DNA from: Acidobacteriota bacterium
Lineage (GTDB): Bacteria; Acidobacteriota; Vicinamibacteria; Vicinamibacterales; UBA2999
Assembly: GCA_018000455.1 (NCBI GenBank)
Contig: JAGNJW010000003.1
Location: forward strand, 62,001 to 126,000
Length of the DNA stretch: 64,000 bases
Direction: 5' to 3'
The notes beneath the pieces were generated by a model. It saw nothing but the letters and a program-made list of their open reading frames with translations, had not been told where the DNA came from and searched no databases. The position numbers were made by a program, and so were the translations under genes. Below, piece after piece: positions 1 to 64,000 of this stretch (the stretch's first letter is position 1; each line of letters opens with the position of its first letter).

Positions 1-573
1 GTCAGTGAGACGCTCGCGCGGTTCGGCCGCCTCGACGTGTGGATCAACAACGTCGGCCGCGGCATCACGCGGCCGGCCTCCGAGCTGACCGACGACGACA
101 TCGACGACATGATGAAGGTGAACGTGAAGTCGGCGCTCTACGGCATGCAGGCCGTGCTGCCGCACTTCAAGACCGAAGGGGGCGGACACATCATCAACGT
201 CTCGTCGGTGCTCGGGCGGATGCCGATGGCGCCCTTCCGCTCGGCCTACAACGGTGCCAAGCACTTCCTCAATGCGCTCACGGCGAACGTACGGGATGAC
301 CTGGCCCAGTATCCAGGCATTGCGGTGTCGCTCGTGTCACCGGGCATTGTGCGTACGGAGTTCGGCGTCAATGCCGTGCACGGCGGCCCCGATTCACGCA
401 CGCTGCCCAACTCTCAGAGCGCCGATGAGGTGGCCGAGGTGATCGCCGGCGTCATCCGGTCGCGCCAGCGCGACGTCTACACCCGGCCCGGCGTTCGACA
501 AGCCGTGCTCGACTATCTCGGCGCGCTCGGGCAAGACGTCGTGTCTACCACGCCCGCGCCCGCGCCTGAATGA
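1..573 (+). CDS. SDR-family oxidoreductase, 5' end cut by window edge
   Basis: This is a classical short-chain dehydrogenase/reductase. The reading frame is open from base 1, so the N-terminus with the Rossmann glycine motif lies outside the window; the GTG at 37 is an internal Val codon. Visible family marks are NNVG (the NNAG-type strand-4 motif), the catalytic Ser in NVSSVLG, and the YxxxK pair in SAYNGAKHF, followed by SPGIVRTEF as expected after strand 6. It probably reduces or oxidises a small hydroxy or keto compound with NAD(P); the substrate cannot be told. Its last 29 bp overlap the 3' end of the convergent methyltransferase gene. Confidence 0.9.
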   Translation, partial: VSETLARFGRLDVWINNVGRGITRPASELTDDDIDDMMKVNVKSALYGMQAVLPHFKTEGGGHIINVSSVLGRMPMAPFRSAYNGAKHFLNALTANVRDDLAQYPGIAVSLVSPGIVRTEFGVNAVHGGPDSRTLPNSQSADEVAEVIAGVIRSRQRDVYTRPGVRQAVLDYLGALGQDVVSTTPAPAPE

Positions 574-1360
574 AGGCGTAGAAGAACACGCTGTTCGGAT
601 CGCGCCCGACGCGAGCCAGCTCCTCGCGCATGCCCTCGACGACGTCGCTCGAGACCTGATCGGCCTCGAGGAGTGCCGGCGCTCCCGAGAGCAGCACGTC
701 GGTCCAGAAGGCCAGGAACTCGGCCCGCTCGCCCGGGGCCCGATTGTCGAGATGGAAACTGCGCACCTCGGTCTGCACATCGCGAAAGCCGACCGACTGC
801 AGCAGGTTGCCCAGCTTGGCCCCCACGAACGGGTCGCCGCCAAGCGCGAGCTGGTGGTCGTTGTAGGCCATCCAGAAGCGAAGCGTGTTGGGACTGTACG
901 GATCGAGGAACAAGGTCGCGTTCAGCACCTCGTTGCACACGATCGGAGCGCCAGGCGCGAGCACTCGCCGCACTTCGCCGAGCACGCGCGCCGGATCGGC
1001 TACGTGTTCGAGCACCCAGCACAGGAATGCGCTGTCGAAGCGCTCGGCCTCGAAGTCGAGCTGGGCGGCGTCGCCCTGCACGATGTCGTAGCGTCCTGTC
1101 GCCCACGGCACCGTGGCCAGGAAGCGCTTCGCTTCGGCGATCTGGCTGTCGTTGCGCTCGACGCCCGTCACGTGCAGCTCGGGAAAGTGGCGCAGCAGGA
1201 TCTCCGTTTGCGCGCCCACGCCCGCGCCCACCTCGATGAGCCGCCGGCGACGACGGAACGGCAGGCGGTCGTGCACAGCAGGCTCCAGGAAGCGTGCCTG
1301 CCGGTGCAGGCGTTCCCGCTCCGAGTCGCTGTAGCCGTGCAGATAGCCGGTTGGCGCCAC
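545..1360 (-). CDS. class I SAM-dependent methyltransferase
   Basis: The 271-aa protein carries the SAM-binding glycine loop IEVGAGVGAQTE near residue 42, an acidic end of strand 2 (GVERND), GDAAQLDF (motif II) and LCWVLEHVADP (motif III/IV). The N-terminal YLHGYSDSERERLHRQ is typical of a group of stand-alone bacterial methyltransferases of unknown substrate. The start is a GTG that precedes this motif directly. It ends convergently into the SDR gene. No partner gene reveals the substrate, so only the enzyme class is given. Confidence 0.85.
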   Translation of the reverse strand: MAPTGYLHGYSDSERERLHRQARFLEPAVHDRLPFRRRRRLIEVGAGVGAQTEILLRHFPELHVTGVERNDSQIAEAKRFLATVPWATGRYDIVQGDAAQLDFEAERFDSAFLCWVLEHVADPARVLGEVRRVLAPGAPIVCNEVLNATLFLDPYSPNTLRFWMAYNDHQLALGGDPFVGAKLGNLLQSVGFRDVQTEVRSFHLDNRAPGERAEFLAFWTDVLLSGAPALLEADQVSSDVVEGMREELARVGRDPNSVFFYAFIQARARAW

Positions 1361-1437
1361 TGAGGCGAGTGTGGCGCAAGGTTCCGGCCATCCCGCCGCG
1401 TGCCGGCCAGCACGACGGATTCAGCAGTGACAGGTCA

Positions 1438-3864
1438 CTAGCTGTCGCGCAGCGCCACCATCGGATCGGTGCGCGTCGAGCCGCGCGCCGGCAGATAGCA
1501 GGCGACGAGCGAGGCGGCAAGCAGCGCCCCGCCCGCCGCGACGAAGACCAGCGGGTCGTAGGCCCCCACGCCGTACAGCTGACTCTGGAGGAAGCGCGTG
1601 AGCGCGACCGCGCTGACGAGCCCCAGCGCGACGCCGGCGATGGCCGTGCGGAAACCCTGCCGCAGCACCATGCGTACGATGGTCTGGCCATCGGCGCCGA
1701 GCGCCTGCCGGATGCCGAACTCGCGCACGCGCTGGGTCACGCCGTAGGCCACGACACCGTAGATGCCGATGCCCGAGAGCAGCAGCGCCACGGCCCCGAA
1801 CAATCCGAGCAGCAGCGTCGGTGCGCGCCTGGTCGAGAGCGACCGCCCGATCCACTGATCCATGCTTCGCACGTCGGCCATCGGCTGGCCGGGGTCGATT
1901 GTCTGCACGGCGGTCCGCACCTGCGCGACGAGCGATTCAGGGTCGAGCGTGGACTTGACGACCAGGGCCATGCTCGGCAGCGGGGCCTGCGTCACCGGGT
2001 AGTAGATCCGCTCCTTGGTGACCGGCTCGCTGAGATCGATGCTGTTGATGGTGCCGACCACACCCACCACCGTGAATGGCGGCGAGTCGGGGCCGCCGCG
2101 GCGGATCTGCTGCCCGAGCGGATCCTGGTCGCGGAAGTAGCGGCTGACGAGGTAGTCGTCGATGACGACGACCGGTGGACTGCCGGGGCCGTCGCCGTCA
2201 GTGAAGGTGCGGCCCTTGAGCAGCGGGATCTGCATGGCCCGGAAGTAGTCGCCGCCCACGATTTCCTGCCGCCCGTGCGGCGCCGCTTCAGCTGGCCCCG
2301 GCGTGTAGCCGACGATGCTGTACGAACCTGATCCGACCATGCCGTTGAACGGCACGTTGCTCGTCAGCCCGGCGGCGACGACCCCGGGAATGCGGCTCGT
2401 ATCTTCCACGAGCCGGCGCCAGAACGTGGCCCTGGCCGTTGCGTCTGGGTAGGAGGTGGCGGAGAGGGCCAGCTGTGCCGTGAGCACGTTCTCGGGCGAG
2501 AATCCAGGATCGACATCCTGCAGTCGGGCGTAGCTCTTGCCCAGAAGGCCGGCGGCCACGAGCAGCATCACCGCCAGTGCCACCTCCGCCACGACCAGTC
2601 CGGACCTCGTCACGCCGGTGCCGCGCGAAGCCGACCCCCTGGCGCTATCGTCGCGCAGGACGAGGTTCACGTTGGTCTTCCTCGTGGCCAGGGCGGGCAC
2701 CAGCCCGAAGACCATCCCAGTGAGCACGGCCATGCCGAGCGCGAAGGCCAGCATCGGCCCGTTGAGGGTCACCGCGGGCGCGTGCGGCAGTTGCTGCGCG
2801 ATGAGCGCCACCAGGCCGCGCACGCCGGCCAGGCCCAGCCCCAGGCCGACCACGGCGCCGAGCAGTGACAGCACCAGGCCCTCGGTGAGCATCTGCCTCA
2901 CCAGATGCCCGCGTCCGGCGCCGATGGCGGTGCGGATGGCCACCTCGCGATGCCGGCCGGTGGCCCGCATCAGCAGCAGGTTGGCCACGTTGGCGCAGGC
3001 GATGAGCAGCACCAGCACGACGCCGGCCTGCAGCAGGAGCAGCGGCGCCCGCACGTTGCCCACGATCTGCTCGCGGATTGGCACCGAGTAGCCGGTGAAA
3101 CCGCTGCGCTCCGCGAAGCCGCGGAACTGCGGCAGGCGGTCGAGGTTGCGGCTGATGATGGTCTTCATCTGCGTGTCGAGCTGCTCGCGCGTGGCGCCGG
3201 GCGCCAGGCGCGCGATCATGGCGCTGAACTCGCTGCCGCGGCCCTGGTCGCTCATCTGCTCGGGCGTGAACGAGAACGGCACGAGCAGCGCGATGTCGCG
3301 CGCGGGCAACTCGAGGTCGGGCGGCAGCACGCCCACGACGCGGTAGGCCACTCCGTCCAGCCGGATGTCGCGTCCCACGACGCCGTCGTCGGCGGCAAAC
3401 CGCGAGTTCCAGAGGCCGTAGGTCAGGATGGCGAACTGGTCGGCGCCGATCGTGTCATCGCCTGCGGCGAAGGCGCGTCCCAGCATCGGTGCACGCCCGA
3501 GCGTGGAGAAGAACGACGGCGTCACCCTGAGCGCCCGCACCTGCTCCGGCGATCCGCCCTCGGCGAGGCTGACGCTGCGCTGGGTGAAGAGCGTCGCATC
3601 CTCGATGGCCGGCGCGTCGGCCCGCCGGTCGAGATAGTCGGGAATCGAGACGCTGGCCTGCGGCAGGTTTCCCAGGGGGTAGCTGTTCCAGACAAACACC
3701 AGCCGGTCGGCATCGGCATACGGCAGAGGTCGCAGCAGCACCTGGTAGAGCAGGCTGAAGATCGCCGTGTTGGCACCGATGCCGATGGCCAGCGTCAGCA
3801 CCGCCACCAGCGTGAACAGCGGCTGGCGGCGCAGGCCGCGCAGCGCGTAGCGCAGGTCTCGCAT
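1438..3864 (-). CDS. ADOP-family MacB/FtsX-like ABC transporter permease
   Basis: The 808-aa protein is of the acidobacterial duplicated orphan permease type. It starts MRDLRYALRGLRRQPLF, followed by a first membrane helix and the MacB-type periplasmic domain. A block of three helices (about residues 290-400, with ANVANLLLMR) follows, then a second periplasmic domain and a final helix block ending YLPARGSTRTDPMVALR, the typical FtsX C-terminus. The frame is open 54 codons further upstream, but ATG 3864 is chosen because family members begin at this motif and because it leaves 148 bp for a promoter shared with the divergent hydrolase gene. No ATPase or membrane-fusion gene is adjacent, which fits the orphan nature of the family. 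The substrate is unknown. Confidence 0.88.
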   Translation of the reverse strand: MRDLRYALRGLRRQPLFTLVAVLTLAIGIGANTAIFSLLYQVLLRPLPYADADRLVFVWNSYPLGNLPQASVSIPDYLDRRADAPAIEDATLFTQRSVSLAEGGSPEQVRALRVTPSFFSTLGRAPMLGRAFAAGDDTIGADQFAILTYGLWNSRFAADDGVVGRDIRLDGVAYRVVGVLPPDLELPARDIALLVPFSFTPEQMSDQGRGSEFSAMIARLAPGATREQLDTQMKTIISRNLDRLPQFRGFAERSGFTGYSVPIREQIVGNVRAPLLLLQAGVVLVLLIACANVANLLLMRATGRHREVAIRTAIGAGRGHLVRQMLTEGLVLSLLGAVVGLGLGLAGVRGLVALIAQQLPHAPAVTLNGPMLAFALGMAVLTGMVFGLVPALATRKTNVNLVLRDDSARGSASRGTGVTRSGLVVAEVALAVMLLVAAGLLGKSYARLQDVDPGFSPENVLTAQLALSATSYPDATARATFWRRLVEDTSRIPGVVAAGLTSNVPFNGMVGSGSYSIVGYTPGPAEAAPHGRQEIVGGDYFRAMQIPLLKGRTFTDGDGPGSPPVVVIDDYLVSRYFRDQDPLGQQIRRGGPDSPPFTVVGVVGTINSIDLSEPVTKERIYYPVTQAPLPSMALVVKSTLDPESLVAQVRTAVQTIDPGQPMADVRSMDQWIGRSLSTRRAPTLLLGLFGAVALLLSGIGIYGVVAYGVTQRVREFGIRQALGADGQTIVRMVLRQGFRTAIAGVALGLVSAVALTRFLQSQLYGVGAYDPLVFVAAGGALLAASLVACYLPARGSTRTDPMVALRDS

Positions 3865-4012
3865 GGGCGGTTGGACGGGCGACGGCGCTCGAAGGTTGCC
3901 CGGCCAGACCGCCCCGGCCCCCAACGGCACGGAATCCGCGCACGTCCTGTGCCATTGGGACCAGGGTCCGTGACAAGCGTGGCAATAGCTGCGATGGGCG
4001 TAGAATCCGGCC

Positions 4013-5101
4013 GTGCCGACCTCCACTTGGCTCGCCGCTGCGCTGGCGCTCGGAAGCGCCGGCGTCGTCCTGACCGCGCAGGCGCCTGCGCCGTCTGCCG
4101 ATCCCGAGCGACGCCTGCTCCCGCTGACCGACTTCCGGCTCGAGAGCGGCGCCGTGCTGCCACACGCCAGCGTCGCCTACGCCACCTTCGGCACGCTCAA
4201 CGCGGCGAAAGACAACGCCGTGCTCGTGGCGTCGTACTACGGCGCCGACTATCACGGCTACGACTTCCTCATCGGCCCGGGCAAGGCACTCGATCCGGCT
4301 CGCCATTTCGTCGTGACGACCGAGATGTTCGGCAACGGATTCTCGTCGTCGCCCAGTAATACGCCGGCGCCGATGTCGGGGCCCGACTTTCCGGCCATCG
4401 CGATTCGTGACAACGTCGAGGCCTCGCGGCGCGTGCTGGAGCATCTGGGCGTGACGCACGTGCGCGCGGTGATGGGGTTCTCGATGGGCGCCGAGCAGGC
4501 GTTCCAGTGGGCCGTCTCTCACCCGATGTTCATGGATGCCATCGTGCCCTGGTGCGGCACGGCCAAGACCTATCCGCACGGCATCGTGCGGCTCGAAAGC
4601 GCGATTCGCGCGCTTACCGCCGACCCGGCCTTCAACGGCGGCCGCTACACCTCACCGCCCAAGGCCGGCATGGCGGCGTGGTCGACGCACTGGGCGGCGT
4701 GGGTGTGGTCGCAGGAGTGGTGGCGGCGCGAGCTCTTCAAGCCGCAGTCGGCCACCGTGGAAGAGGCGCTGGCCGCGCGGATCGCCCGTGATGCCACGCG
4801 CGATCCGAACAACCTGATCCTGCACGCGCGCACCTGGCAGACGCACGATGTCGGCGACACGCCCGGCTTCGGAGGGGACCACGAGCAGGCGCTCAGATCG
4901 ATTCGCGCGCGCGTGCTCTACATGCCGTGCCAGACCGATCTCTATTTCCCGATCGGCGATGCCGAGTACGAGCGCCAGTTCCTGAAGGACGTGTCGTTCG
5001 TGCCCATTCCGTCGCTGTGGGGCCACTCGGCCGGCGGCGGCGGCAACGCCGCCGACGCGGCCTTCATCAACGAGCAGATCCGGTCGTTCCTCGCGCGGTA
5101 A
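4013..5101 (+). CDS. exported alpha/beta hydrolase, homoserine acetyltransferase-like (MetX fold)
   Basis: The 362-aa protein has a GTG start and an N-terminal signal peptide (LAAALALGSAGVVLTAQA). It then shows the MetX-like alpha/beta hydrolase fold. The nucleophile elbow GFSMGAEQAF places Ser157; the acid is probably the Asp in PCQTDLYFP and the base the His in LWGHSAGGGG. True MetX enzymes are cytosolic, so an exported member more likely acts as an esterase or hydrolase than in methionine synthesis. It is divergent from the ADOP permease gene. The substrate is not predictable. Confidence 0.82.
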   Translation: MPTSTWLAAALALGSAGVVLTAQAPAPSADPERRLLPLTDFRLESGAVLPHASVAYATFGTLNAAKDNAVLVASYYGADYHGYDFLIGPGKALDPARHFVVTTEMFGNGFSSSPSNTPAPMSGPDFPAIAIRDNVEASRRVLEHLGVTHVRAVMGFSMGAEQAFQWAVSHPMFMDAIVPWCGTAKTYPHGIVRLESAIRALTADPAFNGGRYTSPPKAGMAAWSTHWAAWVWSQEWWRRELFKPQSATVEEALAARIARDATRDPNNLILHARTWQTHDVGDTPGFGGDHEQALRSIRARVLYMPCQTDLYFPIGDAEYERQFLKDVSFVPIPSLWGHSAGGGGNAADAAFINEQIRSFLAR

Positions 5102-5147
5102 CGCGACGGCCCGCTCTCGGGCGCGCCGCCCATACCCGCCGGCTCGG

Positions 5148-5447
5148 TTAGCTGCCGCCGGCCTTGCGAGGCGTGGTCGAGCGCGGCACGAAGCCGCGCG
5201 ACGTCGCCTTGCGCCACGGCTGCTTCGTCGCATGTTTGGGCGTACGAGGCGCGCTCGCCTGGGCGGCGTCGGCGCCGTCCGCGCCCTCGGCTGGTACCTC
5301 CGTGGCGGCTGCGATTTCCGCCTGCACCTTGCGGGCCGCGGCGTCGAGGGTCTCGTCTTTCGCCAGGCAGCACTGTTTGTACTTGCGGCCGGAGCCGCAG
5401 AGGCAGGGCTCGTTACGCCCCGGTCGTGCCGTTTGAGGAGCGTCCAT
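5148..5447 (-). CDS. small SEC-C zinc-motif protein
   Basis: The 99-aa protein begins MDAPQTARPGRNEPCLCGSG. It carries the SEC-C metal-binding motif CxC...CC (Cys15, Cys17, Cys26, Cys27) near the N-terminus, followed by a low-complexity Ala/Pro and basic tail. In the SecA C-terminus this motif binds zinc and contacts SecB and ribosomes. Free-standing small SEC-C proteins are common and mostly of unknown role. The ATG at 5447 is chosen because the motif follows directly. Confidence 0.78.
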   Translation of the reverse strand: MDAPQTARPGRNEPCLCGSGRKYKQCCLAKDETLDAAARKVQAEIAAATEVPAEGADGADAAQASAPRTPKHATKQPWRKATSRGFVPRSTTPRKAGGS

Positions 5448-5467
5448 CACGTCAGTGTAGCGGATTG

Positions 5468-5929
5468 TCAGGCGGGGTTGGATTCGCGCACGGTCCCGAG
5501 CACCGCAATCGTGTCGCGCGTCGCGCCGACGACTGCGCTCACCGGAATCGTGCGGTCGAAGGTGGCCAGCCGCCCACCCATGCGCGTGGCCAGGGCCAGG
5601 AGATGGGCGTCGGTGAGCTGGCGGGGGCCGCGGATGTAGGACGGGCGGATGGTCGCGAGATCGGTGACCGACACCGCGTCGTGCCAGAACTGATGGTGGC
5701 CGCTGGCGCAGAAGAGCCGCAGCCGCTCGACGATCGCCTCCACCCTGCTGATTGTGCCGTTGTAGGCGGGATTCGCCAGCACGCGCACGAAGCCGTTCTC
5801 GGTCGTGGGGCAGGTCGCCCAGCCGTCGGCCCGGTGGTCGGCGAACCAATCGTGCACGACCTCGTGATGCACGTGGTCGGGGTCGAAGAGCGCTACCAGC
5901 ACGTTCACGTCGAGCAGGTACACGCTCAC
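5468..5929 (-). CDS. vapC: VapC-family PIN-domain toxin (module 1)
   Basis: The 153-aa protein is a PIN-domain ribonuclease of VapC type. It begins MSVYLLDVNVLVALFDP with the first conserved Asp (Asp7). It has TTENGFVRV for the second acidic position and LTDAHLLALA plus LATFDRTIP for the C-terminal acidic pair. Such toxins cleave RNA with Mg2+ and are held inactive by the cognate antitoxin. The GTG start overlaps the stop of the preceding antitoxin gene (GTGA, 5926-5929), so translation is coupled. Confidence 0.88.
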   Translation of the reverse strand: MSVYLLDVNVLVALFDPDHVHHEVVHDWFADHRADGWATCPTTENGFVRVLANPAYNGTISRVEAIVERLRLFCASGHHQFWHDAVSVTDLATIRPSYIRGPRQLTDAHLLALATRMGGRLATFDRTIPVSAVVGATRDTIAVLGTVRESNPA

Positions 5930-6159
5930 GCGTCATCTCGCAGTTGGTTCACCTGGCGCATCGTCGGTCGCGGCGCCTCGGCGTCTCGCGGCGCCAGCAG
6001 CGGCACCCCGTTGCGGGTTGTAGCGGCGCCAGGAGCTGCCGGCGCCAGCCCTTTTCGGGCCAGCTCCGACAGCACCTTTCCGGCCGTGCTGCCGCGCGCC
6101 TGCGCCAGTTCCTTGGCCGCCTGCAGCACGTCGTCGTCGATATCGAGCGTCGTCCGCAT
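5926..6159 (-). CDS. ribbon-helix-helix antitoxin (module 1, VapB-like)
   Basis: The 77-aa protein begins MRTTLDIDDDVLQAAKELA, a typical ribbon-helix-helix DNA-binding fold, with GSTAGKVLSELARKGL as the second helix. The C-terminal half (PLLAPRDAEAPRPT) resembles the flexible toxin-wrapping tail of VapB-type antitoxins. It lies directly upstream of and overlaps the PIN toxin gene. A candidate -10 box TATGAT lies 5 nt before the start codon (6165-6170, minus strand), so its mRNA may be leaderless; this is an inference. Confidence 0.85.
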   Translation of the reverse strand: MRTTLDIDDDVLQAAKELAQARGSTAGKVLSELARKGLAPAAPGAATTRNGVPLLAPRDAEAPRPTMRQVNQLRDDA

Positions 6160-6227
6160 GGCACATCATACATCACGCATCTTGCTTCAGGTTGACATCC
6201 AGTCTGTGCAATGTGCACATTGCATGT
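6160..6227. promoter_or_regulatory. shared 68-bp divergent promoter/operator of the two vapBC modules
   Basis: This gap lies between two antitoxin genes that point away from each other. It contains a perfect 18-bp palindrome, TGCAATGTGCACATTGCA (6207-6224), ending 3 bp before the plus-strand antitoxin ATG. A perfect TTGACA (-35 like) is at 6192-6197, and 17 bp further a weak -10 (GCACAT, 6215-6220) lies inside the palindrome. On the minus side a TATGAT lies within a TGATGT direct repeat. Antitoxins of this kind normally repress their own promoter by binding palindromes there. The assignment as operator is inferred from position. Confidence 0.6.
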
Positions 6228-6476
6228 ATGGGTACCAAGACGATCTCACTCAAGATTGAGGCCTACGAGCGCTTGAGAGCGGCGCGCCGCTATCCCGACG
6301 AGTCGTTCAGCGAAGTCGTGCTGCGGGCCACCTGGCCTGAAGACACGGTGACCGCTCGCGACCTGCTCGCCTTGTTACGCACCTCGCCGCCCTGGTTTTC
6401 CTCCGACGAGCTGGATGGCATCGACGCCGCCACGCGCAGCGACCTGCCGCCGGAGGACAAGTGGGCCGGGCGCTAG
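6228..6476 (+). CDS. VapB-like antitoxin (module 2)
   Basis: The 82-aa protein begins MGTKTISLKIEAYERLRAAR, followed by PDESFSEVVLRATWPE. This is the pattern of the short antitoxins paired with VapC toxins (swapped-hairpin or ribbon-helix-helix class). The ATG at 6228 is chosen over an upstream in-frame start at 6192 because it begins at the conserved motif and because the upstream stretch is the promoter and palindrome. No Shine-Dalgarno sequence is present in front of it. The gene overlaps the following toxin gene by 16 bp. Confidence 0.82.
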   Translation: MGTKTISLKIEAYERLRAARRYPDESFSEVVLRATWPEDTVTARDLLALLRTSPPWFSSDELDGIDAATRSDLPPEDKWAGR

Positions 6477-6859
6477 TGCTCGAGACGACGTTCCTCATCG
6501 ATCTGGAGCGCGAGCACCTCCGAGGCACCCCGACCGGGGCCGTGCAATTCCTGGAGCGTGTCGAAGGCGCTCGCCTCTACCTGCCGTCGATCGTGGCCGG
6601 CGAACTTGCCGCCGGCGTCTCGATGGCCAATCGGCCGCGATGGGAAGCGTTTCTTGCGCCTTTCTTCCTGCTGCCAGTGACGCCTGACGTCGCCTGGGAG
6701 TACGGCCGCGTCTATCGCCACCTGCACGGCGTCGGTCAGCTCATTGGTGCCAACGACCTCTGGATTGCGGCGACGGCAATCGCACATCGCATGCCCGTCG
6801 TCACGCGCAATGTCGATCATTTCCGACGCGTACCGCATCTGGAGGTCGAGACCTACTGA
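6461..6859 (+). CDS. vapC: VapC-family PIN-domain toxin (module 2)
   Basis: The 132-aa protein has a GTG start inside the antitoxin gene, giving coupled translation. PIN-domain features are LETTFLIDLERE at the N-terminus with the first Asp, and PSIVAGELAAG with the second acidic residue. The distal site is IGANDLWIAATAIAH followed by PVVTRNVDHFRRV, the standard VapC C-terminal signature. It is only distantly like the toxin at 5468-5929, so the two modules are not a recent duplication. Confidence 0.9.
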   Translation: MGRALVLETTFLIDLEREHLRGTPTGAVQFLERVEGARLYLPSIVAGELAAGVSMANRPRWEAFLAPFFLLPVTPDVAWEYGRVYRHLHGVGQLIGANDLWIAATAIAHRMPVVTRNVDHFRRVPHLEVETY

Positions 6860-6926
6860 GTCAGGGCGCACCGCCGCGCCCGTCACTGACGGCAGCGGGG
6901 GCGGGCGGGGATCGTATGATGCGCGC

Positions 6927-8492
6927 GTGCGCACCCTTGCGGCCGTCTCGCTGACTCTGCTGATTGCCCTGCCGTCGTTCACGGCCGTCGGTGCCCAGGC
7001 GCCGCCGCCGTTTTCGGTGGAGGAGGCCTCGATCGCCGATATCCACGCCGCCTTCCGCGCCGGCCGCCTGACCTGTCGCGGCCTGGTCGAACGCTACCTG
7101 CGTCGCATCGACGCCTACGACAAGAACAGTCCGGCCGTGAACGCCATCGTGATGGTGAACCCGCGCGCCCTGACCGAGGCCGATGCGCTCGATGCGCGCT
7201 TCAAGGCCAGCGGCCAGGTGGGGCCGCTCCACTGCGTTCCGACCATCGTCAAAGACAACTTCGAAACCGTGGGCATGCAGAGTTCGAACGGCTCGCTCAC
7301 CTTCGAAGGCTACGTGCCGGCAACCGATGCCTTCCAGGTGGCGCGCATCAAGGCGGCCGGCGCCATCGTGCTCGCCAAGTCGAACCTTGCCGAGTGGGCG
7401 TTCACGCCGAATGAAACGCTCAGCTCGATCCTGCCGGGCTACACGAAGAACCCGTACGCGCTCGACCGTGTGACGGCAGGCAGCAGCGGCGGCACGGCCG
7501 CGGCCGTGGCCGCGAGCTTTGGCGCCGTGGGCCTCGGTTCCGATACCGGCAACTCGATTCGCGGGCCGTCGTCGCATCAGGCCCTGGTCGGCATCCGCTC
7601 CACGATGGGTCTGACGAGCCGCGCCGGCGTCTTCCCGCTGAGCCTGCTCGCCGACATCGCCGGGCCGATGGGCCGAACGGTGGCGGATGTGACCGCGGTG
7701 TTCCAGGTCGTGGTGGGGGAGGATCCGAACGACGCGGTGACGATGGCTGCCCGCGGCCGCACGATCCCGACCTACGCCGACGCGTTGACGCGCGACGCTC
7801 TTCGCGGCATGCGCATCGGCGTGTTGCGCCAGGCCTACGAGCGCGACACGACCGACCCCGAGATCGTGCAGATTTTTTCGCGTGCGGTCGACGACCTGAA
7901 GCTCGCCGGCGCGGTCATCGTGGATCCCGCCACGGTCGAAGGCCTCGATGCGATCCGGCGTCAGCCGGGGTTGGCGTCGTGCCAGGGCTTCAAGCACGAC
8001 ATCAACCAGTTCCTGGCCGCGCGCCAAGGTCGCGTGCCCGTGGCTGACCTTGCCGCGGTCGTCAAGGGCGGCAAGTTCCATCCGACCGTGCAGCGCCGGC
8101 TCGAGCAGGCCGAACAGGGCCCAGCGCTCGGGCCAGAGACCGATGAGTGCAAGGCCGAAGCCGCCTATCGCGACCAGGTGCGTGCTGCGGTGCTCGCGAC
8201 GATGGACGCTCTCACGCTCGACGCGTTCGTCTATCCCACTTGGAGCAATCCGCCGCGCCTCATCGGCGATCTCAACACTCCGGGCGGCGACAACAGCCAG
8301 TTCTTCTCGCCCACCACCGGCTGGCCGTCGGTGCAGGTGCCGATGGGGTACTCGCGTGGCGGCCTGCTGCCGGCCGGTCTCACCTTCTTCGGCCGCGCCT
8401 GGAGCGAAGCGACGCTGCTCGGCGCCGCCTACGCCTACGAACAGGCGACGACGCACCGGCGGCCGCCGCCGACCACGCCGCAGTTCCGCTGA
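6927..8492 (+). CDS. secreted amidase-signature family hydrolase
   Basis: The 521-aa protein starts at a GTG followed by a clear signal peptide (LAAVSLTLLIALPSFTAVGA). The amidase-signature Ser-cisSer-Lys triad is intact: Lys109 in PTIVKDNFET, Ser187 in AGSSGGTAAA and the nucleophile Ser210 in SDTGNSIRGPS. The spacing is usual for the family. It hydrolyses an amide bond outside the cytoplasm, so it is not the GatA subunit of the tRNA amidotransferase. The frame is open well upstream of 6927, but the signal peptide fixes the start. Confidence 0.88.
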   Translation: MRTLAAVSLTLLIALPSFTAVGAQAPPPFSVEEASIADIHAAFRAGRLTCRGLVERYLRRIDAYDKNSPAVNAIVMVNPRALTEADALDARFKASGQVGPLHCVPTIVKDNFETVGMQSSNGSLTFEGYVPATDAFQVARIKAAGAIVLAKSNLAEWAFTPNETLSSILPGYTKNPYALDRVTAGSSGGTAAAVAASFGAVGLGSDTGNSIRGPSSHQALVGIRSTMGLTSRAGVFPLSLLADIAGPMGRTVADVTAVFQVVVGEDPNDAVTMAARGRTIPTYADALTRDALRGMRIGVLRQAYERDTTDPEIVQIFSRAVDDLKLAGAVIVDPATVEGLDAIRRQPGLASCQGFKHDINQFLAARQGRVPVADLAAVVKGGKFHPTVQRRLEQAEQGPALGPETDECKAEAAYRDQVRAAVLATMDALTLDAFVYPTWSNPPRLIGDLNTPGGDNSQFFSPTTGWPSVQVPMGYSRGGLLPAGLTFFGRAWSEATLLGAAYAYEQATTHRRPPPTTPQFR

Positions 8493-8631
8493 GGTTGGCA
8501 GGCACGGCTGGCCCTGTGGCTTCATCGATGGACGTCACCAGTGGGACGCGGTCCGTCGACGTTACGGTCGCGGGATGCGGACCGGGCGGCCTGGCAGCGG
8601 CGCCGATTCCGCCTCCAGGAGAATAGCTAGA

Positions 8632-10692
8632 ATGCCAGCCATGCGATTTCCCGTTACCGCGCTGTTGCTGCTCACCGTCAGCTGCGCGCCCGCGGCGCCG
8701 CAGCAGGCCGACTGGCCCATCAACGGTGGCGCCGGCAACGCGCGCTTCTCCCCGCTCGGGCAGATCACACGCGAGAACGTACGGCAACTGCAAGTGGTCT
8801 GGACCTACGAGAGCGGCGACCACTTCACGGCCTCCGAGATGCAGAGCAATCCCGTGGTCGTCGACGGCGTGCTCTACGCCACCACACCCACCCTGCAGGT
8901 CGTGGCCGTGAATGCGGCCACCGGCAAAGAGGTGTGGAAATACGATCCCAGCGGCGGCGCCACCGCGCGCACGCGCTTCCGCCATCGCGGCGTTGCCGTG
9001 CACGCCGGCCGCGTGTTCGTCACCTACCGCAACTTTCTCATCGCGCTCGACAAGACCACCGGCGCGCCGATTGCATCGTTCGGCGTCGAGGGGCGGGTCG
9101 ACCTGCGCGAGGGGCTCGGCAAGCCGGCCGAGGGCCTGAGCGTGAGCGCCAGCACGCCCGGCGTCGTGTTCGAAGATCTGCTGATTCTGCCGAGCAGCGT
9201 GCCGGAAACGCTGCCCGGTACGCCCGGCCACATCCGTGCGTTCGACTGGAAGACCGGGAAACAGCGCTGGATCTTCCACACCATTCCGCAACCCGGTGAG
9301 CCAGGCCAGGAAACTTGGCCGGCCGACGCCTACAAGCTCGCTGGCGGCGCCAACGCCTGGGCCGGCGTCACCGTCGATCCGGCGCTGGCGATGGTGTTTG
9401 CGGCCACCGGCTCGGCCTCGTTCGATTTCTACGGCGCGACGCGCCACGGCGACAACCTCTATGCCAACACCGTGCTGGCGCTCGACGCCCGCACCGGCAA
9501 GCGCGTCTGGCACTTCCAGGGCGTGAAGCACGACCTCTGGGACTGGGACTTCCCGGCGCCGCCGACGCTCGTGACCGTGACGCGCAACGGACAGCAGGTC
9601 GAGGCCGTGGCGCAGGTGACGAAGTTCGGCGACACTTTCGTGCTCGACCGCCGCACCGGGGAGTCGCTTTTCCCCATCGAGGATCGTGACGTGCCGCTCT
9701 CGACGGTGGATGGTGAATTCGCGTCCCCGACCCAGCCGCGCCCAGTACTGCCAGAGCCGTTCGCGCGCCAGGGTCTCACCGAGGACATGCTCACGACGCG
9801 CACGCCCGACGCCCACGCCGCGGTGCTCGAACGCTTCCGCGCGATGCGGTCGGGGATGTTCGAGCCACCGTCGCTCGAGGGCACCATCGTGTTCCCAGGC
9901 TTCGACGGCGGAGCCGAGTGGGGTGGTGCGGCCTTCGACGAAGGATTGGGCCTGCTCTACGTGAACTCGAACGAGATGCCGTGGATCGTCAAGCTCATCC
10001 CCAACAACGACACCTCGCTCTACAACTCGAAATGCGCGACCTGTCATCGAGAGGATCGCCAGGGCGGACCGGCGGCGCCGTCGCTTGTCGACATCGGCAA
10101 GAAGCTGTCGCGCGAGGAGATCGCGACCATCGTGCGGCAGGGCACCGGCCGGATGCCGGCCTTCCCCGACATGGGCGGCCGCAACATCAACGACGTGGCG
10201 GAGTTCCTGGTTACCGGTAAAGACAAGGGCGCCGACCCGGCGCTCGCGAACGATCCGGCGTGGCTCAAATACCGCAGCGACGGCGAGTCGATCTTTCTGG
10301 ATCCCGACGGCTACCCGGCCGTAGCCCCGCCCTGGGGCACGCTCAACGCCATCGACCTCAACACCGGCAACATCCGGTGGCGCATTCCCCTTGGCGAGGT
10401 GCCAGAGCTGGCCGCCACCGGACTGACCAACACCGGCAGCGACAACTACGGCGGTCCGGTCGTGACGGCGAGCGGGCTGCTCTTCATCGGCGCCACCAAC
10501 TTCGACAAGAAGTTTCGCGCCTTCAACAAGGTCACCGGCGAGTTGTTGTGGGAGACCACCTTGCCGGCGGCCGGCAATGCCACGCCGTCGATCTACATGG
10601 TGAACGGTAAGCAGTACGTGGCGATTGTCTGCGGCGGCGGCAAGAACGGCGCACCCTCCGGCAGCAGCATCGTGGCTTTCGCGCTGCCGTAG
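8632..10692 (+). CDS. PQQ-dependent dehydrogenase with inserted cytochrome c domain
   Basis: The 686-aa protein is an eight-bladed PQQ beta-propeller with repeated AxxxxTGKxxW blade motifs. The active-site segment KHDLWDWDFPAPP near residue 305 holds the catalytic Asp. A cytochrome c domain with CATCH (Cys468, Cys471, His472) and the Met ligand region GRMPAFPDM is inserted before the last blades. The enzyme oxidises an alcohol or sugar in the periplasm and can pass electrons internally to haem. AGGAG at 8617-8621 lies 10 bp before ATG 8632; a second ATG at 8641 is possible. The N-terminus (LLLLTVSC) could be a lipoprotein signal, with a non-canonical -3 Thr. Confidence 0.87.
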   Translation: MPAMRFPVTALLLLTVSCAPAAPQQADWPINGGAGNARFSPLGQITRENVRQLQVVWTYESGDHFTASEMQSNPVVVDGVLYATTPTLQVVAVNAATGKEVWKYDPSGGATARTRFRHRGVAVHAGRVFVTYRNFLIALDKTTGAPIASFGVEGRVDLREGLGKPAEGLSVSASTPGVVFEDLLILPSSVPETLPGTPGHIRAFDWKTGKQRWIFHTIPQPGEPGQETWPADAYKLAGGANAWAGVTVDPALAMVFAATGSASFDFYGATRHGDNLYANTVLALDARTGKRVWHFQGVKHDLWDWDFPAPPTLVTVTRNGQQVEAVAQVTKFGDTFVLDRRTGESLFPIEDRDVPLSTVDGEFASPTQPRPVLPEPFARQGLTEDMLTTRTPDAHAAVLERFRAMRSGMFEPPSLEGTIVFPGFDGGAEWGGAAFDEGLGLLYVNSNEMPWIVKLIPNNDTSLYNSKCATCHREDRQGGPAAPSLVDIGKKLSREEIATIVRQGTGRMPAFPDMGGRNINDVAEFLVTGKDKGADPALANDPAWLKYRSDGESIFLDPDGYPAVAPPWGTLNAIDLNTGNIRWRIPLGEVPELAATGLTNTGSDNYGGPVVTASGLLFIGATNFDKKFRAFNKVTGELLWETTLPAAGNATPSIYMVNGKQYVAIVCGGGKNGAPSGSSIVAFALP

Positions 10693-10715
10693 GGCCCGTC
10701 TCCCAGGGCCTGTCG

Positions 10716-12287
10716 CTACTCGACCTTCCGCGGGTCGTTGAAGAGCACGCTCAGCCTGATGCTGCCGTGACCCACCTGCGGGAAGCCCGGCCGCGACCGA
10801 TCGCCCGGGTCCAGGTTCGACGCCGTGTCGTCGGGTGGAAAGAGCACCAGCGACTCGAGAAACGCCATGACGACGCGCTGCGCTCGTGGATTGGCCTCGG
10901 CAAAGCGGTCCCGCGACTCCTGCGCCTCGCCGCCGTGCCGCAGGATCACCTCGCGCAGGTTCACGCTGCGGCCGTCGTGGCCATAGGGCGCGGTCGTGCC
11001 CACGCCCCAGAGCGGCGCGGTCAGGAATTCGGTACGCGTGGAGCCGTCGTAGTTGCGCTCGTGGAAGCTCGTGCCCAGATCGTGCCGCTTGAAGTCGGTG
11101 AAGATGTTCGTCACTTCGAACCGCTGGCGCTCCGGCAGTTTCAGCGTTGGGTAGCCGGTGCCGTCGTCGTGCACTGACAGGCGCGGCGTCGCGGTCGCGA
11201 AGAGGCGGTTCAGATTGCCGCGTTCGGGATCGAACACTGTCTCGACATCCGCCACCCGGCGATCTCGCTCGATGGTGAGCGACTGCCGGTGGCACGACGT
11301 ACAGCCCATGCGGTCGAAGACGCGCAGGCCCCGCTCCGTCTCGTCGGTCTGTTCGTGCTGTCCGGGCTTGAAGTAGTTGAGCAGGTAGAACTCCAGGTAG
11401 TCGACCAGTGCCGGATCGAGTTCGCTGCCTGCTGTCGGCGCCTCGACGGCATCGGCGCGGCCGTCGAGGGTCATGCCGGCCGGCGTTACCACGCGGGCGC
11501 CGGCGGCGGCCGCAAGGAGATCGGGATCGGCAATCTGCAGGCCCATCTCGGCGTTCAAGGCCCCGACGATGAACTCGCGAATCGACATCGTCTTGCCGTG
11601 CCAGAAGAACGGACGCACGCGCAGGTCGGCGTCCACGCCGTCGACGCGTGAGGTGTCGACCGTGCCGTCGGGCGATGCCGTGAGCTTGCCATAGTGCACG
11701 CCCTTGCTCGTGAGCCTCGACGACATCGGACGCCCGGCGCGCACCGCGGCCTCGATGAGGCTCGCACGCGTGGCGCGCAGGTCGGCGGTGATTTCGTCGG
11801 CCAGCATCTCTTTGAGGCCCAGGCCGAACAGGTGAATCGCGTCACGGCTGTCGGGTCTGGTCGCCACGTCGCCGCCGACGCCAGCGGCGCCACGCGGACG
11901 TCCGTGACAACCGGCGCAGCTATCGCTGAGACCCGCGCCGATTTCGCCGATCCGGTCGAGTTCACCGGCGCCGTCGCCGGTGATGGGCCCGAGCCCGTCG
12001 GCGCCCCGGAACTTGCGCTGGAACAACTGCCGCCCGCGTCGAATCGCCCGGAACGGATCGCGCCCGATGATGAAGCGCGAGGAATCCGGGGTTTGCAGGT
12101 CGCCGCGTCCCGATCCGATCTGCTCGGCCAGCGACAGGGCAATGCCCTCGTTGGCGGCATTGGGCGCCAGCGTCCGGTCGACCAGTTGCGCCAAGAGCGG
12201 TACCGCGGTGGCGCAGGCGAGCGCCGTGCCGAGGACGACAAAACACGAACGCGTACTTCTGGAAGTCATATCCATCCCCTTGTCCAC
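10716..12287 (-). CDS. exported di-haem cytochrome c (thiol oxidoreductase-like)
   Basis: The 523-aa protein has a signal peptide and two CxxCH haem sites, CAGCH at residues 124-128 and CTSCH near residue 331. This architecture matches the DUF1111/di-haem oxidoreductase group related to MauG-type peroxidases. Later conserved stretches are APLWGVGTTAPYGHDGRS and LREVILRHGGEA. It probably transfers electrons in the periplasm, perhaps to or from the convergently encoded PQQ/haem dehydrogenase 23 bp away; that link is inferred from position. The start may be the first ATG or the in-frame ATG at 12275. Confidence 0.82.
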   Translation of the reverse strand: MDKGMDMTSRSTRSCFVVLGTALACATAVPLLAQLVDRTLAPNAANEGIALSLAEQIGSGRGDLQTPDSSRFIIGRDPFRAIRRGRQLFQRKFRGADGLGPITGDGAGELDRIGEIGAGLSDSCAGCHGRPRGAAGVGGDVATRPDSRDAIHLFGLGLKEMLADEITADLRATRASLIEAAVRAGRPMSSRLTSKGVHYGKLTASPDGTVDTSRVDGVDADLRVRPFFWHGKTMSIREFIVGALNAEMGLQIADPDLLAAAAGARVVTPAGMTLDGRADAVEAPTAGSELDPALVDYLEFYLLNYFKPGQHEQTDETERGLRVFDRMGCTSCHRQSLTIERDRRVADVETVFDPERGNLNRLFATATPRLSVHDDGTGYPTLKLPERQRFEVTNIFTDFKRHDLGTSFHERNYDGSTRTEFLTAPLWGVGTTAPYGHDGRSVNLREVILRHGGEAQESRDRFAEANPRAQRVVMAFLESLVLFPPDDTASNLDPGDRSRPGFPQVGHGSIRLSVLFNDPRKVE

Positions 12288-12344
12288 GACACAGCGCCTG
12301 GTGATCCTGATAGCGCTGTCCCTGTTGGCCGCGCGTCAGGCCGG

Positions 12345-13931
12345 CTACTGCGGCGCCTTGGCGATCAGCGCGTCGAGCTGTTGCCGCAGGGCCTCGACTT
12401 CGGCTTGCAGCGCGCGCGTGCGGGCTTCGAGCGCCTTCACCCCCGCCAGGGCCACGCCGCTGGCGTCGAGCGTGCCGATGCCGAGGCGGTCTGAACCCAG
12501 CCCGAAGGCGGCAAAGAAATTCTGCGCGGTGGGACCGATATGACGCACGGTGGCGTCCTGGGCCTTGTAGCTCCACTCGGTGACGGGCATGCGCGCGAAA
12601 CGCGACAGCAGGTCGTCCGCATCGAGATCACGGAAGCGATGCTTGAGGCGCACATCCGACGACGACAGCCAGTCCGGGCTGCCGTTGACCAGATACGGAC
12701 CGCTCGTGCCTGCGGCATTAGTGAAGAAGCGAGCGCCGCCCGCCGCTCGAACGATGAACTCATTCGGATTGAGCGAGGAGAGCTGGTTCGACGTCGAGCG
12801 ATCGGCGAAGACGAACGAACCGAATGCGCCGGGCACCGCGACGGCGTTCGAGCCCAGCACCACGCTGCCGTCACCGTTGGCAAACACGAGCTGCCCGTAG
12901 GCCAGCGCGCCAACACCTCCGGACCTGGCCCCGTTACCGCCCGCAAAGCTGTAAGCGCCACCGGATCTGGTCGACAAGCCCATCGCAGCGCTGTAGTCGC
13001 CGCTTGCCACCGCGAACGCGCCGGCCGCGATGCTCGCGACGCCGGAGGACTCAGTCTGTGTGCCCAAGGCCACGCTGAAATCGGCCCAGGCCCTGGTGCC
13101 AACGCCCCCCGCGGTGCTGCCTATGCCCGCGGCGACGGTCGCACGTCCAAGCGCCACGCTGTTGGCCCCAAACGCGTCGGTGCTCTCGCCGAGTGAGACG
13201 CTACCGCGTCTGTTGGCTCGCGACCCCACGCCCATCGCGACACTGCCGGTGTCGAATGCGCTCGTGCCCGAGCCGGCGGCGAAGCTCCCAAGTCCCAAGG
13301 CCGCCACGTTGTCGCCAAGCGCCGCGCTGTAGGTGCCGATTTCAAGCTCGTCCCAATAGCCGCCGTTCACGCCGCCCGCGCGAAACGCCGCCTTGCCGGG
13401 GTACCACATCATCCGTACCCCTGGGCCGCTGGCGGGCGCCGTGCCAGCACCAATTGCCCCAGAGGCCACGATGCTGCCGGTGGGCGCCAGCGCGACCGCG
13501 ACGGGAATCACCGCAACCGGCGGGGGCGGCGGCCGAACACTGCCGCCCGTGCCTGCTCCCGTCGTGAAGGCGAACGCTCCGGTGCCGCCGGTACTGTCGC
13601 GCCATGTGCCCCCCAGCGTGGCCATTGTGATGTCGGCGTCCACGTGCACGGGTGCCCCGCCCGGAACCGTGACGATGGTCATGCCGAAGCCGATTGTGCC
13701 GTCGGGATTGGGAAACGCCAGGCCCTGCACCGCCGCCAGGTCGCGCCCGCCGCCGCACTGGTCGTCGGTGCCCTCCAGCCGGTAGATCGCGCCCACCTGC
13801 GTGACGGTCACGGTGACGACGTTGCAGTAGGGGCGGAACTGCCAGCGGAACGTGCCCAGGGACTGGGTGAGCGCGTCGCCCGGCAGGGCGAGCGATACGA
13901 GCGTCGTGAGCAGAATCGTCGTGCGGGTCAT
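12345..13931 (-). CDS. secreted YadA-head repeat protein with S74 intramolecular chaperone
   Basis: The 528-aa protein has a signal peptide, then a small N-terminal domain (about residues 25-135) and a Pro/Val linker. A left-handed head made of YadA-like repeats follows, with recurring ALG, SVAMG and SVALG units (about residues 195-360). Near residue 421 begins SSSDVRLKHRFRDLD, the Ser-Lys self-cleavage start of the peptidase S74 chaperone found on phage tail spikes. The protein ends with a coiled coil (LEARTRALQAEVEALRQQL). There is no YadA membrane-anchor barrel. ATG 13931 is chosen because GGAGG lies 4 bp upstream of it. Confidence 0.82.
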   Translation of the reverse strand: MTRTTILLTTLVSLALPGDALTQSLGTFRWQFRPYCNVVTVTVTQVGAIYRLEGTDDQCGGGRDLAAVQGLAFPNPDGTIGFGMTIVTVPGGAPVHVDADITMATLGGTWRDSTGGTGAFAFTTGAGTGGSVRPPPPPVAVIPVAVALAPTGSIVASGAIGAGTAPASGPGVRMMWYPGKAAFRAGGVNGGYWDELEIGTYSAALGDNVAALGLGSFAAGSGTSAFDTGSVAMGVGSRANRRGSVSLGESTDAFGANSVALGRATVAAGIGSTAGGVGTRAWADFSVALGTQTESSGVASIAAGAFAVASGDYSAAMGLSTRSGGAYSFAGGNGARSGGVGALAYGQLVFANGDGSVVLGSNAVAVPGAFGSFVFADRSTSNQLSSLNPNEFIVRAAGGARFFTNAAGTSGPYLVNGSPDWLSSSDVRLKHRFRDLDADDLLSRFARMPVTEWSYKAQDATVRHIGPTAQNFFAAFGLGSDRLGIGTLDASGVALAGVKALEARTRALQAEVEALRQQLDALIAKAPQ

Positions 13932-14031
13932 CTCGCCTCCAGGCGACACAGGTCGTCTTCAGAGGAGATCGCCAGCGGCACGACAAACCCGCCACCGCCG
14001 GGTGGGAGCGCCAACGAGCAGCACGCCAGGC

Positions 14032-16764
<2,733 letters not shown>

Positions 16765-16819
16765 GGTGCTTCCTGGTGATCACGGGCCGCGGGACGAACC
16801 CGCCACCGGTTGCCCGCGC

Positions 16820-17386
16820 CTAGTCGTCCGAGAGGGACCGGTGCAGCAACAGCCGGGCCTTGGCCCACTCGCGCTGGATCGTCCGTTCCGACACCCCCCG
16901 GATGGCGGCGATTTCGCCAAACGAGAACCCGCAGAAGAACTTCAGGTCGACTAGCTCCGCCAGATCGGATTGCAGCGCCGCCAGTTCGTCGAGCGCCGCG
17001 CCCAGGGCTTCGAGTTCCTCGGCCCGGTCGGGCGCTGCCACCCACTGCTCGTCGAGCGCGACGAAGGTGAGCTCACCTCCGCGCTTCTGCACCTGGCGGT
17101 TCCGAACGTAGTTGATGACCAGGCCGCGCATCGCCCTGGACGCATATCCGAGGAACCGATTGCGGTCCGGGAACGCCGTCGTGTCGCGCTTGGAGATGTC
17201 GAGGTAAGCCTCGTGCAAGAGCGTCGTGGCGCCGAGCGTCAATGGTCCGCCCGAGCGGCGGATGTGCGACTGGGCCAGGCGGTGCAGGTCTTCGTAGAGC
17301 GCCGCGAAGAGCGCGCCTTTGGCCAGGTCGTCGCCGCTGTCGGCGCGGGCGACCAGCGCCGCAATCGTGGGCTCGGGTGCCGTCAT
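16820..17386 (-). CDS. ECF-like RNA polymerase sigma factor
   Basis: The 188-aa protein belongs to the sigma-70 subgroup found mostly in Acidobacteriota and Planctomycetes. Region 2 includes LYEDLHRLAQSHIRR, ATTLLHEAYLDISK and FLGYASRAMRGLVINYVRNRQ. Region 4 has VDLKFFCGFSFGEIAAIRGVSERTIQREWAKARLLL, with a clear helix-turn-helix. ATG 17386 fits the family start better than the ATG at 17419 eleven codons upstream. No anti-sigma gene is adjacent. It is followed by the TPR kinase and preceded by a methyltransferase gene on the same strand. Confidence 0.9.
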   Translation of the reverse strand: MTAPEPTIAALVARADSGDDLAKGALFAALYEDLHRLAQSHIRRSGGPLTLGATTLLHEAYLDISKRDTTAFPDRNRFLGYASRAMRGLVINYVRNRQVQKRGGELTFVALDEQWVAAPDRAEELEALGAALDELAALQSDLAELVDLKFFCGFSFGEIAAIRGVSERTIQREWAKARLLLHRSLSDD

Positions 17387-17430
17387 CCTGCGTGGTCGGC
17401 CGATGCTACCACCCACCATGCGGCGCGACG

Positions 17431-18228
17431 CTACTTGCGGGCGATGGCGACGAGCGCTTCCATCTGGAGGCTATCGACCCTCTCGTCGCGCAGGCGGTCG
17501 ACCACGGAGCCCTTCACCCGCCCCTGGGCCGCCGGCGTCAGCGCCTCGAAGACGCCGCGATTGCTGGTGCCCATGATGACCGGCCAGAACGCCTCGGGCG
17601 AGGCGAGCGGCATGCGCCACGCTTCGCGCACGATCGCGGGTGCGGGCAGGCCGGCATCCGCATAGAGCTGCGCCAGGGCCTCGGGCCTGGCCAGCTTGGC
17701 CGCTGGGCTGATGTGGTCGAGCGAGGGATCCTCGCGCCGCACGGCCTCCCAGAAATACGGCTCGCCGGGCGCCAGCACCACCTCGCCCCAGACCGTCGTG
17801 GCCAGGCGGCCGCCCGGCGCCAGCCAGCCCCAGGCCTTGCGGAGCATGGCGGGCATGTCGTCGAGGAAGAAGATCCCGAACACCGACACCACGGCATCGA
17901 ACGACTCGCGCGGAAAGGTGAGGGCGGTGACGTCGCCAATCTCGAATCGTGCCTGGGCAAGTCCGCTGTACGCCGCGTTGGCGCGCGCCACGTCGATGAG
18001 CGCGGGCGTGAGGTCCACGCCCACGACCGACCCGGTAGACCCGACCGCCCGGGCTGCCGGCAAGGCCGAGGCCCCGCTGCCGCAGCACAGATCGAGCACC
18101 CGCTCACCGGGCCCGACCGCCGCCAGCTCCACCGTCCTCCGGCCGTAGTGGTGCCAGAAGGGCAGGGCGTCGAAGGTGTCGGCGGCCCGCGTGTAGGTGC
18201 CGATGACGAGGTCGGGTTGTGGGCTCAT
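17431..18228 (-). CDS. class I SAM-dependent methyltransferase (UbiE/Methyltransf_11-like)
   Basis: The 265-aa protein has the SAM loop VLDLCCGSGASALPAA, the acidic strand-2 end VGVDLTP, GDVTALTFP and FDAVVSVFGIFFL. These are standard for small-molecule methyltransferases of the UbiE type. Its SDRs are weak, so the start could also be the ATG 12 codons upstream (18264). The substrate is unknown. It is not obviously related to the sigma factor gene that follows after about 44 bp, though the two may be cotranscribed. Confidence 0.85.
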   Translation of the reverse strand: MSPQPDLVIGTYTRAADTFDALPFWHHYGRRTVELAAVGPGERVLDLCCGSGASALPAARAVGSTGSVVGVDLTPALIDVARANAAYSGLAQARFEIGDVTALTFPRESFDAVVSVFGIFFLDDMPAMLRKAWGWLAPGGRLATTVWGEVVLAPGEPYFWEAVRREDPSLDHISPAAKLARPEALAQLYADAGLPAPAIVREAWRMPLASPEAFWPVIMGTSNRGVFEALTPAAQGRVKGSVVDRLRDERVDSLQMEALVAIARK

Positions 18229-18341
18229 GGCCGAGCTGATTGTAGCGGACCGCCGCGCCGCCACCTTCGCCTGGTTCGCTGCAACACGCCTCGCCGTACG
18301 CTAAGCTTTCGCCGCGTTCCCCCAGGGCGCCGAGGTCGGTC

Positions 18342-18740
18342 ATGCAGATCCACAACCGCATCGTTGCCAGGTTCGCTGACGGTCGGATCGTCAAGGGCAC
18401 GACGCAAGACTTCTCCGTGACGCGGGATTTCTTCCATGTGATCCCGGCCGATCCGGGCGCGGCACCGGTGCGCGTCGGTGTGCCCGCGCTCAAGGCGGTG
18501 TTCTTCGTGAAAGACCACGCCGGCAACAAGGACTACCAGGAGAAGAAGGCCTTCGAGCGGCCGGTGCCTGGTCGCAAGCTGCAGGTCGTCTTCAAGGATG
18601 GCGAGACGATCGTCGGATCGACCACCGCCTACGATGCCGCCAGGCCCGGCTTCTTCATGACGCCGGCCGATCCGCAGTCGAACAACGACCGGATCTACGT
18701 GGTGTCGCGCGCCATTCGAGCCGTGGCCTTCATCCAGTGA
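18342..18740 (+). CDS. conserved small protein with internal duplication
   Basis: The 132-aa protein has no signal peptide and is soluble. I do not recognise a named function. Two halves repeat the same pattern. Residues 9-57 run ARFADGRIVKGTTQDF...FFHVIPADP...ALKAVFFV, and residues 80-131 run VVFKDGETIVGSTTAY...FFMTPADP...AIRAVAFI. Each half looks like a small beta barrel with a DG turn. A dimer-like, SH3- or PilZ-like arrangement is possible but not shown. It ends convergently with an 11-bp overlap into hisA. Confidence 0.7.
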   Translation: MQIHNRIVARFADGRIVKGTTQDFSVTRDFFHVIPADPGAAPVRVGVPALKAVFFVKDHAGNKDYQEKKAFERPVPGRKLQVVFKDGETIVGSTTAYDAARPGFFMTPADPQSNNDRIYVVSRAIRAVAFIQ

Positions 18741-19446
18741 ACGGCGCCTTGACGGCCAGCAGCCCCGTGTAGATCGCCATGCCGACCACGGCGTGGATGC
18801 CGTGCCGATCGAGTTCGTCGATCTCGGCTTCGGTGGTGATGCCCCCGGCGGCCGTCACCTGCCGCGATGTTGCCCGCGCCACGGCCAAGATCGCGCCCAT
18901 GTCGGTGCCCTGCATGAGCCCCTCGCGATCGACGTGCGTGTAGAGGAACTCGTCGCAGTAGGCTTCGAGGCTCTTCACCGCCCGCACCGCCGTGATCGGC
19001 AGCGCCGTCTTCCAGCCGTGGATCACGACCTGTCCGGCACGGCTGTCGACCGCGCCGATGATGCGCTTGTGGCCGACGGCCCGCACCAGCTCCTGCGCAA
19101 ACGCCAGGTTGAGGTAGTGATCCTGTGGGTCGCCGGCCCGCGCGCCTCGGTAGAGCGACGAACCGACGATCACGTGCGTCGCGCCGGCCTCGACGAGCTC
19201 GAGTGCCCTCGTCGCCGACCGCACGCCGCCGCCCACCCGGCACGGCAGGCGCGCTGCGATGTAGCGCACGAGCGCGTCGTTGTTTCCCGTGGCCATGGCG
19301 GCGTCGAGATCGATGAGTTGCACGGCCGTGAAACCGCGGAACCTGTCGATCCAGCCGTCGATGTCGGTCGACTCGACGGCCAGCTTCTCGCCCTGCACGA
19401 GCTGCACGATGCGCCCGGCCTTCAGATCAATCGATGGAATCAGCAC
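18730..19446 (-). CDS. hisA: HisA, ProFAR isomerase, outside the his operon
   Basis: The 238-aa TIM-barrel protein starts (GTG) LIPSIDLKAGRIVQL, with the catalytic Asp in SIDLKAG. It has the phosphate-binding segments CRVGGGVRS and HVIVGSS, then YTHVDREGLMQGTDM with the second catalytic Asp, and TAAGGITTEAEI. It catalyses the Amadori isomerisation of ProFAR to PRFAR in histidine synthesis. The barrel end (LLAVKAPFTG) is short but complete. It is the last gene of a minus-strand run of unrelated exported enzymes, 34 bp after an amidohydrolase. The other his genes lie 8 kb away on the same strand. Confidence 0.9.
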   Translation of the reverse strand: MLIPSIDLKAGRIVQLVQGEKLAVESTDIDGWIDRFRGFTAVQLIDLDAAMATGNNDALVRYIAARLPCRVGGGVRSATRALELVEAGATHVIVGSSLYRGARAGDPQDHYLNLAFAQELVRAVGHKRIIGAVDSRAGQVVIHGWKTALPITAVRAVKSLEAYCDEFLYTHVDREGLMQGTDMGAILAVARATSRQVTAAGGITTEAEIDELDRHGIHAVVGMAIYTGLLAVKAPFTG

Positions 19447-19480
19447 GCGATCTGCCCCGCGAAATCGATCTCGTCAGACA

Positions 19481-20917
19481 TCACCACAATCCCACCTTGC
19501 CGGTGACCGACTGGATGAGCCTGTCCGAATCGAAGCCCACGCCCTTGCGGAACACCGTCTCCACCTTGCGCACGTCGCTGATGTCGCGCGACGGATCGCC
19601 CGCGATGACGACCAGGTCGGCCTGCTTGCCGGGTGCCAGCGTGCCGATTCGCGCCTCCTGGCCCAGGTAGCGCGCGCCGTTCATCGTGCCGATCGCCAGC
19701 GCCTCGAGCGGCGTGAAGCCGGCTTCGACCAGCAGCTCGAGCTGCCGGTGGTTGGCGAAGCCGGGAATGACGCCGCCGCCGCCGGTCGGATCGGTGCCGG
19801 CCACGAGCAGGCCGCCCGCCCGCACGAACTCGCGCTCGAGCGCCATCGCCTTGGGAAAGAGCCGGGGATAAATCGACTTCCCGGCGTTGGCCTCGACGCG
19901 AGCACGGTTCTGCAGATACTGATCGCGCAGTTGCGGCACCAGCACGTCGAGCCCTGGTGGCAGCGGCCGGCCGGGGGTGTTGAGCTCGAAGACGGTCAGC
20001 GTCGACGTGATGGCGACCTTCTTCTCGATGAGCGTGCGCACGAGTGTCTGGAAGGCCACGCCCGTCGGATCGAGATCGGCCAGCGCCTGCTGGCCGCGCC
20101 CCTGGCCCGGACACTCATCCGGCTTCTTGTCGGAGACAAAGTCGGTGGCGGCAAGGAAGCCGTGCTCGAGGTTGTCGATGCCGAGCGTGGCGGCTTCGGC
20201 ATAGGTGACCGAGCACAGATGCCCGGTGACCTTGAGTCCGCGCGCGTGCGCCTCGCGGATCGCGGTGCCGAGCGCGGCCCGCGACACCTGCATGTAGGCC
20301 TTGACCGACGTCGCGCCGTCGTCGGCCCAGTAGGCGACGTGGCGGCGCGCCCGCTCTTCCGTGCGGAGCGCCGTCATCTGTACGAACTGATTGGGGCCGT
20401 TGACGTACGGCATAGTGGCGTCGATGGCCGGCCCGGCGGCCTCGCCCGCCTCCACGCGCTGCTTCAGCGTGATGTCCATGAAGCCATTCATGTTGCCGCC
20501 GGTACGCATCGTGGTGACGCCGCCGGCCAGGTACAGCCGCACGAAGCTCTGCCCGAGCTGCCCGTAGACGCCCGGCCCGGTCGGATAGTAGAGGTGCTCG
20601 TGCAGCATCACGAGACCGGGGATGACGCTCTTGCCGGCGAGGTCGAGCACGCGGGCGCCGTTGGGCGCGGGCGTCGACGCCGGCGGGCCGATGGCCGCGA
20701 TCAGGCCGTCGCGCAGCACCACCGTCTGGCCGTCGCGCGCGGGCGCGCCCGTGCCGTCGATGACGCGCACGTTCGTGAGCGCCACGACCGGCGCGTCCAC
20801 CGAGACGAACTCGCGAATCGCGTCGCCGACCGCTGCGCGCTGCGCCAGCGGCTGCGCGGTCAGCGCGGCGAGGGCGAGCAGGACGGCGACTCCGCCAGCA
20901 AGAAACGGGCTGCGCAC
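19481..20917 (-). CDS. exported amidohydrolase (imidazolonepropionase-like)
   Basis: The 478-aa protein has a GTG start and a signal peptide ending near LTAQPLAQ. The amidohydrolase metal site is visible. HxH is in VMLHEHLYY, the bridging Lys is in TSVKAYMQVS, His ligands are in KVTGHLCSV and IDNLEHGFL, and the Asp is in LVAGTDPTG. The C-terminal IGTLAPGKQADLVVIAGDP is the usual return to the small beta domain. It hydrolyses a C-N bond outside the cytoplasm, with unknown substrate. It is 1 nt downstream of the cupin gene, so the two are almost surely cotranscribed. Confidence 0.88.
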   Translation of the reverse strand: MRSPFLAGGVAVLLALAALTAQPLAQRAAVGDAIREFVSVDAPVVALTNVRVIDGTGAPARDGQTVVLRDGLIAAIGPPASTPAPNGARVLDLAGKSVIPGLVMLHEHLYYPTGPGVYGQLGQSFVRLYLAGGVTTMRTGGNMNGFMDITLKQRVEAGEAAGPAIDATMPYVNGPNQFVQMTALRTEERARRHVAYWADDGATSVKAYMQVSRAALGTAIREAHARGLKVTGHLCSVTYAEAATLGIDNLEHGFLAATDFVSDKKPDECPGQGRGQQALADLDPTGVAFQTLVRTLIEKKVAITSTLTVFELNTPGRPLPPGLDVLVPQLRDQYLQNRARVEANAGKSIYPRLFPKAMALEREFVRAGGLLVAGTDPTGGGGVIPGFANHRQLELLVEAGFTPLEALAIGTMNGARYLGQEARIGTLAPGKQADLVVIAGDPSRDISDVRKVETVFRKGVGFDSDRLIQSVTGKVGLW

Positions 20918-20918
20918 G

Positions 20919-21308
20919 TCAGGCGTGCCGGTGCTCGGCGGGCAGGCCGAAACGGGCTACCGTGTCGCTTTCGAAGTCGACTTCGATGAGGATCGCCGGC
21001 TCCTCGCCCATCACCCAGGCATCGTGTCCGGGCTCGATGGCCAGCGCCGCCGGCGCCTCGTACTCCCGCACGCAGCCATCGGCGAAGTGCACGTGGATCC
21101 GGCCGCGGGCGAGGAAGCCGACGTGAGCGTGCATGCACGAGTCGGTGCCCGATACCGGCTTCATGTGGGTGGCCCACCGGAACCCCGGCGGGTAGATGGC
21201 GCGCTTGACGCGCGCCGTGCCCGTTCGGACGATGTCGAGCTGCACGCCACCCACCGTGCGGGAATCCGCGCCGTGCATCGGCGCCGTCAGGGGGTCGTGT
21301 GTGCTCAT
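20919..21308 (-). CDS. cupin-domain protein
   Basis: The 129-aa single-domain cupin has a likely metal site: HxH in DSCMHAHVGFLARG (motif 1) and a PGHDAWVMGEE segment with His (motif 2). There is no signal peptide. Proteins of this size act as isomerases, dioxygenases or ligand sensors; nothing here decides which. It sits between a haem-PQQ protein (33 bp upstream) and an amidohydrolase (1 nt downstream) on the same strand. Confidence 0.8.
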   Translation of the reverse strand: MSTHDPLTAPMHGADSRTVGGVQLDIVRTGTARVKRAIYPPGFRWATHMKPVSGTDSCMHAHVGFLARGRIHVHFADGCVREYEAPAALAIEPGHDAWVMGEEPAILIEVDFESDTVARFGLPAEHRHA

Positions 21309-21341
21309 CGCATCCTCCAGTCGTCGGATTCTAGCAAACCG

Positions 21342-23534
21342 CTAGCGCGCACCGACCTCGAATACGTAGAGCACGTGGCCGGTCGACGGATGGTTGATTT
21401 CCGGTGCGATCGTGCGCGGCACCACGCGTGGACTGCCGCCGCCGAGTCCCGTCGTGACGGCCACGTACTGCTTGCCGTTGGCCGAGAACGACACCGGGAA
21501 CCCCTGCACCGAGGTGCCCAGCCGCGTGCGCCACAGCTCCTTACCCGTCGTGACGTCGTAGGCGTGGAAGTAGCGATCGAGATCGCCGATGAAGACCAGG
21601 CCGCCGGCCGTCGACAGTGCCGCGGTGAGAAACGGTGCCCGCTGCTCGACACTCCACAGCTCTTTCAGGGTCTTGACGTCGTAGGCGGCGAGCTTGCCGA
21701 TGTTGCCGTCGCTCCCCGGCATCTCGAAGAATCGGCGGGCGCCGGCCGTGCCGCCCTGACCTGGCACCTGCTCCACTTTGCGCGGCGCGATCTCCATGCA
21801 CGACTGGCTGAGCGGGATGACGAGCGACTGCGTGCCCGGGTGATACGTCATCGCCTGCCAGTTGTGGCCGCCCTCGGTCGACGGGCACGACAGGATCCAC
21901 TGGTCGACTTTCTGTTCGAGGATGTCGGCACGGTAGGTGATACGCCCGGTCTTCCTGTCGATGTCGCTGTAGACGTTCTGGAAGATCGTCTCGGTGAGGT
22001 CGATGAGGGCACCGGTCTTGCGATTGAGCTTCCACAGGATGCCCGACTTGCCGATCGTGAAGAGCGCCTTCTCGGTGCCGATGTCCACCGCCACCCGCTC
22101 GAACACTTCGTCGAGGTCGAGCGTTTCGGCCGGCACGTGCTGGAAGCGCCACACCAGTTCGCCGGTGGCGGGATTGAGCGCCACGGTGGAGGCGGTGTGC
22201 TGCGCGGCGTCGAACACGCGCGTGCCCCGGCTGACCGGCATCCACGGCTTGGCCTGCGCGATGCCCCAGAAGGTGAGGTTCACATCGGGGTCGTAGCTGC
22301 CGGCGATCCACGTCTCGCCGCCCTGCCGCATCATGTCCGGCAGGTCGTTCCAGGTGTCGCCGCCGGGCTCACCTTTGTGGGCCACGGTGTGGAACTTCCA
22401 AGCGAGCGCCCCGGTCTCGGCGTCGAACGCGCTGATGGCGCAGCGTTCCACGCGGTAGCGGTCACAGCCCCCGAGGCCCTGGATGATCTTGCCGTTCACC
22501 ACGATCGGCCCGCTCGAGTTCGAGAAGCCCTTCGCGCCGTCGGCCACCGCGGTCTCCCACACGACGGCGCCGGTGCGCGCCTCGAGCGCGACCAGGCGGG
22601 CGTCGGTCGTGGCCAGGTAAAGGCGGTCGCGGTAGATGGCCAGGTTGCGCATCGTGCCCCGGTCATCCTGGCGGTTCGGGCCCACCTGGTTGGCCCAGAT
22701 CAGTTCGCCGGTGGCGCCGTCGAGCGCCTGCACCTCGTTGAGTGTGTTGGTCAGGTAGACGATGCCGTCGTGCACGAGCGGCATCTGCTGATTCGATCCG
22801 GTCTCGTTCATGTTCCACGCCCAGGCCAGGCGCAGCGCGCCGACGTTGGCCGGCGTGATCTCGTCGAGCGGGCTGTGGCTCCAGGCCTGGTAGTTACGGC
22901 GCGCCATCAGCCAGTCGCCGGCCGGCGGCGTGCGCAGCATGGCATCGGTGACGGCGGTGAAGCGCGGCACTTCGCCGGTGACGTAGAGGCCACGTGCGGG
23001 TGGTGTGGCCGGCAGGCGCGCAGTGGCGCCGCCGGCAGCTGCCGCCGCCGTCGCCGGCGCCGACATCGTCGGCGCAACGCCCGTGGCGACGGCGCCGATC
23101 GCTGCGGCGGTGGTGGCGGTGAAGGCGGTCGGGCCGGCCTCGGCGCCGTTCGAGCGCAGGATGAAGGCCGCGATGGCCAGGTATTCATCGGCGCCGAGCG
23201 TCGCGCCGCCCGGCGGCATCGAGGTGCGGATGTAGTCGTAGAGATCCTTGGTGGAGCGGGTGCGCCACGCGTCCATGAACCCGGTGCCGGCCAGCGGTGA
23301 CGCTTCGTTTCGGCCCCCCAGATCGGGCAGGTGACACGAGGCGCAGCGCGCCTGATAGGCGTCACGTCCGGCCGTGACCTGGGCCGTGGTGATGACGGCA
23401 GGCGGTCTCGGTTGCACGGCACCGAGCGAGGTGGCGGACGTGGGCGTGTTTGGCGGTGCTGCGGCGACAACGAGCCCGAACGCGAGGGCGCAGGTGACCA
23501 GGGCCGAGTGGCGCGAGATGGCGCGCGTCGTCAC
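21342..23534 (-). CDS. PQQ beta-propeller protein with N-terminal cytochrome c domain
   Basis: The 730-aa protein has a signal peptide, a cytochrome c domain with CASCH (Cys64, Cys67, His68) and the ligand region [10 protein letters not shown]. An Ala/Thr-rich linker (about 130-180) leads to an eight-bladed PQQ propeller. In the active-site loop the usual WDWD is replaced by LDLD ([16 protein letters not shown]), so the acidic residues stay but both Trp are lost. It may therefore be an enzyme of altered specificity or a non-catalytic carrier. The GTG start overlaps the CHRD gene stop (GTGA, 23531-23534). Confidence 0.83.
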
Positions 23535-23959
23535 TGTCGGCCCTTCGCCGGCAGCAGCCAGCCCCAGAGATTTCCGTCGGGCGCACCCTCGCTGTGCAGC
23601 TGCACGTAGAGCAGCCCTTTCGCGAAGGCAGTGGCCTGTTCACGGGTGAGCGTCAGCGTGCCCTTGAAAGTGCCGCTCGTGCCGCCCCCCGAGGCGAACT
23701 CGCCCACCAGCGGCCCGCGCAGTCCGAGCTTGGCGCTTTCGAAGACGCGGAGGGCCGTGGCGGCCGACTTCAGGCCGCGATAGGTGCCGTCAACCGTGAG
23801 CGTCGTGCCGGCGAGCGCGGCCGTGGCCGTGCCCTGACCGGCGATGGTCTCCTGCATGGCGACATCGAGGGGCACGGGTGAAAGCCGGGCACGCATCGCA
23901 CCAGGCACGGCTTGCGCAGCCACGAGCACCAGGCCCAGGAGGAGGAGCGGGATCGGCAT
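23531..23959 (-). CDS. secreted CHRD-domain protein
   Basis: The 142-aa protein has a signal peptide ([20 protein letters not shown]) followed by one CHRD domain. Marks are [54 protein letters not shown] and the terminal [14 protein letters not shown] domains are known from chordin and from many secreted bacterial proteins of unclear role. ATG 23959 is chosen because the signal peptide begins there. Translation is coupled with the haem-PQQ gene that follows. Confidence 0.83.
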
Positions 23960-24144
23960 GGCAGAGGATTGTAGCGGGGTTGTCACGGGGGCAGATCCCT
24001 TTACCTGATCGTCAGGGGCCTGGCGCCGCGACGCAGAATCTGCCCTGCTGCGGGAAACGGGAGTGGTAGCATGCCGGGCTCGACCCCGTCGGTGAGGTGG
24101 TCGACAAGATGCCGGTGAAGCAGTATCCGGCGAAGGAGAGCGTG

Positions 24145-25017
24145 ATGTGCGACGAAAACTTTGAACACGATCTCGAGAACTATTCGCGCTTTCCGAAACT
24201 GACGCGGCGGCAACTCGGAGCCGTGTCGCTCGGCGCCGGCATGATGTTCGCGCTGCCGCGCGCCGTTGACGCGCAGGCGGTGAAGGAGCAGGACGTCACC
24301 ATCAAGACGCCCGACGGCGAGTGCGACGCCTACTTCGTCCACCCGGCCAGCGGCGCCCACGCCGCGGTGATCGTGTGGCCCGACATCCTCGGACTGCGCC
24401 CGGCGTTCCGCCAGATGGGCAAGCGGCTGGCTGAGTCCGGCTACGCGGTGCTCACCGTGAACCCGTTCTACCGCACGGCCAAGTCGCCGGTCGTGCCGGC
24501 CGGGGCGAGCTTCGCGGACCAGAAGACGCGCGACATCGTCATGCCGTTGGCACAGAGCCTCAACGCCACGACCAACGTAACCGACGCCAAGGCCTTCGTC
24601 GCCTGGCTCGACACTCAGGCGGTTGTGGACAAGCGGCGCAAGATCGGCACGACTGGCTACTGCATGGGCGGCCCGATCGTGATGCGCACGGCGGCGGCGG
24701 TGCCCGAGCGCATCGGCGCTGGCGCCTCGTTCCACGGTGGCGGGCTCGTCACGAAGGAGCCCAACAGCCCGCATCTGCTGGTGCCGACGATGAAGGCGCA
24801 CTTCCTGTTCGCAGTGGCCGAGAACGACGACCAGCGCGATCCGACCGCCAAGGACGTCTTGAAAGAGACCTACGCCAAGGCCAAGTTGCCGGCCGAGATC
24901 GAGGTCTACGCCGCCGCCCATGGCTGGTGCCCGCCCGACTCCGCGGTCTACGACGAGAAACTGGCCGAGCGCGCCTGGGCGCGCCTGCTAGTGCTTTTCA
25001 AGACCGCGCTGGCATAG
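24145..25017 (+). CDS. Tat-exported dienelactone hydrolase family protein
   Basis: The 290-aa protein begins MCDENFEHDLENYSRFPKL, then a twin-arginine signal (TRRQLGAVSLGAGMMFALPRAVDA). The dienelactone hydrolase triad is present: Cys in TTGYCMGGPIV, Asp in ENDDQRDP and His in AAAHGWCPPD. It is probably a periplasmic esterase or lactonase. AAGGAG at 24133-24138 sits 6 bp before ATG 24145, which fixes the start over ATGs further upstream. Its 3' end is overlapped by the out-of-frame tail of the convergent GGDEF/EAL gene. Confidence 0.87.
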   Translation: MCDENFEHDLENYSRFPKLTRRQLGAVSLGAGMMFALPRAVDAQAVKEQDVTIKTPDGECDAYFVHPASGAHAAVIVWPDILGLRPAFRQMGKRLAESGYAVLTVNPFYRTAKSPVVPAGASFADQKTRDIVMPLAQSLNATTNVTDAKAFVAWLDTQAVVDKRRKIGTTGYCMGGPIVMRTAAAVPERIGAGASFHGGGLVTKEPNSPHLLVPTMKAHFLFAVAENDDQRDPTAKDVLKETYAKAKLPAEIEVYAAAHGWCPPDSAVYDEKLAERAWARLLVLFKTALA

Positions 25018-27443
25018 CTACGCAGGACATGAACTGCGGCACCAGGCCCCAAGGCTGCTCCGGGCCAGACTATGCGCGTTCGGCGGCCGCCGTACGCGCG
25101 GTCCATCCCTCGACGAGTGCTCCGAACTCGGCGGCTGGCGCCGGACGCCAGGAGATACCCCTGCGCGTCGTGCACGCCGAGCCGGGTCAGGACTTCCAGC
25201 TGCGCTGCTGACTCGACGCCTTCGGCCGTGATCGTCATCCTGAGGGCCTTGGCGAGGCCCACCACGGCCTGCACGACGGCCACGGCCTGACTGTCGGATC
25301 CGAGATCGCGGACGAACGCCCCGTCGATCTTGATCGTGTCGAATGGCAGCGCGCGCAGGTTCGACAGCGACGAATAGCCGGTGCCGAAGTCGTCGAGCGC
25401 CACCCGCACACCGAGCGCCCGCACCTGCCCTAGCGTGGCCCGCGCGCCGGCCAGGTTGCGCATCACCAGCGACTCGGTGATCTCGAGTTCCAGCCGATAG
25501 GGCGGCAACCCGCTGGCGCTGAGGGCCCGCCGTACGTCGTCGATGAGCGTTGGCGACGAGAACTGTAGCGCCGACAGATTGACCGCGACCCGCAGGTCTC
25601 CCGGCCAGGTAGCGGCCGTGCGGCACGCCTCGCGCAGCACCCAGCAGCCCACCGGCAGGATATGACCGCTCTCTTCGGCCAGCGCCACGAACTCGGTCGG
25701 CGCCAGCAGGCCGAGCCGCGGATGCTTCCAGCGGATGAGCGACTCGGCGCCGGTCAGTGCGCCTGACCTGGCCCTCACGAGCGGCTGGTAGTGCAGCTCG
25801 AACTCGTTGCGTTCGACGGCGCCGTGCAGGTCGGCGATGAGCTCGTTACGACGCCTGGCCGCCTCCTCCATCGAGACATGGAAGAACGCGTAGGTGTTGC
25901 GGCCCCGCGCCTTGGCGTCGTAGAGCGCCATGTCGGCCAGCCGCGTCATGTCCTGGCTGGCCGATTCGTGCGGACCGGCGTGGACGATGCCGATGCTCGT
26001 GCCGAGGCGAATCGTGACGCCATCGACGACGAACGGCTGGCGCAGCGCATCGATGAGACGGGTCGCCATGATGGCCGCGCCGTCGCTGTCGAGCGTCTGC
26101 CACGAGATCAGCGCGAACTCGTCGCCGCCGATTCTCGCCAGCAAATCGCCCGAGCGCACGAAGCCTTGGAAGCGCACGGCCGCCTGGCCGAGCACGCGAT
26201 CGCCCACCAGGTGACCGTGCAGATCGTTCACGGCCTTGAAATCGTCGAGGTCCACGTAGAAGAGCGTGAACGCGCGTCCCTCGGCGCCCTCCAGGCTGGT
26301 GTGGAACTGATGACGGTTGGCCAAACCGGTCAGCGCGTCCACGTTGGCCAGGCGCACGAGGTCGGCATTCTGCTGGCGGCTGCGCGTGACGTCCGTGCCG
26401 ACGCCGCGCCAGCCAAGCGTGCGGCCCTGGTCGTCGAAGAGGCGCTTGCCGGAGAGCGCCCACCAGCGGCGGCGCTCGCCGACGAGGGCCGAAACGTGCA
26501 GGTCGCGAAAGGCGTTGCCGCCGCTGAGTGCCAGGGCCAGATGCGCGGCGCCTTCACCCCGTCCCGAGTCGCCGCGGGTGCCGGCATCCTCGAGCAGCTC
26601 CACCAGCGAGCGTCCCCGCAGGACGTCTGTGGATAGGCCGAAGGCGTCGACCAGGCGCGGCGACACGTGCTGGAGCCGGCCGTCGGCATCGATCTCCCAC
26701 AGCCAGTCGCGCGCGTTCTCCTGGAAGTCGTCGAGCAGCATGTCGACGACTCGCTTCTGCCGGGTGCTCTCGGCTTCGGCCGTCAATCGACCGCCCAACT
26801 GCCGGGAACTGGTGACGACCGTCGCCAGCACGATCCCGGCGTAGCCGACGAGCAGGATCCCCGACAGCAGTTGCGCCTCCTGGGCGGTACGGGCAAGGGC
26901 CAGTGCCAGGCTGCTCGAGAGGATGACGACGTAGCCGAAAGCGGCGCCCGGCAGTGAAAAGAGCGCGAAACCGCCAGCGCAGATCATGCCCACGGTGATA
27001 CCGACCAGCATCGGACGATGCGCGAGGGCGGTGTCCGGATAGATGAGGGCGACGGGCAGCCCCCACAGCAGCGCCAGTAAGGCGGCGTGCCGCGTCGCCC
27101 GGTCGAGCGTGCGAGTCGAGACCTGTTGCGGCCAGGCTCCACGGCGCCAGCGGCGCCATGCCGGCACGCCGGCCGCCGACACGAGGGCCGTGGCGACCAT
27201 CCACGCCAGCAGCAGCCGACCGTCGATGTCGCTCCGGAACGTCCAGCCGGCCACCAGCAGATTCACCCAGTTGGCCACGACCACGAACGGCGTGAGCGCG
27301 ACAGTGGCCTGCACCTGCAGCGACCGGAAGGCCGCGGCGTCAGGGTGCGCGGTGTCGTACGGCGTCAACCATGCGCGCCACCGGTCATGGCCTCCGCTGG
27401 CCGTACGCCGCTGGGTGGAGAGATGGCCGGAGCGCAAGGGCAT
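24948..27443 (-). CDS. membrane GGDEF/EAL c-di-GMP protein, 3' end frameshifted
   Basis: The N-terminal half has six or more membrane helices. A PAS domain (residues about 240-360), a GGDEF domain with intact RIGGDEF near residue 438, and an EAL domain follow. The EAL domain shows ESL for EAL near residue 567, [18 protein letters not shown] and AEGVES. The protein probably makes or breaks c-di-GMP. After GYLLAS (about 25146) the reading frame leaves the family pattern. A shift of frame at 25143-25148 restores a normal ending, [18 protein letters not shown], with stop at 25070. The literal frame runs on to 24948 into the convergent hydrolase gene. A lost CG dinucleotide (mutation or sequencing error) would explain it. 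The start is uncertain; ATG 27443 is preferred to a TTG at 27488. Confidence 0.85.
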
Positions 27444-27545
27444 CGAGGTGTCGCTTGTCTTTGCTTCGGTCTCCCGCCAACTCGGCAACAGGGAGGGACC
27501 GCGGCCAGCGGGCAGGGCCGCGCCGAAACGTGAACGATGCCGTCG

Positions 27546-28301
27546 TCAGAGGCGGACGGGTACGCTGCGGGCCTGGAGGAACTGCTTGAGCTCCGACACT
27601 CCGTGCGTGTTGAAGTGGAAAATCGAGGCGGCCAGCGCCGCGTCGGCGCGGCCTGCGGTGAAGACCTCGGCGAAGTGCTCGAAGGAACCCGCGCCGCCCG
27701 AGGCGATCACCGGAATCGCCACCGCATCCGACACGGCGGCCGTCAGCGCGCAGTCGAAGCCGGACTTGGTGCCGTCTCGATCCATCGACGTCAGCAGGAT
27801 CTCGCCGGCGCCGCACTGTGCGGCCTGACGCGCCCAACTGACTGCGTCGCGCGGTGTGGCCGCGCTGCCGCTGCGCGTATAGGCCGTCCAGCGATCGCCG
27901 TCGCTCTTGGCGTCGATGGCCACGACCACCGCCTGGCTGCCGTAGCGTCCGGCCAGCCGCGTGATGAGTGATGGGTCGGCAAGCGCTGCCGAGTTGAGGC
28001 TCACTTTGTCGGCGCCGGCGTCGATGACCGCCGCCGCGTCGCTTTCGTTGCGAATGCCGCCGCCCACGCAGAGCGGCAGAAACAGCTCGCGCGCCACCGC
28101 CTGGATGGTGTGCGCCCGCGCCTGCCGCGCTTCGAGCGTGGCCGTCACGTCGAGAATCACCACTTCATCGATCCCCTCCAGGTCGTAGCGCCGCGCCAGC
28201 TCTCCTGGGTCGCCGGCCGCACGCAGGCCCTCGAATTTCACGCCCTTCACCACCTGTCCGTCGCGCACGTCGAGGCACGCGATGATGCGCTTGGCCAGCA
28301 T
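27546..28301 (-). CDS. hisF: HisF, imidazole glycerol phosphate synthase cyclase subunit
   Basis: The 251-aa TIM barrel starts [20 protein letters not shown], with the catalytic Asp in [18 protein letters not shown] and [13 protein letters not shown] are phosphate-binding loops, and [15 protein letters not shown] carries the second catalytic Asp. With HisH it turns PRFAR and ammonia into imidazole glycerol phosphate and AICAR. The ATG overlaps the hisH stop by one base (TAATG). It is the last gene of the his operon in this window. Confidence 0.96.
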
Positions 28302-28915
28302 TACGGCACCCCCACGAGCCAGTTGCGCAACACCTGCAACCCGGCCTGTCCAGATTTCTCGGGGTGGAACTGCACGCCCGACACCAGCCCTTCTTCCACT
28401 GCCGCGGTGAACTCGATGCCGTAGGAGCTCGTGGCGACGGTGCCTCTGGCCAGCGGCGCCGCGTAGGAGTGCGTGAAGTAGACATGCGAGCCGTCGGCAA
28501 TGCCGGCGAACAGGCGCGACCAGCGCGGCAAGGCCAGCGTGTTCCAGCCCACGTGCGGCACTTTCTGCCGGGCGCCGGTTGCGGGCGCCACATCCGGCAG
28601 CCGCTCGCACGTCCCCTGACAGACGCCGAAGCCCGGGACGTCCGGCGCCTCGGTGCTGCCGCCGAAGAGCCACTGCAGGCCCACGCAGATACCGAGCAGC
28701 GGCGAGCCGGCGTCGAGCCGCTCGAGGATGGCGTGGCGCCAGGCTCGATCGAGTGTCTGTGTCGCGCCGAAGTGGCCGACGCCAGGCACGATCACGCCGG
28801 CGGCACCATGGAGGTCGGCCGGATCAGACGGCGTGTAGACGTCGGCGCCCACCGCGGCGAGCGCCTTGCGCACCGACGTGAGGTTGCCAGCGCCGTAGTC
28901 GACGAGCGCGATCAC
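28301..28915 (-). CDS. hisH: HisH, glutamine amidotransferase subunit of IGP synthase
   Basis: The 204-aa class I glutaminase begins (GTG) [14 protein letters not shown]. The oxyanion segment is [10 protein letters not shown], the nucleophile Cys is in [12 protein letters not shown], and the His-Glu pair is in [11 protein letters not shown]. It provides ammonia to HisF. The start is a GTG overlapping the hisB stop (GTGA, 28912-28915), so the frame further upstream is not part of the gene. Confidence 0.95.
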
Positions 28916-29499
28916 AGCAGCCCCTTCGTGCTCGGCAGCATCCTGGCCATCCGCGCGTCCTTCGCACAGGCCACCCGCAGGGCGCGCGCGAAGGCCTTGA
29001 AGCACGCTTCGATCTTGTGATGGTTCGAACGGCCGTGCATCACCTTGACGTGGACGTTGGCTCGGGCCGCCGAGGCGAAGCCTTCGAAGAAGTCGGTCAC
29101 GAGCTCGCTCTGCAGATCGCCGACCAGGCGCACCCGCACCTTGGTGTCGACCACCGTGTGCGGACGTCCGCCGAGGTCGATGGCGACGACCGCCAGGGTC
29201 TCGTCCATCGGCATCACGAAGTAGCCGGCGCGGTTGATGCCCTTGCGGTCGCCGAGCGCTTTGTCGACGGCCTGACCGAGCGCGATGCCGATGTCTTCGA
29301 CGGTGTGATGCTGGTCGACGTCGAGATCGCCCGTGGCGGCCACCGCCAGGTCGAACGCCCCGTGGCGGGCCACCAGGTCGAGCATGTGATCGAGGAAGCG
29401 CACGCCCGTCGCGTTCTCGAAGCGTCCCCGCCCCTCCAGCGTGAGCGCGACCCGGACGTGCGTTTCAGCCGTCTTGCGGTCGACTAGTGCCCTGCGCAC
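28912..29499 (-). CDS. hisB: HisB, imidazoleglycerol-phosphate dehydratase
   Basis: The 195-aa protein is the mono-functional IGPD, without the HAD phosphatase half that E. coli HisB has. It begins (GTG) [18 protein letters not shown]. The manganese-binding repeats [16 protein letters not shown] and [16 protein letters not shown] are present, as is [21 protein letters not shown]. The GTG at 29499 lies 16 bp inside the end of hisC. Histidinol-phosphate phosphatase must be encoded elsewhere. Confidence 0.94.
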
Positions 29500-30560
29500 A
29501 GTGCCTCCAACGCGGCCACGGCCGCGCGCGTGTGTTCGACGACGCCTGCGGTGACGCGGAAACACCCGGCGCAGCCGGGCTCCTTGCTCCTGTCGCGCAC
29601 GAGCACGCCGCGGGCAATCATGCCGGCCACGAGCTCGGGCGTGCGATCGCCACCGTGCACGAGCACGAAGTTGGCGGCACTCTCCCAGTGCCTGAGACCC
29701 AGCCGCGTCAGCGCCTCGTAGAGCAGCGTCTTGGACACGGTGGCCTGCGCCACGGCCCACGGCACGAACTCGGTATCGATGAGGGCCGCGCGCAGGGCCG
29801 CCACCGCCACGGCGTTCAGGTTGAGGAGCGGCATGACGTAGCGGATTGATTCGAGGAGCGCCGGCGACGCCACCAGCACGCCCACGCGCATGCCGGCAAG
29901 GCCGTGCGCCTTGGAGAACGTGCGGCCCACCATCACGTTGGGATACTCGCGAACGAGATGCAGCATGTGCGAACCCGCGAAGTCGTGGTACGCCTCGTCG
30001 ATGAGCACTAGCGCCTGGCCGGCGCGCTCGATGATGCGCCGCACGTCGGCTTCCGCCACGGTCTGACCGCTCGGGTTGTGAGGCGTGTTCACGTGCACGA
30101 GACGCGTGTTCGGCCCGATGGCGGCGACCACCGCCTCGGTGGGATACGCGAACTGGGCATCCATCGCCAGCGCCACGGTGCGCGCGCCGAGTGCCGCGGC
30201 GTTGATGAGGTAGGGCTCGAAGGCCGGGAGCGCCAGGATCTGCTCCGGCTGGCCGCCGGTCGGTGTCGGCGTGGCCCCCAGGGCGACCAGCGCCTCGGGC
30301 GCCCGTTGCACCAGATAGCCGATGGCGGTCAGCAGCAGCCCTTCGTCGAGACCGTTGGTCAAGACCACCCAGTCGGGCGGCACGCCGAGATACTGCGCGG
30401 TCTCCCGCACCGCGGCCTCGTAGTCGGGATACGTCGAGACGTCGAGCGGCGACATGGAGCGGATGGCCGCCAGCACCCGCGGCGAGCAGCCGGCGGTGTT
30501 CTCGTTCAGATGCAGGCGCAGGCCCGGACCCAGATTGGGCATTCCCTGGATGGTCGTCAT
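29484..30560 (-). CDS. hisC: HisC, histidinol-phosphate aminotransferase
   Basis: The 358-aa fold-type I PLP enzyme shows NENTAGCSP at the N-terminus, [12 protein letters not shown] and [12 protein letters not shown]. The PLP lysine lies in [16 protein letters not shown], and a late Arg in [10 protein letters not shown] binds the phosphate substrate. It transaminates imidazole acetol phosphate to histidinol phosphate. It overlaps hisD upstream by 4 bp (ATGA at 30557) and hisB downstream by 16 bp. Confidence 0.93.
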
Positions 30561-31861
30561 CGAACCGCGTCCTTTCGCGCCTTGGCGCTAGGCGCCGGCG
30601 TGCTCCGGCCGACGGTTGGGACGTCTGCGATGCGGAGGTCGATCGACCGGGCGTGGCCTTCGAGACCCTCGGCGCGGGCGATGGTCGTCACCGTGTCGGC
30701 GATGGAGGCCAGGCCGGCTTTGGTCAGTCGTTGCACTGACACGAGCTTGACGAAGTCCGCCGTGTGCAGACCGCCCCGGACGCGGGCCATACCCGCCGTC
30801 GGCAGCGTGTGGTTCGAGCCGATGGCGTAGTCGCCGGCCACCTGCGCCGTCCACGCCCCGATGAAGATCGCGCCGGCGTGCCTGATGCGCCCGGCCCGCG
30901 CCTCGGTGTCTACCACGACGTGCTCGGAGGCGGCCTCGTTGGCCAGTGCCACCGCCTCATCCATGGACTTGGTGACGATGATGCCGCCGTGGTGCCAGAG
31001 CGCCGTGCCGGCCGGCCCCGTCTCGGGCAGCCGGCGCGCCACCTCCTCGGCCACCTCGCGGGCCAGCGACATCTTCGAGGTGAGGAAGACCGCCCGGGCG
31101 TCGGGGTCGTGCTCGGCCTGGGCGATGAGGTCGGCGGCAATCCACGACGCCGGACCTCGGTCGGCCACGATCAGGATCTCGGTCGGACCGGCATAGAAGT
31201 CGATCGGGCAGTCGGCCGCCACGAGTGCTTTGGCCGCCGACACCCAGCGATTGCCGGGGCCGACGATCTTGCTGACCCGCGGTACGGTCTTGGTGCCGTA
31301 GGCCATCGCCGCGATCGCGTGCGCGCCGCCGAGCCGGAAGACGCGGTCGGCGCCGGCCTCGACGGCCGCCGCCATCAGTACCGGATCCGCCGACGGCGTG
31401 CAGACGATCACCTCTGGTACGCCGGCCACACGCGCCGGAATGGCCGTCATGAGGAGGGACGAGGGCAACGGATAGCGCCCGCCGGGAACGTAGCAGCCGA
31501 CGCGTTCGAGCGGAATGACACGCTGCTCGACGCTAGTTCCGCGCAGGGGCGACACGCGCCATTCCTTCGGCCGTTGCGCCGCCGCTACTACGCGAATCGC
31601 CTGCGCCGCCCGCTTCAGCGCCGCCCGCACCTTGGCCGGCGCCTTCTTCGCGCCGGCCTCGATCTGGGGACGCGACACCTCGAGCGCACCGCTCCAGCCA
31701 TCGAGCGCCCGCGCGTACTCTTTCAGCGCCGCATCTCCCTCGGTGCGCACCCGGGCCACGATTCTGGCGGCCGTCCTCTCGGTCGCGCGATCGCGAATAG
31801 CCGTCGGCTTCAGCAGCGCTCGCACTTCGTCACGGTTCGTCGATTCGACAATCTTGATCAT
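30557..31861 (-). CDS. hisD: HisD, histidinol dehydrogenase
   Basis: The 434-aa protein has the family signatures [61 protein letters not shown] and [15 protein letters not shown]. The zinc-binding and catalytic region is near [19 protein letters not shown]. It carries out the last two oxidations to L-histidine with NAD+. Its start is separated from hisG by about 200 bp, the only real gap in the operon, which contains a perfect hairpin. Confidence 0.96.
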
Positions 31862-32062
31862 GGATGCTCGCGGTTATGTTGGATTTCAGGCGACGGGTGC
31901 GTTGGCGTGGCGTCTTTCGACGGCAAACTCTGAGGACCGGCAGCTCTGCCGGTCCTCCATGCTGGCGGGGTTCGACGCCGCCGCAGCAGAGTCGACCCGG
32001 CATGCCGGACCGAAGGTGAGCCGGAGGAAGATGCCGCGTCGACGCATCTGTCGCTGGCCCAC
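31862..32062 (-). other. hisG-hisD intra-operon spacer with perfect 12-bp hairpin
   Basis: This 201-bp gap is exceptional, because all other his junctions overlap. I see no coding signal in it. At 31932-31957 lies a perfect inverted repeat GAGGACCGGCAG-CT-CTGCCGGTCCTC, and a 12-bp palindrome CCGGCATGCCGG lies nearby. Neither is followed by a U tract, so a simple terminator is unlikely. It may be an mRNA stability or processing element, or a copy of a dispersed palindromic repeat inserted between two genes. Confidence 0.5.
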
Positions 32063-32953
32063 CTAGAGGACGATCTTGTTGAGCGGATATTCGACGATGC
32101 CTTGTCCCCCGGCGGCCTTGAGCTTCGGGATGAGCGTGCGCACCGTCTTCTCTTCGATGATGGTGTTGACGGCCACCCAGTCGTCATCCGACAGCGCGGA
32201 CACGGTCGGGCGCTGCAGGGCCGGAAGCTGCGCAATCACCTTGTCGAGGTCGCTGCGCTTCACGTTGAGCATCAGCCCGACGCGGCTCTGCGCCTCGATG
32301 GCCGCCGTGAGCAGGAGCGCGATCGTCTCGAGCTTCTCGCGCTTCCAGCCATCGGCCATGGCCTTCGGGTTGGCGACCAGCCGCGTGTTGCTCTCCATGA
32401 GCGTGTCGACGATGCGCAAGCGGTTGGCGCGCAGGGTCGAGCCCGTTTCGGTGGCTTCGACGATGGCGTCGGCCAGTACCGGTGGCTTCACCTCGGTGGC
32501 GCCCCACGAGAACTCGACATCCACGGTCGTCTGCCGGGCGGTGAACCACGCCTTGGTCACGCGCACGAGTTCGGTGGCGATACGCTTGCCCTGCAGGTCT
32601 TCGGCGCGTTGCACGGGCGACGCCTCGGGTACGGCCAGCACCCACTTCACCTTGCCGAAGCTCTGCTTGGAATACACCAGATCGCACACCGGCACGAGCG
32701 GGGATTCGTCGGGGTGACCGATGGCGTGTTCCTCGATCCAGTCCATGCCGGTGAGGCCGGCGTCGAGCACGCCGTCACTGACATACCGCGCCATCTCCTG
32801 AGCTCGGATCAGCATGCACTCGATCTCCGAATCATCGATCGTCGGAAAGTAGGAGCGCGTGCTGACGAGGATGTCGAAACCGGCGCGCTTGAAGAGCCCG
32901 ACGGTGGCATCCTGCAGCGAGCCCTTGGGAATTCCCAGCTTCAGCGTGCTCAT
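32063..32953 (-). CDS. hisG: HisG, ATP phosphoribosyltransferase, long form
   Basis: The 296-aa protein begins [20 protein letters not shown]. It shows [22 protein letters not shown] and the PRPP-binding region [16 protein letters not shown]-terminal ACT-like regulatory domain (about residues 215-296) is present, so this is the self-contained long form that binds histidine and does not need HisZ. It catalyses the first, feedback-inhibited step. ATG 32953 overlaps the hisI stop (ATGA, 32950-32953). Confidence 0.94.
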
Positions 32954-33288
32954 CGCGCGGCCTCCGTCCACTCGGTCTCGACCTTGGTGAAGCACGTGCG
33001 CTGGCCGGTGTGGCAGACGTTGCCGTCGCCCTCGCGCGCTGCCCTGACGAGCACCGTGTCGTCGTCGCAGTCGATGAGGATCTGCCGCACGGCCAGGCGA
33101 TTGCCCGACGTCTCACCCTTGGTCCAGAGCGTGTTGCGCGTGCGGCTGTAGAAGGTCACGTAGCCGATCCGCCTGGTGATGGCCCAGGCCTCGTCGTTCA
33201 TGAAGCCCACCATCAGCACTTCGCCGCTTTCATGGTCCTGCACCACGGCCGGCACCAGGCCGTCCAGTTTCGTGAAGTCGAGAGTCAT
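32950..33288 (-). CDS. hisI: HisI, phosphoribosyl-AMP cyclohydrolase
   Basis: The 112-aa protein has the metal-site signature [15 protein letters not shown] followed by [12 protein letters not shown]. The front part shows [12 protein letters not shown] and the conserved [16 protein letters not shown]. It opens the purine ring of phosphoribosyl-AMP. The HisE pyrophosphohydrolase domain found fused in many bacteria is absent, and hisE is not in the window. It is the first structural gene of the his operon, preceded by the attenuator. Confidence 0.95.
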
Positions 33289-33344
33289 CGGTCGTTCCTT
33301 GGTTGCAAGTCTCGGATGGTCCGTCCGGCCGGTGGGGTGCGCAC

Positions 33345-33376
33345 AACAAAAAGCCCCGCCGGATTCCGGCGGGGCT
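33345..33376 (-). terminator. his operon attenuator terminator hairpin
   Basis: On the minus strand AGCCCCGCCGG and CCGGCGGGGCT form a perfect 11-bp stem around a 3-nt loop (33352-33376). A U tract, TTTTTGTTG, follows. It lies 57-88 bp upstream of the hisI ATG and 36 bp after the stop codon of a His-rich leader frame. That is the arrangement of classical amino-acid attenuation. There is no T tract on the plus-strand side, so it acts only on leftward transcription into his. Confidence 0.88.
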
Positions 33377-33412
33377 GCTCAGGTTCTCGGTGAACGCTGA
33401 CGTCGTGTGGTG

Positions 33413-33487
33413 CTACACGTGCAGTCCGGCCGGCCCGCGATGGAGCAGGTGATGGTGGACACGGTGCAGGTGGTGAAGCGCGAACAC
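33413..33487 (-). CDS. hisL: His-rich leader peptide of the his operon
   Basis: This 24-codon frame reads (GTG) VFAL then HHLHRVHHHLLH, RGPAGLHV and stop. It holds 8 His codons, seven of them within 12 consecutive codons. When charged tRNA-His is scarce a ribosome would stall there and let an alternative fold prevent the terminator downstream. The GTG start is inferred; a TTG three codons upstream is in frame, and no strong ribosome binding site is seen. A promoter candidate ends only a few bases upstream, so the leader may be read from a leaderless mRNA. Confidence 0.82.
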   Translation of the reverse strand: MFALHHLHRVHHHLLHRGPAGLHV

Positions 33488-33489
33488 GA

Positions 33490-33526
33490 CCGCCAAAGCG
33501 TAGCTGAAAGCACTGGGAGCTGGCAA
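33490..33526 (-). promoter_or_regulatory. candidate his operon promoter
   Basis: On the minus strand TTGCCA (33521-33526) matches five of six bases of the -35 consensus. Eighteen bases later TACGCT (33497-33502) is a moderate -10. The predicted start, around 33490, is almost at the GTG of the His-rich leader frame (33487). The assignment rests on consensus and position only. Confidence 0.45.
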
Positions 33527-33587
33527 GCGGGTCGCACCGTCGCAGCCTGAGCGGGTCGCCGGATGGGAGGGCCGGCAGGGGTGTAGG

Positions 33588-34193
33588 ATGTGCGGCACGA
33601 TGCGAGACCCCGGCAACGCTCGGCCCGGATGTCCCTGCCACGACGGCTCCCGCCGGCGGGTGCTCCGCGGGGCCGCCAGCCTCGCACTTGCGTGGCTCAC
33701 GCCCCGGGCGGGCAGGGCTCAGGATGGGCGCGCGACGCGGCCCGGTGCCGGCGATCTGTTGGTGAAGGTGGGTGATGCCAGCGCGACGCCACTGGCGCCA
33801 GCCGATATCGTGGCTGGCCCCGCGCCCACGCTTGCCTGGCCCATGTCGTCGGCCGACCGCGTCGTGCGCAGCGGCTCGAGGCTCAACCGCGTGGTGCTCG
33901 TGCGCCTCGACAGGGCGACCCTCGGCGAGCGCACCCGCCCGAGGTCCGCCGACGGCATCGTGGCCTATTCCGCCATTTGCACGCATACCGGGTGCGAAGT
34001 GGGCGCCTTCCTCCCCGAGGAGCAGATGCTCTACTGCGAGTGCCACCAGTCGCGCTTCGATCCGCGCGAGGAGGCCAAGGTCACCGATGGTCCTGCGCCG
34101 CGCAACCTGCCGGCGCTGCCGCTGAAGGTCGTGGACGGGTTGCTCGTCGTGGCCGGTCCCTTCAGCACGCGGCCGGGTTTCGAGCAGGGCTAG
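33588..34193 (+). CDS. exported Rieske [2Fe-2S] protein
   Basis: The 201-aa protein has an N-terminal twin-arginine-like signal (SRRRVLRGAASLALAWLTPRAGRAQ). A Rieske domain follows with CTHTGC (Cys131, His133, Cys136) and CECHQS (Cys150, Cys152, His153). The second Cys of each motif would form the disulfide typical of high-potential, bc1-type Rieske proteins. No cytochrome b gene is near. The next gene, 65 bp downstream, is a PQQ dehydrogenase without its own haem, so this protein may be its electron acceptor; that is inferred. The first ATG is used, but the Met at 33600 is equally possible. Confidence 0.87.
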   Translation: MCGTMRDPGNARPGCPCHDGSRRRVLRGAASLALAWLTPRAGRAQDGRATRPGAGDLLVKVGDASATPLAPADIVAGPAPTLAWPMSSADRVVRSGSRLNRVVLVRLDRATLGERTRPRSADGIVAYSAICTHTGCEVGAFLPEEQMLYCECHQSRFDPREEAKVTDGPAPRNLPALPLKVVDGLLVVAGPFSTRPGFEQG

Positions 34194-34258
34194 CAGTACG
34201 AACGGGGAAAGCAGACACGGCATCGCGTGGCCCTGACCGCGCGACAACGGAGGATGGC

Positions 34259-36028
34259 ATGCGCGTGACCAGGTTCGTGCTGGCGGTGACTGGCTCGGCG
34301 ATACTCTCGCTCGGTGCGATCGGCGCCGCGCAGCGGCCGGCCCCCCCGCCGCCGCCGGCACCGGCGTTGCCGATGCCGGCCATCCTCAAGGCCTATCCGC
34401 CGGTGACGGCTGAGCGGCTCCTGACGCCCGCCGACCACGAGTGGCTGATGATCCGCCGCACCTATGACGGCTGGGGCTACAGTCCCCTGGAGCAGATCAC
34501 TGCGGCCAACGTCGCCCGTTTGCAGCCGGTTTGGATTGCCTCCACCGGCGCCACCAACGGCCACGAGGCGGCCGCGCTCGTGAACGGCGGCGTGATGATC
34601 GTGTCCACGCCGGGCAATCAGGTCATCGCGCTTGACGCCAGGTCCGGCCGCGTGCTCTGGCGCTACCGCCGTCCCCTGCCGGAGGACGCGGTGGTGATGC
34701 ATCCCACCTCGCGCGGCGTGGCGCTCTTCGGCGACAAGGTCTACCTGCCGGCCAACGAAGGCGTGCTGGTGGCGCTCGATGCGCGCACCGGCAAGGAAGT
34801 GTGGACGGCGGCGGTCGGTGAGAATCAGCGCGGCTACTACATGACGCTGGCGCCGCTCGTGGCCGAGGGCCTGGTGATGATCGGCGCCTCGGGCGGCGAG
34901 TTCGGCATCCGCGGCTTCGTCGCCGCCTACGACGTCGAGACGGGCAAGCAGGCGTGGAAGACCTACATGGTGCCGGCGCCGGGGGAGCCCGGCAGTGAGA
35001 CGTGGCCGAAGGGCGACCAGTGGAAGACCGGCGGCGCGCCGGTGTGGGTGACGGGCAACTACGATCCGGCGACGCGCCTGGCCTACTGGGGGACCGGCAA
35101 CGGCGGCCCGTGGATGGGCGATCAGCGCCCGGGCGACAACCTCTACACCGCGTCGACCGTGGCGCTCGACGTCCGCACCGGGCAGATCCGCGGCCACTTC
35201 CAGTACCACCCGAACGACTCGTGGGACTGGGACGAGGTATCGCCGCCGATCCTCGTCGATTACCAGCGCGCCGGCCGCACCGTGAAGGGCCTCATCAACG
35301 TGGCGCGCAACGGCTACTTGTGGTTTCTCGAGCGCAGCAGCGGGCCGATTGGCTTCGTGCAGGGCATGCCCTACGTGCGCCAGACGGTCTTTCGCAGTCT
35401 CGACCCGAAGACCGGCCGCCCCGACATCGACCCGGCGCGCAAGCCCGGCACGGGGAAGAAGGCCGACGACATCTGTCCGTCGCACTGGGGCGGCAAGAAC
35501 TGGCCGCCGATCGCGTTCAGCCCGAAGACGCGCATGATCTACATCCCGGCCAACGAGAACCTGTGCGACTGGCTGACCGGCAACGAGGTGGAGTACGAAG
35601 CGGGCGAGCGCTTCATCGGCGCCACCAGCGGCCTGCAAATCGTGCCCGGCGCCGACCACATCGGCGAGGTGCAGGCCTGGAACGTCGATACCGGCCAGCG
35701 CGTGTGGACGCACAACTACCCGACCTCGCCCACGTGGGGCTCGATGCTGGCCACCGCCGGCGGGCTCGTGTTCTCTGGCGGCACCAACGATCGCAAGCTG
35801 CACGCGTTCGACGCCGTGTCGGGCAAGCTGCTGTGGGAGTTCCCGACCAACTCGGGCATCCTGGCGCCGCCGACGTCGTTCTCGATCGACGGCAAGCAAT
35901 ACATCGCCGTGCAGTCGGGCTGGGGCATCGACTCGCGCGGGATGCAGAGCCGGCTCAACACGCTGACCCAGGGCGGCTACCCCGAGGTGCCCGAGGGCGG
36001 CGCGATCTGGGTTTTCGCGCTGCCGTGA
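34259..36028 (+). CDS. PQQ-dependent alcohol dehydrogenase-type propeller, no haem
   Basis: The 589-aa protein has a signal peptide ending near GAIGAAQ, a Pro-rich linker, then a full PQQ propeller. Blade motifs such as VIALDARSGRVLWRY and VALDARTGKEVW recur. The active-site loop NDSWDWDEVSPPILVD carries the catalytic Asp. There is no CxxCH, so electrons must leave to a separate carrier. GGAGG at 34249-34253 fixes ATG 34259. It follows the Rieske gene and precedes the DUF411 gene by 20 bp, so the three probably form one unit. Confidence 0.88.
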   Translation: MRVTRFVLAVTGSAILSLGAIGAAQRPAPPPPPAPALPMPAILKAYPPVTAERLLTPADHEWLMIRRTYDGWGYSPLEQITAANVARLQPVWIASTGATNGHEAAALVNGGVMIVSTPGNQVIALDARSGRVLWRYRRPLPEDAVVMHPTSRGVALFGDKVYLPANEGVLVALDARTGKEVWTAAVGENQRGYYMTLAPLVAEGLVMIGASGGEFGIRGFVAAYDVETGKQAWKTYMVPAPGEPGSETWPKGDQWKTGGAPVWVTGNYDPATRLAYWGTGNGGPWMGDQRPGDNLYTASTVALDVRTGQIRGHFQYHPNDSWDWDEVSPPILVDYQRAGRTVKGLINVARNGYLWFLERSSGPIGFVQGMPYVRQTVFRSLDPKTGRPDIDPARKPGTGKKADDICPSHWGGKNWPPIAFSPKTRMIYIPANENLCDWLTGNEVEYEAGERFIGATSGLQIVPGADHIGEVQAWNVDTGQRVWTHNYPTSPTWGSMLATAGGLVFSGGTNDRKLHAFDAVSGKLLWEFPTNSGILAPPTSFSIDGKQYIAVQSGWGIDSRGMQSRLNTLTQGGYPEVPEGGAIWVFALP

Positions 36029-36048
36029 TTCAGTGGCACACTGGGGAC

Positions 36049-36528
36049 ATGCGTACTAGAGCCATTGCCATTGCCGTTGCCCTGGCCGCCGTGGCCGCGA
36101 CCGGATTCGGGCTTGCCGCTCAGGCACAGAAGCCCGCTGCCTCCGCCGCGTCCAGGGTGGTCGTCTACAAGTCCCCGACTTGAGGGTGCTGTAGCGCCTG
36201 GATTGAACATCTCCGGGCGGCAGGCTTCCAGGTGGAAGCCCACGACGTGACCGATCAACGTCTCGACACGGTGGCCAGCGAGGCCGGCGTGACCAACGAC
36301 CTGCGCTCCTGCCATACCGCAAAGGTCGACGGCTACACGGTGGAAGGCCACGTGCCGGCCACCGACATCCGGAAGATGCTCAAGGAGCGGCCGAAGATCA
36401 GCGGCATCGCCGTGCCCGGCATGCCGATGGGTTCTCCCGGGATGGAGCAGGGCGGCATGAAGGACCCCTACGACACGGTGGCCTTCACCAAGGGCGGCGC
36501 CAAGACGGTCTACGCCCGCCACCCCTGA
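36049..36528 (+). CDS. exported DUF411 protein with in-frame TGA at the first motif Cys (possible selenoprotein)
   Basis: The frame from ATG 36049 encodes a signal peptide (AIAIAVALAAVAATGFGLAA), then VVVYKSPT, a TGA codon (36181-36183, codon 45), and continues without break as GCCSAWIEHLRAAGF. Later come RSCHTAKVDGYTVEGHVP and ISGIAVPGMPMGSPGME. DUF411 proteins have TCGCC at this point, so TGA replaces exactly the first Cys. Read through, the product is 159 aa, normal for the family of metal- or redox-linked periplasmic proteins. Either TGA is read as selenocysteine or the gene carries a single nonsense mutation (TGC or TGT to TGA). The intact downstream frame and a hairpin just after the TGA favour the first. 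sel genes were not seen in the window. Confidence 0.78.
36189..36223 (+). promoter_or_regulatory. hairpin after in-frame TGA, candidate bacterial SECIS element
   Basis: Positions 36195-36202 pair with 36212-36219 (CGCCTGGA with TCCGGGCG, one G-U pair), giving an 8-bp stem and a 9-nt loop. CTG/CAG pairing below (36189-36191 with 36221-36223) extends it across a small internal loop. The apical loop begins 20 nt after the TGA, within the distance usual for bacterial SECIS elements. The first G of the loop is third, not in the first two positions, unless the loop is folded more tightly (GAT with ATC). The function is a hypothesis. Confidence 0.45.
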
Positions 36529-36538
36529 CAGGCGGTGC

Positions 36539-36555
36539 CGGCCGTCTCACGGCCG
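36539..36555. terminator. possible bidirectional hairpin between convergent genes
   Basis: CGGCCGT-CTC-ACGGCCG forms a 7-bp perfect stem with a 3-nt loop. It lies at the meeting point of the DUF411 gene and rsmH and overlaps the rsmH stop codon. No T tract follows on either strand, so it is at best a weak terminator. Confidence 0.3.
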
Positions 36556-37587
36556 ACCGGAGCGGTCGGGCGGGCCGGTGCCGGCCGCCCGCACGGCCCA
36601 GCGAAGCTTGGCCGAGGAGGCGCGGCGATTGGCCCGCGTCTCCTCTACCGTCGAGCGGATGACCTCGCCCGCGACCTCGGCGTAGACGCCTGTCCGGTGG
36701 CCGGCCTGAAAGGCCTTCTTCACGCGGCGATCCTCGCCCGAGTGGAACGTGAGGATGGCCACACATCCGCCCGGGGCGAGGCACGCGGGGAGCACGTCGA
36801 GCAGGCGATCGAGCGCCGTGAACTCGTCGTTGACGGCGATTCTGAGCGCCTGCAGCGTGCGGCGTACCGAGGCCTTCACCACGGCGCTCGAAAGCGCCGG
36901 CAGCGCGCCGCTCAGCCCGACGCGCACAAGGCGCGCGAGTGCGTGCGTGGTCACGATGTGCTCGCGCGTCACCAGTGCTGCGATGAGGCACGCATGCGGC
37001 TCATCAGCGTTGGCTACGAGTAGCGCCGCCAGGGCCTCTTCGTCGAGCCGCGCCAGCAGGTCGGCCGCCGTCTCGCCGCTCGAAGGATCGAGCCGCATGT
37101 CGAGCGGGCCAACGCTCTTGTAGCTGAACCCCCGGGCGGGGCTGTCGAACTGCATCGACGAGACGCCGAGATCCACCAGGACGGCGTTGGCCGCGCCCAG
37201 CTGCTCTTCGGAAAGCACACGCGGCAGGTCGGCGAAGCTGGCGTGGCGCGCCGTGAAAGTGCCCGGCCCCCAGCCGGCTGCGGTGAGTCGCGCCGCGGTG
37301 CGCGGCAATTCGAGGCTGTCGCGATCGAGCCCGAGCAGTCGTCCATGCGGCTGGATAGCCGCGAGCAGGGCCTGCGCGTGGCCGCCGCCGCCGAGCGTGG
37401 CGTCGACCACCAGGTCGCCCGGCGCCGGCTGCAGGCAGCCCAGCACTTCGCGCAGCATGATCGGGTGATGCGGGCTGACGGTCGCAACACCAGACACGGC
37501 GTCGGCGAGGGCCGGCGCCGTGCCGGAGCGCGGAGGCGGAAAACGCTGACGCCGGTTCTTTGGGTGCGGCCCGGGCGCCCGGCTCAT
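36547..37587 (-). CDS. rsmH: RsmH-like 16S rRNA (cytosine1402-N4)-methyltransferase, divergent
   Basis: The 346-aa protein has the MraW/RsmH core: HHPIMLREVLGCL, the SAM loop VVDATLGGGGHAQALL, GLDRDS, VDLGVSSMQFDSPARGFSY, GPLDMRLDPSSGETA, and the C-terminal RASSAKLRWAVRA. Several usually fixed positions differ: FHSGEDRRVKKAF in place of FHSLEDR, and NADEPHACLIA where GEExxARxIA is normal. It also lies outside any division/cell wall cluster. It may be the only RsmH or a paralog with another target. ATG 37587 is the best start, but a GTG just before the conserved core is possible. Confidence 0.82.
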   Translation of the reverse strand: MSRAPGPHPKNRRQRFPPPRSGTAPALADAVSGVATVSPHHPIMLREVLGCLQPAPGDLVVDATLGGGGHAQALLAAIQPHGRLLGLDRDSLELPRTAARLTAAGWGPGTFTARHASFADLPRVLSEEQLGAANAVLVDLGVSSMQFDSPARGFSYKSVGPLDMRLDPSSGETAADLLARLDEEALAALLVANADEPHACLIAALVTREHIVTTHALARLVRVGLSGALPALSSAVVKASVRRTLQALRIAVNDEFTALDRLLDVLPACLAPGGCVAILTFHSGEDRRVKKAFQAGHRTGVYAEVAGEVIRSTVEETRANRRASSAKLRWAVRAAGTGPPDRSGRP

Positions 37588-37622
37588 CGCCGCCATCGTA
37601 CACGACCCCGCGAGACCGCCGA

Positions 37623-39839
37623 TCAGCCGCCGGGCGTGGCTGCTTCTTTGTCGATACGGTCGCCGAGCAGCTGCGCCAGCGCGTCGCGCACGCCCCGATA
37701 ATCGGGCACCGAGTAGCGGGCGTTGGCCGCGCCACCGCCCACCGCCACCGTCACTGCATCGCCCGGCAGCGACCTGAACAGATCCTCGTCGGTGCGATCG
37801 TCGCCGAAGGCGACCACCATCGCGTCGCCAGTCCCGGCCTCGTTCAGATGCTGGCCGACGGCGCCCTTGCTCACCCCGCGGAGCCGCACCTCCACCACCT
37901 TCTTGCCCTCGAGCACCTCGAAGGGCTGGTTGCTCAGGGCGTCGCCGAGCAGCATCCTCAGCTCGTGGGCCTGGCGGGCACCGAACTCGCGGTTGGCGCG
38001 CCGGTAGTGCCAGGCGACCGACGCGCTCTTGGTCTCCACGAACGCCCCGGGCGTCGTTGCCGTGAACTGCGTCAGGATCGGCAGGATGCGCGCCATCCAT
38101 TCGGGATCGAGGTGGGCGGTTGCCTTCCACGCCGCGGCGCCTCGCGGGCGCCACCAGAAGCCGTGTTCCGCCCACAGCGACACCGGCAGGTCGCCGAGCC
38201 ATGCCTCGAGCGTGTCGCGCGGCCGTCCACTGACGATGTCGACCTCGATGTCAGGCTGCGATCCGAGCGCCTGGAGCAACGTGCGGAGTTCGGCGTCGGG
38301 CGCGGCCAGGCCGGGCGAGCGGGCAAACGGCACGAGCGTGCCGTCGTAGTCGAGCAGCAGGCGCAGCCGACGGTTGACGGCCGTCTCGAGCACGCTCGCG
38401 AGCGCCGCTCCGGGTGGGGCGGCACGCGTGACCACCGGCGGGCGCACCGCCTCCAGCCGTTCGATGAAGTCGCGGGCCCAGCGATGCACATCGGCGCCGG
38501 CCACACGCTCCCGCATTCGAGACATGCGCGCCTGGCGCTCGGCGGCCGGCATCGCCAGGGCCCGTCGAATGGCCGACGCCACCCCTTCCACGTCATACGG
38601 GTTCACCGTGATTGCGCCATCGAGCTCGGCGACGGCGCCGGCGAACTCGCTCAACACCAGCACCCCGTCGTCGTCGACGCGCGAGGCCACGTACTCTTTC
38701 GAGACGAGGTTCATCCCGTCGCGCAGCGGCGTCACGAGCATGACGTCGGCCGCGCGATAGAGCGCGACGAGCTTGCGCTGCGATACCGACTGGTACATGT
38801 AGTGCACCGGCGTCGAGCGCAAGGTGCCGAGTTTTCCGTTGATCCGGCCGACCGTCTCTTCGACCTGGGTCTTGAAGCGCTGATAGGAGTCCACTTCGCC
38901 GCGCGACGGCACCGCCACCTGGATGTAGCGCAGTTCGTCGCGCAGGCCCGGATCGCTTTCGAGCAGCGACTCCACGGCTCGCAGGCGGCGCGGGATGCCC
39001 TTGGTGTAGTCGAGCCGGTCGACGCCGAGCAGGATGCGGCGGCCGCCCGCTTCCCGCCGGATGTCCTTGGCGGCAGCGACGACTTCGGAGTCCCCGGCCA
39101 GGGCAGTAAACCTCGCCGAGTCGATGCCCATCGGGAAGACACCCAGGTGCACGTCCCGTTCGTCGACGCGCACCCGATCGACCTGGGTCTCCACGCCTTC
39201 CACGTGCAGCAGCGACGTGACGAAGTGCCGCAGGTAGGAAAACGTGTGGAAGCCGAGCAGATCGGCGCCAAGCAGGCCGTGCAGGACCTCGTGCCGCCAC
39301 GGCAGGATGCGGAACACCTCCGACGACGGAAACGGAATGTGCAGGAAGAAGCCGATGCGCGCCTGCGGCAAACGGGCGCGCACCATCGCCGGCACCAGCA
39401 TCAGCTGATAGTCGTGCACCCAGATCGTGTCGCCGGACCGGTAGTGGAGGGCCACCGCCTCGGCAAACAACTCGTTGGCCTGTCGGTAGGCCTCCCAGCC
39501 GGTGGCATCAACCGGCACGCGGTCGATCAGATAGTGGTGCAACGGCCACAGCACACGGTTGGCGAAGCCGAGGTGGTGGCGCTGCATCGACGCGGCGGGG
39601 AAGTGAATGGGCACGATGCGACGGGCGGCCAGCTCGCGATCGAGCGCCTCGCGATGACCAGGATCGCTGTCGGGAATGGCTCCGGGCCATCCGATCCAGA
39701 GGCCTTCGGATCCGACGTGCCACGGCCCCAGCCCGGTGGCGAGGCCGCCGCTCGACGGCTTCAGATTCAGGCGCCCGTCGCGCACCTCGGCCGTGACCGG
39801 CAGTCGGTTCGACGCGATGATGAGACGTCCGCTTGCCAT
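37623..39839 (-). CDS. fused trehalose-6-phosphate synthase / phosphatase (OtsA-OtsB)
   Basis: The 738-aa protein starts MASGRLIIASNRLPVT, followed by a GT20 synthase domain (about residues 1-475). Landmarks are GLWIGWPG, DTIWVHDYQLMLVP, FFLHIPFPSSE, DRLDYTKGIPRRL and the nucleotide-binding LRDGMNLVSKEYVA. A HAD phosphatase domain follows (about 490-735) with LLLDYDGTLVPF, VDIVSGRP and VVAFGDDRTDEDLF. It makes trehalose from UDP-glucose and glucose-6-phosphate in one polypeptide, usually for osmotic and drying stress. It is divergent from a MarR gene across 39 bp. Confidence 0.94.
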   Translation of the reverse strand: MASGRLIIASNRLPVTAEVRDGRLNLKPSSGGLATGLGPWHVGSEGLWIGWPGAIPDSDPGHREALDRELAARRIVPIHFPAASMQRHHLGFANRVLWPLHHYLIDRVPVDATGWEAYRQANELFAEAVALHYRSGDTIWVHDYQLMLVPAMVRARLPQARIGFFLHIPFPSSEVFRILPWRHEVLHGLLGADLLGFHTFSYLRHFVTSLLHVEGVETQVDRVRVDERDVHLGVFPMGIDSARFTALAGDSEVVAAAKDIRREAGGRRILLGVDRLDYTKGIPRRLRAVESLLESDPGLRDELRYIQVAVPSRGEVDSYQRFKTQVEETVGRINGKLGTLRSTPVHYMYQSVSQRKLVALYRAADVMLVTPLRDGMNLVSKEYVASRVDDDGVLVLSEFAGAVAELDGAITVNPYDVEGVASAIRRALAMPAAERQARMSRMRERVAGADVHRWARDFIERLEAVRPPVVTRAAPPGAALASVLETAVNRRLRLLLDYDGTLVPFARSPGLAAPDAELRTLLQALGSQPDIEVDIVSGRPRDTLEAWLGDLPVSLWAEHGFWWRPRGAAAWKATAHLDPEWMARILPILTQFTATTPGAFVETKSASVAWHYRRANREFGARQAHELRMLLGDALSNQPFEVLEGKKVVEVRLRGVSKGAVGQHLNEAGTGDAMVVAFGDDRTDEDLFRSLPGDAVTVAVGGGAANARYSVPDYRGVRDALAQLLGDRIDKEAATPGG

Positions 39840-39878
39840 GAGCGAGCATCGTAGCATATTGTTTTGAGTTCAAACGAT
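39840..39878. promoter_or_regulatory. shared divergent promoter of otsAB fusion and marR with inverted repeat
   Basis: Only 39 bp separate the two start codons. The strip is AT-rich compared with its surroundings and contains the inverted repeat TTTGA-GT-TCAAA (39863-39874) plus a TATGCT/AGCATA element. MarR proteins bind such repeats over their own promoters. Autoregulation and control of trehalose synthesis by the neighbouring MarR are inferred. Confidence 0.5.
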
Positions 39879-40412
39879 ATGCCGCGTGCTTCCATCGCTG
39901 CTCGCTCGATGCCCGCGCCAGTGCTCCCCGGCGTCCTGGCGTTCATGCAGGTGCTGTGGGCCGTCGCCCATCGGCTCGAGCAGACATCGAAGCGGATGAA
40001 CGCGCGCCTGGGCGTGACCGGCCCGCAACGTCTGGTGCTGCGGGTCGTGGGTCTCTACCCCGGTGTGTCGGCCGGCGGCCTGGCGGCCATTCTTCACGTG
40101 CATCCAAGCACGCTGACTGGCGTGCTGCGGCGCCTCCAGCTGCAGGGCATGGTCCGGCGAAAGGGCGACCCGCGCGATGGTCGCCGCGTGCTGCTCAGTC
40201 TCAGTCCCGCCGGCATCCGCGCCAACGCCGGCCGCTCCGGCACGGTCGAGGCCGCCGTCGAGAGCGCCCTGACGGGGTGCGACGCCCGCCAGATGGCGGC
40301 GGCGACCGCGGTGTTGGAACGGCTGGCCGCCCGGCTCGAGCATCGCGACGACGCGGCCCCCCAGGCGCCGGGCGCCAGATTACGAGGACGGCATGCCACA
40401 GGAATGGATTGA
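39879..40412 (+). CDS. MarR-family transcriptional regulator
   Basis: The 177-aa protein has a winged helix-turn-helix: LGVTGPQRLVLRVVGLYPG, GGLAAILHVHPSTLTGVLRRL and the wing RRKGDPRDGRRVLLSLSPAG. Dimerisation helices flank it on both sides. ATG 39879 is preferred to an in-frame TTG at 39864 because the latter lies in the operator-like repeat. The gene's end overlaps the start of the mscS gene by 20 bp, so both are cotranscribed. The ligand is unknown; the neighbours point to osmotic or stress adaptation. Confidence 0.87.
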   Translation: MPRASIAARSMPAPVLPGVLAFMQVLWAVAHRLEQTSKRMNARLGVTGPQRLVLRVVGLYPGVSAGGLAAILHVHPSTLTGVLRRLQLQGMVRRKGDPRDGRRVLLSLSPAGIRANAGRSGTVEAAVESALTGCDARQMAAATAVLERLAARLEHRDDAAPQAPGARLRGRHATGMD

Positions 40413-41469
40413 TCTCGCCCCGGCCTGGCTGTGGCGGAGCCTGTCGACTCTCGGCATCGTGGCGGCAGCCTGGCTCAGCGGCCGCGTCGTGTCGTCGCTC
40501 CTGACGGCTCGTGTCATGCCCGGCAGTTCGCTGATGACCGAATCGTGGCTCGGATCGCTCAGGCAGACGCTGCGGCGCCGTCTGCCGTTGTGGGCGGCCC
40601 TGGTCGGCATCTGGGTGGCGTCGGGACACTGGCCGCTCACGCCCGAAGAGCGGCTCTTGCTCTCGCGCGTGCTGTTCGTCGTCGGTGCCGGCTCCCTCAC
40701 GCTCGCCGTGGCGCAGCTTCTCAGTGGCATCGTCGATGCTTACGGCGTCCGGATGGCGCCGGCGCTGCCGGTGACCAGCCTCACCAAGAACATCGTCTGG
40801 TCGGCGGTCGTCGTGCTCGGCGGGCTCATGATCCTGAACGGCATCGGCGTGTCGATCACGCCCATGCTCACCGCCCTGGGCGTCGGCGGACTGGCCGTGG
40901 CGCTGGCCCTGCAGGAACCGCTGTCGAATTTCTTCGCCGGCTTCTTCCTGTCGGTCGCCGGCCAGATCCGGGTCGGCGACTACATAACCCTCGACGGCGG
41001 GCACGGCGGCTATGTCGCCGACTTCTCCTGGCGCTCGACGCGCGTCCGCATGCTCTCCAACAACATCGTCGTGGTGCCGAACGCGCTCCTGGCCAAGGCC
41101 GTGGTCGTGAATCACCACTTGCCGAGCACCGACCTGGCCGTGCTCGTCGAGGTTGGCGTGGACTATGCCAGCGATCTCGGCCACGTCGAACGCGTGGTCG
41201 TCGAGGTCGGGCGGACCGTGATGGCCGACGTGCCGGGCGGCGTGCCGGATTTCGAGCCCTTCGTGCGCTTCCACACCTTCGCCGACTCCAGCATCAACTT
41301 CACCACCATCCTCCGTGCCGACGAGTACGTGGGCCAGTACCTGGTCAAGCACGAGTTCGTGAAGCGGCTGCATGCGCGGTTCAAGGCCGAGGGCATCGTC
41401 ATCCCGTTCCCCATCCGCACCCTGCACCACGCCACGGCCGTCGGATTGCCGCCGCCACCAGGCGAGTAG
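40393..41469 (+). CDS. MscS-family mechanosensitive channel
   Basis: The 358-aa protein has about five N-terminal membrane helices and the MscS pore helix region ALGVGGLAVALALQEPLSNFFAGFF. The beta domain follows with VGDYITLDGGHGGYVADFSWRSTRVRMLSNNIVVVPNALL. The C-terminal alpha/beta part ends FPIRTLHH. Such channels release solutes on hypo-osmotic shock. It follows a MarR gene with overlap and precedes a universal stress protein, giving a stress-related group next to trehalose synthesis. Confidence 0.92.
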   Translation: MPQEWIDLAPAWLWRSLSTLGIVAAAWLSGRVVSSLLTARVMPGSSLMTESWLGSLRQTLRRRLPLWAALVGIWVASGHWPLTPEERLLLSRVLFVVGAGSLTLAVAQLLSGIVDAYGVRMAPALPVTSLTKNIVWSAVVVLGGLMILNGIGVSITPMLTALGVGGLAVALALQEPLSNFFAGFFLSVAGQIRVGDYITLDGGHGGYVADFSWRSTRVRMLSNNIVVVPNALLAKAVVVNHHLPSTDLAVLVEVGVDYASDLGHVERVVVEVGRTVMADVPGGVPDFEPFVRFHTFADSSINFTTILRADEYVGQYLVKHEFVKRLHARFKAEGIVIPFPIRTLHHATAVGLPPPPGE

Positions 41470-41517
41470 GCAGTCTCACGGCGCCGTCGTATCATCACCC
41501 TGGCAGGAGAAATCAGC

Positions 41518-42459
41518 ATGACGACGCAGCAACCCGTCCTCGCAGCGATCGACTTCTCGGACGCCTCCGACGAGGCCCTGCGGCAGGCCCACGCCGAGGC
41601 CCTCCGCCGGCACACCGGACTCGTCGTGTGCCACGTGCTGCCCGAATCCTTCCGCGTGCGGGTGCTCTTTCCGCATGAAGCCGGCGTCGATCTGCCGGCG
41701 CAGGCGGCGCTCGAAGGCCAGGCGCGCGACGTGATGCGCGCGCGAGTCGACGACATCCTGGGCCCCACCGCCGTGTCCGTGACCCTCGAGGTCGACGCTG
41801 GCAGTCCGCATGCAGGCATCCTCGACGTGGCCGATCGCGTGCTGGCCGGGCTCGTCGTGACCGGACCCGGTCCCACCGCCGCCCGCGTCGCGCGTGCGTC
41901 GCACTTTCCCGTGCTGATCGCGCGGCCCTCGCCGGCCCGGGGGCCGGTGCTCGGCGCGACCGATTTCTCGACCGCGGCGCTGCCGGCGCTCACCGCGGCC
42001 GCCGAGCTCGCGGCTGCCGCCACCGACCCGCTCATCGTCATGCACTGCCTCGACGTGGAGCCGACGGCGGCGATGGTGGCGACCAGCGCCGGCGGCATGG
42101 TGCCGATGCCCTTCATGCCCGAGGTGATGCTGCAGGAGATGACCGCGCAGGCCACCGAGCGGCTCGAGGAGGCGCTGGCGTCGTTCGGTGTGCCGGGACG
42201 GGTGCTGGTACTGCTCGCGCCGGCGGGTCGCGGCATCGTCGATGCGGCCTCGGCCGAGCGTGCCACCCGGGTGGTCGTTGGCACTCACGGACGCGCCGGT
42301 TTCGCGCGACTGCTGATGGGCAGCGTCGCCGATTACGTGGCCTCGCACGCTCCGTGCTCAGTGCTGGTCGTGCCCCTCACCCCCGAGCCGGCTGCCGAGA
42401 CGGAGGCGGTACCCGCGGCGGCAGTGCCGCTCAACCTGGACGCGGCTGTACCGACATAG
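41518..42459 (+). CDS. tandem universal stress protein (two USP domains)
   Basis: The 313-aa protein holds two USP alpha/beta domains. The first begins VLAAIDFSDASDEAL and the second GPVLGATDFSTAALPAL. Only the second keeps the ATP-binding GxxGxxxxxxxGS pattern (VVGTHGRAGFARLLMGSVADYV followed by CSVLVVP). The first (VVTGPGPTAARVARASHFPVL) is degenerate. An AGGAG lies about 10 bp upstream of the ATG. It probably acts as a cytosolic stress or nucleotide-sensing protein. Confidence 0.9.
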   Translation: MTTQQPVLAAIDFSDASDEALRQAHAEALRRHTGLVVCHVLPESFRVRVLFPHEAGVDLPAQAALEGQARDVMRARVDDILGPTAVSVTLEVDAGSPHAGILDVADRVLAGLVVTGPGPTAARVARASHFPVLIARPSPARGPVLGATDFSTAALPALTAAAELAAAATDPLIVMHCLDVEPTAAMVATSAGGMVPMPFMPEVMLQEMTAQATERLEEALASFGVPGRVLVLLAPAGRGIVDAASAERATRVVVGTHGRAGFARLLMGSVADYVASHAPCSVLVVPLTPEPAAETEAVPAAAVPLNLDAAVPT

Positions 42460-42513
42460 CCGCTCGTGCCGCCTGGTTCCCGCTTGTAGCATCGTGCAGG
42501 GGAGGCTCGTTCC

Positions 42514-43176
42514 ATGTTCCAGTCCAGTACGCTCCTGGCATCACTGCGCGAGACCTGGGTCCGCCTCACGAGCATCGTTCCGGACCTCACGCTGGCGCTC
42601 GTCCTGCTCGTGGCCGGGTGGTTGCTGGCGCGCTTCCTCCGGCGCCTCAGCGTGCGGGTGCTCCGCTGGCTGCGCGTGGATTCCCTGGCCGAGCGCACGG
42701 GTTTCGAAGACTTCCTCGTGCGCGGCGGCGTCGATGCCACGGCTGTCACGCTGTTGGCCGGCGCCGTCTACTGGACCGTGCTGCTCGGCGTCTTTCTGGC
42801 CTTGCTCGATGCGCTGGGCATGCGCGCTGCCAACGTCCTGCTGGAGCGCCTGGCCACGTTCATTCCGAACCTCGTCGTCGCCGTCGGCATCCTCGTCTTC
42901 GGTTCGCTGCTGGCGCGGATCGCCGCCGGGCTCATCTACAGCTATCTGAGCAACGTCGGCACGCCAGCCGCAGGCCCCGTGAGCATGCTCGCCCGCTACG
43001 CCGTCTTCGCCTTCGTGGTGTTCATGGCTGCCGAGCAGCTCGCCATCCGCAGCGAAGTGCTGATCTCGGGCTTCCAGATTGCCTTTGCGGCCGTGTGCCT
43101 GGCCGCCGCCTTGGCCTTCGGACTGGGCGGCCGCGACTGGGCAGCGCAGGTCATCGAGCGTTACACTCGGAAGTAA
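42514..43176 (+). CDS. membrane protein with conserved TM-helix repeats (MscS-related)
   Basis: The 220-aa protein has about five membrane helices arranged as repeats of the conserved TM-helix family. This is seen in LTLALVLLVAGWLLARFLRR, then VVAVGILVFGSLLARIAAG, and the final AAALAFGLGGRDWAAQVIERY. The repeat resembles the pore-lining region of MscS relatives, but no cytoplasmic MscS domain follows. GGGAGG lies 8-9 bp upstream of the ATG. Its job is probably membrane stress related; a channel function is not certain. Confidence 0.82.
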   Translation: MFQSSTLLASLRETWVRLTSIVPDLTLALVLLVAGWLLARFLRRLSVRVLRWLRVDSLAERTGFEDFLVRGGVDATAVTLLAGAVYWTVLLGVFLALLDALGMRAANVLLERLATFIPNLVVAVGILVFGSLLARIAAGLIYSYLSNVGTPAAGPVSMLARYAVFAFVVFMAAEQLAIRSEVLISGFQIAFAAVCLAAALAFGLGGRDWAAQVIERYTRK

Positions 43177-43180
43177 CCGC

Positions 43181-44023
43181 ATGATCATCGACTGTCATAC
43201 GCACATCAACTACTACGAGGATGAATCCACCGAGGCCTTGCCACAGTGTCTCGACCGCCTGCTGACGTCGATGCGCCGCAACCGCGTCGACGTGTCGCTG
43301 GTGCTCACCTCCTACAAGGTCACGCCGGCGCGCCCCTCGACGCGTGCCGCCGTCGCCGCCACCGCGCACCTGCCGAACGTGCACGTCGTGGCCGGATTGT
43401 CGTGGGCGACCTTCTCGAAGACCGATGTCGACGATCTGCGGCAGCTGCTCGAGGAGAAGGCGATCCGGGCGCTCAAGATCTACCCTGGGTACGAGCCCTT
43501 CTATCCCGCCGACGAGCGCTTCGCGCCGGCCTACGAACTGGCCGAAGCCTACGACGTGCCGGTGATGATTCACTCGGGCGACACCTACGCGCCCCGCGGC
43601 AAGGTGAAGTACTCGCACCCCCTGCACGTGGATGACGTGGCGGTCGACTTCCCGCGCGTCAAGTTCCTCATCTGTCACCTCGGCAATCCGTGGTTCCGCG
43701 ACTGCATGGAGGTGATCTACAAGAACGACAACGTCTACGCTGACATCTCCGGCCTGGTGCTCGGCAACTTCACCGATCGCTTCGAGGCCTACATGCGCCA
43801 GCAGTTCAAGGAGATGGTCTCGTGGGGCATCAACCCCGCGAAGCTCCTCTACGGTACCGACTGGCCGATCTCGTCGATGGAGTCGTACCTGCAGTTCATG
43901 GACGAACTGCCGCTGCCGCCCGGCGACAAGGAGATGATGCTCCACCAGAACGCCTCGCGGCTGTTCAAGCTCGATGTCGCGCCGCCGGTGGCGGGTCTGC
44001 GGGCGATGCTGAGCCGGATCTGA
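43181..44023 (+). CDS. amidohydrolase_2-family metal-dependent hydrolase
   Basis: The 280-aa TIM-barrel protein begins MIIDCHTHINYY with the HxH metal ligands. ALKIYPGYEPFYP, VMIHSGDTY, LICHLGNPW with the third His and LYGTDWPISSM with the metal Asp complete the amidohydrolase_2 pattern. It is cytosolic. Members are decarboxylases or hydrolases of cyclic substrates, and the exact reaction is not evident. It starts 4 bp after the membrane protein gene and converges with the GNAT-nitrilase gene. Confidence 0.88.
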   Translation: MIIDCHTHINYYEDESTEALPQCLDRLLTSMRRNRVDVSLVLTSYKVTPARPSTRAAVAATAHLPNVHVVAGLSWATFSKTDVDDLRQLLEEKAIRALKIYPGYEPFYPADERFAPAYELAEAYDVPVMIHSGDTYAPRGKVKYSHPLHVDDVAVDFPRVKFLICHLGNPWFRDCMEVIYKNDNVYADISGLVLGNFTDRFEAYMRQQFKEMVSWGINPAKLLYGTDWPISSMESYLQFMDELPLPPGDKEMMLHQNASRLFKLDVAPPVAGLRAMLSRI

Positions 44024-44029
44024 GTCGCG

Positions 44030-45589
44030 TCAGATCTGCTGCTCTTCGTCGCCTTCGCGCGTGTAGCGCACCGAGTAGAGATCGCGCCGGCGATCTTCCC
44101 AGTTCATGACGGTGCCCTTGTGGCGCTGGCGCTTCAGCATCGCCAGGTCGACGTCGGCAAACACCACCGTCTCGATGTTCGGCTGGCACTCCGAAGCGAC
44201 GCCGTCGCGGCTGAAGTAGAAGTCCGACGGTGCCAGGATGCCCGACTGGGCGTAGTGGATGTCGGCGTGCTCCACTTCGGGCAGGTTGCCCACACATCCC
44301 GACAGCACCAGAAAGACGGGGTTCTCGACGCAGCGCGCCTGGGCGCAGTAGCGCACCCGCAGGTAGTCGTTGCGCTCATCGGTATTGAACGGCACGAACA
44401 GGATGCGCGCGCCCTGGGCGAAGGCGATGCGCGCCAGTTCGGGGAATTGGACGTCGTAGCCGACCAGCACGGCGATGCGCCCGCGGTCGGTCTCGAAGGT
44501 CTGCAGCGCACTGCCCGGCTGTACCCCCCACCACTTGCGTTCGTGCGGCGTGATGTGGAGCTTGCGCTGCCGCTCGATCGAGCCGTCGCGCCGGAACAGG
44601 TAGGCGGTGTTGAAGAGGCGGTCGTTCTCGAGTTCGAACTGACTACCGCCGACGATATTGAGGTGATACTTCACGGCCAGGCCGCGGAAGAGGTCCGAGT
44701 ACTTTGGCGTGAGTTCCGCCAGCATCCGCACCGAGCGTCCCGGCCGGTCGGCCTGAATCGTGGAAAGCAGCTGTGTAGTGAACAGTTCCGGAAAGAGCAG
44801 GAAGTCGGCCGTATAGTCGGAAGCGACATCGACGAAGAACTCGCACTGGCGGGCGAAGTCGTCGAAGCTGGCAATTCGCCGCATCTGGTACTGCACGGCC
44901 GAGAGCCGCACCGGGCTCGACCGCCGCAGTAACTGCCGCTGCCCGGATGGCGCGTAGTCGAGGTTCGTCCACTCCAGGAAAGTGGCGTAGCCCTGCGAGG
45001 CGGCATCGCTCGGAAAGTAGCCGGGGATCAGGCCCTTCAGCACGAACCCGTTCGACAGCTGAGGCGTGAGCACCGGGTCCACGAGATCCTTGTCGATCAC
45101 ACGCTGGACGTAGTGGCTGGCCGTCATGTCGTCGGCGTGCTGTCCGTAGCCGGGGATGCGCCCGCCGATGATGATGCCGCGCAGGTTGTGGTCGCGGGCG
45201 AGCTGGCGGCGGGCGTCGTAGAGCCGGCGCGAGAGCTTCATGCCGCGGAACTCTGGATCGACCATGATCTCGATGCCGTAGAGCATGTCGCCGTGCGGAT
45301 CGTGCGTGCGGATATAACCGTTGTCGGTGATGAGCTTCCAGTCGTGCCACTCCGAGTGGCCCGAGGCATCGACGATGAGGCTGTTGGCCGAGGCGACGAT
45401 GCGCCCTTCGAGATCGAGTACGACCTGGCCCTCTGGGAAGACCTTGAGCTGGCTCTCGATCTGCGCCCGGTTCCACGGACCCATGCCCGGGAAACAGCGC
45501 AACTGCAGCTCGACCAGGGCGTCGAAGTCGTCGATCACGAGCGGGCGAAGGCGCAGCGTCTTGCCCGGGACGTTCGGCGTCGATTCCAT
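44030..45589 (-). CDS. GNAT acetyltransferase / carbon-nitrogen hydrolase fusion with catalytic Cys missing
   Basis: The 519-aa protein has an N-terminal GNAT domain (about residues 10-215; GIEIMVDPEFRGMKLSRRLYDARRQLA is the acetyl-CoA region). A nitrilase-superfamily domain follows (about 230-510). The nitrilase Glu (LLFPELFTT) and Lys (QRKLHITPHE) are present. At the nucleophile, where ICYDxxFPE is expected, the sequence is VGYDVQFPELAR, so Cys is Gly. The hydrolase half is therefore probably inactive or works differently. ATG 45589 is chosen by similarity of the N-terminus. The fusion itself is a known bacterial architecture of unclear substrate. Confidence 0.85.
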   Translation of the reverse strand: MESTPNVPGKTLRLRPLVIDDFDALVELQLRCFPGMGPWNRAQIESQLKVFPEGQVVLDLEGRIVASANSLIVDASGHSEWHDWKLITDNGYIRTHDPHGDMLYGIEIMVDPEFRGMKLSRRLYDARRQLARDHNLRGIIIGGRIPGYGQHADDMTASHYVQRVIDKDLVDPVLTPQLSNGFVLKGLIPGYFPSDAASQGYATFLEWTNLDYAPSGQRQLLRRSSPVRLSAVQYQMRRIASFDDFARQCEFFVDVASDYTADFLLFPELFTTQLLSTIQADRPGRSVRMLAELTPKYSDLFRGLAVKYHLNIVGGSQFELENDRLFNTAYLFRRDGSIERQRKLHITPHERKWWGVQPGSALQTFETDRGRIAVLVGYDVQFPELARIAFAQGARILFVPFNTDERNDYLRVRYCAQARCVENPVFLVLSGCVGNLPEVEHADIHYAQSGILAPSDFYFSRDGVASECQPNIETVVFADVDLAMLKRQRHKGTVMNWEDRRRDLYSVRYTREGDEEQQI

Positions 45590-45607
45590 GCCACATCCTA
45601 CCCGCAA

Positions 45608-45623
45608 CCGGCCGGAAGGCCGG
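45608..45623. repeat. short GC-rich hairpin between genes
   Basis: CCGGCC-GGAA-GGCCGG forms a 6-bp stem in the 54-bp gap between the Asp-box protein gene and the GNAT-nitrilase gene, both on the minus strand. No U tract follows. It might act as a weak terminator or processing site. Confidence 0.3.
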
Positions 45624-45643
45624 CCCTGTCGTTCGCAAGACTC

Positions 45644-48637
45644 TCAGACCCCAGCCGCGGCGACCGTCAGCTTCGCCGCCATCTCCTTGTAGAACGCGAA
45701 CTCGCTCTGCTGGTCGGCCGTCGGCCGCCCCACCCAGCGACCGGTTGCGCTGAACAGCCCCGAGAGGCGCGTGGCGAGCTCGCGAGACTGGCGCTTCACG
45801 TCGGCGTCGATCGACGGCGCCTTCTGCAGCTTCTCGGCCACCGGCGCGAACTGCCGCACGGCCGCGGCGACCTGCATCTGGAAGTCGCTCCACATCTTTC
45901 GGTCGGCCGGTGTCGCGTCGATGCGCGGGTCGTCCTTCACCGTGACCTTCTGCTCGAGCGTTCTGCCGCCCACCGCCATCCTCACGGTGTAGACGCCCGG
46001 CAGCGCGTACGGGCCGGGCACGCCGGCCGAACGCGGCGCATCGTCGTCATCGAACGCTGTTCGCCCGGGCAGATCGGCGTGCCGCAGGTTCCAGACGACA
46101 CGGTTCACGCCTTTCGTGGTCCTGGCCGTCAGCGTCTGCACGACCGTGCCCGCGACGTCGTGCACGGTCAGCACCGGCGCCGCCGAGGTCGAGCCCAGCC
46201 AGTAGTCGATGATGGCGCCGGTGGGCGGATTCTCGCCGCGGAACAGCATGTTGCCGGCGTGTGCCTTGAGGTTCGTGTAGCGAATCTGCTCGGCCGGCTC
46301 GATGGGGAAGAGCTGCGCGTCGGTGGTCGCCGCGGCAGCCAGACCCTGAAGCGCCGTCAGAGAGTCGAGGATCCAGATGCCGCGCGCGTGCGTGGCCAGA
46401 ATCAAGTCGTTGTCGCGCGGATGAATCGTCAGGTCGTTGAACGGCATCGTCGGCATGTTGTTCTTGAGTTCGACCCAGTGCCGGCCGCCGTCGACGGTGA
46501 TGAAGAGCCCGATCTCGGTGCCGAGATAGAGCACCTCGGGGTTCTTGTGGTCTTCGCGGATCGTGCGCGCCACGCGGTCGGCCGGCAGGTCGCTCACAAT
46601 CGACGTGAAGGTCGTGCCGAAATCCGTCGACCTGAAGACGTAGTTCGCGAAGTCGTTGCTGCGGTGGTTGTCGACGGTCACGTAGAGCGTGCCGTCGGCA
46701 TGCCGCGACGCCTCGATGCCCGAGAACCACGATCCGGCAGGGAGTCCCGGAAAGCGCGTTTCGGCGCTCTCGAACGTCTTCGCCTCATCCAGCGAGATCC
46801 GGAACTTGCCGTCGTCGCTGCCCACGTAGAGCACACCCTTCTTGCGCGGCGACTCGGCAATCGCCGTCGTGCCCGGGTAGAAGGGCACGCCGTCGTCGAT
46901 CGAGAGCATCGTCTCGTTCGATGCCTTGCCCATGATGGGCAGTGTGGATCGGTCCACACCGGTCGTCATGTCGCCCAGGTCCTGCCACGTGAGCCCGCGA
47001 TCGCGCGAGCGGAAGAGGTGCTTGGCGCCGGCGTAGACGGTGGCCGGGTCGTGGGGCGAGAGCAGGATCGGCGCGTCCCAGTTGGCCGGGTGCATGGCGT
47101 TGCCCAGCACCTGCTCCGGCACGTTCTTCCCCCACGTCTCCCAGTTGCGGCGGCCGCCGATGGCGCCGGTCGGATCGCCCGGGCGGATGTCCTGCACCTG
47201 CCAGGTGCGCGTGTCGTTGCGCTGGATGCCGAGGAACTGCGACGACGAGAAAGTGATGCGCGGGTCTTTCGGATCCGGAATGCTGTAGAAGCCGTCGCCG
47301 CCGCACAGCCGCGACCAGTGCTCGTTGAGAATGCCGCTCGAGGTCCAGCTGGCGCTCGGTCCCACCCAGCAGCCGTTGTCCTGGAGGCCGCCGTAGACGT
47401 TGTAGGGATGGGCGTTGTCGACGGCCACGCGGTAGTACTGCGCCAGCGGCAGCGAGGTCACGTAGAGGAACTTCACCCCGCGGTCGTAGCTGATGCCGAT
47501 GCCGCCGTCGTCGAGCTTCACGACGTGGCGGGAGTCTTTCGGGTCGACCCAGACGAAGCGGTCGTCGCCGTGCGTCGTCGTCCGCGGCGCCGTGAACGTC
47601 TTGCCGCCGTCATCGGAGAACGAGTAGGCGTTCAGCATGTAGATGCGCTGGTCGTCGTTCGGGTCGATGGTCGGCTGGCTGGCATACATCGGCCGTGGAT
47701 TCCAGTCGGACATGAAGGTCCAGGAGCCGCCGCGGTCGTTGCTGCGGTAGAGCCCGGCGCCGCGGTTGATGTAAGCCGTCGAGGCGTTGTAGCGCGAGCC
47801 CTGCTCGATGCTTACGTAGACGACGTTCGGATCCTTGCGGTAGACGGCGATGCCGATGCGGCCGTAGTCGCCGTCGGGCAGGCCGTTGCCGGTGAGCTTG
47901 GTCCAGGTGGCACCGGCGTCCGTGCTCTTCCAGAGCGCGCTGCCGGGGCCGCCGCCGTTGAAGCCGAAGGCGCTTCGCCGGCGTTGATAGCTGGCGGCGT
48001 AGAGAACGGCCGGGTCGCGCCAATCCATGGCCACGTCGGTCACGCCGGTGTCGTCATCCACGTGCAGCGTGCGGGCCCAGGTGGCGCCGCCGTCTCGTGT
48101 GACATAGAGCCCGCGGTCGCCGCCCGGCCCCCAGACCGAGCCCTGCGCGGCCACGTAGGCGATGTCGGGGTTGGTGGGATGCAGCACGATGCGGCCGATG
48201 TGCCGGCTCGTCTTCAGGCCCACGTTGGTCCACGTCTTGCCGGCATCGGTCGACTTGTAGACGCCGTCGCCCCAGCCCACGCTCTGGCGGTTCGCGCGTT
48301 CGCCGGTGCCGACCCAGATGATGTCGGGGGCGGGCTGGAACACGGCGATGTCGCCCACCGAGTGCACGGCCTCGCGCTCGAAGACCGGCGTCCACGTGAC
48401 GCCGTTGTCGGACGTGCGGAAGACGCCGCCGGTCGACGAGGCGACGTACATGGTGTACGGGTCGGCCTCCACGACGTCCATGTCGACCACGCGTCCCGAC
48501 ATCGTGGCCGGGCCGATGTTACGCAGCCTGAGGCCGGCAAGGTCCGACGATTGGAGTGCGGCCGGCTGGCGCGCCGGCAACGGGGCGGTGGCGACCAGCG
48601 CGAGCACGAGGGTGGCAAGGAAATGGCGTGAGGTCAT
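45644..48637 (-). CDS. large secreted sortilin/VPS10-like Asp-box propeller protein
   Basis: The 997-aa protein has a signal peptide (FLATLVLALVATAPLPARQ). Two beta-propellers follow, built from BNR/Asp-box repeats such as SDNGVTW, STDAGKTW, TRDGGATW, SNDRGGSW and SRDRGLTW. The C-terminal 250 residues form a beta-sandwich (PPTGAIIDYWLG, GVNRVVWNLRH) and end in a helical segment. Such proteins are very common in secreted proteomes of Acidobacteriota and Bacteroidota, annotated as glycosyl hydrolase or sortilin-like, with no proven activity. ATG 48637 has GGAG 8 bp upstream and begins the signal peptide. Confidence 0.88.
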   Translation of the reverse strand: MTSRHFLATLVLALVATAPLPARQPAALQSSDLAGLRLRNIGPATMSGRVVDMDVVEADPYTMYVASSTGGVFRTSDNGVTWTPVFEREAVHSVGDIAVFQPAPDIIWVGTGERANRQSVGWGDGVYKSTDAGKTWTNVGLKTSRHIGRIVLHPTNPDIAYVAAQGSVWGPGGDRGLYVTRDGGATWARTLHVDDDTGVTDVAMDWRDPAVLYAASYQRRRSAFGFNGGGPGSALWKSTDAGATWTKLTGNGLPDGDYGRIGIAVYRKDPNVVYVSIEQGSRYNASTAYINRGAGLYRSNDRGGSWTFMSDWNPRPMYASQPTIDPNDDQRIYMLNAYSFSDDGGKTFTAPRTTTHGDDRFVWVDPKDSRHVVKLDDGGIGISYDRGVKFLYVTSLPLAQYYRVAVDNAHPYNVYGGLQDNGCWVGPSASWTSSGILNEHWSRLCGGDGFYSIPDPKDPRITFSSSQFLGIQRNDTRTWQVQDIRPGDPTGAIGGRRNWETWGKNVPEQVLGNAMHPANWDAPILLSPHDPATVYAGAKHLFRSRDRGLTWQDLGDMTTGVDRSTLPIMGKASNETMLSIDDGVPFYPGTTAIAESPRKKGVLYVGSDDGKFRISLDEAKTFESAETRFPGLPAGSWFSGIEASRHADGTLYVTVDNHRSNDFANYVFRSTDFGTTFTSIVSDLPADRVARTIREDHKNPEVLYLGTEIGLFITVDGGRHWVELKNNMPTMPFNDLTIHPRDNDLILATHARGIWILDSLTALQGLAAAATTDAQLFPIEPAEQIRYTNLKAHAGNMLFRGENPPTGAIIDYWLGSTSAAPVLTVHDVAGTVVQTLTARTTKGVNRVVWNLRHADLPGRTAFDDDDAPRSAGVPGPYALPGVYTVRMAVGGRTLEQKVTVKDDPRIDATPADRKMWSDFQMQVAAAVRQFAPVAEKLQKAPSIDADVKRQSRELATRLSGLFSATGRWVGRPTADQQSEFAFYKEMAAKLTVAAAGV

Positions 48638-48701
48638 CCAGGAACTCCCGACGTCATTATCCGTCGCCGGCCGTGCCGCCGAGTCGTGGCACACTACGGC
48701 C

Positions 48702-49550
48702 ATGGCATCGAGCACCGTCGGCTGCGTCCTCTGCCTCTCGCTTGCCGCCATACCCGCTATGGCCCAATCCCTCGGTCAGGTGGCGGCCGAGGAGGCCGCG
48801 CGCCGCAAGGCGATCGCCAGGCCCGCGCCCGTCATGCGCGGCACCGACCTCACGCGCGACTACCCCGTGACGACCCCCACCGACCTGCCGGCGTGGCCGG
48901 AAGATGCTGTGGAGGGTGCCGCCGCGCCTCGCATCCTGGTTGAGCCGGCGCAGCTGCAGGGCGGCCCGCTGCCGCCGATACCCGTCATGGCCGTGGCCGG
49001 CGGCGAGGTCTTCCTCGAAGTGGCGGTGAACCGGGAGGGCGCGGTCGGTGGCGTGAAGACGCTGCGCGATACGGCGCCGTTCACCGAGGCACTCACGGCC
49101 GCCGTCAAGGCGTGGCACTTCGCCCCGGCCGAAGACGTGGTCGTGCCGCCACCCGGCCGGCCCGTCGACGAACGCACGCGTCGCGCCGCCTTGTCGAAGG
49201 TGCTCGTCGTCGGCTTGTTCCGGCCGCCGGCCCTCTTTGGCATGACGCTCGGCGAACCGCCGCAGGACGTCGGCACGCCCGCCGCCGACGTGCCCGCGCC
49301 ACTTGGCCCGGTGACGATGCCAGACTATCCACCGAACGCGCTCTTCGACGGGTCGGTGCTCATCGAACTGCGGCTCGGCGTCGACGGCGCCGTGATGCGC
49401 CGCCGGCTGCTGCGATCGTCGCCCGGCTTCGACGGGCCGGCGCTCGCGGCCGTCGACGCGCTCTCGTTCCGCCCGGCGCGTATCCGCGACACCGCCGTGC
49501 CGTCGGTCGTCTACGTGCTGGCGGCGTTCCGGCAGCCCATCACTCAGTAG
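48702..49550 (+). CDS. secreted protein with two TonB C-terminal-like domains
   Basis: The 282-aa protein has a signal peptide (GCVLCLSLAAIPAMAQS) and two domains resembling the TonB C-terminus. The first is at about residues 90-180 (GGEVFLEVAVNREGAVGGVKTLR...AVKAWHFAPA). The second is at about 195-280 (FDGSVLIELRLGVDGAVMRRRLLRS...ALSFRPARI). There is no N-terminal membrane anchor of the ExbB/ExbD-binding type, so it is not a normal TonB. Its role is unknown. It is divergent from the Asp-box protein gene, 64 bp apart. Confidence 0.78.
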   Translation: MASSTVGCVLCLSLAAIPAMAQSLGQVAAEEAARRKAIARPAPVMRGTDLTRDYPVTTPTDLPAWPEDAVEGAAAPRILVEPAQLQGGPLPPIPVMAVAGGEVFLEVAVNREGAVGGVKTLRDTAPFTEALTAAVKAWHFAPAEDVVVPPPGRPVDERTRRAALSKVLVVGLFRPPALFGMTLGEPPQDVGTPAADVPAPLGPVTMPDYPPNALFDGSVLIELRLGVDGAVMRRRLLRSSPGFDGPALAAVDALSFRPARIRDTAVPSVVYVLAAFRQPITQ

Positions 49551-49593
49551 CGGGCGTCGCGCCGGCCGTCTGGCACCTCGCCACGCGCCTCTG

Positions 49594-51999
49594 CTACGGC
49601 ACGACCACTGTTTGCGGTGTCGCCTGCGTGCTCGTGCCGCACGGTCCCACGGCGGCAACCGCGATGGTGTAGCTGCCGGGCGGTACCGGCGCCGCGAAGG
49701 TGCGGCCTGTCATCGGGAATGTGCCGTTGAAGGCGCCCGACGCCGACACGAGATAGTGCGTCACGGCCTCTCCCGTGGCCGGCGGCAGCCAGTCCAGGAA
49801 CACGACGCTGCCCTGCGTGCTGGCGCTGAAGGCCACCGGGGGATTGGGGGCGCTCGTGCACGTGCCGGGGAAGCTCAGCATCCGCACGCCCGTAGCAGCG
49901 CCCGGGTTGGCGCCGCCGAGCGGCGCGACGCTGAAGCCATACGTGCCGGGCGGCACGCCGCTGAACGTGAACGACTCGACCACCGGCAGGTCGACCGACG
50001 TTGTGACGACGCCAGCGACGTACAGACGCAGACCAGTGAGCGTGGCGACCGACCAGTCGTTGGACCACGACAGGGCGAGCGTGTCGCCGCTGGTCGAGCC
50101 CAGCAAGTTGTGGGCGCCCACGGGGCTGGTGCCGGCGTTTACCGCGAGCTGCAGGAAGGGCGTGGCGCCGAGGCGCAGCGCGCCATGCACTGCCACGATG
50201 CGCACGTAGAAGACGCCGTTCGGCACCGAGAGCGTCAATTGGGTGGCCGCCCCGCCGGTGGGGATGCTGGCGAGGATCTGCTGAGTCGACACGCCGCCTT
50301 CGAGCACGTAGCCGGTGGGCACGAGGCCCGCCACCGGAGCCACCCAGGCGAACGTGACGACGTTGCCCGCCCGCGAGACCACCCGCAGGTCAGCGGGATC
50401 GAGACTGGTGCCGCTCCTGACCGGCAGCGATGGCGTGGGTGTGCCGGCGCCGGCGGCGTTCACCGCCCGCAGCCGCAGCCGGTAGGTCACGCCGTCCACC
50501 AGGCCGGCGATGGCCAGGGGCGACGTCCCAGCGGACGGGCTTCGCATCGTCCAGGTGGCGCCGCCATCGAGCGAGTAGTCGAGATTCGTGACCGTCAGCG
50601 CGGGGTCGACAGTGGCCGGCATCGCGAACGCCACCGAGAGCGCACCTGACGTGGGCGTGACACCCGTCGTCGCGGGCGCAGCCGGTGTCGGCGCCCACCT
50701 TAGGCTTGCTGTCGCCGAGAAGCCACTTATCGACTGGAACCACACGGAGACGGCAGAGCCAGTCGAATCGACGGCGACGTCGGGATTGTAGGCGAACTGA
50801 TCGAGCGCCGACAGGTTCGAGACGGTGGTCCATTCGCCAGTCGAGGCAGCATAGCGCGATGCGAGCAACCGCAGGCCCGGACTGGCGAGCGACTGGCTCC
50901 ACACGACGTGGACGTTGCCGCCCGGATCGACATCGATGGCGCCGGGGTAAGCGAACCCACCAGCCTGCCCGGGCAGACCAGCCGCCGCGGTCCACGCCGC
51001 TGCCATTGAATCCCAGCGTGCCACCAGCATCCGTCGCGTGGTCTGCGTCTGCAGCCACACCACCGTGGCGTGGCCTGCCGTGTCGATGGCGATACGCGCC
51101 GCGGCGTTTGACGTCCCGCTGCTCGAGAGCGTCGAGGCTGCGCTCCAGCCACCGCCGCCCGCCGGGAATCGCGAGGCTTCGAGCATCGACCCGCGGGTCC
51201 AGGTGGCGACCGCGTCTCCCGCATCGTTCGTCGCCACCTGTGGCATGGACTGGCCGGCGCCTGGCAGCCCGGTGGCGAGATCGGCCGCGGCGCCCCAGGT
51301 CGAGGTGGTGGCGTCGAATCGCGCGGCCTGCACGGCGGTGCCCGATGCCCACACGACATGGATGTTGCCGGCAGCGTCGCGGGCGACGTCGAGGCCGGAC
51401 GCCGAGACGCCGAGACTCTCGGCCGGGGCCCAGGTGGCAGTCGTGGCCGAGTAACGCCGACACCACGTTCCGGCCAAGTTGTCGGCCCAACATACGACAG
51501 CGTCGCCATCGTCGCTCATCGCCACGGCCGCGTGGTCGAGAAACGCGCCGGCCCCGAGTGCGACATCGGACCACAGTCCGGTGACTCCGTCATAGCGCGC
51601 CGCCTGCAGGTAGATGTTGACGCTGATGGGATTGATCCGCCAGATGGCGAGCGCGTTTCCACTGCCGTCCCCAACGACGTCGATGGCAATAGCGCTCCTG
51701 GTGGCGCCAGACAGAGTATGCGGGTCGCTCCATCGGCGCGTTGCGGCGTCGTAGCGGGCGGTACGCACGATGGGTCCGACACCCAGCACTGTCGGCCCCG
51801 GCTCGGTCCAGAGCGCGACCCCATTTCCAGCCGCATTTACGTCGACTCTGGGCGAGTAGATTGTGCCGCCGGTTGCGGCGATGCTCGAGAGCATCATCGG
51901 CGCCGACGCCCAGCCCTCCTGCGCGGCAGTCTCACGCACGACGCCCGCCGAGATCACGAACGTGGCCACGGCGATCCAGCAGCGGTTTCTCGATGTCAC
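49594..51999 (-). CDS. large secreted propeller/Fn3-like surface protein
   Basis: The 801-aa protein starts at a GTG with a strong GGAGGAG about 5 bp upstream, then a signal peptide (WIAVATFVISAGVVRETAA). The first 430 residues form WD-like or propeller repeats with recurring VVW, AxAR and GNxxVVW motifs (for example GNIHVVWASG, GHATVVWLQ, GNVHVVWSQ). Three or four Fn3-like beta domains follow, beginning near PAAPATTGVTP. The C-terminal module (LSFPGTCTSAPNPP to the end) is closely related to that of the M36 peptidase at the right edge. An open frame continues upstream of the GTG but is not coding. Confidence 0.8.
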   Translation of the reverse strand: MTSRNRCWIAVATFVISAGVVRETAAQEGWASAPMMLSSIAATGGTIYSPRVDVNAAGNGVALWTEPGPTVLGVGPIVRTARYDAATRRWSDPHTLSGATRSAIAIDVVGDGSGNALAIWRINPISVNIYLQAARYDGVTGLWSDVALGAGAFLDHAAVAMSDDGDAVVCWADNLAGTWCRRYSATTATWAPAESLGVSASGLDVARDAAGNIHVVWASGTAVQAARFDATTSTWGAAADLATGLPGAGQSMPQVATNDAGDAVATWTRGSMLEASRFPAGGGGWSAASTLSSSGTSNAAARIAIDTAGHATVVWLQTQTTRRMLVARWDSMAAAWTAAAGLPGQAGGFAYPGAIDVDPGGNVHVVWSQSLASPGLRLLASRYAASTGEWTTVSNLSALDQFAYNPDVAVDSTGSAVSVWFQSISGFSATASLRWAPTPAAPATTGVTPTSGALSVAFAMPATVDPALTVTNLDYSLDGGATWTMRSPSAGTSPLAIAGLVDGVTYRLRLRAVNAAGAGTPTPSLPVRSGTSLDPADLRVVSRAGNVVTFAWVAPVAGLVPTGYVLEGGVSTQQILASIPTGGAATQLTLSVPNGVFYVRIVAVHGALRLGATPFLQLAVNAGTSPVGAHNLLGSTSGDTLALSWSNDWSVATLTGLRLYVAGVVTTSVDLPVVESFTFSGVPPGTYGFSVAPLGGANPGAATGVRMLSFPGTCTSAPNPPVAFSASTQGSVVFLDWLPPATGEAVTHYLVSASGAFNGTFPMTGRTFAAPVPPGSYTIAVAAVGPCGTSTQATPQTVVVP

Positions 52000-52066
52000 G
52001 TCTGCTCCTCCCGCACACGCGCTGGGCTCGTACCTGCCAGTTCGGCGGACGAGGCCGATGTTAGGG

Positions 52067-53662
52067 TCAGCGCGGCGCCATGGGCTTACGCGGCAGCTTC
52101 TCCGGCCAGTTCGCCGCCTGCCACGCGAACACCGCGGCCACGGCGCCCTGCTGTTCGGCATCCGCTTTCTGGACGCGGTCGAACGTGTCCATGTTGGAAT
52201 GGTGCGATCGCGAGTTGTACTCGAGGCGCTCCTGGATGAACTGGAAGCCGGGGATGCCCACTTGATCGAACGCGACGTGGTCGGTCGAGCCGACGCTGCG
52301 CGGGCTGGCCATCTTCCAGCCGAGATCCTTGAGCGGCTCGCCCCACTTCTCGAGGATCGGCAGCGCGCCCTTGTTTGCCTGGCCCCAGACGCCGCGGATG
52401 CGGCCGGTGCCGTTGTCGAGATTGAAGTAGGCCGCCACGCTTGCGTGATCCGGCTTCGGGCGCCTGGCGTCGGCGTCCCAGAAATGTGCCGCCACATAGG
52501 CGCGCGAACCGAGCAGGCCTTGCTCCTCGCCACCCCAGAGCGCGACGCGAATCGTGCGGCGCGGCCTGAGTTTGAGCGCCTGGATGACACGCACTGCTTC
52601 CATCATCGCGGCCGTGCCGGTGGCGTTGTCGGTGGCGCCGGTGGCATAGGGCACGCCGTCCATGTGCGCGCCCATGATGACGACCTCGTGGCCGAGATCG
52701 GTGCCTGGGATCTCGGCAATCGTGTTGATGCCGTTCGGCTCGGCGCCTTCCGGATGGAACGTCGTCTTGATCTCGACCTCCATCCTGACCGGGACACCGC
52801 GCTCGATGAGCCGCACCAGGCGGTTGTAGTGCTCGGCGGCGAGGGTTGCCGAGGGGACTTGCGCCGGCACCTTCGGATCGCGGCTGCCGCCGCTGGTCGG
52901 GAAGACCGTACCGCCGTCGGTTCGCTGGGTGCGCCAGTTGAGGTCGCTGCCCCCGGCGAACGTATCGTCGTCGCTGCCGCGCTCGAGCAGCACGCCGACG
53001 CCTTCGTCGACGAGGAACTTCTGCACCACCTGCGCGAACTGCTGGCGCGCCTGCGCGGCCGCGGCCGCACCGGCCGGGGGCTCGGCCACCGGCGCCGGCT
53101 CCTGCGGCGTGGCCGCTTCGCTCCACCACGGACCGTCGTCCATGCGCAGGATGATCGGACCCTCGAGCATCCGCACGGCGCGCACGGGTTGCATGATCAC
53201 GATCTTGCCACGCAGCTTTCCCCGGTAGGCGGTCAGATCGCTTTCACGTTCGGCTTTCACGTGCACCACGTCGCTGCCAATCGCGCCGGCGGTCGAGGGC
53301 GAGAAGTTGCGCGGTGCCCCGATGAGCACGGCCGGTTGCGGCGCCGTCAGCGTGGCGCTGAAGCGTTCGATCGTCCAGCCCTGACCGAAGGCCCAGCGCT
53401 CCTGATGCACGCTGGCCAGGCCCCAGGCCGTGAACTGCTGCATGGCCCAGTCGCTGGCCTGGGCGAAGGCCGGTGTGCCGGTGACGCGAGGCCCGTAGAC
53501 CTCCGACAGCCACCACACGTGGTCGTGGACTTTGGAGCGTGTCGTGGCCTCCTCGCGCACGCGCGCGACGACCGCCGGGTCGAGCGGCGAGGGCGATTGA
53601 GCCGAGAGGGAGAGCGCAACGAGGACGGTGCCGGCCAGAGCGGACGCAGAGGTGCGGAGCAT
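52067..53662 (-). CDS. secreted M28-family zinc peptidase
   Basis: The 531-aa protein has a signal peptide, a PA-like insert domain and an M28 catalytic domain. The two-zinc site is visible: His in VIMGAHMDGVP, bridging Asp in GATDNATGTAAMM, general base Glu in LWGGEEQGLLGS, Asp in YFNLDNGTGR and the last His in SRSHHSNMDT. It is likely an aminopeptidase or carboxypeptidase acting outside the cell. It neighbours other secreted proteins on the same strand but with a separate start. Confidence 0.9.
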   Translation of the reverse strand: MLRTSASALAGTVLVALSLSAQSPSPLDPAVVARVREEATTRSKVHDHVWWLSEVYGPRVTGTPAFAQASDWAMQQFTAWGLASVHQERWAFGQGWTIERFSATLTAPQPAVLIGAPRNFSPSTAGAIGSDVVHVKAERESDLTAYRGKLRGKIVIMQPVRAVRMLEGPIILRMDDGPWWSEAATPQEPAPVAEPPAGAAAAAQARQQFAQVVQKFLVDEGVGVLLERGSDDDTFAGGSDLNWRTQRTDGGTVFPTSGGSRDPKVPAQVPSATLAAEHYNRLVRLIERGVPVRMEVEIKTTFHPEGAEPNGINTIAEIPGTDLGHEVVIMGAHMDGVPYATGATDNATGTAAMMEAVRVIQALKLRPRRTIRVALWGGEEQGLLGSRAYVAAHFWDADARRPKPDHASVAAYFNLDNGTGRIRGVWGQANKGALPILEKWGEPLKDLGWKMASPRSVGSTDHVAFDQVGIPGFQFIQERLEYNSRSHHSNMDTFDRVQKADAEQQGAVAAVFAWQAANWPEKLPRKPMAPR

Positions 53663-53732
53663 GGCGGGATCTTATCGCGCAGACGGCAGTTCGCGGCGAG
53701 ACGTGACGAGCGCGCCCGGGTCGTCCGCGAAA

Positions 53733-54236
53733 TCAGCGGCGTGTGCCGCGCGACGACCGCGCGGCGCGGGGGCTACCGGCCGCGGGGGTGGCGGCCTGTT
53801 CCCGGCCGATCATGACTTCCGTCGACTTGATGATGGCCAGCGCCTCGTCACCGCGTTGCAGGCCCAACTCCGTGAGCGCGTCGCGCGTGATGACGGCCGT
53901 GAGGCGCTGGTCGCCGATGCGCAAGCGCACCTGCGCGAGCAGGCCGTCGTGACGCACTTCGTCGACGATACCGCGAAGCTGGTTGCGTCCACTGAGGGCC
54001 ACGAGCACACCTCGTGGTCGGGCCGGCGCCGACGTTGCGCGGGGGCCCGGTTCGGCGCCCGCCGGTGCTGCCGACTGGGCCAGCAGCCGGTCGACCTCGG
54101 TCAGGGGCACGCGGTGGTGTCCGCCGCCGGTGCGCACGGTGCGCACGCTGCCCTTGTAGATCCACTGTTTGAAGGCCGAGTAGCTGACGCCCAGGCGCTC
54201 GGCGGCCTCGCGGACCGACAGCATGGTGGTGCTCAT
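53733..54236 (-). CDS. excisionase-type HTH protein with TOBE domain (molybdate regulator candidate)
   Basis: The 167-aa protein begins MSTTMLSVREAAERLGVSYS, an excisionase/MerR-type helix-turn-helix that continues KQWIYKGSVRTVRTGGGHHR. A Pro/Ala linker follows, then a TOBE molybdate-binding domain (SGRNQLRGIVDEVRHDGLLAQVRLRIGDQ, then ITRDALTELGLQRGDEALAIIKSTEVMI). The architecture resembles ModE in function but with a different DNA-binding fold. It is divergent from modABC across 95 bp, so it probably controls molybdate uptake. ATG 54236 is preferred to the ATG 26 codons upstream. Confidence 0.86.
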   Translation of the reverse strand: MSTTMLSVREAAERLGVSYSAFKQWIYKGSVRTVRTGGGHHRVPLTEVDRLLAQSAAPAGAEPGPRATSAPARPRGVLVALSGRNQLRGIVDEVRHDGLLAQVRLRIGDQRLTAVITRDALTELGLQRGDEALAIIKSTEVMIGREQAATPAAGSPRAARSSRGTRR

Positions 54237-54301
54237 CGGCCCCGGCGCCGGCCGGCGTGCAGAATCGCGCAACCGAGGATGGTCTGAATCGTCATAGAAG
54301 T

Positions 54302-54331
54302 CGGAGTGAATCATACTATTCTGTGAAGCTG
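54302..54331. promoter_or_regulatory. back-to-back promoter candidates between the HTH-TOBE gene and modA
   Basis: On the minus strand TATGAT (54310-54315) is a good -10 for the regulator gene, with a moderate ACGACA -35 at the expected distance. On the plus strand TACTAT (54314-54319) is a possible -10 for modA. The two overlap, so binding at one would affect the other. This is based on consensus only. Confidence 0.35.
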
Positions 54332-55102
54332 ATGTCGTCCCCAGCGTTCGTTGCCGCGGCCACCGCCCTGGCGCTGCTGATGCCGGTCGCGCCGGCTCAG
54401 GCTCAGCCGCCGCCGCTCATCGTCTCGGTCGCCGCGAGCCTCAGTGATGTCATGAGCGAACTGGCGCGCCGTCACGAAGCCGCGACCGGCCAGGCCGTGC
54501 GACTCAACGTCGGCGGCTCGAACTTCGTCGCCCGCCAGATCGTCGAAGGGGCCCGCGCCGACGTCTTCCTCAGCGCCGACGACACGCAGATGGACGTCGT
54601 CGAGCGTGCTGGGCGCCTCGTGCCGGGCTCACGCGTCGATCTGCTGACCAACCTGCTCGTGGTCGTGGGCCGGCCCGGCGGTGGCCTGACCATCGGCGAC
54701 CCGGCGGCGCTGGCCTCGACGCGCGTTCGCCGCATCGCCCTCGGCAATCCCGAGTCGGTGCCGGCCGGCATCTACGCGCGGCGCTGGCTCGAAGGGCGTG
54801 GCGTGTGGGTGGCGGTGAGCCGCAAGGTCGTGCCGACGCTGTCGGTGCGCGCCGCGCTCACGGCGGTGCGGGCCGGACGCGTCGACGCGGCCGTGGTCTA
54901 CGCCACCGATGCCCTTACCGAGCCTGCCGTGCCCGTCATCTTTCGCGTGCCGCCGGCCGAGGCGCCGCCGATCGTGTATCCGGCGGCGGTTGTCGATGGT
55001 CCGAACCGCGAAGCGGCCGGCCGCTTCGTCGCCTACCTGCGCAGTGCCGACGCCCGCGCGGTCTTCGAAGCCGAGGGGTTCGGCGTGGTCGGTCGGCAAT
55101 GA
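54332..55102 (+). CDS. modA: ModA, periplasmic molybdate-binding protein
   Basis: The 256-aa protein has a signal peptide (VAAATALALLMPVAPAQA). ModA features are VSVAASLSDVMSELARRHEAATG, NVGGSNFVARQIVEGARADVFLSADD, ALGNPESVPAGIYARRWLE and GRVDAAVVYATDA. It binds molybdate or tungstate and delivers it to ModBC. ATG 54332 is used because the signal peptide starts there. It overlaps modB by 4 bp (ATGA). Confidence 0.93.
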   Translation: MSSPAFVAAATALALLMPVAPAQAQPPPLIVSVAASLSDVMSELARRHEAATGQAVRLNVGGSNFVARQIVEGARADVFLSADDTQMDVVERAGRLVPGSRVDLLTNLLVVVGRPGGGLTIGDPAALASTRVRRIALGNPESVPAGIYARRWLEGRGVWVAVSRKVVPTLSVRAALTAVRAGRVDAAVVYATDALTEPAVPVIFRVPPAEAPPIVYPAAVVDGPNREAAGRFVAYLRSADARAVFEAEGFGVVGRQ

Positions 55103-55767
55103 ACCAGAGCGCGCTCGGCATCACAATCTTCACGAGCCTCACGGCGGCGGCCGCCCTGGCCCTGGCGCTGCCGGTGGCAATCGTCCTGAGCTGGGCGCTG
55201 GCGCGGCTCTCCTTTCGTGGCAAGTCGATTGTCGAGACGGCGGTATCGCTGCCGCTGGTGTTGCCTCCGGTGGCGATCGGCCTCGTCTTGCTGCAGCTGC
55301 TCGGCCGCGACCGCGTCCTCGGCCGCTTGTTCGATGGCGCCGGCATCGAGCTCGTCTTCACCTGGAAAGCCGTGGTGCTGGCCATGGCGGTGATGAGCCT
55401 GCCGCTCATGGTGCTGACCATCCGCGCCGGCTTCGAGCAGGTGGACCGCCGCCTCGAAGCCATGGCGGCGACCCTTGGAGCGCATCCCGTGCGGGTGTTC
55501 CTGACCATCACGCTGCCGCTGGCGCGACGCAGTGTCATTGCCGGCGCGCTGCTCGGATTCGCCCGTGCGCTCGGGGAGTTTGGCGCCACCATCGTCGTCG
55601 CCGGCGGCATCCCGGGCCAGACGCAGACGCTCGCCGTGGCCATCTTCAACTTGAGCGAAGCCGGCCGCGAGGCCGACGCCAACCGTCTCATGCTGGTGTC
55701 GATCGCCGTGGCGTTCGCCGTGGTGGCCTCGGCCAATGCCATGCTGCGGCGGGAGCGGCGGGGGTGA
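55099..55767 (+). CDS. modB: ModB, molybdate ABC transporter permease
   Basis: The 222-aa protein has five or six membrane helices and the permease EAA loop, EAMAATLGAHPVRVFLTITLPLARRS. PLVLPPVAIGLVLL and RALGEFGATIVVAGGIPGQTQTLAVAIF are typical of ModB. It forms the membrane channel of the ModABC importer. It starts in the end of modA (ATGA) and ends in the start of modC (GTGA, 55764-55767). Confidence 0.94.
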   Translation: MNQSALGITIFTSLTAAAALALALPVAIVLSWALARLSFRGKSIVETAVSLPLVLPPVAIGLVLLQLLGRDRVLGRLFDGAGIELVFTWKAVVLAMAVMSLPLMVLTIRAGFEQVDRRLEAMAATLGAHPVRVFLTITLPLARRSVIAGALLGFARALGEFGATIVVAGGIPGQTQTLAVAIFNLSEAGREADANRLMLVSIAVAFAVVASANAMLRRERRG

Positions 55768-56438
55768 TCGTCCTCGACTTCGACCTGCGCGTCACCCAGG
55801 ACGAGTTCGCCCTCGAGGTGCGCGACACGGCCGACGTGCAAGTGCTCGGGCTGATCGGGCCGTCTGGCGCCGGCAAGACCACGCTGCTCGAAGCGCTGGC
55901 CGGTCTCAGGCCGGCCCGTGGCCGCATCAAGATCGGCACGCGCACGCTGCTCGACTCGGCGGCGGGTATCGACCTGCCGCCGCGCCACCGCCGCGTCGGC
56001 TACGTGCCGCAGGATGCGCGGCTCTTTCCTCACCTGACGGTGCGCGGCAATCTTGCCTACGGCACGCATGACAAGGCGCGCGTTGAGACGGTGGCCGAGA
56101 TGCTCGAGATCGCCTCGCTGCTCGACCGCCCGTCCACGGGGCTCTCCGGCGGCGAGCGGCAGCGAGTCGCGCTGGGGCGGGCGCTGGCCGCAGCGCCCGA
56201 CCTGCTGCTGCTCGACGAGCCGCTTGGCGCGCTCGACCCGGCGCGCCGCGAGCGCATCCTGCCCTACGTGCTGCGCGCTCGCCAGGCGCTCGGGGTTGCG
56301 ATGGTGTGGGTCACGCACGATCTCGACGAGCTGGCGCATGCGGCCGATCGCGCGCTGGTCGTGGACTGCGGGCGCGCCATCTACGTCGGCGGCGTGCCCG
56401 GCGCTCTCGCCCTGGCTGGCCGCGGTCGCTCACTCTGA
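55764..56438 (+). CDS. modC: ModC, molybdate ABC transporter ATPase without TOBE domain
   Basis: The 224-aa ATPase shows Walker A GPSGAGKTTLLEALAG, a Q-loop GYVPQDARLFPHLTV, the signature LSGGERQRVALGRALA, Walker B LLLLDEPLGALD and the switch WVTHDLDE. Usual ModC proteins are about 350 aa with a C-terminal molybdate-binding TOBE/MOP domain; here the protein ends right after the ATPase core. A TOBE domain is instead encoded by the divergent HTH gene. The start is a GTG overlapping modB. The end overlaps the convergent kinase gene by 9 bp. Confidence 0.92.
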   Translation: MIVLDFDLRVTQDEFALEVRDTADVQVLGLIGPSGAGKTTLLEALAGLRPARGRIKIGTRTLLDSAAGIDLPPRHRRVGYVPQDARLFPHLTVRGNLAYGTHDKARVETVAEMLEIASLLDRPSTGLSGGERQRVALGRALAAAPDLLLLDEPLGALDPARRERILPYVLRARQALGVAMVWVTHDLDELAHAADRALVVDCGRAIYVGGVPGALALAGRGRSL

Positions 56439-58505
56439 GCGGGCGCCGACGATGTCGGTGTGGCGGCGCGGCTGCGGCACCGCCACCGGCAGGCGCACAC
56501 TGAAGGTGGCGCCCGCCCCCTCGCCGCGGCTCTCGGCGGTGACCGTGCCGCCGTGCAGTTCAACCAGCGCCCGCACGATCGACAGGCCGAGACCGAGCCC
56601 GCCGAACTCGCGCGAGACGCTGCCGTCGGCCTGGCGGAAGCGATCGAACACGTAGGGCAGAAACGCGGCTCGGATGCCGATGCCGCTGTCGTGCACGCGC
56701 AAGGTGAGCCAGTCGCCCTCGGCGCGCGCCACGACGTCGACGGCGCCAACCGCCGTGAACTTCACGGCGTTGCCGACCAGGTTGTAGACGATCTGGCGCA
56801 GGCGATCCGGATCGGCCACGATGCGCGGCAGGTTCGGCGCCAGGTCGCAGGTGAGACGCAGCCCCTTCGATTCGGCGGCGAGCCGGAACGTCTCGGTCGT
56901 GTCCCTGACGACGGCGCCCACGTCCACGTCCTCGGGCCTGAGCCGGAACTTGCCCGACACCGCCCTCGACACATCGACGAGGTCGTTGGTCAGCTTGGCC
57001 TGCGCCAGCGCCGTGCGGTGCACGGCGTCGATCGCCTCGCGCTGCCGCTCGACCGACAGCCGGCCGGATCGCAGCAGATCGGTCCAGCCGAGCAGTGCGT
57101 TGAGTGGCGTCCGCAGCTCGTGCGACAGCGTGGCCACGAACTCGTCTTTCAAGCGATTGGCCAACTGCGCCTCCCGATAGAGCCGCGCGTGTTCGATGCT
57201 CATCGTGGCGCGCCGGCCGGCCTCGCGAGCGAGCGTGAGGTCGCGGTCGTCGAACGGTGGCCGAACCTTGCCGCGCATCCACGCGAAGGCGCCCATCGTG
57301 GTGCCGTGCAGCGTCAGGGGCACGATGAGCGCCGAGGCCACTCCCAACAGCCGCGCGCCCTCGACTTGCCAGTCGACGGCCCCAAGCGATCGCAGCACCG
57401 CGTCGTCCACATGACGCACGAGCAACGGCTGGGCGATGGCCGTCAGGGTGAGCGCTGTCCCAACCTTCGCCTCCGGGCGCAGCGCGGGCTGCCGCTCGAG
57501 CCAGGCCTGCGCGGCGGCGTCGCGGTGCACCGAACCGAACCGCGTCAGCCGCCCCTCGCCGTCGACCACGTCGAGCACCGACCAGTCGGCCATCGCGGGT
57601 ACGGCCAGCCCGGCCACGCGGCGGAGCGTCTCGTCGTAGTCGAGCGAGCTGCTCAGAAGGCGCGACGCCTCGGCCAGGAATCGCTGTTCCTCGCCGCTGC
57701 GCCGCTGCTCCGAGACGTCGGTGAAGACGCCGATTGCGCCGCGCGAGTCGCCGTGCTCATCGAGCAGCGGCACGGCATGGGCCTGCATCACCACCACTCC
57801 GCCGTCGTCGCGCACGGCCGCGAACTCGGCATCCACCACCGGCTCCTTCGTGCGCGCGGCCCTCTGCAACGGCAGCTCGTGAGGCGCCAGCGGCGTACCG
57901 TCGAACCGGGTGACGCGGAACGGCGGCTGCTCGCTGAGTGGGGCACTGAGCGACGCGTTGCCCGAGGCCGCCACACCCAGACGGAGCGCCAGCGTGCGGT
58001 TGACGGCGATGTAGCGGCACTCGGGATCGTCGGCGCGCGCGAGCCCTACCGGCGACACGTCGAAGAGCGCGTCGAGTTCCGCGGCCCGCCGCTCGGCGTC
58101 GCGGGCGTGCCGCTCGGCGATGGCCCGGGCGGCAGCCAGTTCCTCAGCGCGCTTGCGCGCCGCGTCGGCGCGCTCCTCCGCGCGCGCGCGGGCCTGCTGC
58201 AGGTGACCCGACAGGATGCTGATCCAGGCGCCGCTCACGACGAAGAGCGCCATGCGGATGAACTCGAAGGCTTCCCACCGGCTGCGGGCTTCCTCCCGGA
58301 ACACCACCTCCGCGGCCACCACGCCGAGGGCCGTCGCCAGCAGCCCCGCATCGCGGCCGCCGAGCATCGCGGCCAGCAGCACCGACGGCGTGAAGAGCAG
58401 GAACGGCGCCCGATCGAGATCGAGCAGGCGCCCGAGCGCGAGGAACATGGCCGTCTCGAGCAGCACGAGCAGGGCGGCGAGCGCGTAACGGGCGATCTGA
58501 TTCAT
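56430..58505 (-). CDS. membrane sensor histidine kinase (DUF4118-PAS-GAF-HisKA-HATPase)
   Basis: The 691-aa protein begins with a four-helix DUF4118-type membrane sensor (residues about 1-95), followed by a coiled coil. A PAS domain (about 140-275), a GAF domain (about 290-440), the HisKA motif SHELRTPLN with the phospho-His near residue 462, and a HATPase domain with NLVGNAVKF and GLGLGLSIVRAL follow. No response regulator gene is adjacent. ATG 58505 overlaps the stop of the upstream ATP-grasp-like gene (ATGA), so the two are translationally coupled. The stimulus is unknown. Confidence 0.92.
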   Translation of the reverse strand: MNQIARYALAALLVLLETAMFLALGRLLDLDRAPFLLFTPSVLLAAMLGGRDAGLLATALGVVAAEVVFREEARSRWEAFEFIRMALFVVSGAWISILSGHLQQARARAEERADAARKRAEELAAARAIAERHARDAERRAAELDALFDVSPVGLARADDPECRYIAVNRTLALRLGVAASGNASLSAPLSEQPPFRVTRFDGTPLAPHELPLQRAARTKEPVVDAEFAAVRDDGGVVVMQAHAVPLLDEHGDSRGAIGVFTDVSEQRRSGEEQRFLAEASRLLSSSLDYDETLRRVAGLAVPAMADWSVLDVVDGEGRLTRFGSVHRDAAAQAWLERQPALRPEAKVGTALTLTAIAQPLLVRHVDDAVLRSLGAVDWQVEGARLLGVASALIVPLTLHGTTMGAFAWMRGKVRPPFDDRDLTLAREAGRRATMSIEHARLYREAQLANRLKDEFVATLSHELRTPLNALLGWTDLLRSGRLSVERQREAIDAVHRTALAQAKLTNDLVDVSRAVSGKFRLRPEDVDVGAVVRDTTETFRLAAESKGLRLTCDLAPNLPRIVADPDRLRQIVYNLVGNAVKFTAVGAVDVVARAEGDWLTLRVHDSGIGIRAAFLPYVFDRFRQADGSVSREFGGLGLGLSIVRALVELHGGTVTAESRGEGAGATFSVRLPVAVPQPRRHTDIVGARSE

Positions 58506-59692
58506 GCCGTCACCGCAAAGCCCGCCGACGCGCCCACCCATGCCAGTCCGCGGTTGTGCGCGACGCCCATCATCTGGCCGCGACCCATGCGGATGAGCGG
58601 CAGCACCGCGCGCAGCCGGTCGGTCCACACGTACATGATCCGCACCTCGGCCTGCGTCATCCCGTGCGGCGTGTCGATGACCGGCTCGAACTTCACCCGT
58701 TCCTGCAGCAGGAACAGATGCCGCTGGCTGGCCGGAATCGCCGCCAGGTCCTGGTCGGAGGGCGCAAACACGATGCCGCCGCCGGCAAACGAGAAGAGGG
58801 GCTTCAGCACGAGGGCGTTGCGGTCTTCCGGCAGCGCCTCCACCGCGTCGAGCCGCCATGTGCGCGGTACCGAGGGATGAACGAGCCACGGGATCGCCGA
58901 CTTGCTCAGCCGGAAGTACCAGGCCGGATGGCCCACCCACTCGACGTCGAGGTCGTCGCGGTAGTCGAAGGCCATCTGATGGCCCGTGCGCTCCAGTTCG
59001 TCAGGGATCACGCGGTTGTAGATGCGCCGGATCGGCGTCTCGCGCCCGTCGTGCCGTCGCCACAAAGTGCGGCCGCGCACGATGACGTCGCGCGGGTCGA
59101 CGGTGGTGATGCCCCAGAGCCGCTCGGTCAGCGCGAAGTCGGGACGCGTCTTCTGCTGTTCGGGCGCGATCTCGAGGAGCGCCACCTCGGTCGGGTCGTG
59201 CCGCCCTGCGAGGACGTCGCCGACCAGCTGCCGATAGCCAAGGTCGTCGAGTCCCGCGGCATGCGCGGCGCACGTCTCGGGCAGCTCGTAGAGCTCCCGG
59301 TGCAGCACGGCGAGTGTGTGCTGGAAGGCGTAGAGCGAGGGAAACGCCTGCAGTTCCACCAGGCGCGGCGTCAGCCGCCCGTCGAGCTCGCGCACCAGGC
59401 CGAAGTCGACCTGCACGCAGGTCGGGGTCGTCTCCTGGCCCGGGCCGAGGTAGCGCGCGGGCACGAGCGCTTCGGCGGAGGCTTGCGCCTCGCTATTGGC
59501 GAGCAACGAGGTGACGAGGCTGGCACCGGTCGTGGCCATCTCGTCGAGCAGGGCCGCGGGGAAGAAGCACGGCGTTTCCGACACCGGGAACCCGAGCGGC
59601 ACACCCGCGCGCGCTTCGAGTTCCGCCAGCAGCGTCTCGTGGCGCCGGGGCGTCCACTCACGGTTGAAACGAGCGCGCAGCGCAGGGATCAT
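58502..59692 (-). CDS. ATP-grasp-like protein of unknown function
   Basis: The 396-aa protein has no signal peptide. The C-terminal half looks like an ATP-grasp fold. It has NALVLKPLFSFAGGGIVF (nucleotide-binding Lys and Gly-rich loop), HLFLLQERVKFEPVIDTP (adenine-binding edge strand) and TQAEVRIMYVW (metal-binding acidic residue). The N-terminal half carries VQVDFGLV and LVELQAFPSLYAFQ. Such proteins form amide bonds in peptides or cofactors, but the substrate is not known and I cannot name a specific family. It is coupled to the sensor kinase gene by a 4-bp overlap. ATG 59692 is preferred to an in-frame start at 59740. Confidence 0.72.
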   Translation of the reverse strand: MIPALRARFNREWTPRRHETLLAELEARAGVPLGFPVSETPCFFPAALLDEMATTGASLVTSLLANSEAQASAEALVPARYLGPGQETTPTCVQVDFGLVRELDGRLTPRLVELQAFPSLYAFQHTLAVLHRELYELPETCAAHAAGLDDLGYRQLVGDVLAGRHDPTEVALLEIAPEQQKTRPDFALTERLWGITTVDPRDVIVRGRTLWRRHDGRETPIRRIYNRVIPDELERTGHQMAFDYRDDLDVEWVGHPAWYFRLSKSAIPWLVHPSVPRTWRLDAVEALPEDRNALVLKPLFSFAGGGIVFAPSDQDLAAIPASQRHLFLLQERVKFEPVIDTPHGMTQAEVRIMYVWTDRLRAVLPLIRMGRGQMMGVAHNRGLAWVGASAGFAVTA

Positions 59693-59797
59693 GTCAACCG
59701 CGCCCCGGGCAGGGGCGAGGAAGCAATCGCCGCCGGGCATGTCTCCTCGCGCATGCGCTGATTATTCACCACGACTGGGCCGGCCGACAGCCGGGCC

Positions 59798-60501
59798 TCA
59801 GTGGTCTTTTCGAGTGCCGGTGAGCCCGGCCCCTTCCAGACGTGGGCCGCGAACCACGCTGTGCACCGCTTCGCCGTCGATGTCGAGGGTGAGTTCGGCG
59901 CCTCGCAGCCGGCCGCTGACCGCCGTGTCCTGGCCGCCCATCGTGAGCGTGCCCGACACCACCTGGAAGGTCTGGCGCAGCGTGAGCTCGCCACGGGTGG
60001 TCGTCCAACGGCCCTCGACGCGCGGCGCAGCCGTTCGAGATTGTCCGGCAGCAGGAACAGCGCCATCACCGTGGCCTGCGAGATGTCGGCCGTGAACATG
60101 TCGCCTTCGATGAAGGTAGCGCGTTCGGCCACGCCGGCCTCATCGGCCAGGCGGGTCGCGAGCGCCACCATGTCGGGGTTGTATTCGACGCCGATCGCCC
60201 TGGCGCCGCGTTTCGCCGCGGCGATGATGTTGCGGCCGTCGCCGGAGCCGAGATCCATCACGACGTCGTCGGGCGCGACACCGGCCATGTCGAGCATTGT
60301 TTCGACCAGCGCCGGCGGCGTCGGCACCCACACCACGTCCTTGCCGCCCTGGCCGATCTCGGGTTCATACGGCGCGGGCCGCGTCTGCGCTGTCGCCGAC
60401 GCGGCCCACACGATCATCACGAGCGCCAGGGTGGCCAGCCGGTGCCGGCCGTTCCCGGGTGTTGCCGTTGGCTGATCCGCGCCTCGCACGGCGCGGATCA
60501 T
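59798..60501 (-). pseudogene. exported SAM-methyltransferase, broken by internal deletion and frameshift
   Basis: The first 155 codons encode a signal peptide (LATLALVMIVWAASATAQT) and a methyltransferase core: VVMDLGSGDGRNIIAAAKRGARAIGVEYN, FIEGDMFTADISQATVMALFLLPDNLERL. At about 60021-60034 the frame changes. The expected continuation is missing, and the normal family C-terminus reappears in another frame as APRVEGRWTTTRGELTLRQT and later TLTMGGQDTAVSGRLRGAEL. It stops at 59798. The unshifted frame runs as nonsense to 59689. Compared with intact relatives roughly 40 residues are gone, so a deletion not divisible by three is likely. It could also be an assembly error. Confidence 0.75.
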
Positions 60502-60517
60502 GCCACGGCCGATGGCG

Positions 60518-63500
60518 CTACGGCACCGTCACCGTCTGCACGCCGGTTGCGGCGCTCGAGCCGCAGGCGTTGGCGGCACTGACGCTCAGGTTGTAGGTGC
60601 CCGGCGGCACCGGCGAGGTGAACGACGTGGCCGCGAGGGGCAGGTTCGCGGTGACGGTGCCCGTCGCGTGCAGCACGTAGTTGGTCGGTGCCGGCCCGGC
60701 CGTGGGCGACTCCCACACGATGTAGACCTGATTGCCCACGCGATAGGCGAGGAACCTGGAGGGTGTCTGGGGGGCTCCCGAGCACGCGCCAGGGAAGCTG
60801 AGCGTGACGGCGTTCGATGCCGTGCCGGCGCCGCCCGCGTTCGTGCTGCGCACCTGCAGCGTGTAGGTGCCGCCTGGGACGCCCGGGAAGCTCAGCATCT
60901 CGGTCGCACCGACCGGAATCGACGCCGTGGCCGCTCCGGTGACATCGAGGATGCCGCCCGACGGCGCGCCGCCGCCGAAGGTGTTGCGCCAGGTAAGCGC
61001 CAGCGTCGACCCGTTGACCACGCCGAGCAGATTCGCCGGTGCCGACGGAGGCACCGCCACGTTGACGTAGAGCGGCACTTCGTTCGAGACGCCGCTGATG
61101 CTAGCGCCCGACACCGTGCGCACCCTCACCAGGAAGGCGCCGGTCGGCACGTCCAAGGTGAAGATCGGCAGCGGACCGAGCGGCATGCTGGCCAGGACTT
61201 CACCAGGGCTGACCCCGCCCTCGAAGATGAACCCGGTGGCAGCCGGGCCGATGGCCGGAGGCGTCCAGCGGAAGGTGGCCCGGTTGCCCACCACCGACGA
61301 CACGTAGAACTGGGTGGGCGGCTGCGCGGTGGTGGGCTGGTTGACGGTCAGCGTCACGGTGGCGTTGGCGCTGGTAAGACCGATCGCGCTCTGCGCGCGA
61401 TAGGTGAAGCTGTCGGTGCCGGCAAAGCCAGCGACCGGTGTGTAGGCGAAGCCGCCGCTGGGCACGAGGTTCAGAGTGCCGTGGCTGGTCGAGGTGACGA
61501 CAGCGGCCGTGAGCGCGCCGCCGCCATTGGCGGCGTCGTTGCCGAGCACGCCCGGATCCGGCACGGTCAACACGGTGGCGAACGGCGTGCTGTAGGCGTC
61601 GTTGGTCGCGGTGGGCGGCGTGCCGTCGTCGTTGAGAATCGTGCCCACGCCCTGAGCGTCGCCGATGACGGCGTTGCCGGGGTTCGACAGGTTCACGAAG
61701 AACGTCTCGGGCCCCTCCACCATCGTGTCGCCCATGACGGTGACATTGACCGGCAGGCTCGTCGTTCCGGGCGGGAACGTCAACACGCCGCTGGTGGCCT
61801 GGTAGTCGGCCACGGTCGTCGTGGTGGCCATCAGGAGCGTGAAGCTCGTGAGCGAGCCGGAATCGGCGCCAATATCGTCCACGATATAGAGACTCCAGGT
61901 GCCGTTCGGGTTGGTGCCGTTGAAGGCCGAGAGCGCCGACGTGTACGGCCCGGCCGGGGCCGGCGCGGCCATGACGTCGCCGGGCGAGATATCCGTCGGC
62001 GCGAAGGTGCCGGCGACCAGCTGAGACGTCGACGGCGCCGGAGCACCGTCCTCGAACGTCAGCGTGAGGTTCGAGACGTCGCCGCCGCCGCCGACGTCCG
62101 ACATGAACATCGCGCGCTGCCCGCCCGGTGCGACGAGCAGCATGTCGAGGTCGCTCGGGAAGGTGTGCGTCAGTCCGTTGAGCCTGACACTGAGGCTGGT
62201 GATCGTGCCGGTCAGGCCCGCGAGGTTCAGCGTGGCCGGATACGGCCCCGCTGGTCCCGACGTCGTGCCGGGTGCGCCGGCTGGCAGGCTGATCGGACCC
62301 GACGACGTGCCGACGGGGGAGCCGGTGGCTGCCGTAGCCGTGCCGTTGGCGGTGGCATACGACACGGTCGACGTGCCGCTCGGATTCGCCAGCGACACCG
62401 TGAAGGCGAACGTCTTGGTGCCGGCGTTACCCTCGGTGGCCGACACGTCGTTGATGGTGAAGGTCGGCACCGGGTCGCTAGGCCGCAGGTAGTTCTCGAC
62501 GACCCGAGCGTTGTTGGACCCGGTGCCCTGATCGAGGATCTGGGCCAGCACGCCCAGCCCGCGCGTGGCGAACCCGGCCCAGATGTCGTCGACGTCGGCC
62601 TGCGTGCCGCCGCCGGCGTTGGCGGCGGCGACGATCGAGTCGCGTGCCGTCAGGAAGGTCGGGCCCACCGGGTCGCCCTTCATGCCGTCGGTCACGAACT
62701 GCAGGATGCGCCGGTTGCCTTCGGTGAAGCCCAGCCGGGTGATGAAGCGGGCGCGGACTTCGAGCAGCATCATGGCCCAGATCTGTCCGGCCTCGTGCAC
62801 CTGGTCACGAGCCGTCGTCGTCGGGAACGCCGGGTTCTGCGGGAAGGCACCGTCTGTGAGGTCGGCCTGTGTGCTGTCGATGTCGGCGAAGGTCATCGGG
62901 TTGTGCGGCCGGCCGTTGGCGCCGAGGGTGGTCTTGACCGCGTAAGGGAAGCGGCGGATGCCGTAGTAGTAGTTCTCGACGCCAGCCGCGAGCTCGTCGG
63001 TGGCCCAGCCCCCCGTCGTGTAGAGGCCGCCGACGGGCTCGGACGCATCGCTGAGCAGCGCCCGCGCGTAGAAGTCCGACCAGCCTTCGCCCAGGCCGCG
63101 CGACATGTTGGTCGTGAGACCGGCGGCGTTGGCGTGCAGGCGGTTCGACAGGCCGTGCGTCAGTTCGTGCAGCATGACGTCGGTGTCGAGGCCGCCGCCG
63201 CGGTCGGGCGTCGGCCCGGTCCAGAGGTACATCTGCATGCGGCCGCGGCCGCCGTCAGCCGGGGTCGCGAAGTTGGCGTTGTTGGTGCCCGAGCTGTCCT
63301 GGGTCTCGGCGCTGACGCGGTCGAGGCCGGTGCCGCCGCGTCCGAAGTTGTCGTTCTGGAAGTTGAAGAACTGCTCGGTGAAGCCGAGTCGATAGGTCTC
63401 GTCGTGATAGCGGTTGACCCAATAGAACATGTTGGTCACTTCGCCGCGCTGGTAGTTGAGGGTGAGCGGATCGTCACCGGGGGCCGGGCTGCCGGGGCCT

Positions 63501-64000
63501 GGGTTGTAAGCGAAGTTGAAGACGCGGTTGGTGCCGGCTACCGGCGCATCGACACCGTTCGTGCCGTCGCGGTCGATGCCGGCCTCGACGTTGTTGCCAT
63601 CGGTGTGACCGTTGACGCCGTTGGTGTTGTCGGTGATCCAGCCCAGGTTGTTGAAGGTGTACGGCGCCTCGTTGCCGATGCGCGTCACGTTCACCCGGGG
63701 CACGACGGGAGCCACGTAGTTCATGCCCGGCAGCGCCGGCGACGGCGAGGCTGGCGCCGGACTGTCGCTCGTGTAGACGTTGTAGGTCGCGGCCTGGGTC
63801 TGGAACTCGGTGAGATTCTTGCGGAAGATGACGGTGCCGGTCCCGGCATCGACGACCGTGAGGAAGCCGAGCGGGTCGCCGAAGACCTCCGTGGCCCAGG
63901 CCAGGCGGGCCACGCCGTGCGCCAGCGGGAAGTACACCAGCCAGGCCCGCGGTTCGTCGCCCATCGCGCCGCGCTCGAAGACGATCTTGTCGCCCTGCCG
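60518..64000 (-). CDS. secreted M36 (fungalysin) metallopeptidase with multiple C-terminal domains, 5' end cut by window edge
   Basis: The frame is open to the right edge, so the ATG at 63964 is probably internal. The M36 catalytic site is clear: MLHELTHGLSNRL (HExxH) and GEGWSDFYARAL with the third zinc ligand Glu. The C-terminal part holds a Calx-beta domain (about 62440-61590) into which a proprotein-convertase P-like domain of about 170 residues is inserted. A Cadherin/Big-like domain (LTVPDPGVLGNDAANGG) and several Fn3-like domains follow. The last module resembles that of the 49594-51999 protein. It is a large extracellular protease. No sorting signal is visible at the C-terminus. Confidence 0.9.
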   Translation of the reverse strand, partial: RQGDKIVFERGAMGDEPRAWLVYFPLAHGVARLAWATEVFGDPLGFLTVVDAGTGTVIFRKNLTEFQTQAATYNVYTSDSPAPASPSPALPGMNYVAPVVPRVNVTRIGNEAPYTFNNLGWITDNTNGVNGHTDGNNVEAGIDRDGTNGVDAPVAGTNRVFNFAYNPGPGSPAPGDDPLTLNYQRGEVTNMFYWVNRYHDETYRLGFTEQFFNFQNDNFGRGGTGLDRVSAETQDSSGTNNANFATPADGGRGRMQMYLWTGPTPDRGGGLDTDVMLHELTHGLSNRLHANAAGLTTNMSRGLGEGWSDFYARALLSDASEPVGGLYTTGGWATDELAAGVENYYYGIRRFPYAVKTTLGANGRPHNPMTFADIDSTQADLTDGAFPQNPAFPTTTARDQVHEAGQIWAMMLLEVRARFITRLGFTEGNRRILQFVTDGMKGDPVGPTFLTARDSIVAAANAGGGTQADVDDIWAGFATRGLGVLAQILDQGTGSNNARVVENYLRPSDPVPTFTINDVSATEGNAGTKTFAFTVSLANPSGTSTVSYATANGTATAATGSPVGTSSGPISLPAGAPGTTSGPAGPYPATLNLAGLTGTITSLSVRLNGLTHTFPSDLDMLLVAPGGQRAMFMSDVGGGGDVSNLTLTFEDGAPAPSTSQLVAGTFAPTDISPGDVMAAPAPAGPYTSALSAFNGTNPNGTWSLYIVDDIGADSGSLTSFTLLMATTTTVADYQATSGVLTFPPGTTSLPVNVTVMGDTMVEGPETFFVNLSNPGNAVIGDAQGVGTILNDDGTPPTATNDAYSTPFATVLTVPDPGVLGNDAANGGGALTAAVVTSTSHGTLNLVPSGGFAYTPVAGFAGTDSFTYRAQSAIGLTSANATVTLTVNQPTTAQPPTQFYVSSVVGNRATFRWTPPAIGPAATGFIFEGGVSPGEVLASMPLGPLPIFTLDVPTGAFLVRVRTVSGASISGVSNEVPLYVNVAVPPSAPANLLGVVNGSTLALTWRNTFGGGAPSGGILDVTGAATASIPVGATEMLSFPGVPGGTYTLQVRSTNAGGAGTASNAVTLSFPGACSGAPQTPSRFLAYRVGNQVYIVWESPTAGPAPTNYVLHATGTVTANLPLAATSFTSPVPPGTYNLSVSAANACGSSAATGVQTVTVP

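Follow-up and report, generated by a model that had tools for sequence, protein, structure and literature searches.

The 64,000 nt stretch of DNA analysed here (the window) carries a short histidine-rich reading frame directly upstream of the histidine biosynthesis gene hisI, which raises the question whether this frame controls expression of the genes behind it. The initial annotation had proposed a classical histidine attenuator in a probable acidobacterium. The host assignment is borne out by the closest named records, which are Acidobacteria/Vicinamibacteria/Vicinamibacterales MAGs. The features of the locus are listed in Table 1. The frame that had been described, with 24 codons and 8 His on the minus strand, was exact to the base (VFALHHLHRVHHHLLHRGPAGLHV). 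Direct reading also confirmed the perfect 11-bp GC hairpin with a U tract, which starts 36 nt after the stop codon and consists of the stem AGCCCCGCCGG / AAT / CCGGCGGGGCT followed by the tail TTTTGTTGT; the U tract lies about 57 nt before hisI. According to Pfam the operon has the gene order hisIGDCBHF, and a Rieske protein is the product of the divergent plus-strand gene. Outside the operon lies another PF00977 gene (window positions ~18760-19443, minus strand), which is presumably hisA. A covariance model of the leader found a single match in the genome of the window, and none at the second PF00977 gene.

Table 1. Features of the leader region and of the his operon (positions within the window).
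Feature	Position	Strand	Basis or remark
Promoter	33526-33497	minus	sigma-70-like, read from sequence
-35 hexamer TTGCCA	33521..33526	minus	TTGACA-like hexamer kept in relatives at the same spacing
-10 hexamer TACGCT	33497..33502	minus	18-nt spacer after -35; ends 9 nt before GTG
Predicted transcription start	33487..33490	minus	0-3 nt before leader start codon; deduced from -10 position
Leader ORF	33413..33487	minus	24 codons, 8 His; GTG start 33487-33485, TAG stop 33415-33413 (direct reading)
His-codon run, codons 5-16, putative sensor	33440..33475	minus	sequence
Antiterminator 5' strand CCGGCCGGACTGCACGTG, last codons of leader ORF	33416..33433	minus	duplex and covariation
Antiterminator 3' strand CCTGAGCAGCCCCGCCGG, terminator 5' arm plus upstream flank	33366..33383	minus	duplex and covariation
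Intrinsic terminator hairpin, 11 bp, AAT loop	33352..33376	minus	terminator scan and covariation
Terminator U tract	33343..33351	minus	sequence
hisI, first structural gene	32950..33288	minus	Pfam PRA-CH, E 7e-29; ATG at 33288
hisG, long form with HisG_C	32063..32953	minus	Pfam HisG and HisG_C
hisD	30557..31861	minus	Pfam Histidinol_dh, E 4e-135
hisC, aminotransferase	29484..30560	minus	Pfam Aminotran_1_2 and operon position
hisB, IGPD, start approximate	28912..29487	minus	Pfam IGPD, E 3e-60
hisH, glutamine amidotransferase, start approximate	28301..28915	minus	Pfam GATase and operon position
hisF, start approximate	27546..28301	minus	Pfam His_biosynth, E 5e-74

Taken alone, the locus provides weak evidence, since the GC-rich window contains many His-rich frames. 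At least 7 His within 24 open codons were found at 8 places in the window, a number that simulated windows seldom reach. The His run was rejected as evidence in its own right, as GC-rich antisense frames yield similar runs. In a terminator scan of 10 kb the hairpin (11 pairs, 10 of them GC) far surpassed the other two sites in strength; with a mean of 3.4 sites in shuffled sequences the count of 3 is unremarkable, and strength alone is outstanding. It is the conservation seen in sequence comparison that raises the predicted attenuator far above chance.

hisI is present in 51 of 59 related genomes, and 50 upstream regions were inspected: 30 of the loci belong to the same family, and a further 20 derive in part from it and otherwise from other sampled families of the order. 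This comparison, which the initial annotation had suggested, revealed a short His-rich leader (18-31 codons, mostly 5-8 His) in all 50 regions; in 49 of them it is followed, usually 30-52 nt past its stop, by a GC hairpin and a U tract. The exception, L040, has kept the hairpin and lost the U tract. His richness is maintained among the relatives, while the exact His positions and the length of the frame drift. In a phylum sample of 396 genomes a covariance model of leader plus terminator matched all 30 genomes of the same order with hisI, and none of 6 without hisI and hisG (Fisher 5e-7, or 1 in 1.9 million, for co-occurrence of the element and his genes, shared ancestry being ignored). Weak R1 matches (E > ~1e-4, partial model) were not counted; by model coordinates they are mostly terminator-only. 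Six genomes of the order that are 97-100% complete (G038, G048, G054, G057, G198, G308) have neither hisI nor hisG and likely represent histidine auxotrophs.

By its named records the group belongs to the Acidobacteria/Vicinamibacterales MAGs of subdivision 6, which include Luteitalea. Of the named hisI loci, 79 have sufficient upstream sequence; 65 of them passed an automatic test, and for most of the others a leader was visible on inspection. Three acidobacterial loci (L152, L153, L169) have hisI without a His leader and are apparent leader losses; L152 retains a terminator-like hairpin. Leader and GC hairpin are kept and the U tract before hisI is lost in L040/L154, L162 and L185, which may reflect a shift to another type of control. 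No leader was found at three hisI loci of the outgroup Desulfatitalea, nor was there a leader with terminator before trpE in 15 genomes or before thrS in 14 genomes of the order. For leuA, the LeuA_dimer family was detected in only 2 of 15 genomes of the order.

Attenuation requires an alternative to the terminator, and such a structure is predicted from the last codons of the leader frame. In the window, the leader end CCGGCCGGACTGCACGTG and the terminator 5' arm with its flank CCTGAGCAGCCCCGCCGG form a duplex of -21.5 kcal/mol. Across the 42 loci of alignment A1, pairing holds for 79.6% of cells; with the partner displaced by 1-3 columns it did not exceed 44%. Two-sided changes occur in 7 of 14 antiterminator pairs, and the covariation score was higher than in all 500 shuffles (42 loci), although relatedness can inflate such scores. 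Permutation of the partners between species, which was added and also keeps relatedness, gave a mean of -24.2 kcal/mol (sd 0.38) versus -26.7 kcal/mol for the native duplexes, and 0 of 5000 permutations were as low. The duplex has two recurrent mismatches. For the terminator, 94% of cells are paired and 6 pairs show two-sided changes (42 loci). The RNA of the leader end is read in two frames among the relatives (GRPAGLRALRD and AVRQDCAR), and therefore the RNA rather than the peptide appears to be selected in this part.

The initial annotation had also proposed folding of the leader RNA in its two states. We folded the RNA up to the terminator loop, with the footprint of a ribosome either at the third His codon or at the stop codon. 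As predicted for a switch, the position of the ribosome shifted the antiterminator probability, from 0.79 in the His-stalled state to 0.08 with the ribosome at the stop (46 loci; L024, L044 and L046 were left out since the automatic placement misplaced their hairpin). The corresponding values were 0.43 and 0.15 for shuffled leader ends, and 0.68 and 0.11 when leader ends were swapped between species. Without a ribosome the mean probability was 0.38 and varied between species. The leader of the window favours the antiterminator in this state as well (0.82), and would consequently not show super-attenuation. When the RNA is folded at full length, the GC terminator mostly prevails over the antiterminator; thus, the switch must be kinetic and set before the 3' arm emerges. 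A protector (1:2) hairpin after the His run did not exceed the shuffles across the alignment, and such pairing was seen in one clade (CCGTTC..GAACGG, CCGCTC..GAGCGG, CCATTC..AAATGG). At four loci (L042, L166, L156, L183) the U tract directly abuts the start codon of hisI (TTTGTTTTTATG), so that a Shine-Dalgarno (SD) sequence would not fit outside the hairpin.

The start of the leader had been noted to coincide with the start of transcription, and this holds as a prediction: the promoter of the window, TTGCCA-18-TACGCT, ends 9 nt before the GTG, a spacing that recurs in the relatives. When the best promoter within 75 nt upstream of the leader start was searched without bias in 74 non-redundant loci, the distance from the end of the -10 box to the start codon was 9-10 nt in 54 of the loci and 6-12 nt in 71. 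A promoter score of at least 18 was reached by 97% of loci versus 8% of shuffles. Among 41 loci that share this spacing, the T, A and final T of TAnnnT each hold 1.7-1.84 bits, and values are about zero for most of the spacer; the two hexamers and the start codon account for most of the information. A T located 5 nt before the -10 box (1.29 bits in 41 loci) lies outside the usual hexamers and is perhaps a lineage-specific promoter element. SD-like motifs were found at 3 of 82 leader loci, compared to 30 of 64 for hisI. From the promoter position, the untranslated leader is predicted to comprise about 0-5 nt. The start codon is AUG in most relatives and GTG in the genus of the window. Thus, the His leader frame appears to encode a leaderless leader peptide; for Acidobacteria 10-19% leaderless genes have been predicted (PMC3160421).

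The element very probably controls the hisIGDCBHF operon as a transcription attenuator of the ribosome-mediated type, as judged from sequence and folding models. The defining features of this class are a leader rich in His codons (8 of 24 codons; 50 of 50 regions of the order), an intrinsic terminator between leader and first gene, and a mutually exclusive antiterminator under ribosome control, the last of these as obtained by computation; all three were found. RNA polymerase would start at, or few nt from, the leader start codon, and a ribosome would load on the 5'-terminal GUG without SD sequence and trail the polymerase. With ample His-tRNA the ribosome would reach the stop codon and cover the last leader codons, which could then no longer pair with the 5' arm of the terminator; the hairpin would form and transcription would terminate before hisI. 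If His-tRNA runs low, the ribosome would stall in the His run about 10-30 nt further upstream, the free leader end would pair with the emerging 5' arm, and the polymerase would pass the blocked terminator into the operon. By this mechanism the histidine genes should be switched on only at histidine shortage. The comparison of genomes shows the leader, the His codons, the terminator, the alternative pairing with its covariation, the promoter spacing and the target operon; the start site, the stalling of the ribosome and the response to histidine are what we infer from sequence.

Other explanations for the locus have to be considered. A conventional, SD-dependent attenuator with a transcription start further upstream would make the leaderless appearance a coincidence. 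The transcription start is a prediction from promoter position, and the leader of the window's genus starts with GTG and not with ATG, which would fit this view. On the other hand, nearly all upstream conservation resides in the hexamers 9-10 nt from the start codon, the -10 box would occupy the very position of an SD sequence, such motifs are almost absent (3 of 82 loci), and about 13% leaderless genes are predicted for Acidobacteria (PMC3160421); we consider an SD-led leader unlikely. It is also conceivable that the hairpin ends a stand-alone sRNA or lowers expression constitutively, and that the his genes have a separate promoter between hairpin and hisI. The gap of 57 nt in the window would allow this, and attenuated leaders can serve as small RNAs, as known for rnTrpL of S. 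meliloti (PMC7298713). A generic promoter scan reported no site between hairpin and hisI; it also failed to report the conserved leader promoter, since the hexamers are below the consensus threshold of the tool, and its negative result therefore says little. The covariation between leader end and terminator arm would be needless for a plain terminator, and in several relatives only 7-20 nt separate the end of the stem from hisI, which leaves no room for a promoter and implies that transcription must read through. Such an arrangement is very improbable.

The possibility that a small His-rich protein with a function of its own, e.g., a metal-binding peptide, is encoded by the frame and precedes the operon by chance finds some support in the capacity of short His-rich proteins for metal binding and in the conservation of a His-rich frame. 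This contrasts with the drift of His positions and frame length and with the conservation of the C-terminal half as RNA in different reading frames, and a free-standing protein gene would hardly covary at its end with a terminator, occur once in the window's genome by model match, and precede his genes in both hisI-first and hisG-first operons. We regard such a protein as highly improbable. Control by a T-box or a metabolite riboswitch instead of a ribosome would have precedents, since his genes are under T-box control in Firmicutes and some Actinobacteria (PMC9413887). However, neither the window nor 20 relatives gave a match to any Rfam family at its threshold, T-boxes included, and the leader, which is mostly reading frame, extends over no more than about 110 nt before the terminator, so that there is hardly any likelihood of RNA-based sensing of this kind.

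The hisL leader has an SD-led start and a multi-hairpin structure with a pause site. The acidobacterial element shares with hisL of E. coli and Salmonella (RF00514) the run of His codons in a short leader, the Rho-independent terminator before the first his gene with an alternative antiterminator, and the biosynthetic his operon as target (PMC9413887). It differs from hisL in lying outside RF00514, in having hisI, or hisG in other families, as first gene, in its apparently leaderless start and in the position of the antiterminator strand within the last codons of the frame. The RF00514 covariance model matched neither the window (E values up to 5) nor 20 relatives (up to 0.5). His-leader attenuation as proposed in the initial annotation is therefore the best explanation, whereas the term classical has to be qualified for a leader that is apparently leaderless and contains an antiterminator strand in its frame.

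Leaderless leaders are known from other systems. In Sinorhizobium meliloti the attenuator RNA of trpL (rnTrpL/peTrpL) also starts at the leader ATG; unlike the acidobacterial element it senses Trp and controls trpE(G) in an alphaproteobacterium, and roles in trans have been reported (PMC7298713). Mycobacterial polycysteine short ORFs are likewise leaderless, rich in one amino acid and tune a downstream operon (Canestrari 2020, as cited in PMC9031893); they use Cys and act on downstream translation, whereas the acidobacterial element has an intrinsic terminator. Candidates in Firmicutes (B. cereus group, Peptostreptococcaceae, Erysipelotrichales) combine a His leader with terminator and antiterminator, as does the bacillar hisS/hisZ leader with its His peptide before his genes. 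In contrast to the acidobacterial element they belong to another phylum and have 3-5 His in a row, and a leaderless start is not described for them in those passages of PMC9413887 and PMC2965389 from which these descriptions derive.

Ribosome-mediated His attenuation is known in Proteobacteria and has been proposed in some Firmicutes (PMC9413887). In 2010, leader-peptide systems were said to be known only in Proteobacteria and Actinobacteria, plus the newly added bacillar hisS/hisZ, and almost no predicted acidobacterial attenuator had an assigned function (PMC2965389). In agreement with the view that this regulation is undescribed in the group, no report of a His attenuator in Acidobacteriota, and no description of a leaderless His form or of its reach in the phylum, was found in the open-access papers searched. 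The working principle, as deduced from sequence comparison, is the same as for hisL; the leaderless form is a prediction, and the element spans a large part of the phylum.

The same design precedes hisI in family f24; it is present, among others, in 14 of 14 f24 genomes that had been selected mainly for their absent or marginal model scores. Some f24 loci have a bulged terminator and weak antiterminator scores. The leaders of the named Acidobacteriaceae/Terriglobia records (L187-L197) are of the f24 type. The design was also found before hisI in f73 and in one genome of f42; in f32 and f75 it precedes hisG. In f36 a His-rich, AT-rich frame, often ending in RVN, lies about 220-280 nt before the HisG match (L201, L206, L207, L212, L213, L216, L217, L219, L225, L228); its promoter spacing is not clearly leaderless, no distinct antiterminator was recognised, and it possibly represents a second His attenuator design. 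The covariance model had no match in four genomes of the same class from other families (f16, f17), and the predicted element is thus widespread in the phylum and not universal. An f24 locus of a different kind, L090 (G334:C1:3267007-3268241, reverse strand), has a short Thr-rich frame (MLELSITHTSTTTTTAIGGSSG), a GC hairpin and a T-rich tail before a second, shortened thrS, with the full thrS elsewhere, and resembles a Thr attenuator for an extra threonyl-tRNA synthetase gene.

It is a tentative idea, which we consider rather doubtful, that the leaderless His attenuator is of ancient origin and in use throughout the Acidobacteriota, with 5'-terminal start codons under selection for immediate loading of 70S ribosomes. 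If true, the switch would be independent of SD initiation and might sense the state of ribosomes or initiation factors besides His-tRNA. A conserved His attenuator in several acidobacterial families would provide a readable amino-acid regulator for a large soil phylum, and this natural series of predicted leaderless attenuators may help to understand how leaderless initiation keeps pace with RNA polymerase.

Follow-up and report, generated by a model that had tools for sequence, protein, structure and literature searches.

CopG-like proteins (DUF411, COG3019) are periplasmic proteins of copper resistance that hold a tetranuclear copper cluster by means of a CxCC motif and two methionines, and their proposed function is the oxidation of Cu(I) and the transfer of copper to other proteins (review PMC7558416). 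The CopZ-like 2Fe-2S protein, the SO_0444 Cu/Zn efflux transporter and SaoB/SaoC (PMC13188914) are known selenoproteins in which selenocysteine (Sec) stands where a Cys probably binds metal or takes part in redox chemistry; they differ from DUF411 by family name and domain. The Sec-containing glutaredoxins and thioredoxins resemble the protein of the present study in their thioredoxin fold and in having Sec first in a motif that follows strand 1, but they carry UxxC, whereas this protein has U-G-C-C together with invariant Met, His and Cys residues and belongs to the CopG family. It is like CopG in fold, in its CxCC and Met motifs and, by inspection, in its export signal, but differs in having a predicted Sec in place of the first CxCC Cys and a SECIS-like hairpin within the coding region.

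The gene lies in a stretch of 64,000 nt (the window; positions are counted from its first letter) from an Acidobacteriota bacterium (GCA_018000455.1, contig JAGNJW010000003.1, positions 62,001-126,000 of the forward strand). On the + strand, 36049-36528 forms a single frame of 44 codons, a TGA at 36181-36183, a further 114 codons and a terminal TGA at 36526-36528, giving a product of 159 amino acids if the internal TGA is translated. The first-pass annotation, made from the sequence alone, had described this intact frame on both sides of the stop and had placed the TGA at the first Cys of a TCGCC motif; reading of the frame and alignment to CopG, which has CGCC at this place, bore out both statements. 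The assignment to DUF411 also held, since the product (read with Cys at the TGA) matched the PF04214 profile with an E-value of 5e-28 and a DUF411 search of the same genome returned this gene at 6.7e-28. The identity with CopG, a copper-cluster protein, had not been named.

By sequence, the only relative of solved structure was PDB 6WIS/6WJE (48% identity to 6WIS), which a fold search named as CopG. An AlphaFold2 model with Cys substituted for Sec (pLDDT 90.8) superimposed on CopG with a TM-score of 0.90-0.93 to the target and an rmsd of 1.4-1.6 A. In an alignment of 49 proteins, Sec/Cys45, Cys47, Cys48, Cys88, His89, His101, Met125 and Met132 were invariant, and invariant or nearly invariant residues flanked the TGA on both sides. 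On the window, all on the + strand, the predicted Sec45 is followed by the remainder of the CxCC motif (Cys47 and Cys48, 36187-36192), by Cys88-His89 within SCHT (36310-36315) and by MPMGSPGM (36421-36444), whose Met125 and Met132 are likely copper-site methionines by analogy with the description of CopG (PMC7558416). The protein therefore combines the PF04214 profile, the predicted CopG fold, a CxCC motif with Sec as its first residue and both methionines. Its start (36049-36126, MRTRAIAIAVALAAVAATGFGLAAQA) was recognised by inspection as a probable signal peptide, which would direct export to the periplasm; this N-terminus was of low confidence in the model.

DUF411 was present in 58 of 99 related genomes, and the codon at the motif position was TGA in 21 of these and TGC or TGT in 37, with no TAA, TAG or TGG among the 58. 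Twenty of the 21 TGA relatives had the motif UGCC and one (G074) had UPCC. A DNA pattern scan for UGCCxxW[IVM]xH[LM] with TGA at the first position found the pattern in 13 of 396 Acidobacteriota genomes, and the same pattern with TAA or TAG in none of the 396. A stop that is free of coding constraint should drift among the stop codons, so that the fixed TGA argues for decoding. When GTDB species genomes were scanned with the TGA pattern, at least 117 stretches matched, and at least 113 of the 117 listed were DUF411 genes with the in-frame TGA at the motif codon; three matches (L057, L120, L163) were due to chance and were not DUF411, and L112 was left out of the count. Among the listed matches these genes came from more than 100 species in about ten phyla, the taxa being assigned from record titles and NCBI ranks: Acidobacteriota, Pseudomonadota (Beta and Gamma), Myxococcota/Deltaproteobacteria, Thermodesulfobacteriota, Gemmatimonadota, Rokubacteria, Methylomirabilota, Tectimicrobiota, Nitrospinota, Binatota, Chloroflexota and Actinomycetota. 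Since metagenome bins made up most of the sources, an individual phylum label may be in error.

The UPCC gene of G074 (L171, about 4026-4466) escapes the UGCC pattern, so pattern scans undercount. Three bins titled 'Bordetella parapertussis' (L054, L132, L166) carried environmental betaproteobacterial Sec-DUF411 genes, and their titles look misassigned. Two relatives first scored as 'TAG' (G051, G026) were rejected as cases of UAG-encoded Sec: the motif codon was TGC in both, and the TAG probably stands at the end of the gene. All DUF411 matches in a plasmid search were below 60% identity.

In Betaproteobacteria the Sec-DUF411 gene was found among genes for CusF, cupredoxins, a multicopper oxidase and an outer-membrane efflux protein; overall, CusF made up 9 of 40 downstream neighbours and cupredoxins 8 of 48 upstream neighbours. 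In the window, the genes immediately before DUF411 encode a Rieske protein and a PQQ-dependent dehydrogenase (33588-36028), and 20 nt separate the end of the dehydrogenase gene from the DUF411 start. These neighbours give no pointer to copper, and the copper role of the window protein therefore rests on homology. The PQQ dehydrogenase was considered as an operon partner and rejected: in close Acidobacteriota members (L064, L105) the ORFs next upstream differ in size, and hence no function was drawn from it. A PCYCGC protein (PF13798), of a family that is among the selenoproteins of the 2026 catalogue (PMC13188914), adjoined one Sec-DUF411 gene (L053, 3494-4036). Twin-arginine-like starts (RRx followed by F, L, V or M) were seen in 31 of 130 TGA genes, many of them betaproteobacterial (e.g. 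L059, L069, L119); such a leader would imply that the selenoprotein is exported already folded, perhaps with its metal bound.

A role in copper handling is the probable one for the window protein, though by a fair distance less secure than its status as a selenoprotein. Glutaredoxin-like thiol-selenol redox chemistry in place of copper handling is the less likely function, at odds of somewhat under one in three; weak glutaredoxin-like profile matches and the lack of copper genes beside the window gene speak for it, but it does not account for the CopG fold, for the invariance of CxCC and both methionines, or for the copper genes that surround the betaproteobacterial members.

Decoding of UGA as Sec requires a dedicated machinery, and selA, selB, selC and selD were all found in the host genome (5.19 Mb, 100% complete). 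SelA scored 520 bits, SelB 311 bits and the tRNA-Sec, with anticodon TCA, 64.8 bits; in SelD the codon at the usual Sec position was an in-frame TGA (LTEMVSCAGUASK, C52:114870-115790, L214), so that SelD is itself a selenoprotein by its sequence. A match of about 50 bits to the tRNA-Sec model in the same genome (L003) proved to be tRNA-Ser(UGA), and the count was therefore limited to matches that scored above 60 bits. On this basis tRNA-Sec was present in 15 of 19 TGA relatives examined. Among TGA-DUF411 genomes from lineages outside the relatives, 47 of 50 had SelA above the curated cut-off, two had SelA as contig-end fragments only, and the last (G127) had tRNA-Sec. Within the relatives the link between Sec and SelA was weak, SelA being found in 20 of 21 TGA genomes and in 27 of 37 Cys genomes (Fisher p 0.04, relatedness uncorrected, since too few phylogenetically independent pairs were available). 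In one TGA relative, a draft of 580 contigs (G036), neither SelA nor tRNA-Sec was found.

A SECIS-like hairpin lies at 36195-36219 (+ strand), about 12-36 nt after the UGA, with 36195-36202 paired to 36212-36219 around the loop 36203-36211; this is the 8-bp stem with its loop at +20 that the first-pass annotation had pointed out. The bacterial SECIS model has a loop of 3-9 nt, a stem of 4-16 bp, a loop position 16-37 nt after the UGA, an MFE of at most -7.5 and a G in the first two positions of the apical loop (PMC13188914). With a loop of 9 nt, a stem of 8 bp, a spacing of 19 nt and an MFE of -13.6 kcal/mol, the window hairpin lies within the limits of spacing, size and energy. In the most stable fold the G of the loop (UUGAACAUC) is at position 3, as against 1-2 in the model, whereas an alternative fold with the inner pairs A36202-U36210 and U36203-A36209 has the loop UGAAC, with its G in the modelled place. 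The window hairpin alone goes only modestly beyond chance (z -2.1; 8 of 200 shuffles were equally stable), and it is the comparative evidence that carries the observation beyond it.

In TGA genes, positions +15 to +20 pair with +26 to +31. Pair 19-27 exchanges G-C for A-U, with both sides changed in 30 of 105 sequences. Covariation in this helix exceeded that of all 500 shuffles in the TGA genes but was not above that of their own shuffles in the Cys genes, and the pairing gave a Fisher p of 9e-8 in TGA genes and of 0.39 in Cys genes, related sequences being counted in all these tests; correction for relatedness left the direction the same, with independent pairs too few for significance. Measured against synonymous re-codings, the region +6 to +45 had a mean z of -0.98 in 108 TGA genes and of -0.29 in 38 Cys genes, the former being the more stable (p 0.0009). 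The hairpin was conserved among TGA genes, whereas Cys genes had a weaker one or none. Betaproteobacterial members had hairpins of 11-12 bp. A single RNAalifold run across all TGA genes gave a weak 4-bp consensus because lineages use different registers, and per-lineage folds were clearer.

Some bacteria have tRNAs that read UGA but carry an amino acid other than Sec, and the codon might be read through as Cys or another residue, for instance in a recoded genome or through a UCA tRNA that accepts Cys. This is very improbable for the present gene, which itself terminates with TGA and in which UGA replaces Cys at one site only; the genome holds a standard tRNA-Sec together with SelA, SelB and a Sec-containing SelD, nearly every TGA genome examined has SelA, and such a read-through would leave the hairpin unexplained. 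Slightly less probable still is the production of two polypeptides, in which translation would stop at the UGA to yield a short secreted peptide and a downstream restart, such as the GTG at 36232, would yield another. A GTG-start frame of 98 amino acids does exist downstream of the TGA, but the restart would drop the CxCC motif and the first strand of what is a single CopG fold, the stretch from the TGA to the restart holds G-C-C, W and H codons that vary little or not at all, and in the Cys relatives the frame is uninterrupted.

Selection on the codons downstream of the TGA was purifying: the median dN/dS was 0.26 over 91 pairs, and pN was below pS in all 91. The first-pass annotation had given a single nonsense mutation as the plain alternative. 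A decaying DUF411 gene with such a mutation, or with a sequencing error, would be the simplest reading of one stop in one frame of the window, and G001 of the same genus has TGC. This reading has a negligible probability and is already refuted by recurrence: more than 100 species share the TGA at this codon, among them a named strain that is not a bin (Parendozoicomonas callyspongiae, L104), neither TAA nor TAG was seen there, and selection after it is purifying.

On a tree of 153 rows, which had few columns and many unresolved forks, Sec and Cys must have been exchanged no fewer than 12 times, three of these changes being forced by well-supported branches, so that the exchange looks frequent. 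G001 was placed among the TGA members of its own genus. In this genome (L014) the TGA is replaced by TGC at 1621-1623, the hairpin is lost at 1624-1668 (z +0.79) and SelA is still there, and a recent reversion from Sec to Cys is likely.

The sel genes, the recurrent TGA and the hairpin all agree with the selenocysteine first suggested for this codon, and we put the probability that the UGA is decoded as Sec in a CopG-family protein at about 0.94. We infer the actual insertion of Sec, the binding of copper and the chemical role from what can be read in the sequences, namely the TGA recurring at one Cys, the Sec machinery, the hairpin, the purifying selection, the predicted CopG fold and the copper neighbourhood in Betaproteobacteria. 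The gene would encode an exported, copper-binding CopG of thioredoxin fold in selenoprotein form. SelB and tRNA-Sec would read the UGA of codon 45 as Sec, guided by the hairpin about 12-36 nt downstream, and the Sec would take the place of the first Cys of CxCC, the motif of the tetranuclear copper cluster in CopG. The selenolate may then serve as a copper ligand or as a redox residue, and may tune Cu(I)/Cu(II) chemistry or the hand-over of copper to partners such as multicopper oxidases and cupredoxins.

The first-pass annotation knew of no Sec-containing DUF411 protein, and neither DUF411, PF04214 nor CopG appears in the 2026 catalogue of 119 prokaryotic selenoprotein families and subfamilies (PMC13188914). 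NCBIfam 20.0 returned no DUF411 selenoprotein model, and no paper relevantly linking DUF411/COG3019 with selenium was found in a search that had preprints and most subscription journals outside its scope. Sec-DUF411/CopG is thus very probably a widespread selenoprotein family that is missing from current catalogues, whose genes would be cut short or overlooked by standard gene-callers. The selenoproteins would gain a family of at least 100 species and about ten phyla, and selenium would enter bacterial copper handling. Since the copper-cluster structure of the Cys form has been solved, a comparison of Sec with Cys is directly testable. A natural copper-selenolate cluster, in which Sec alters how tightly CopG binds copper and how the metal changes between Cu(I) and Cu(II), and for which some ten phyla spend their Sec machinery on periplasmic copper handling, is a tentative proposal that we rate at a little short of an even chance. 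The family may partly explain why the costly Sec machinery has been kept by some Betaproteobacteria, Gemmatimonadota and Vicinamibacteria.
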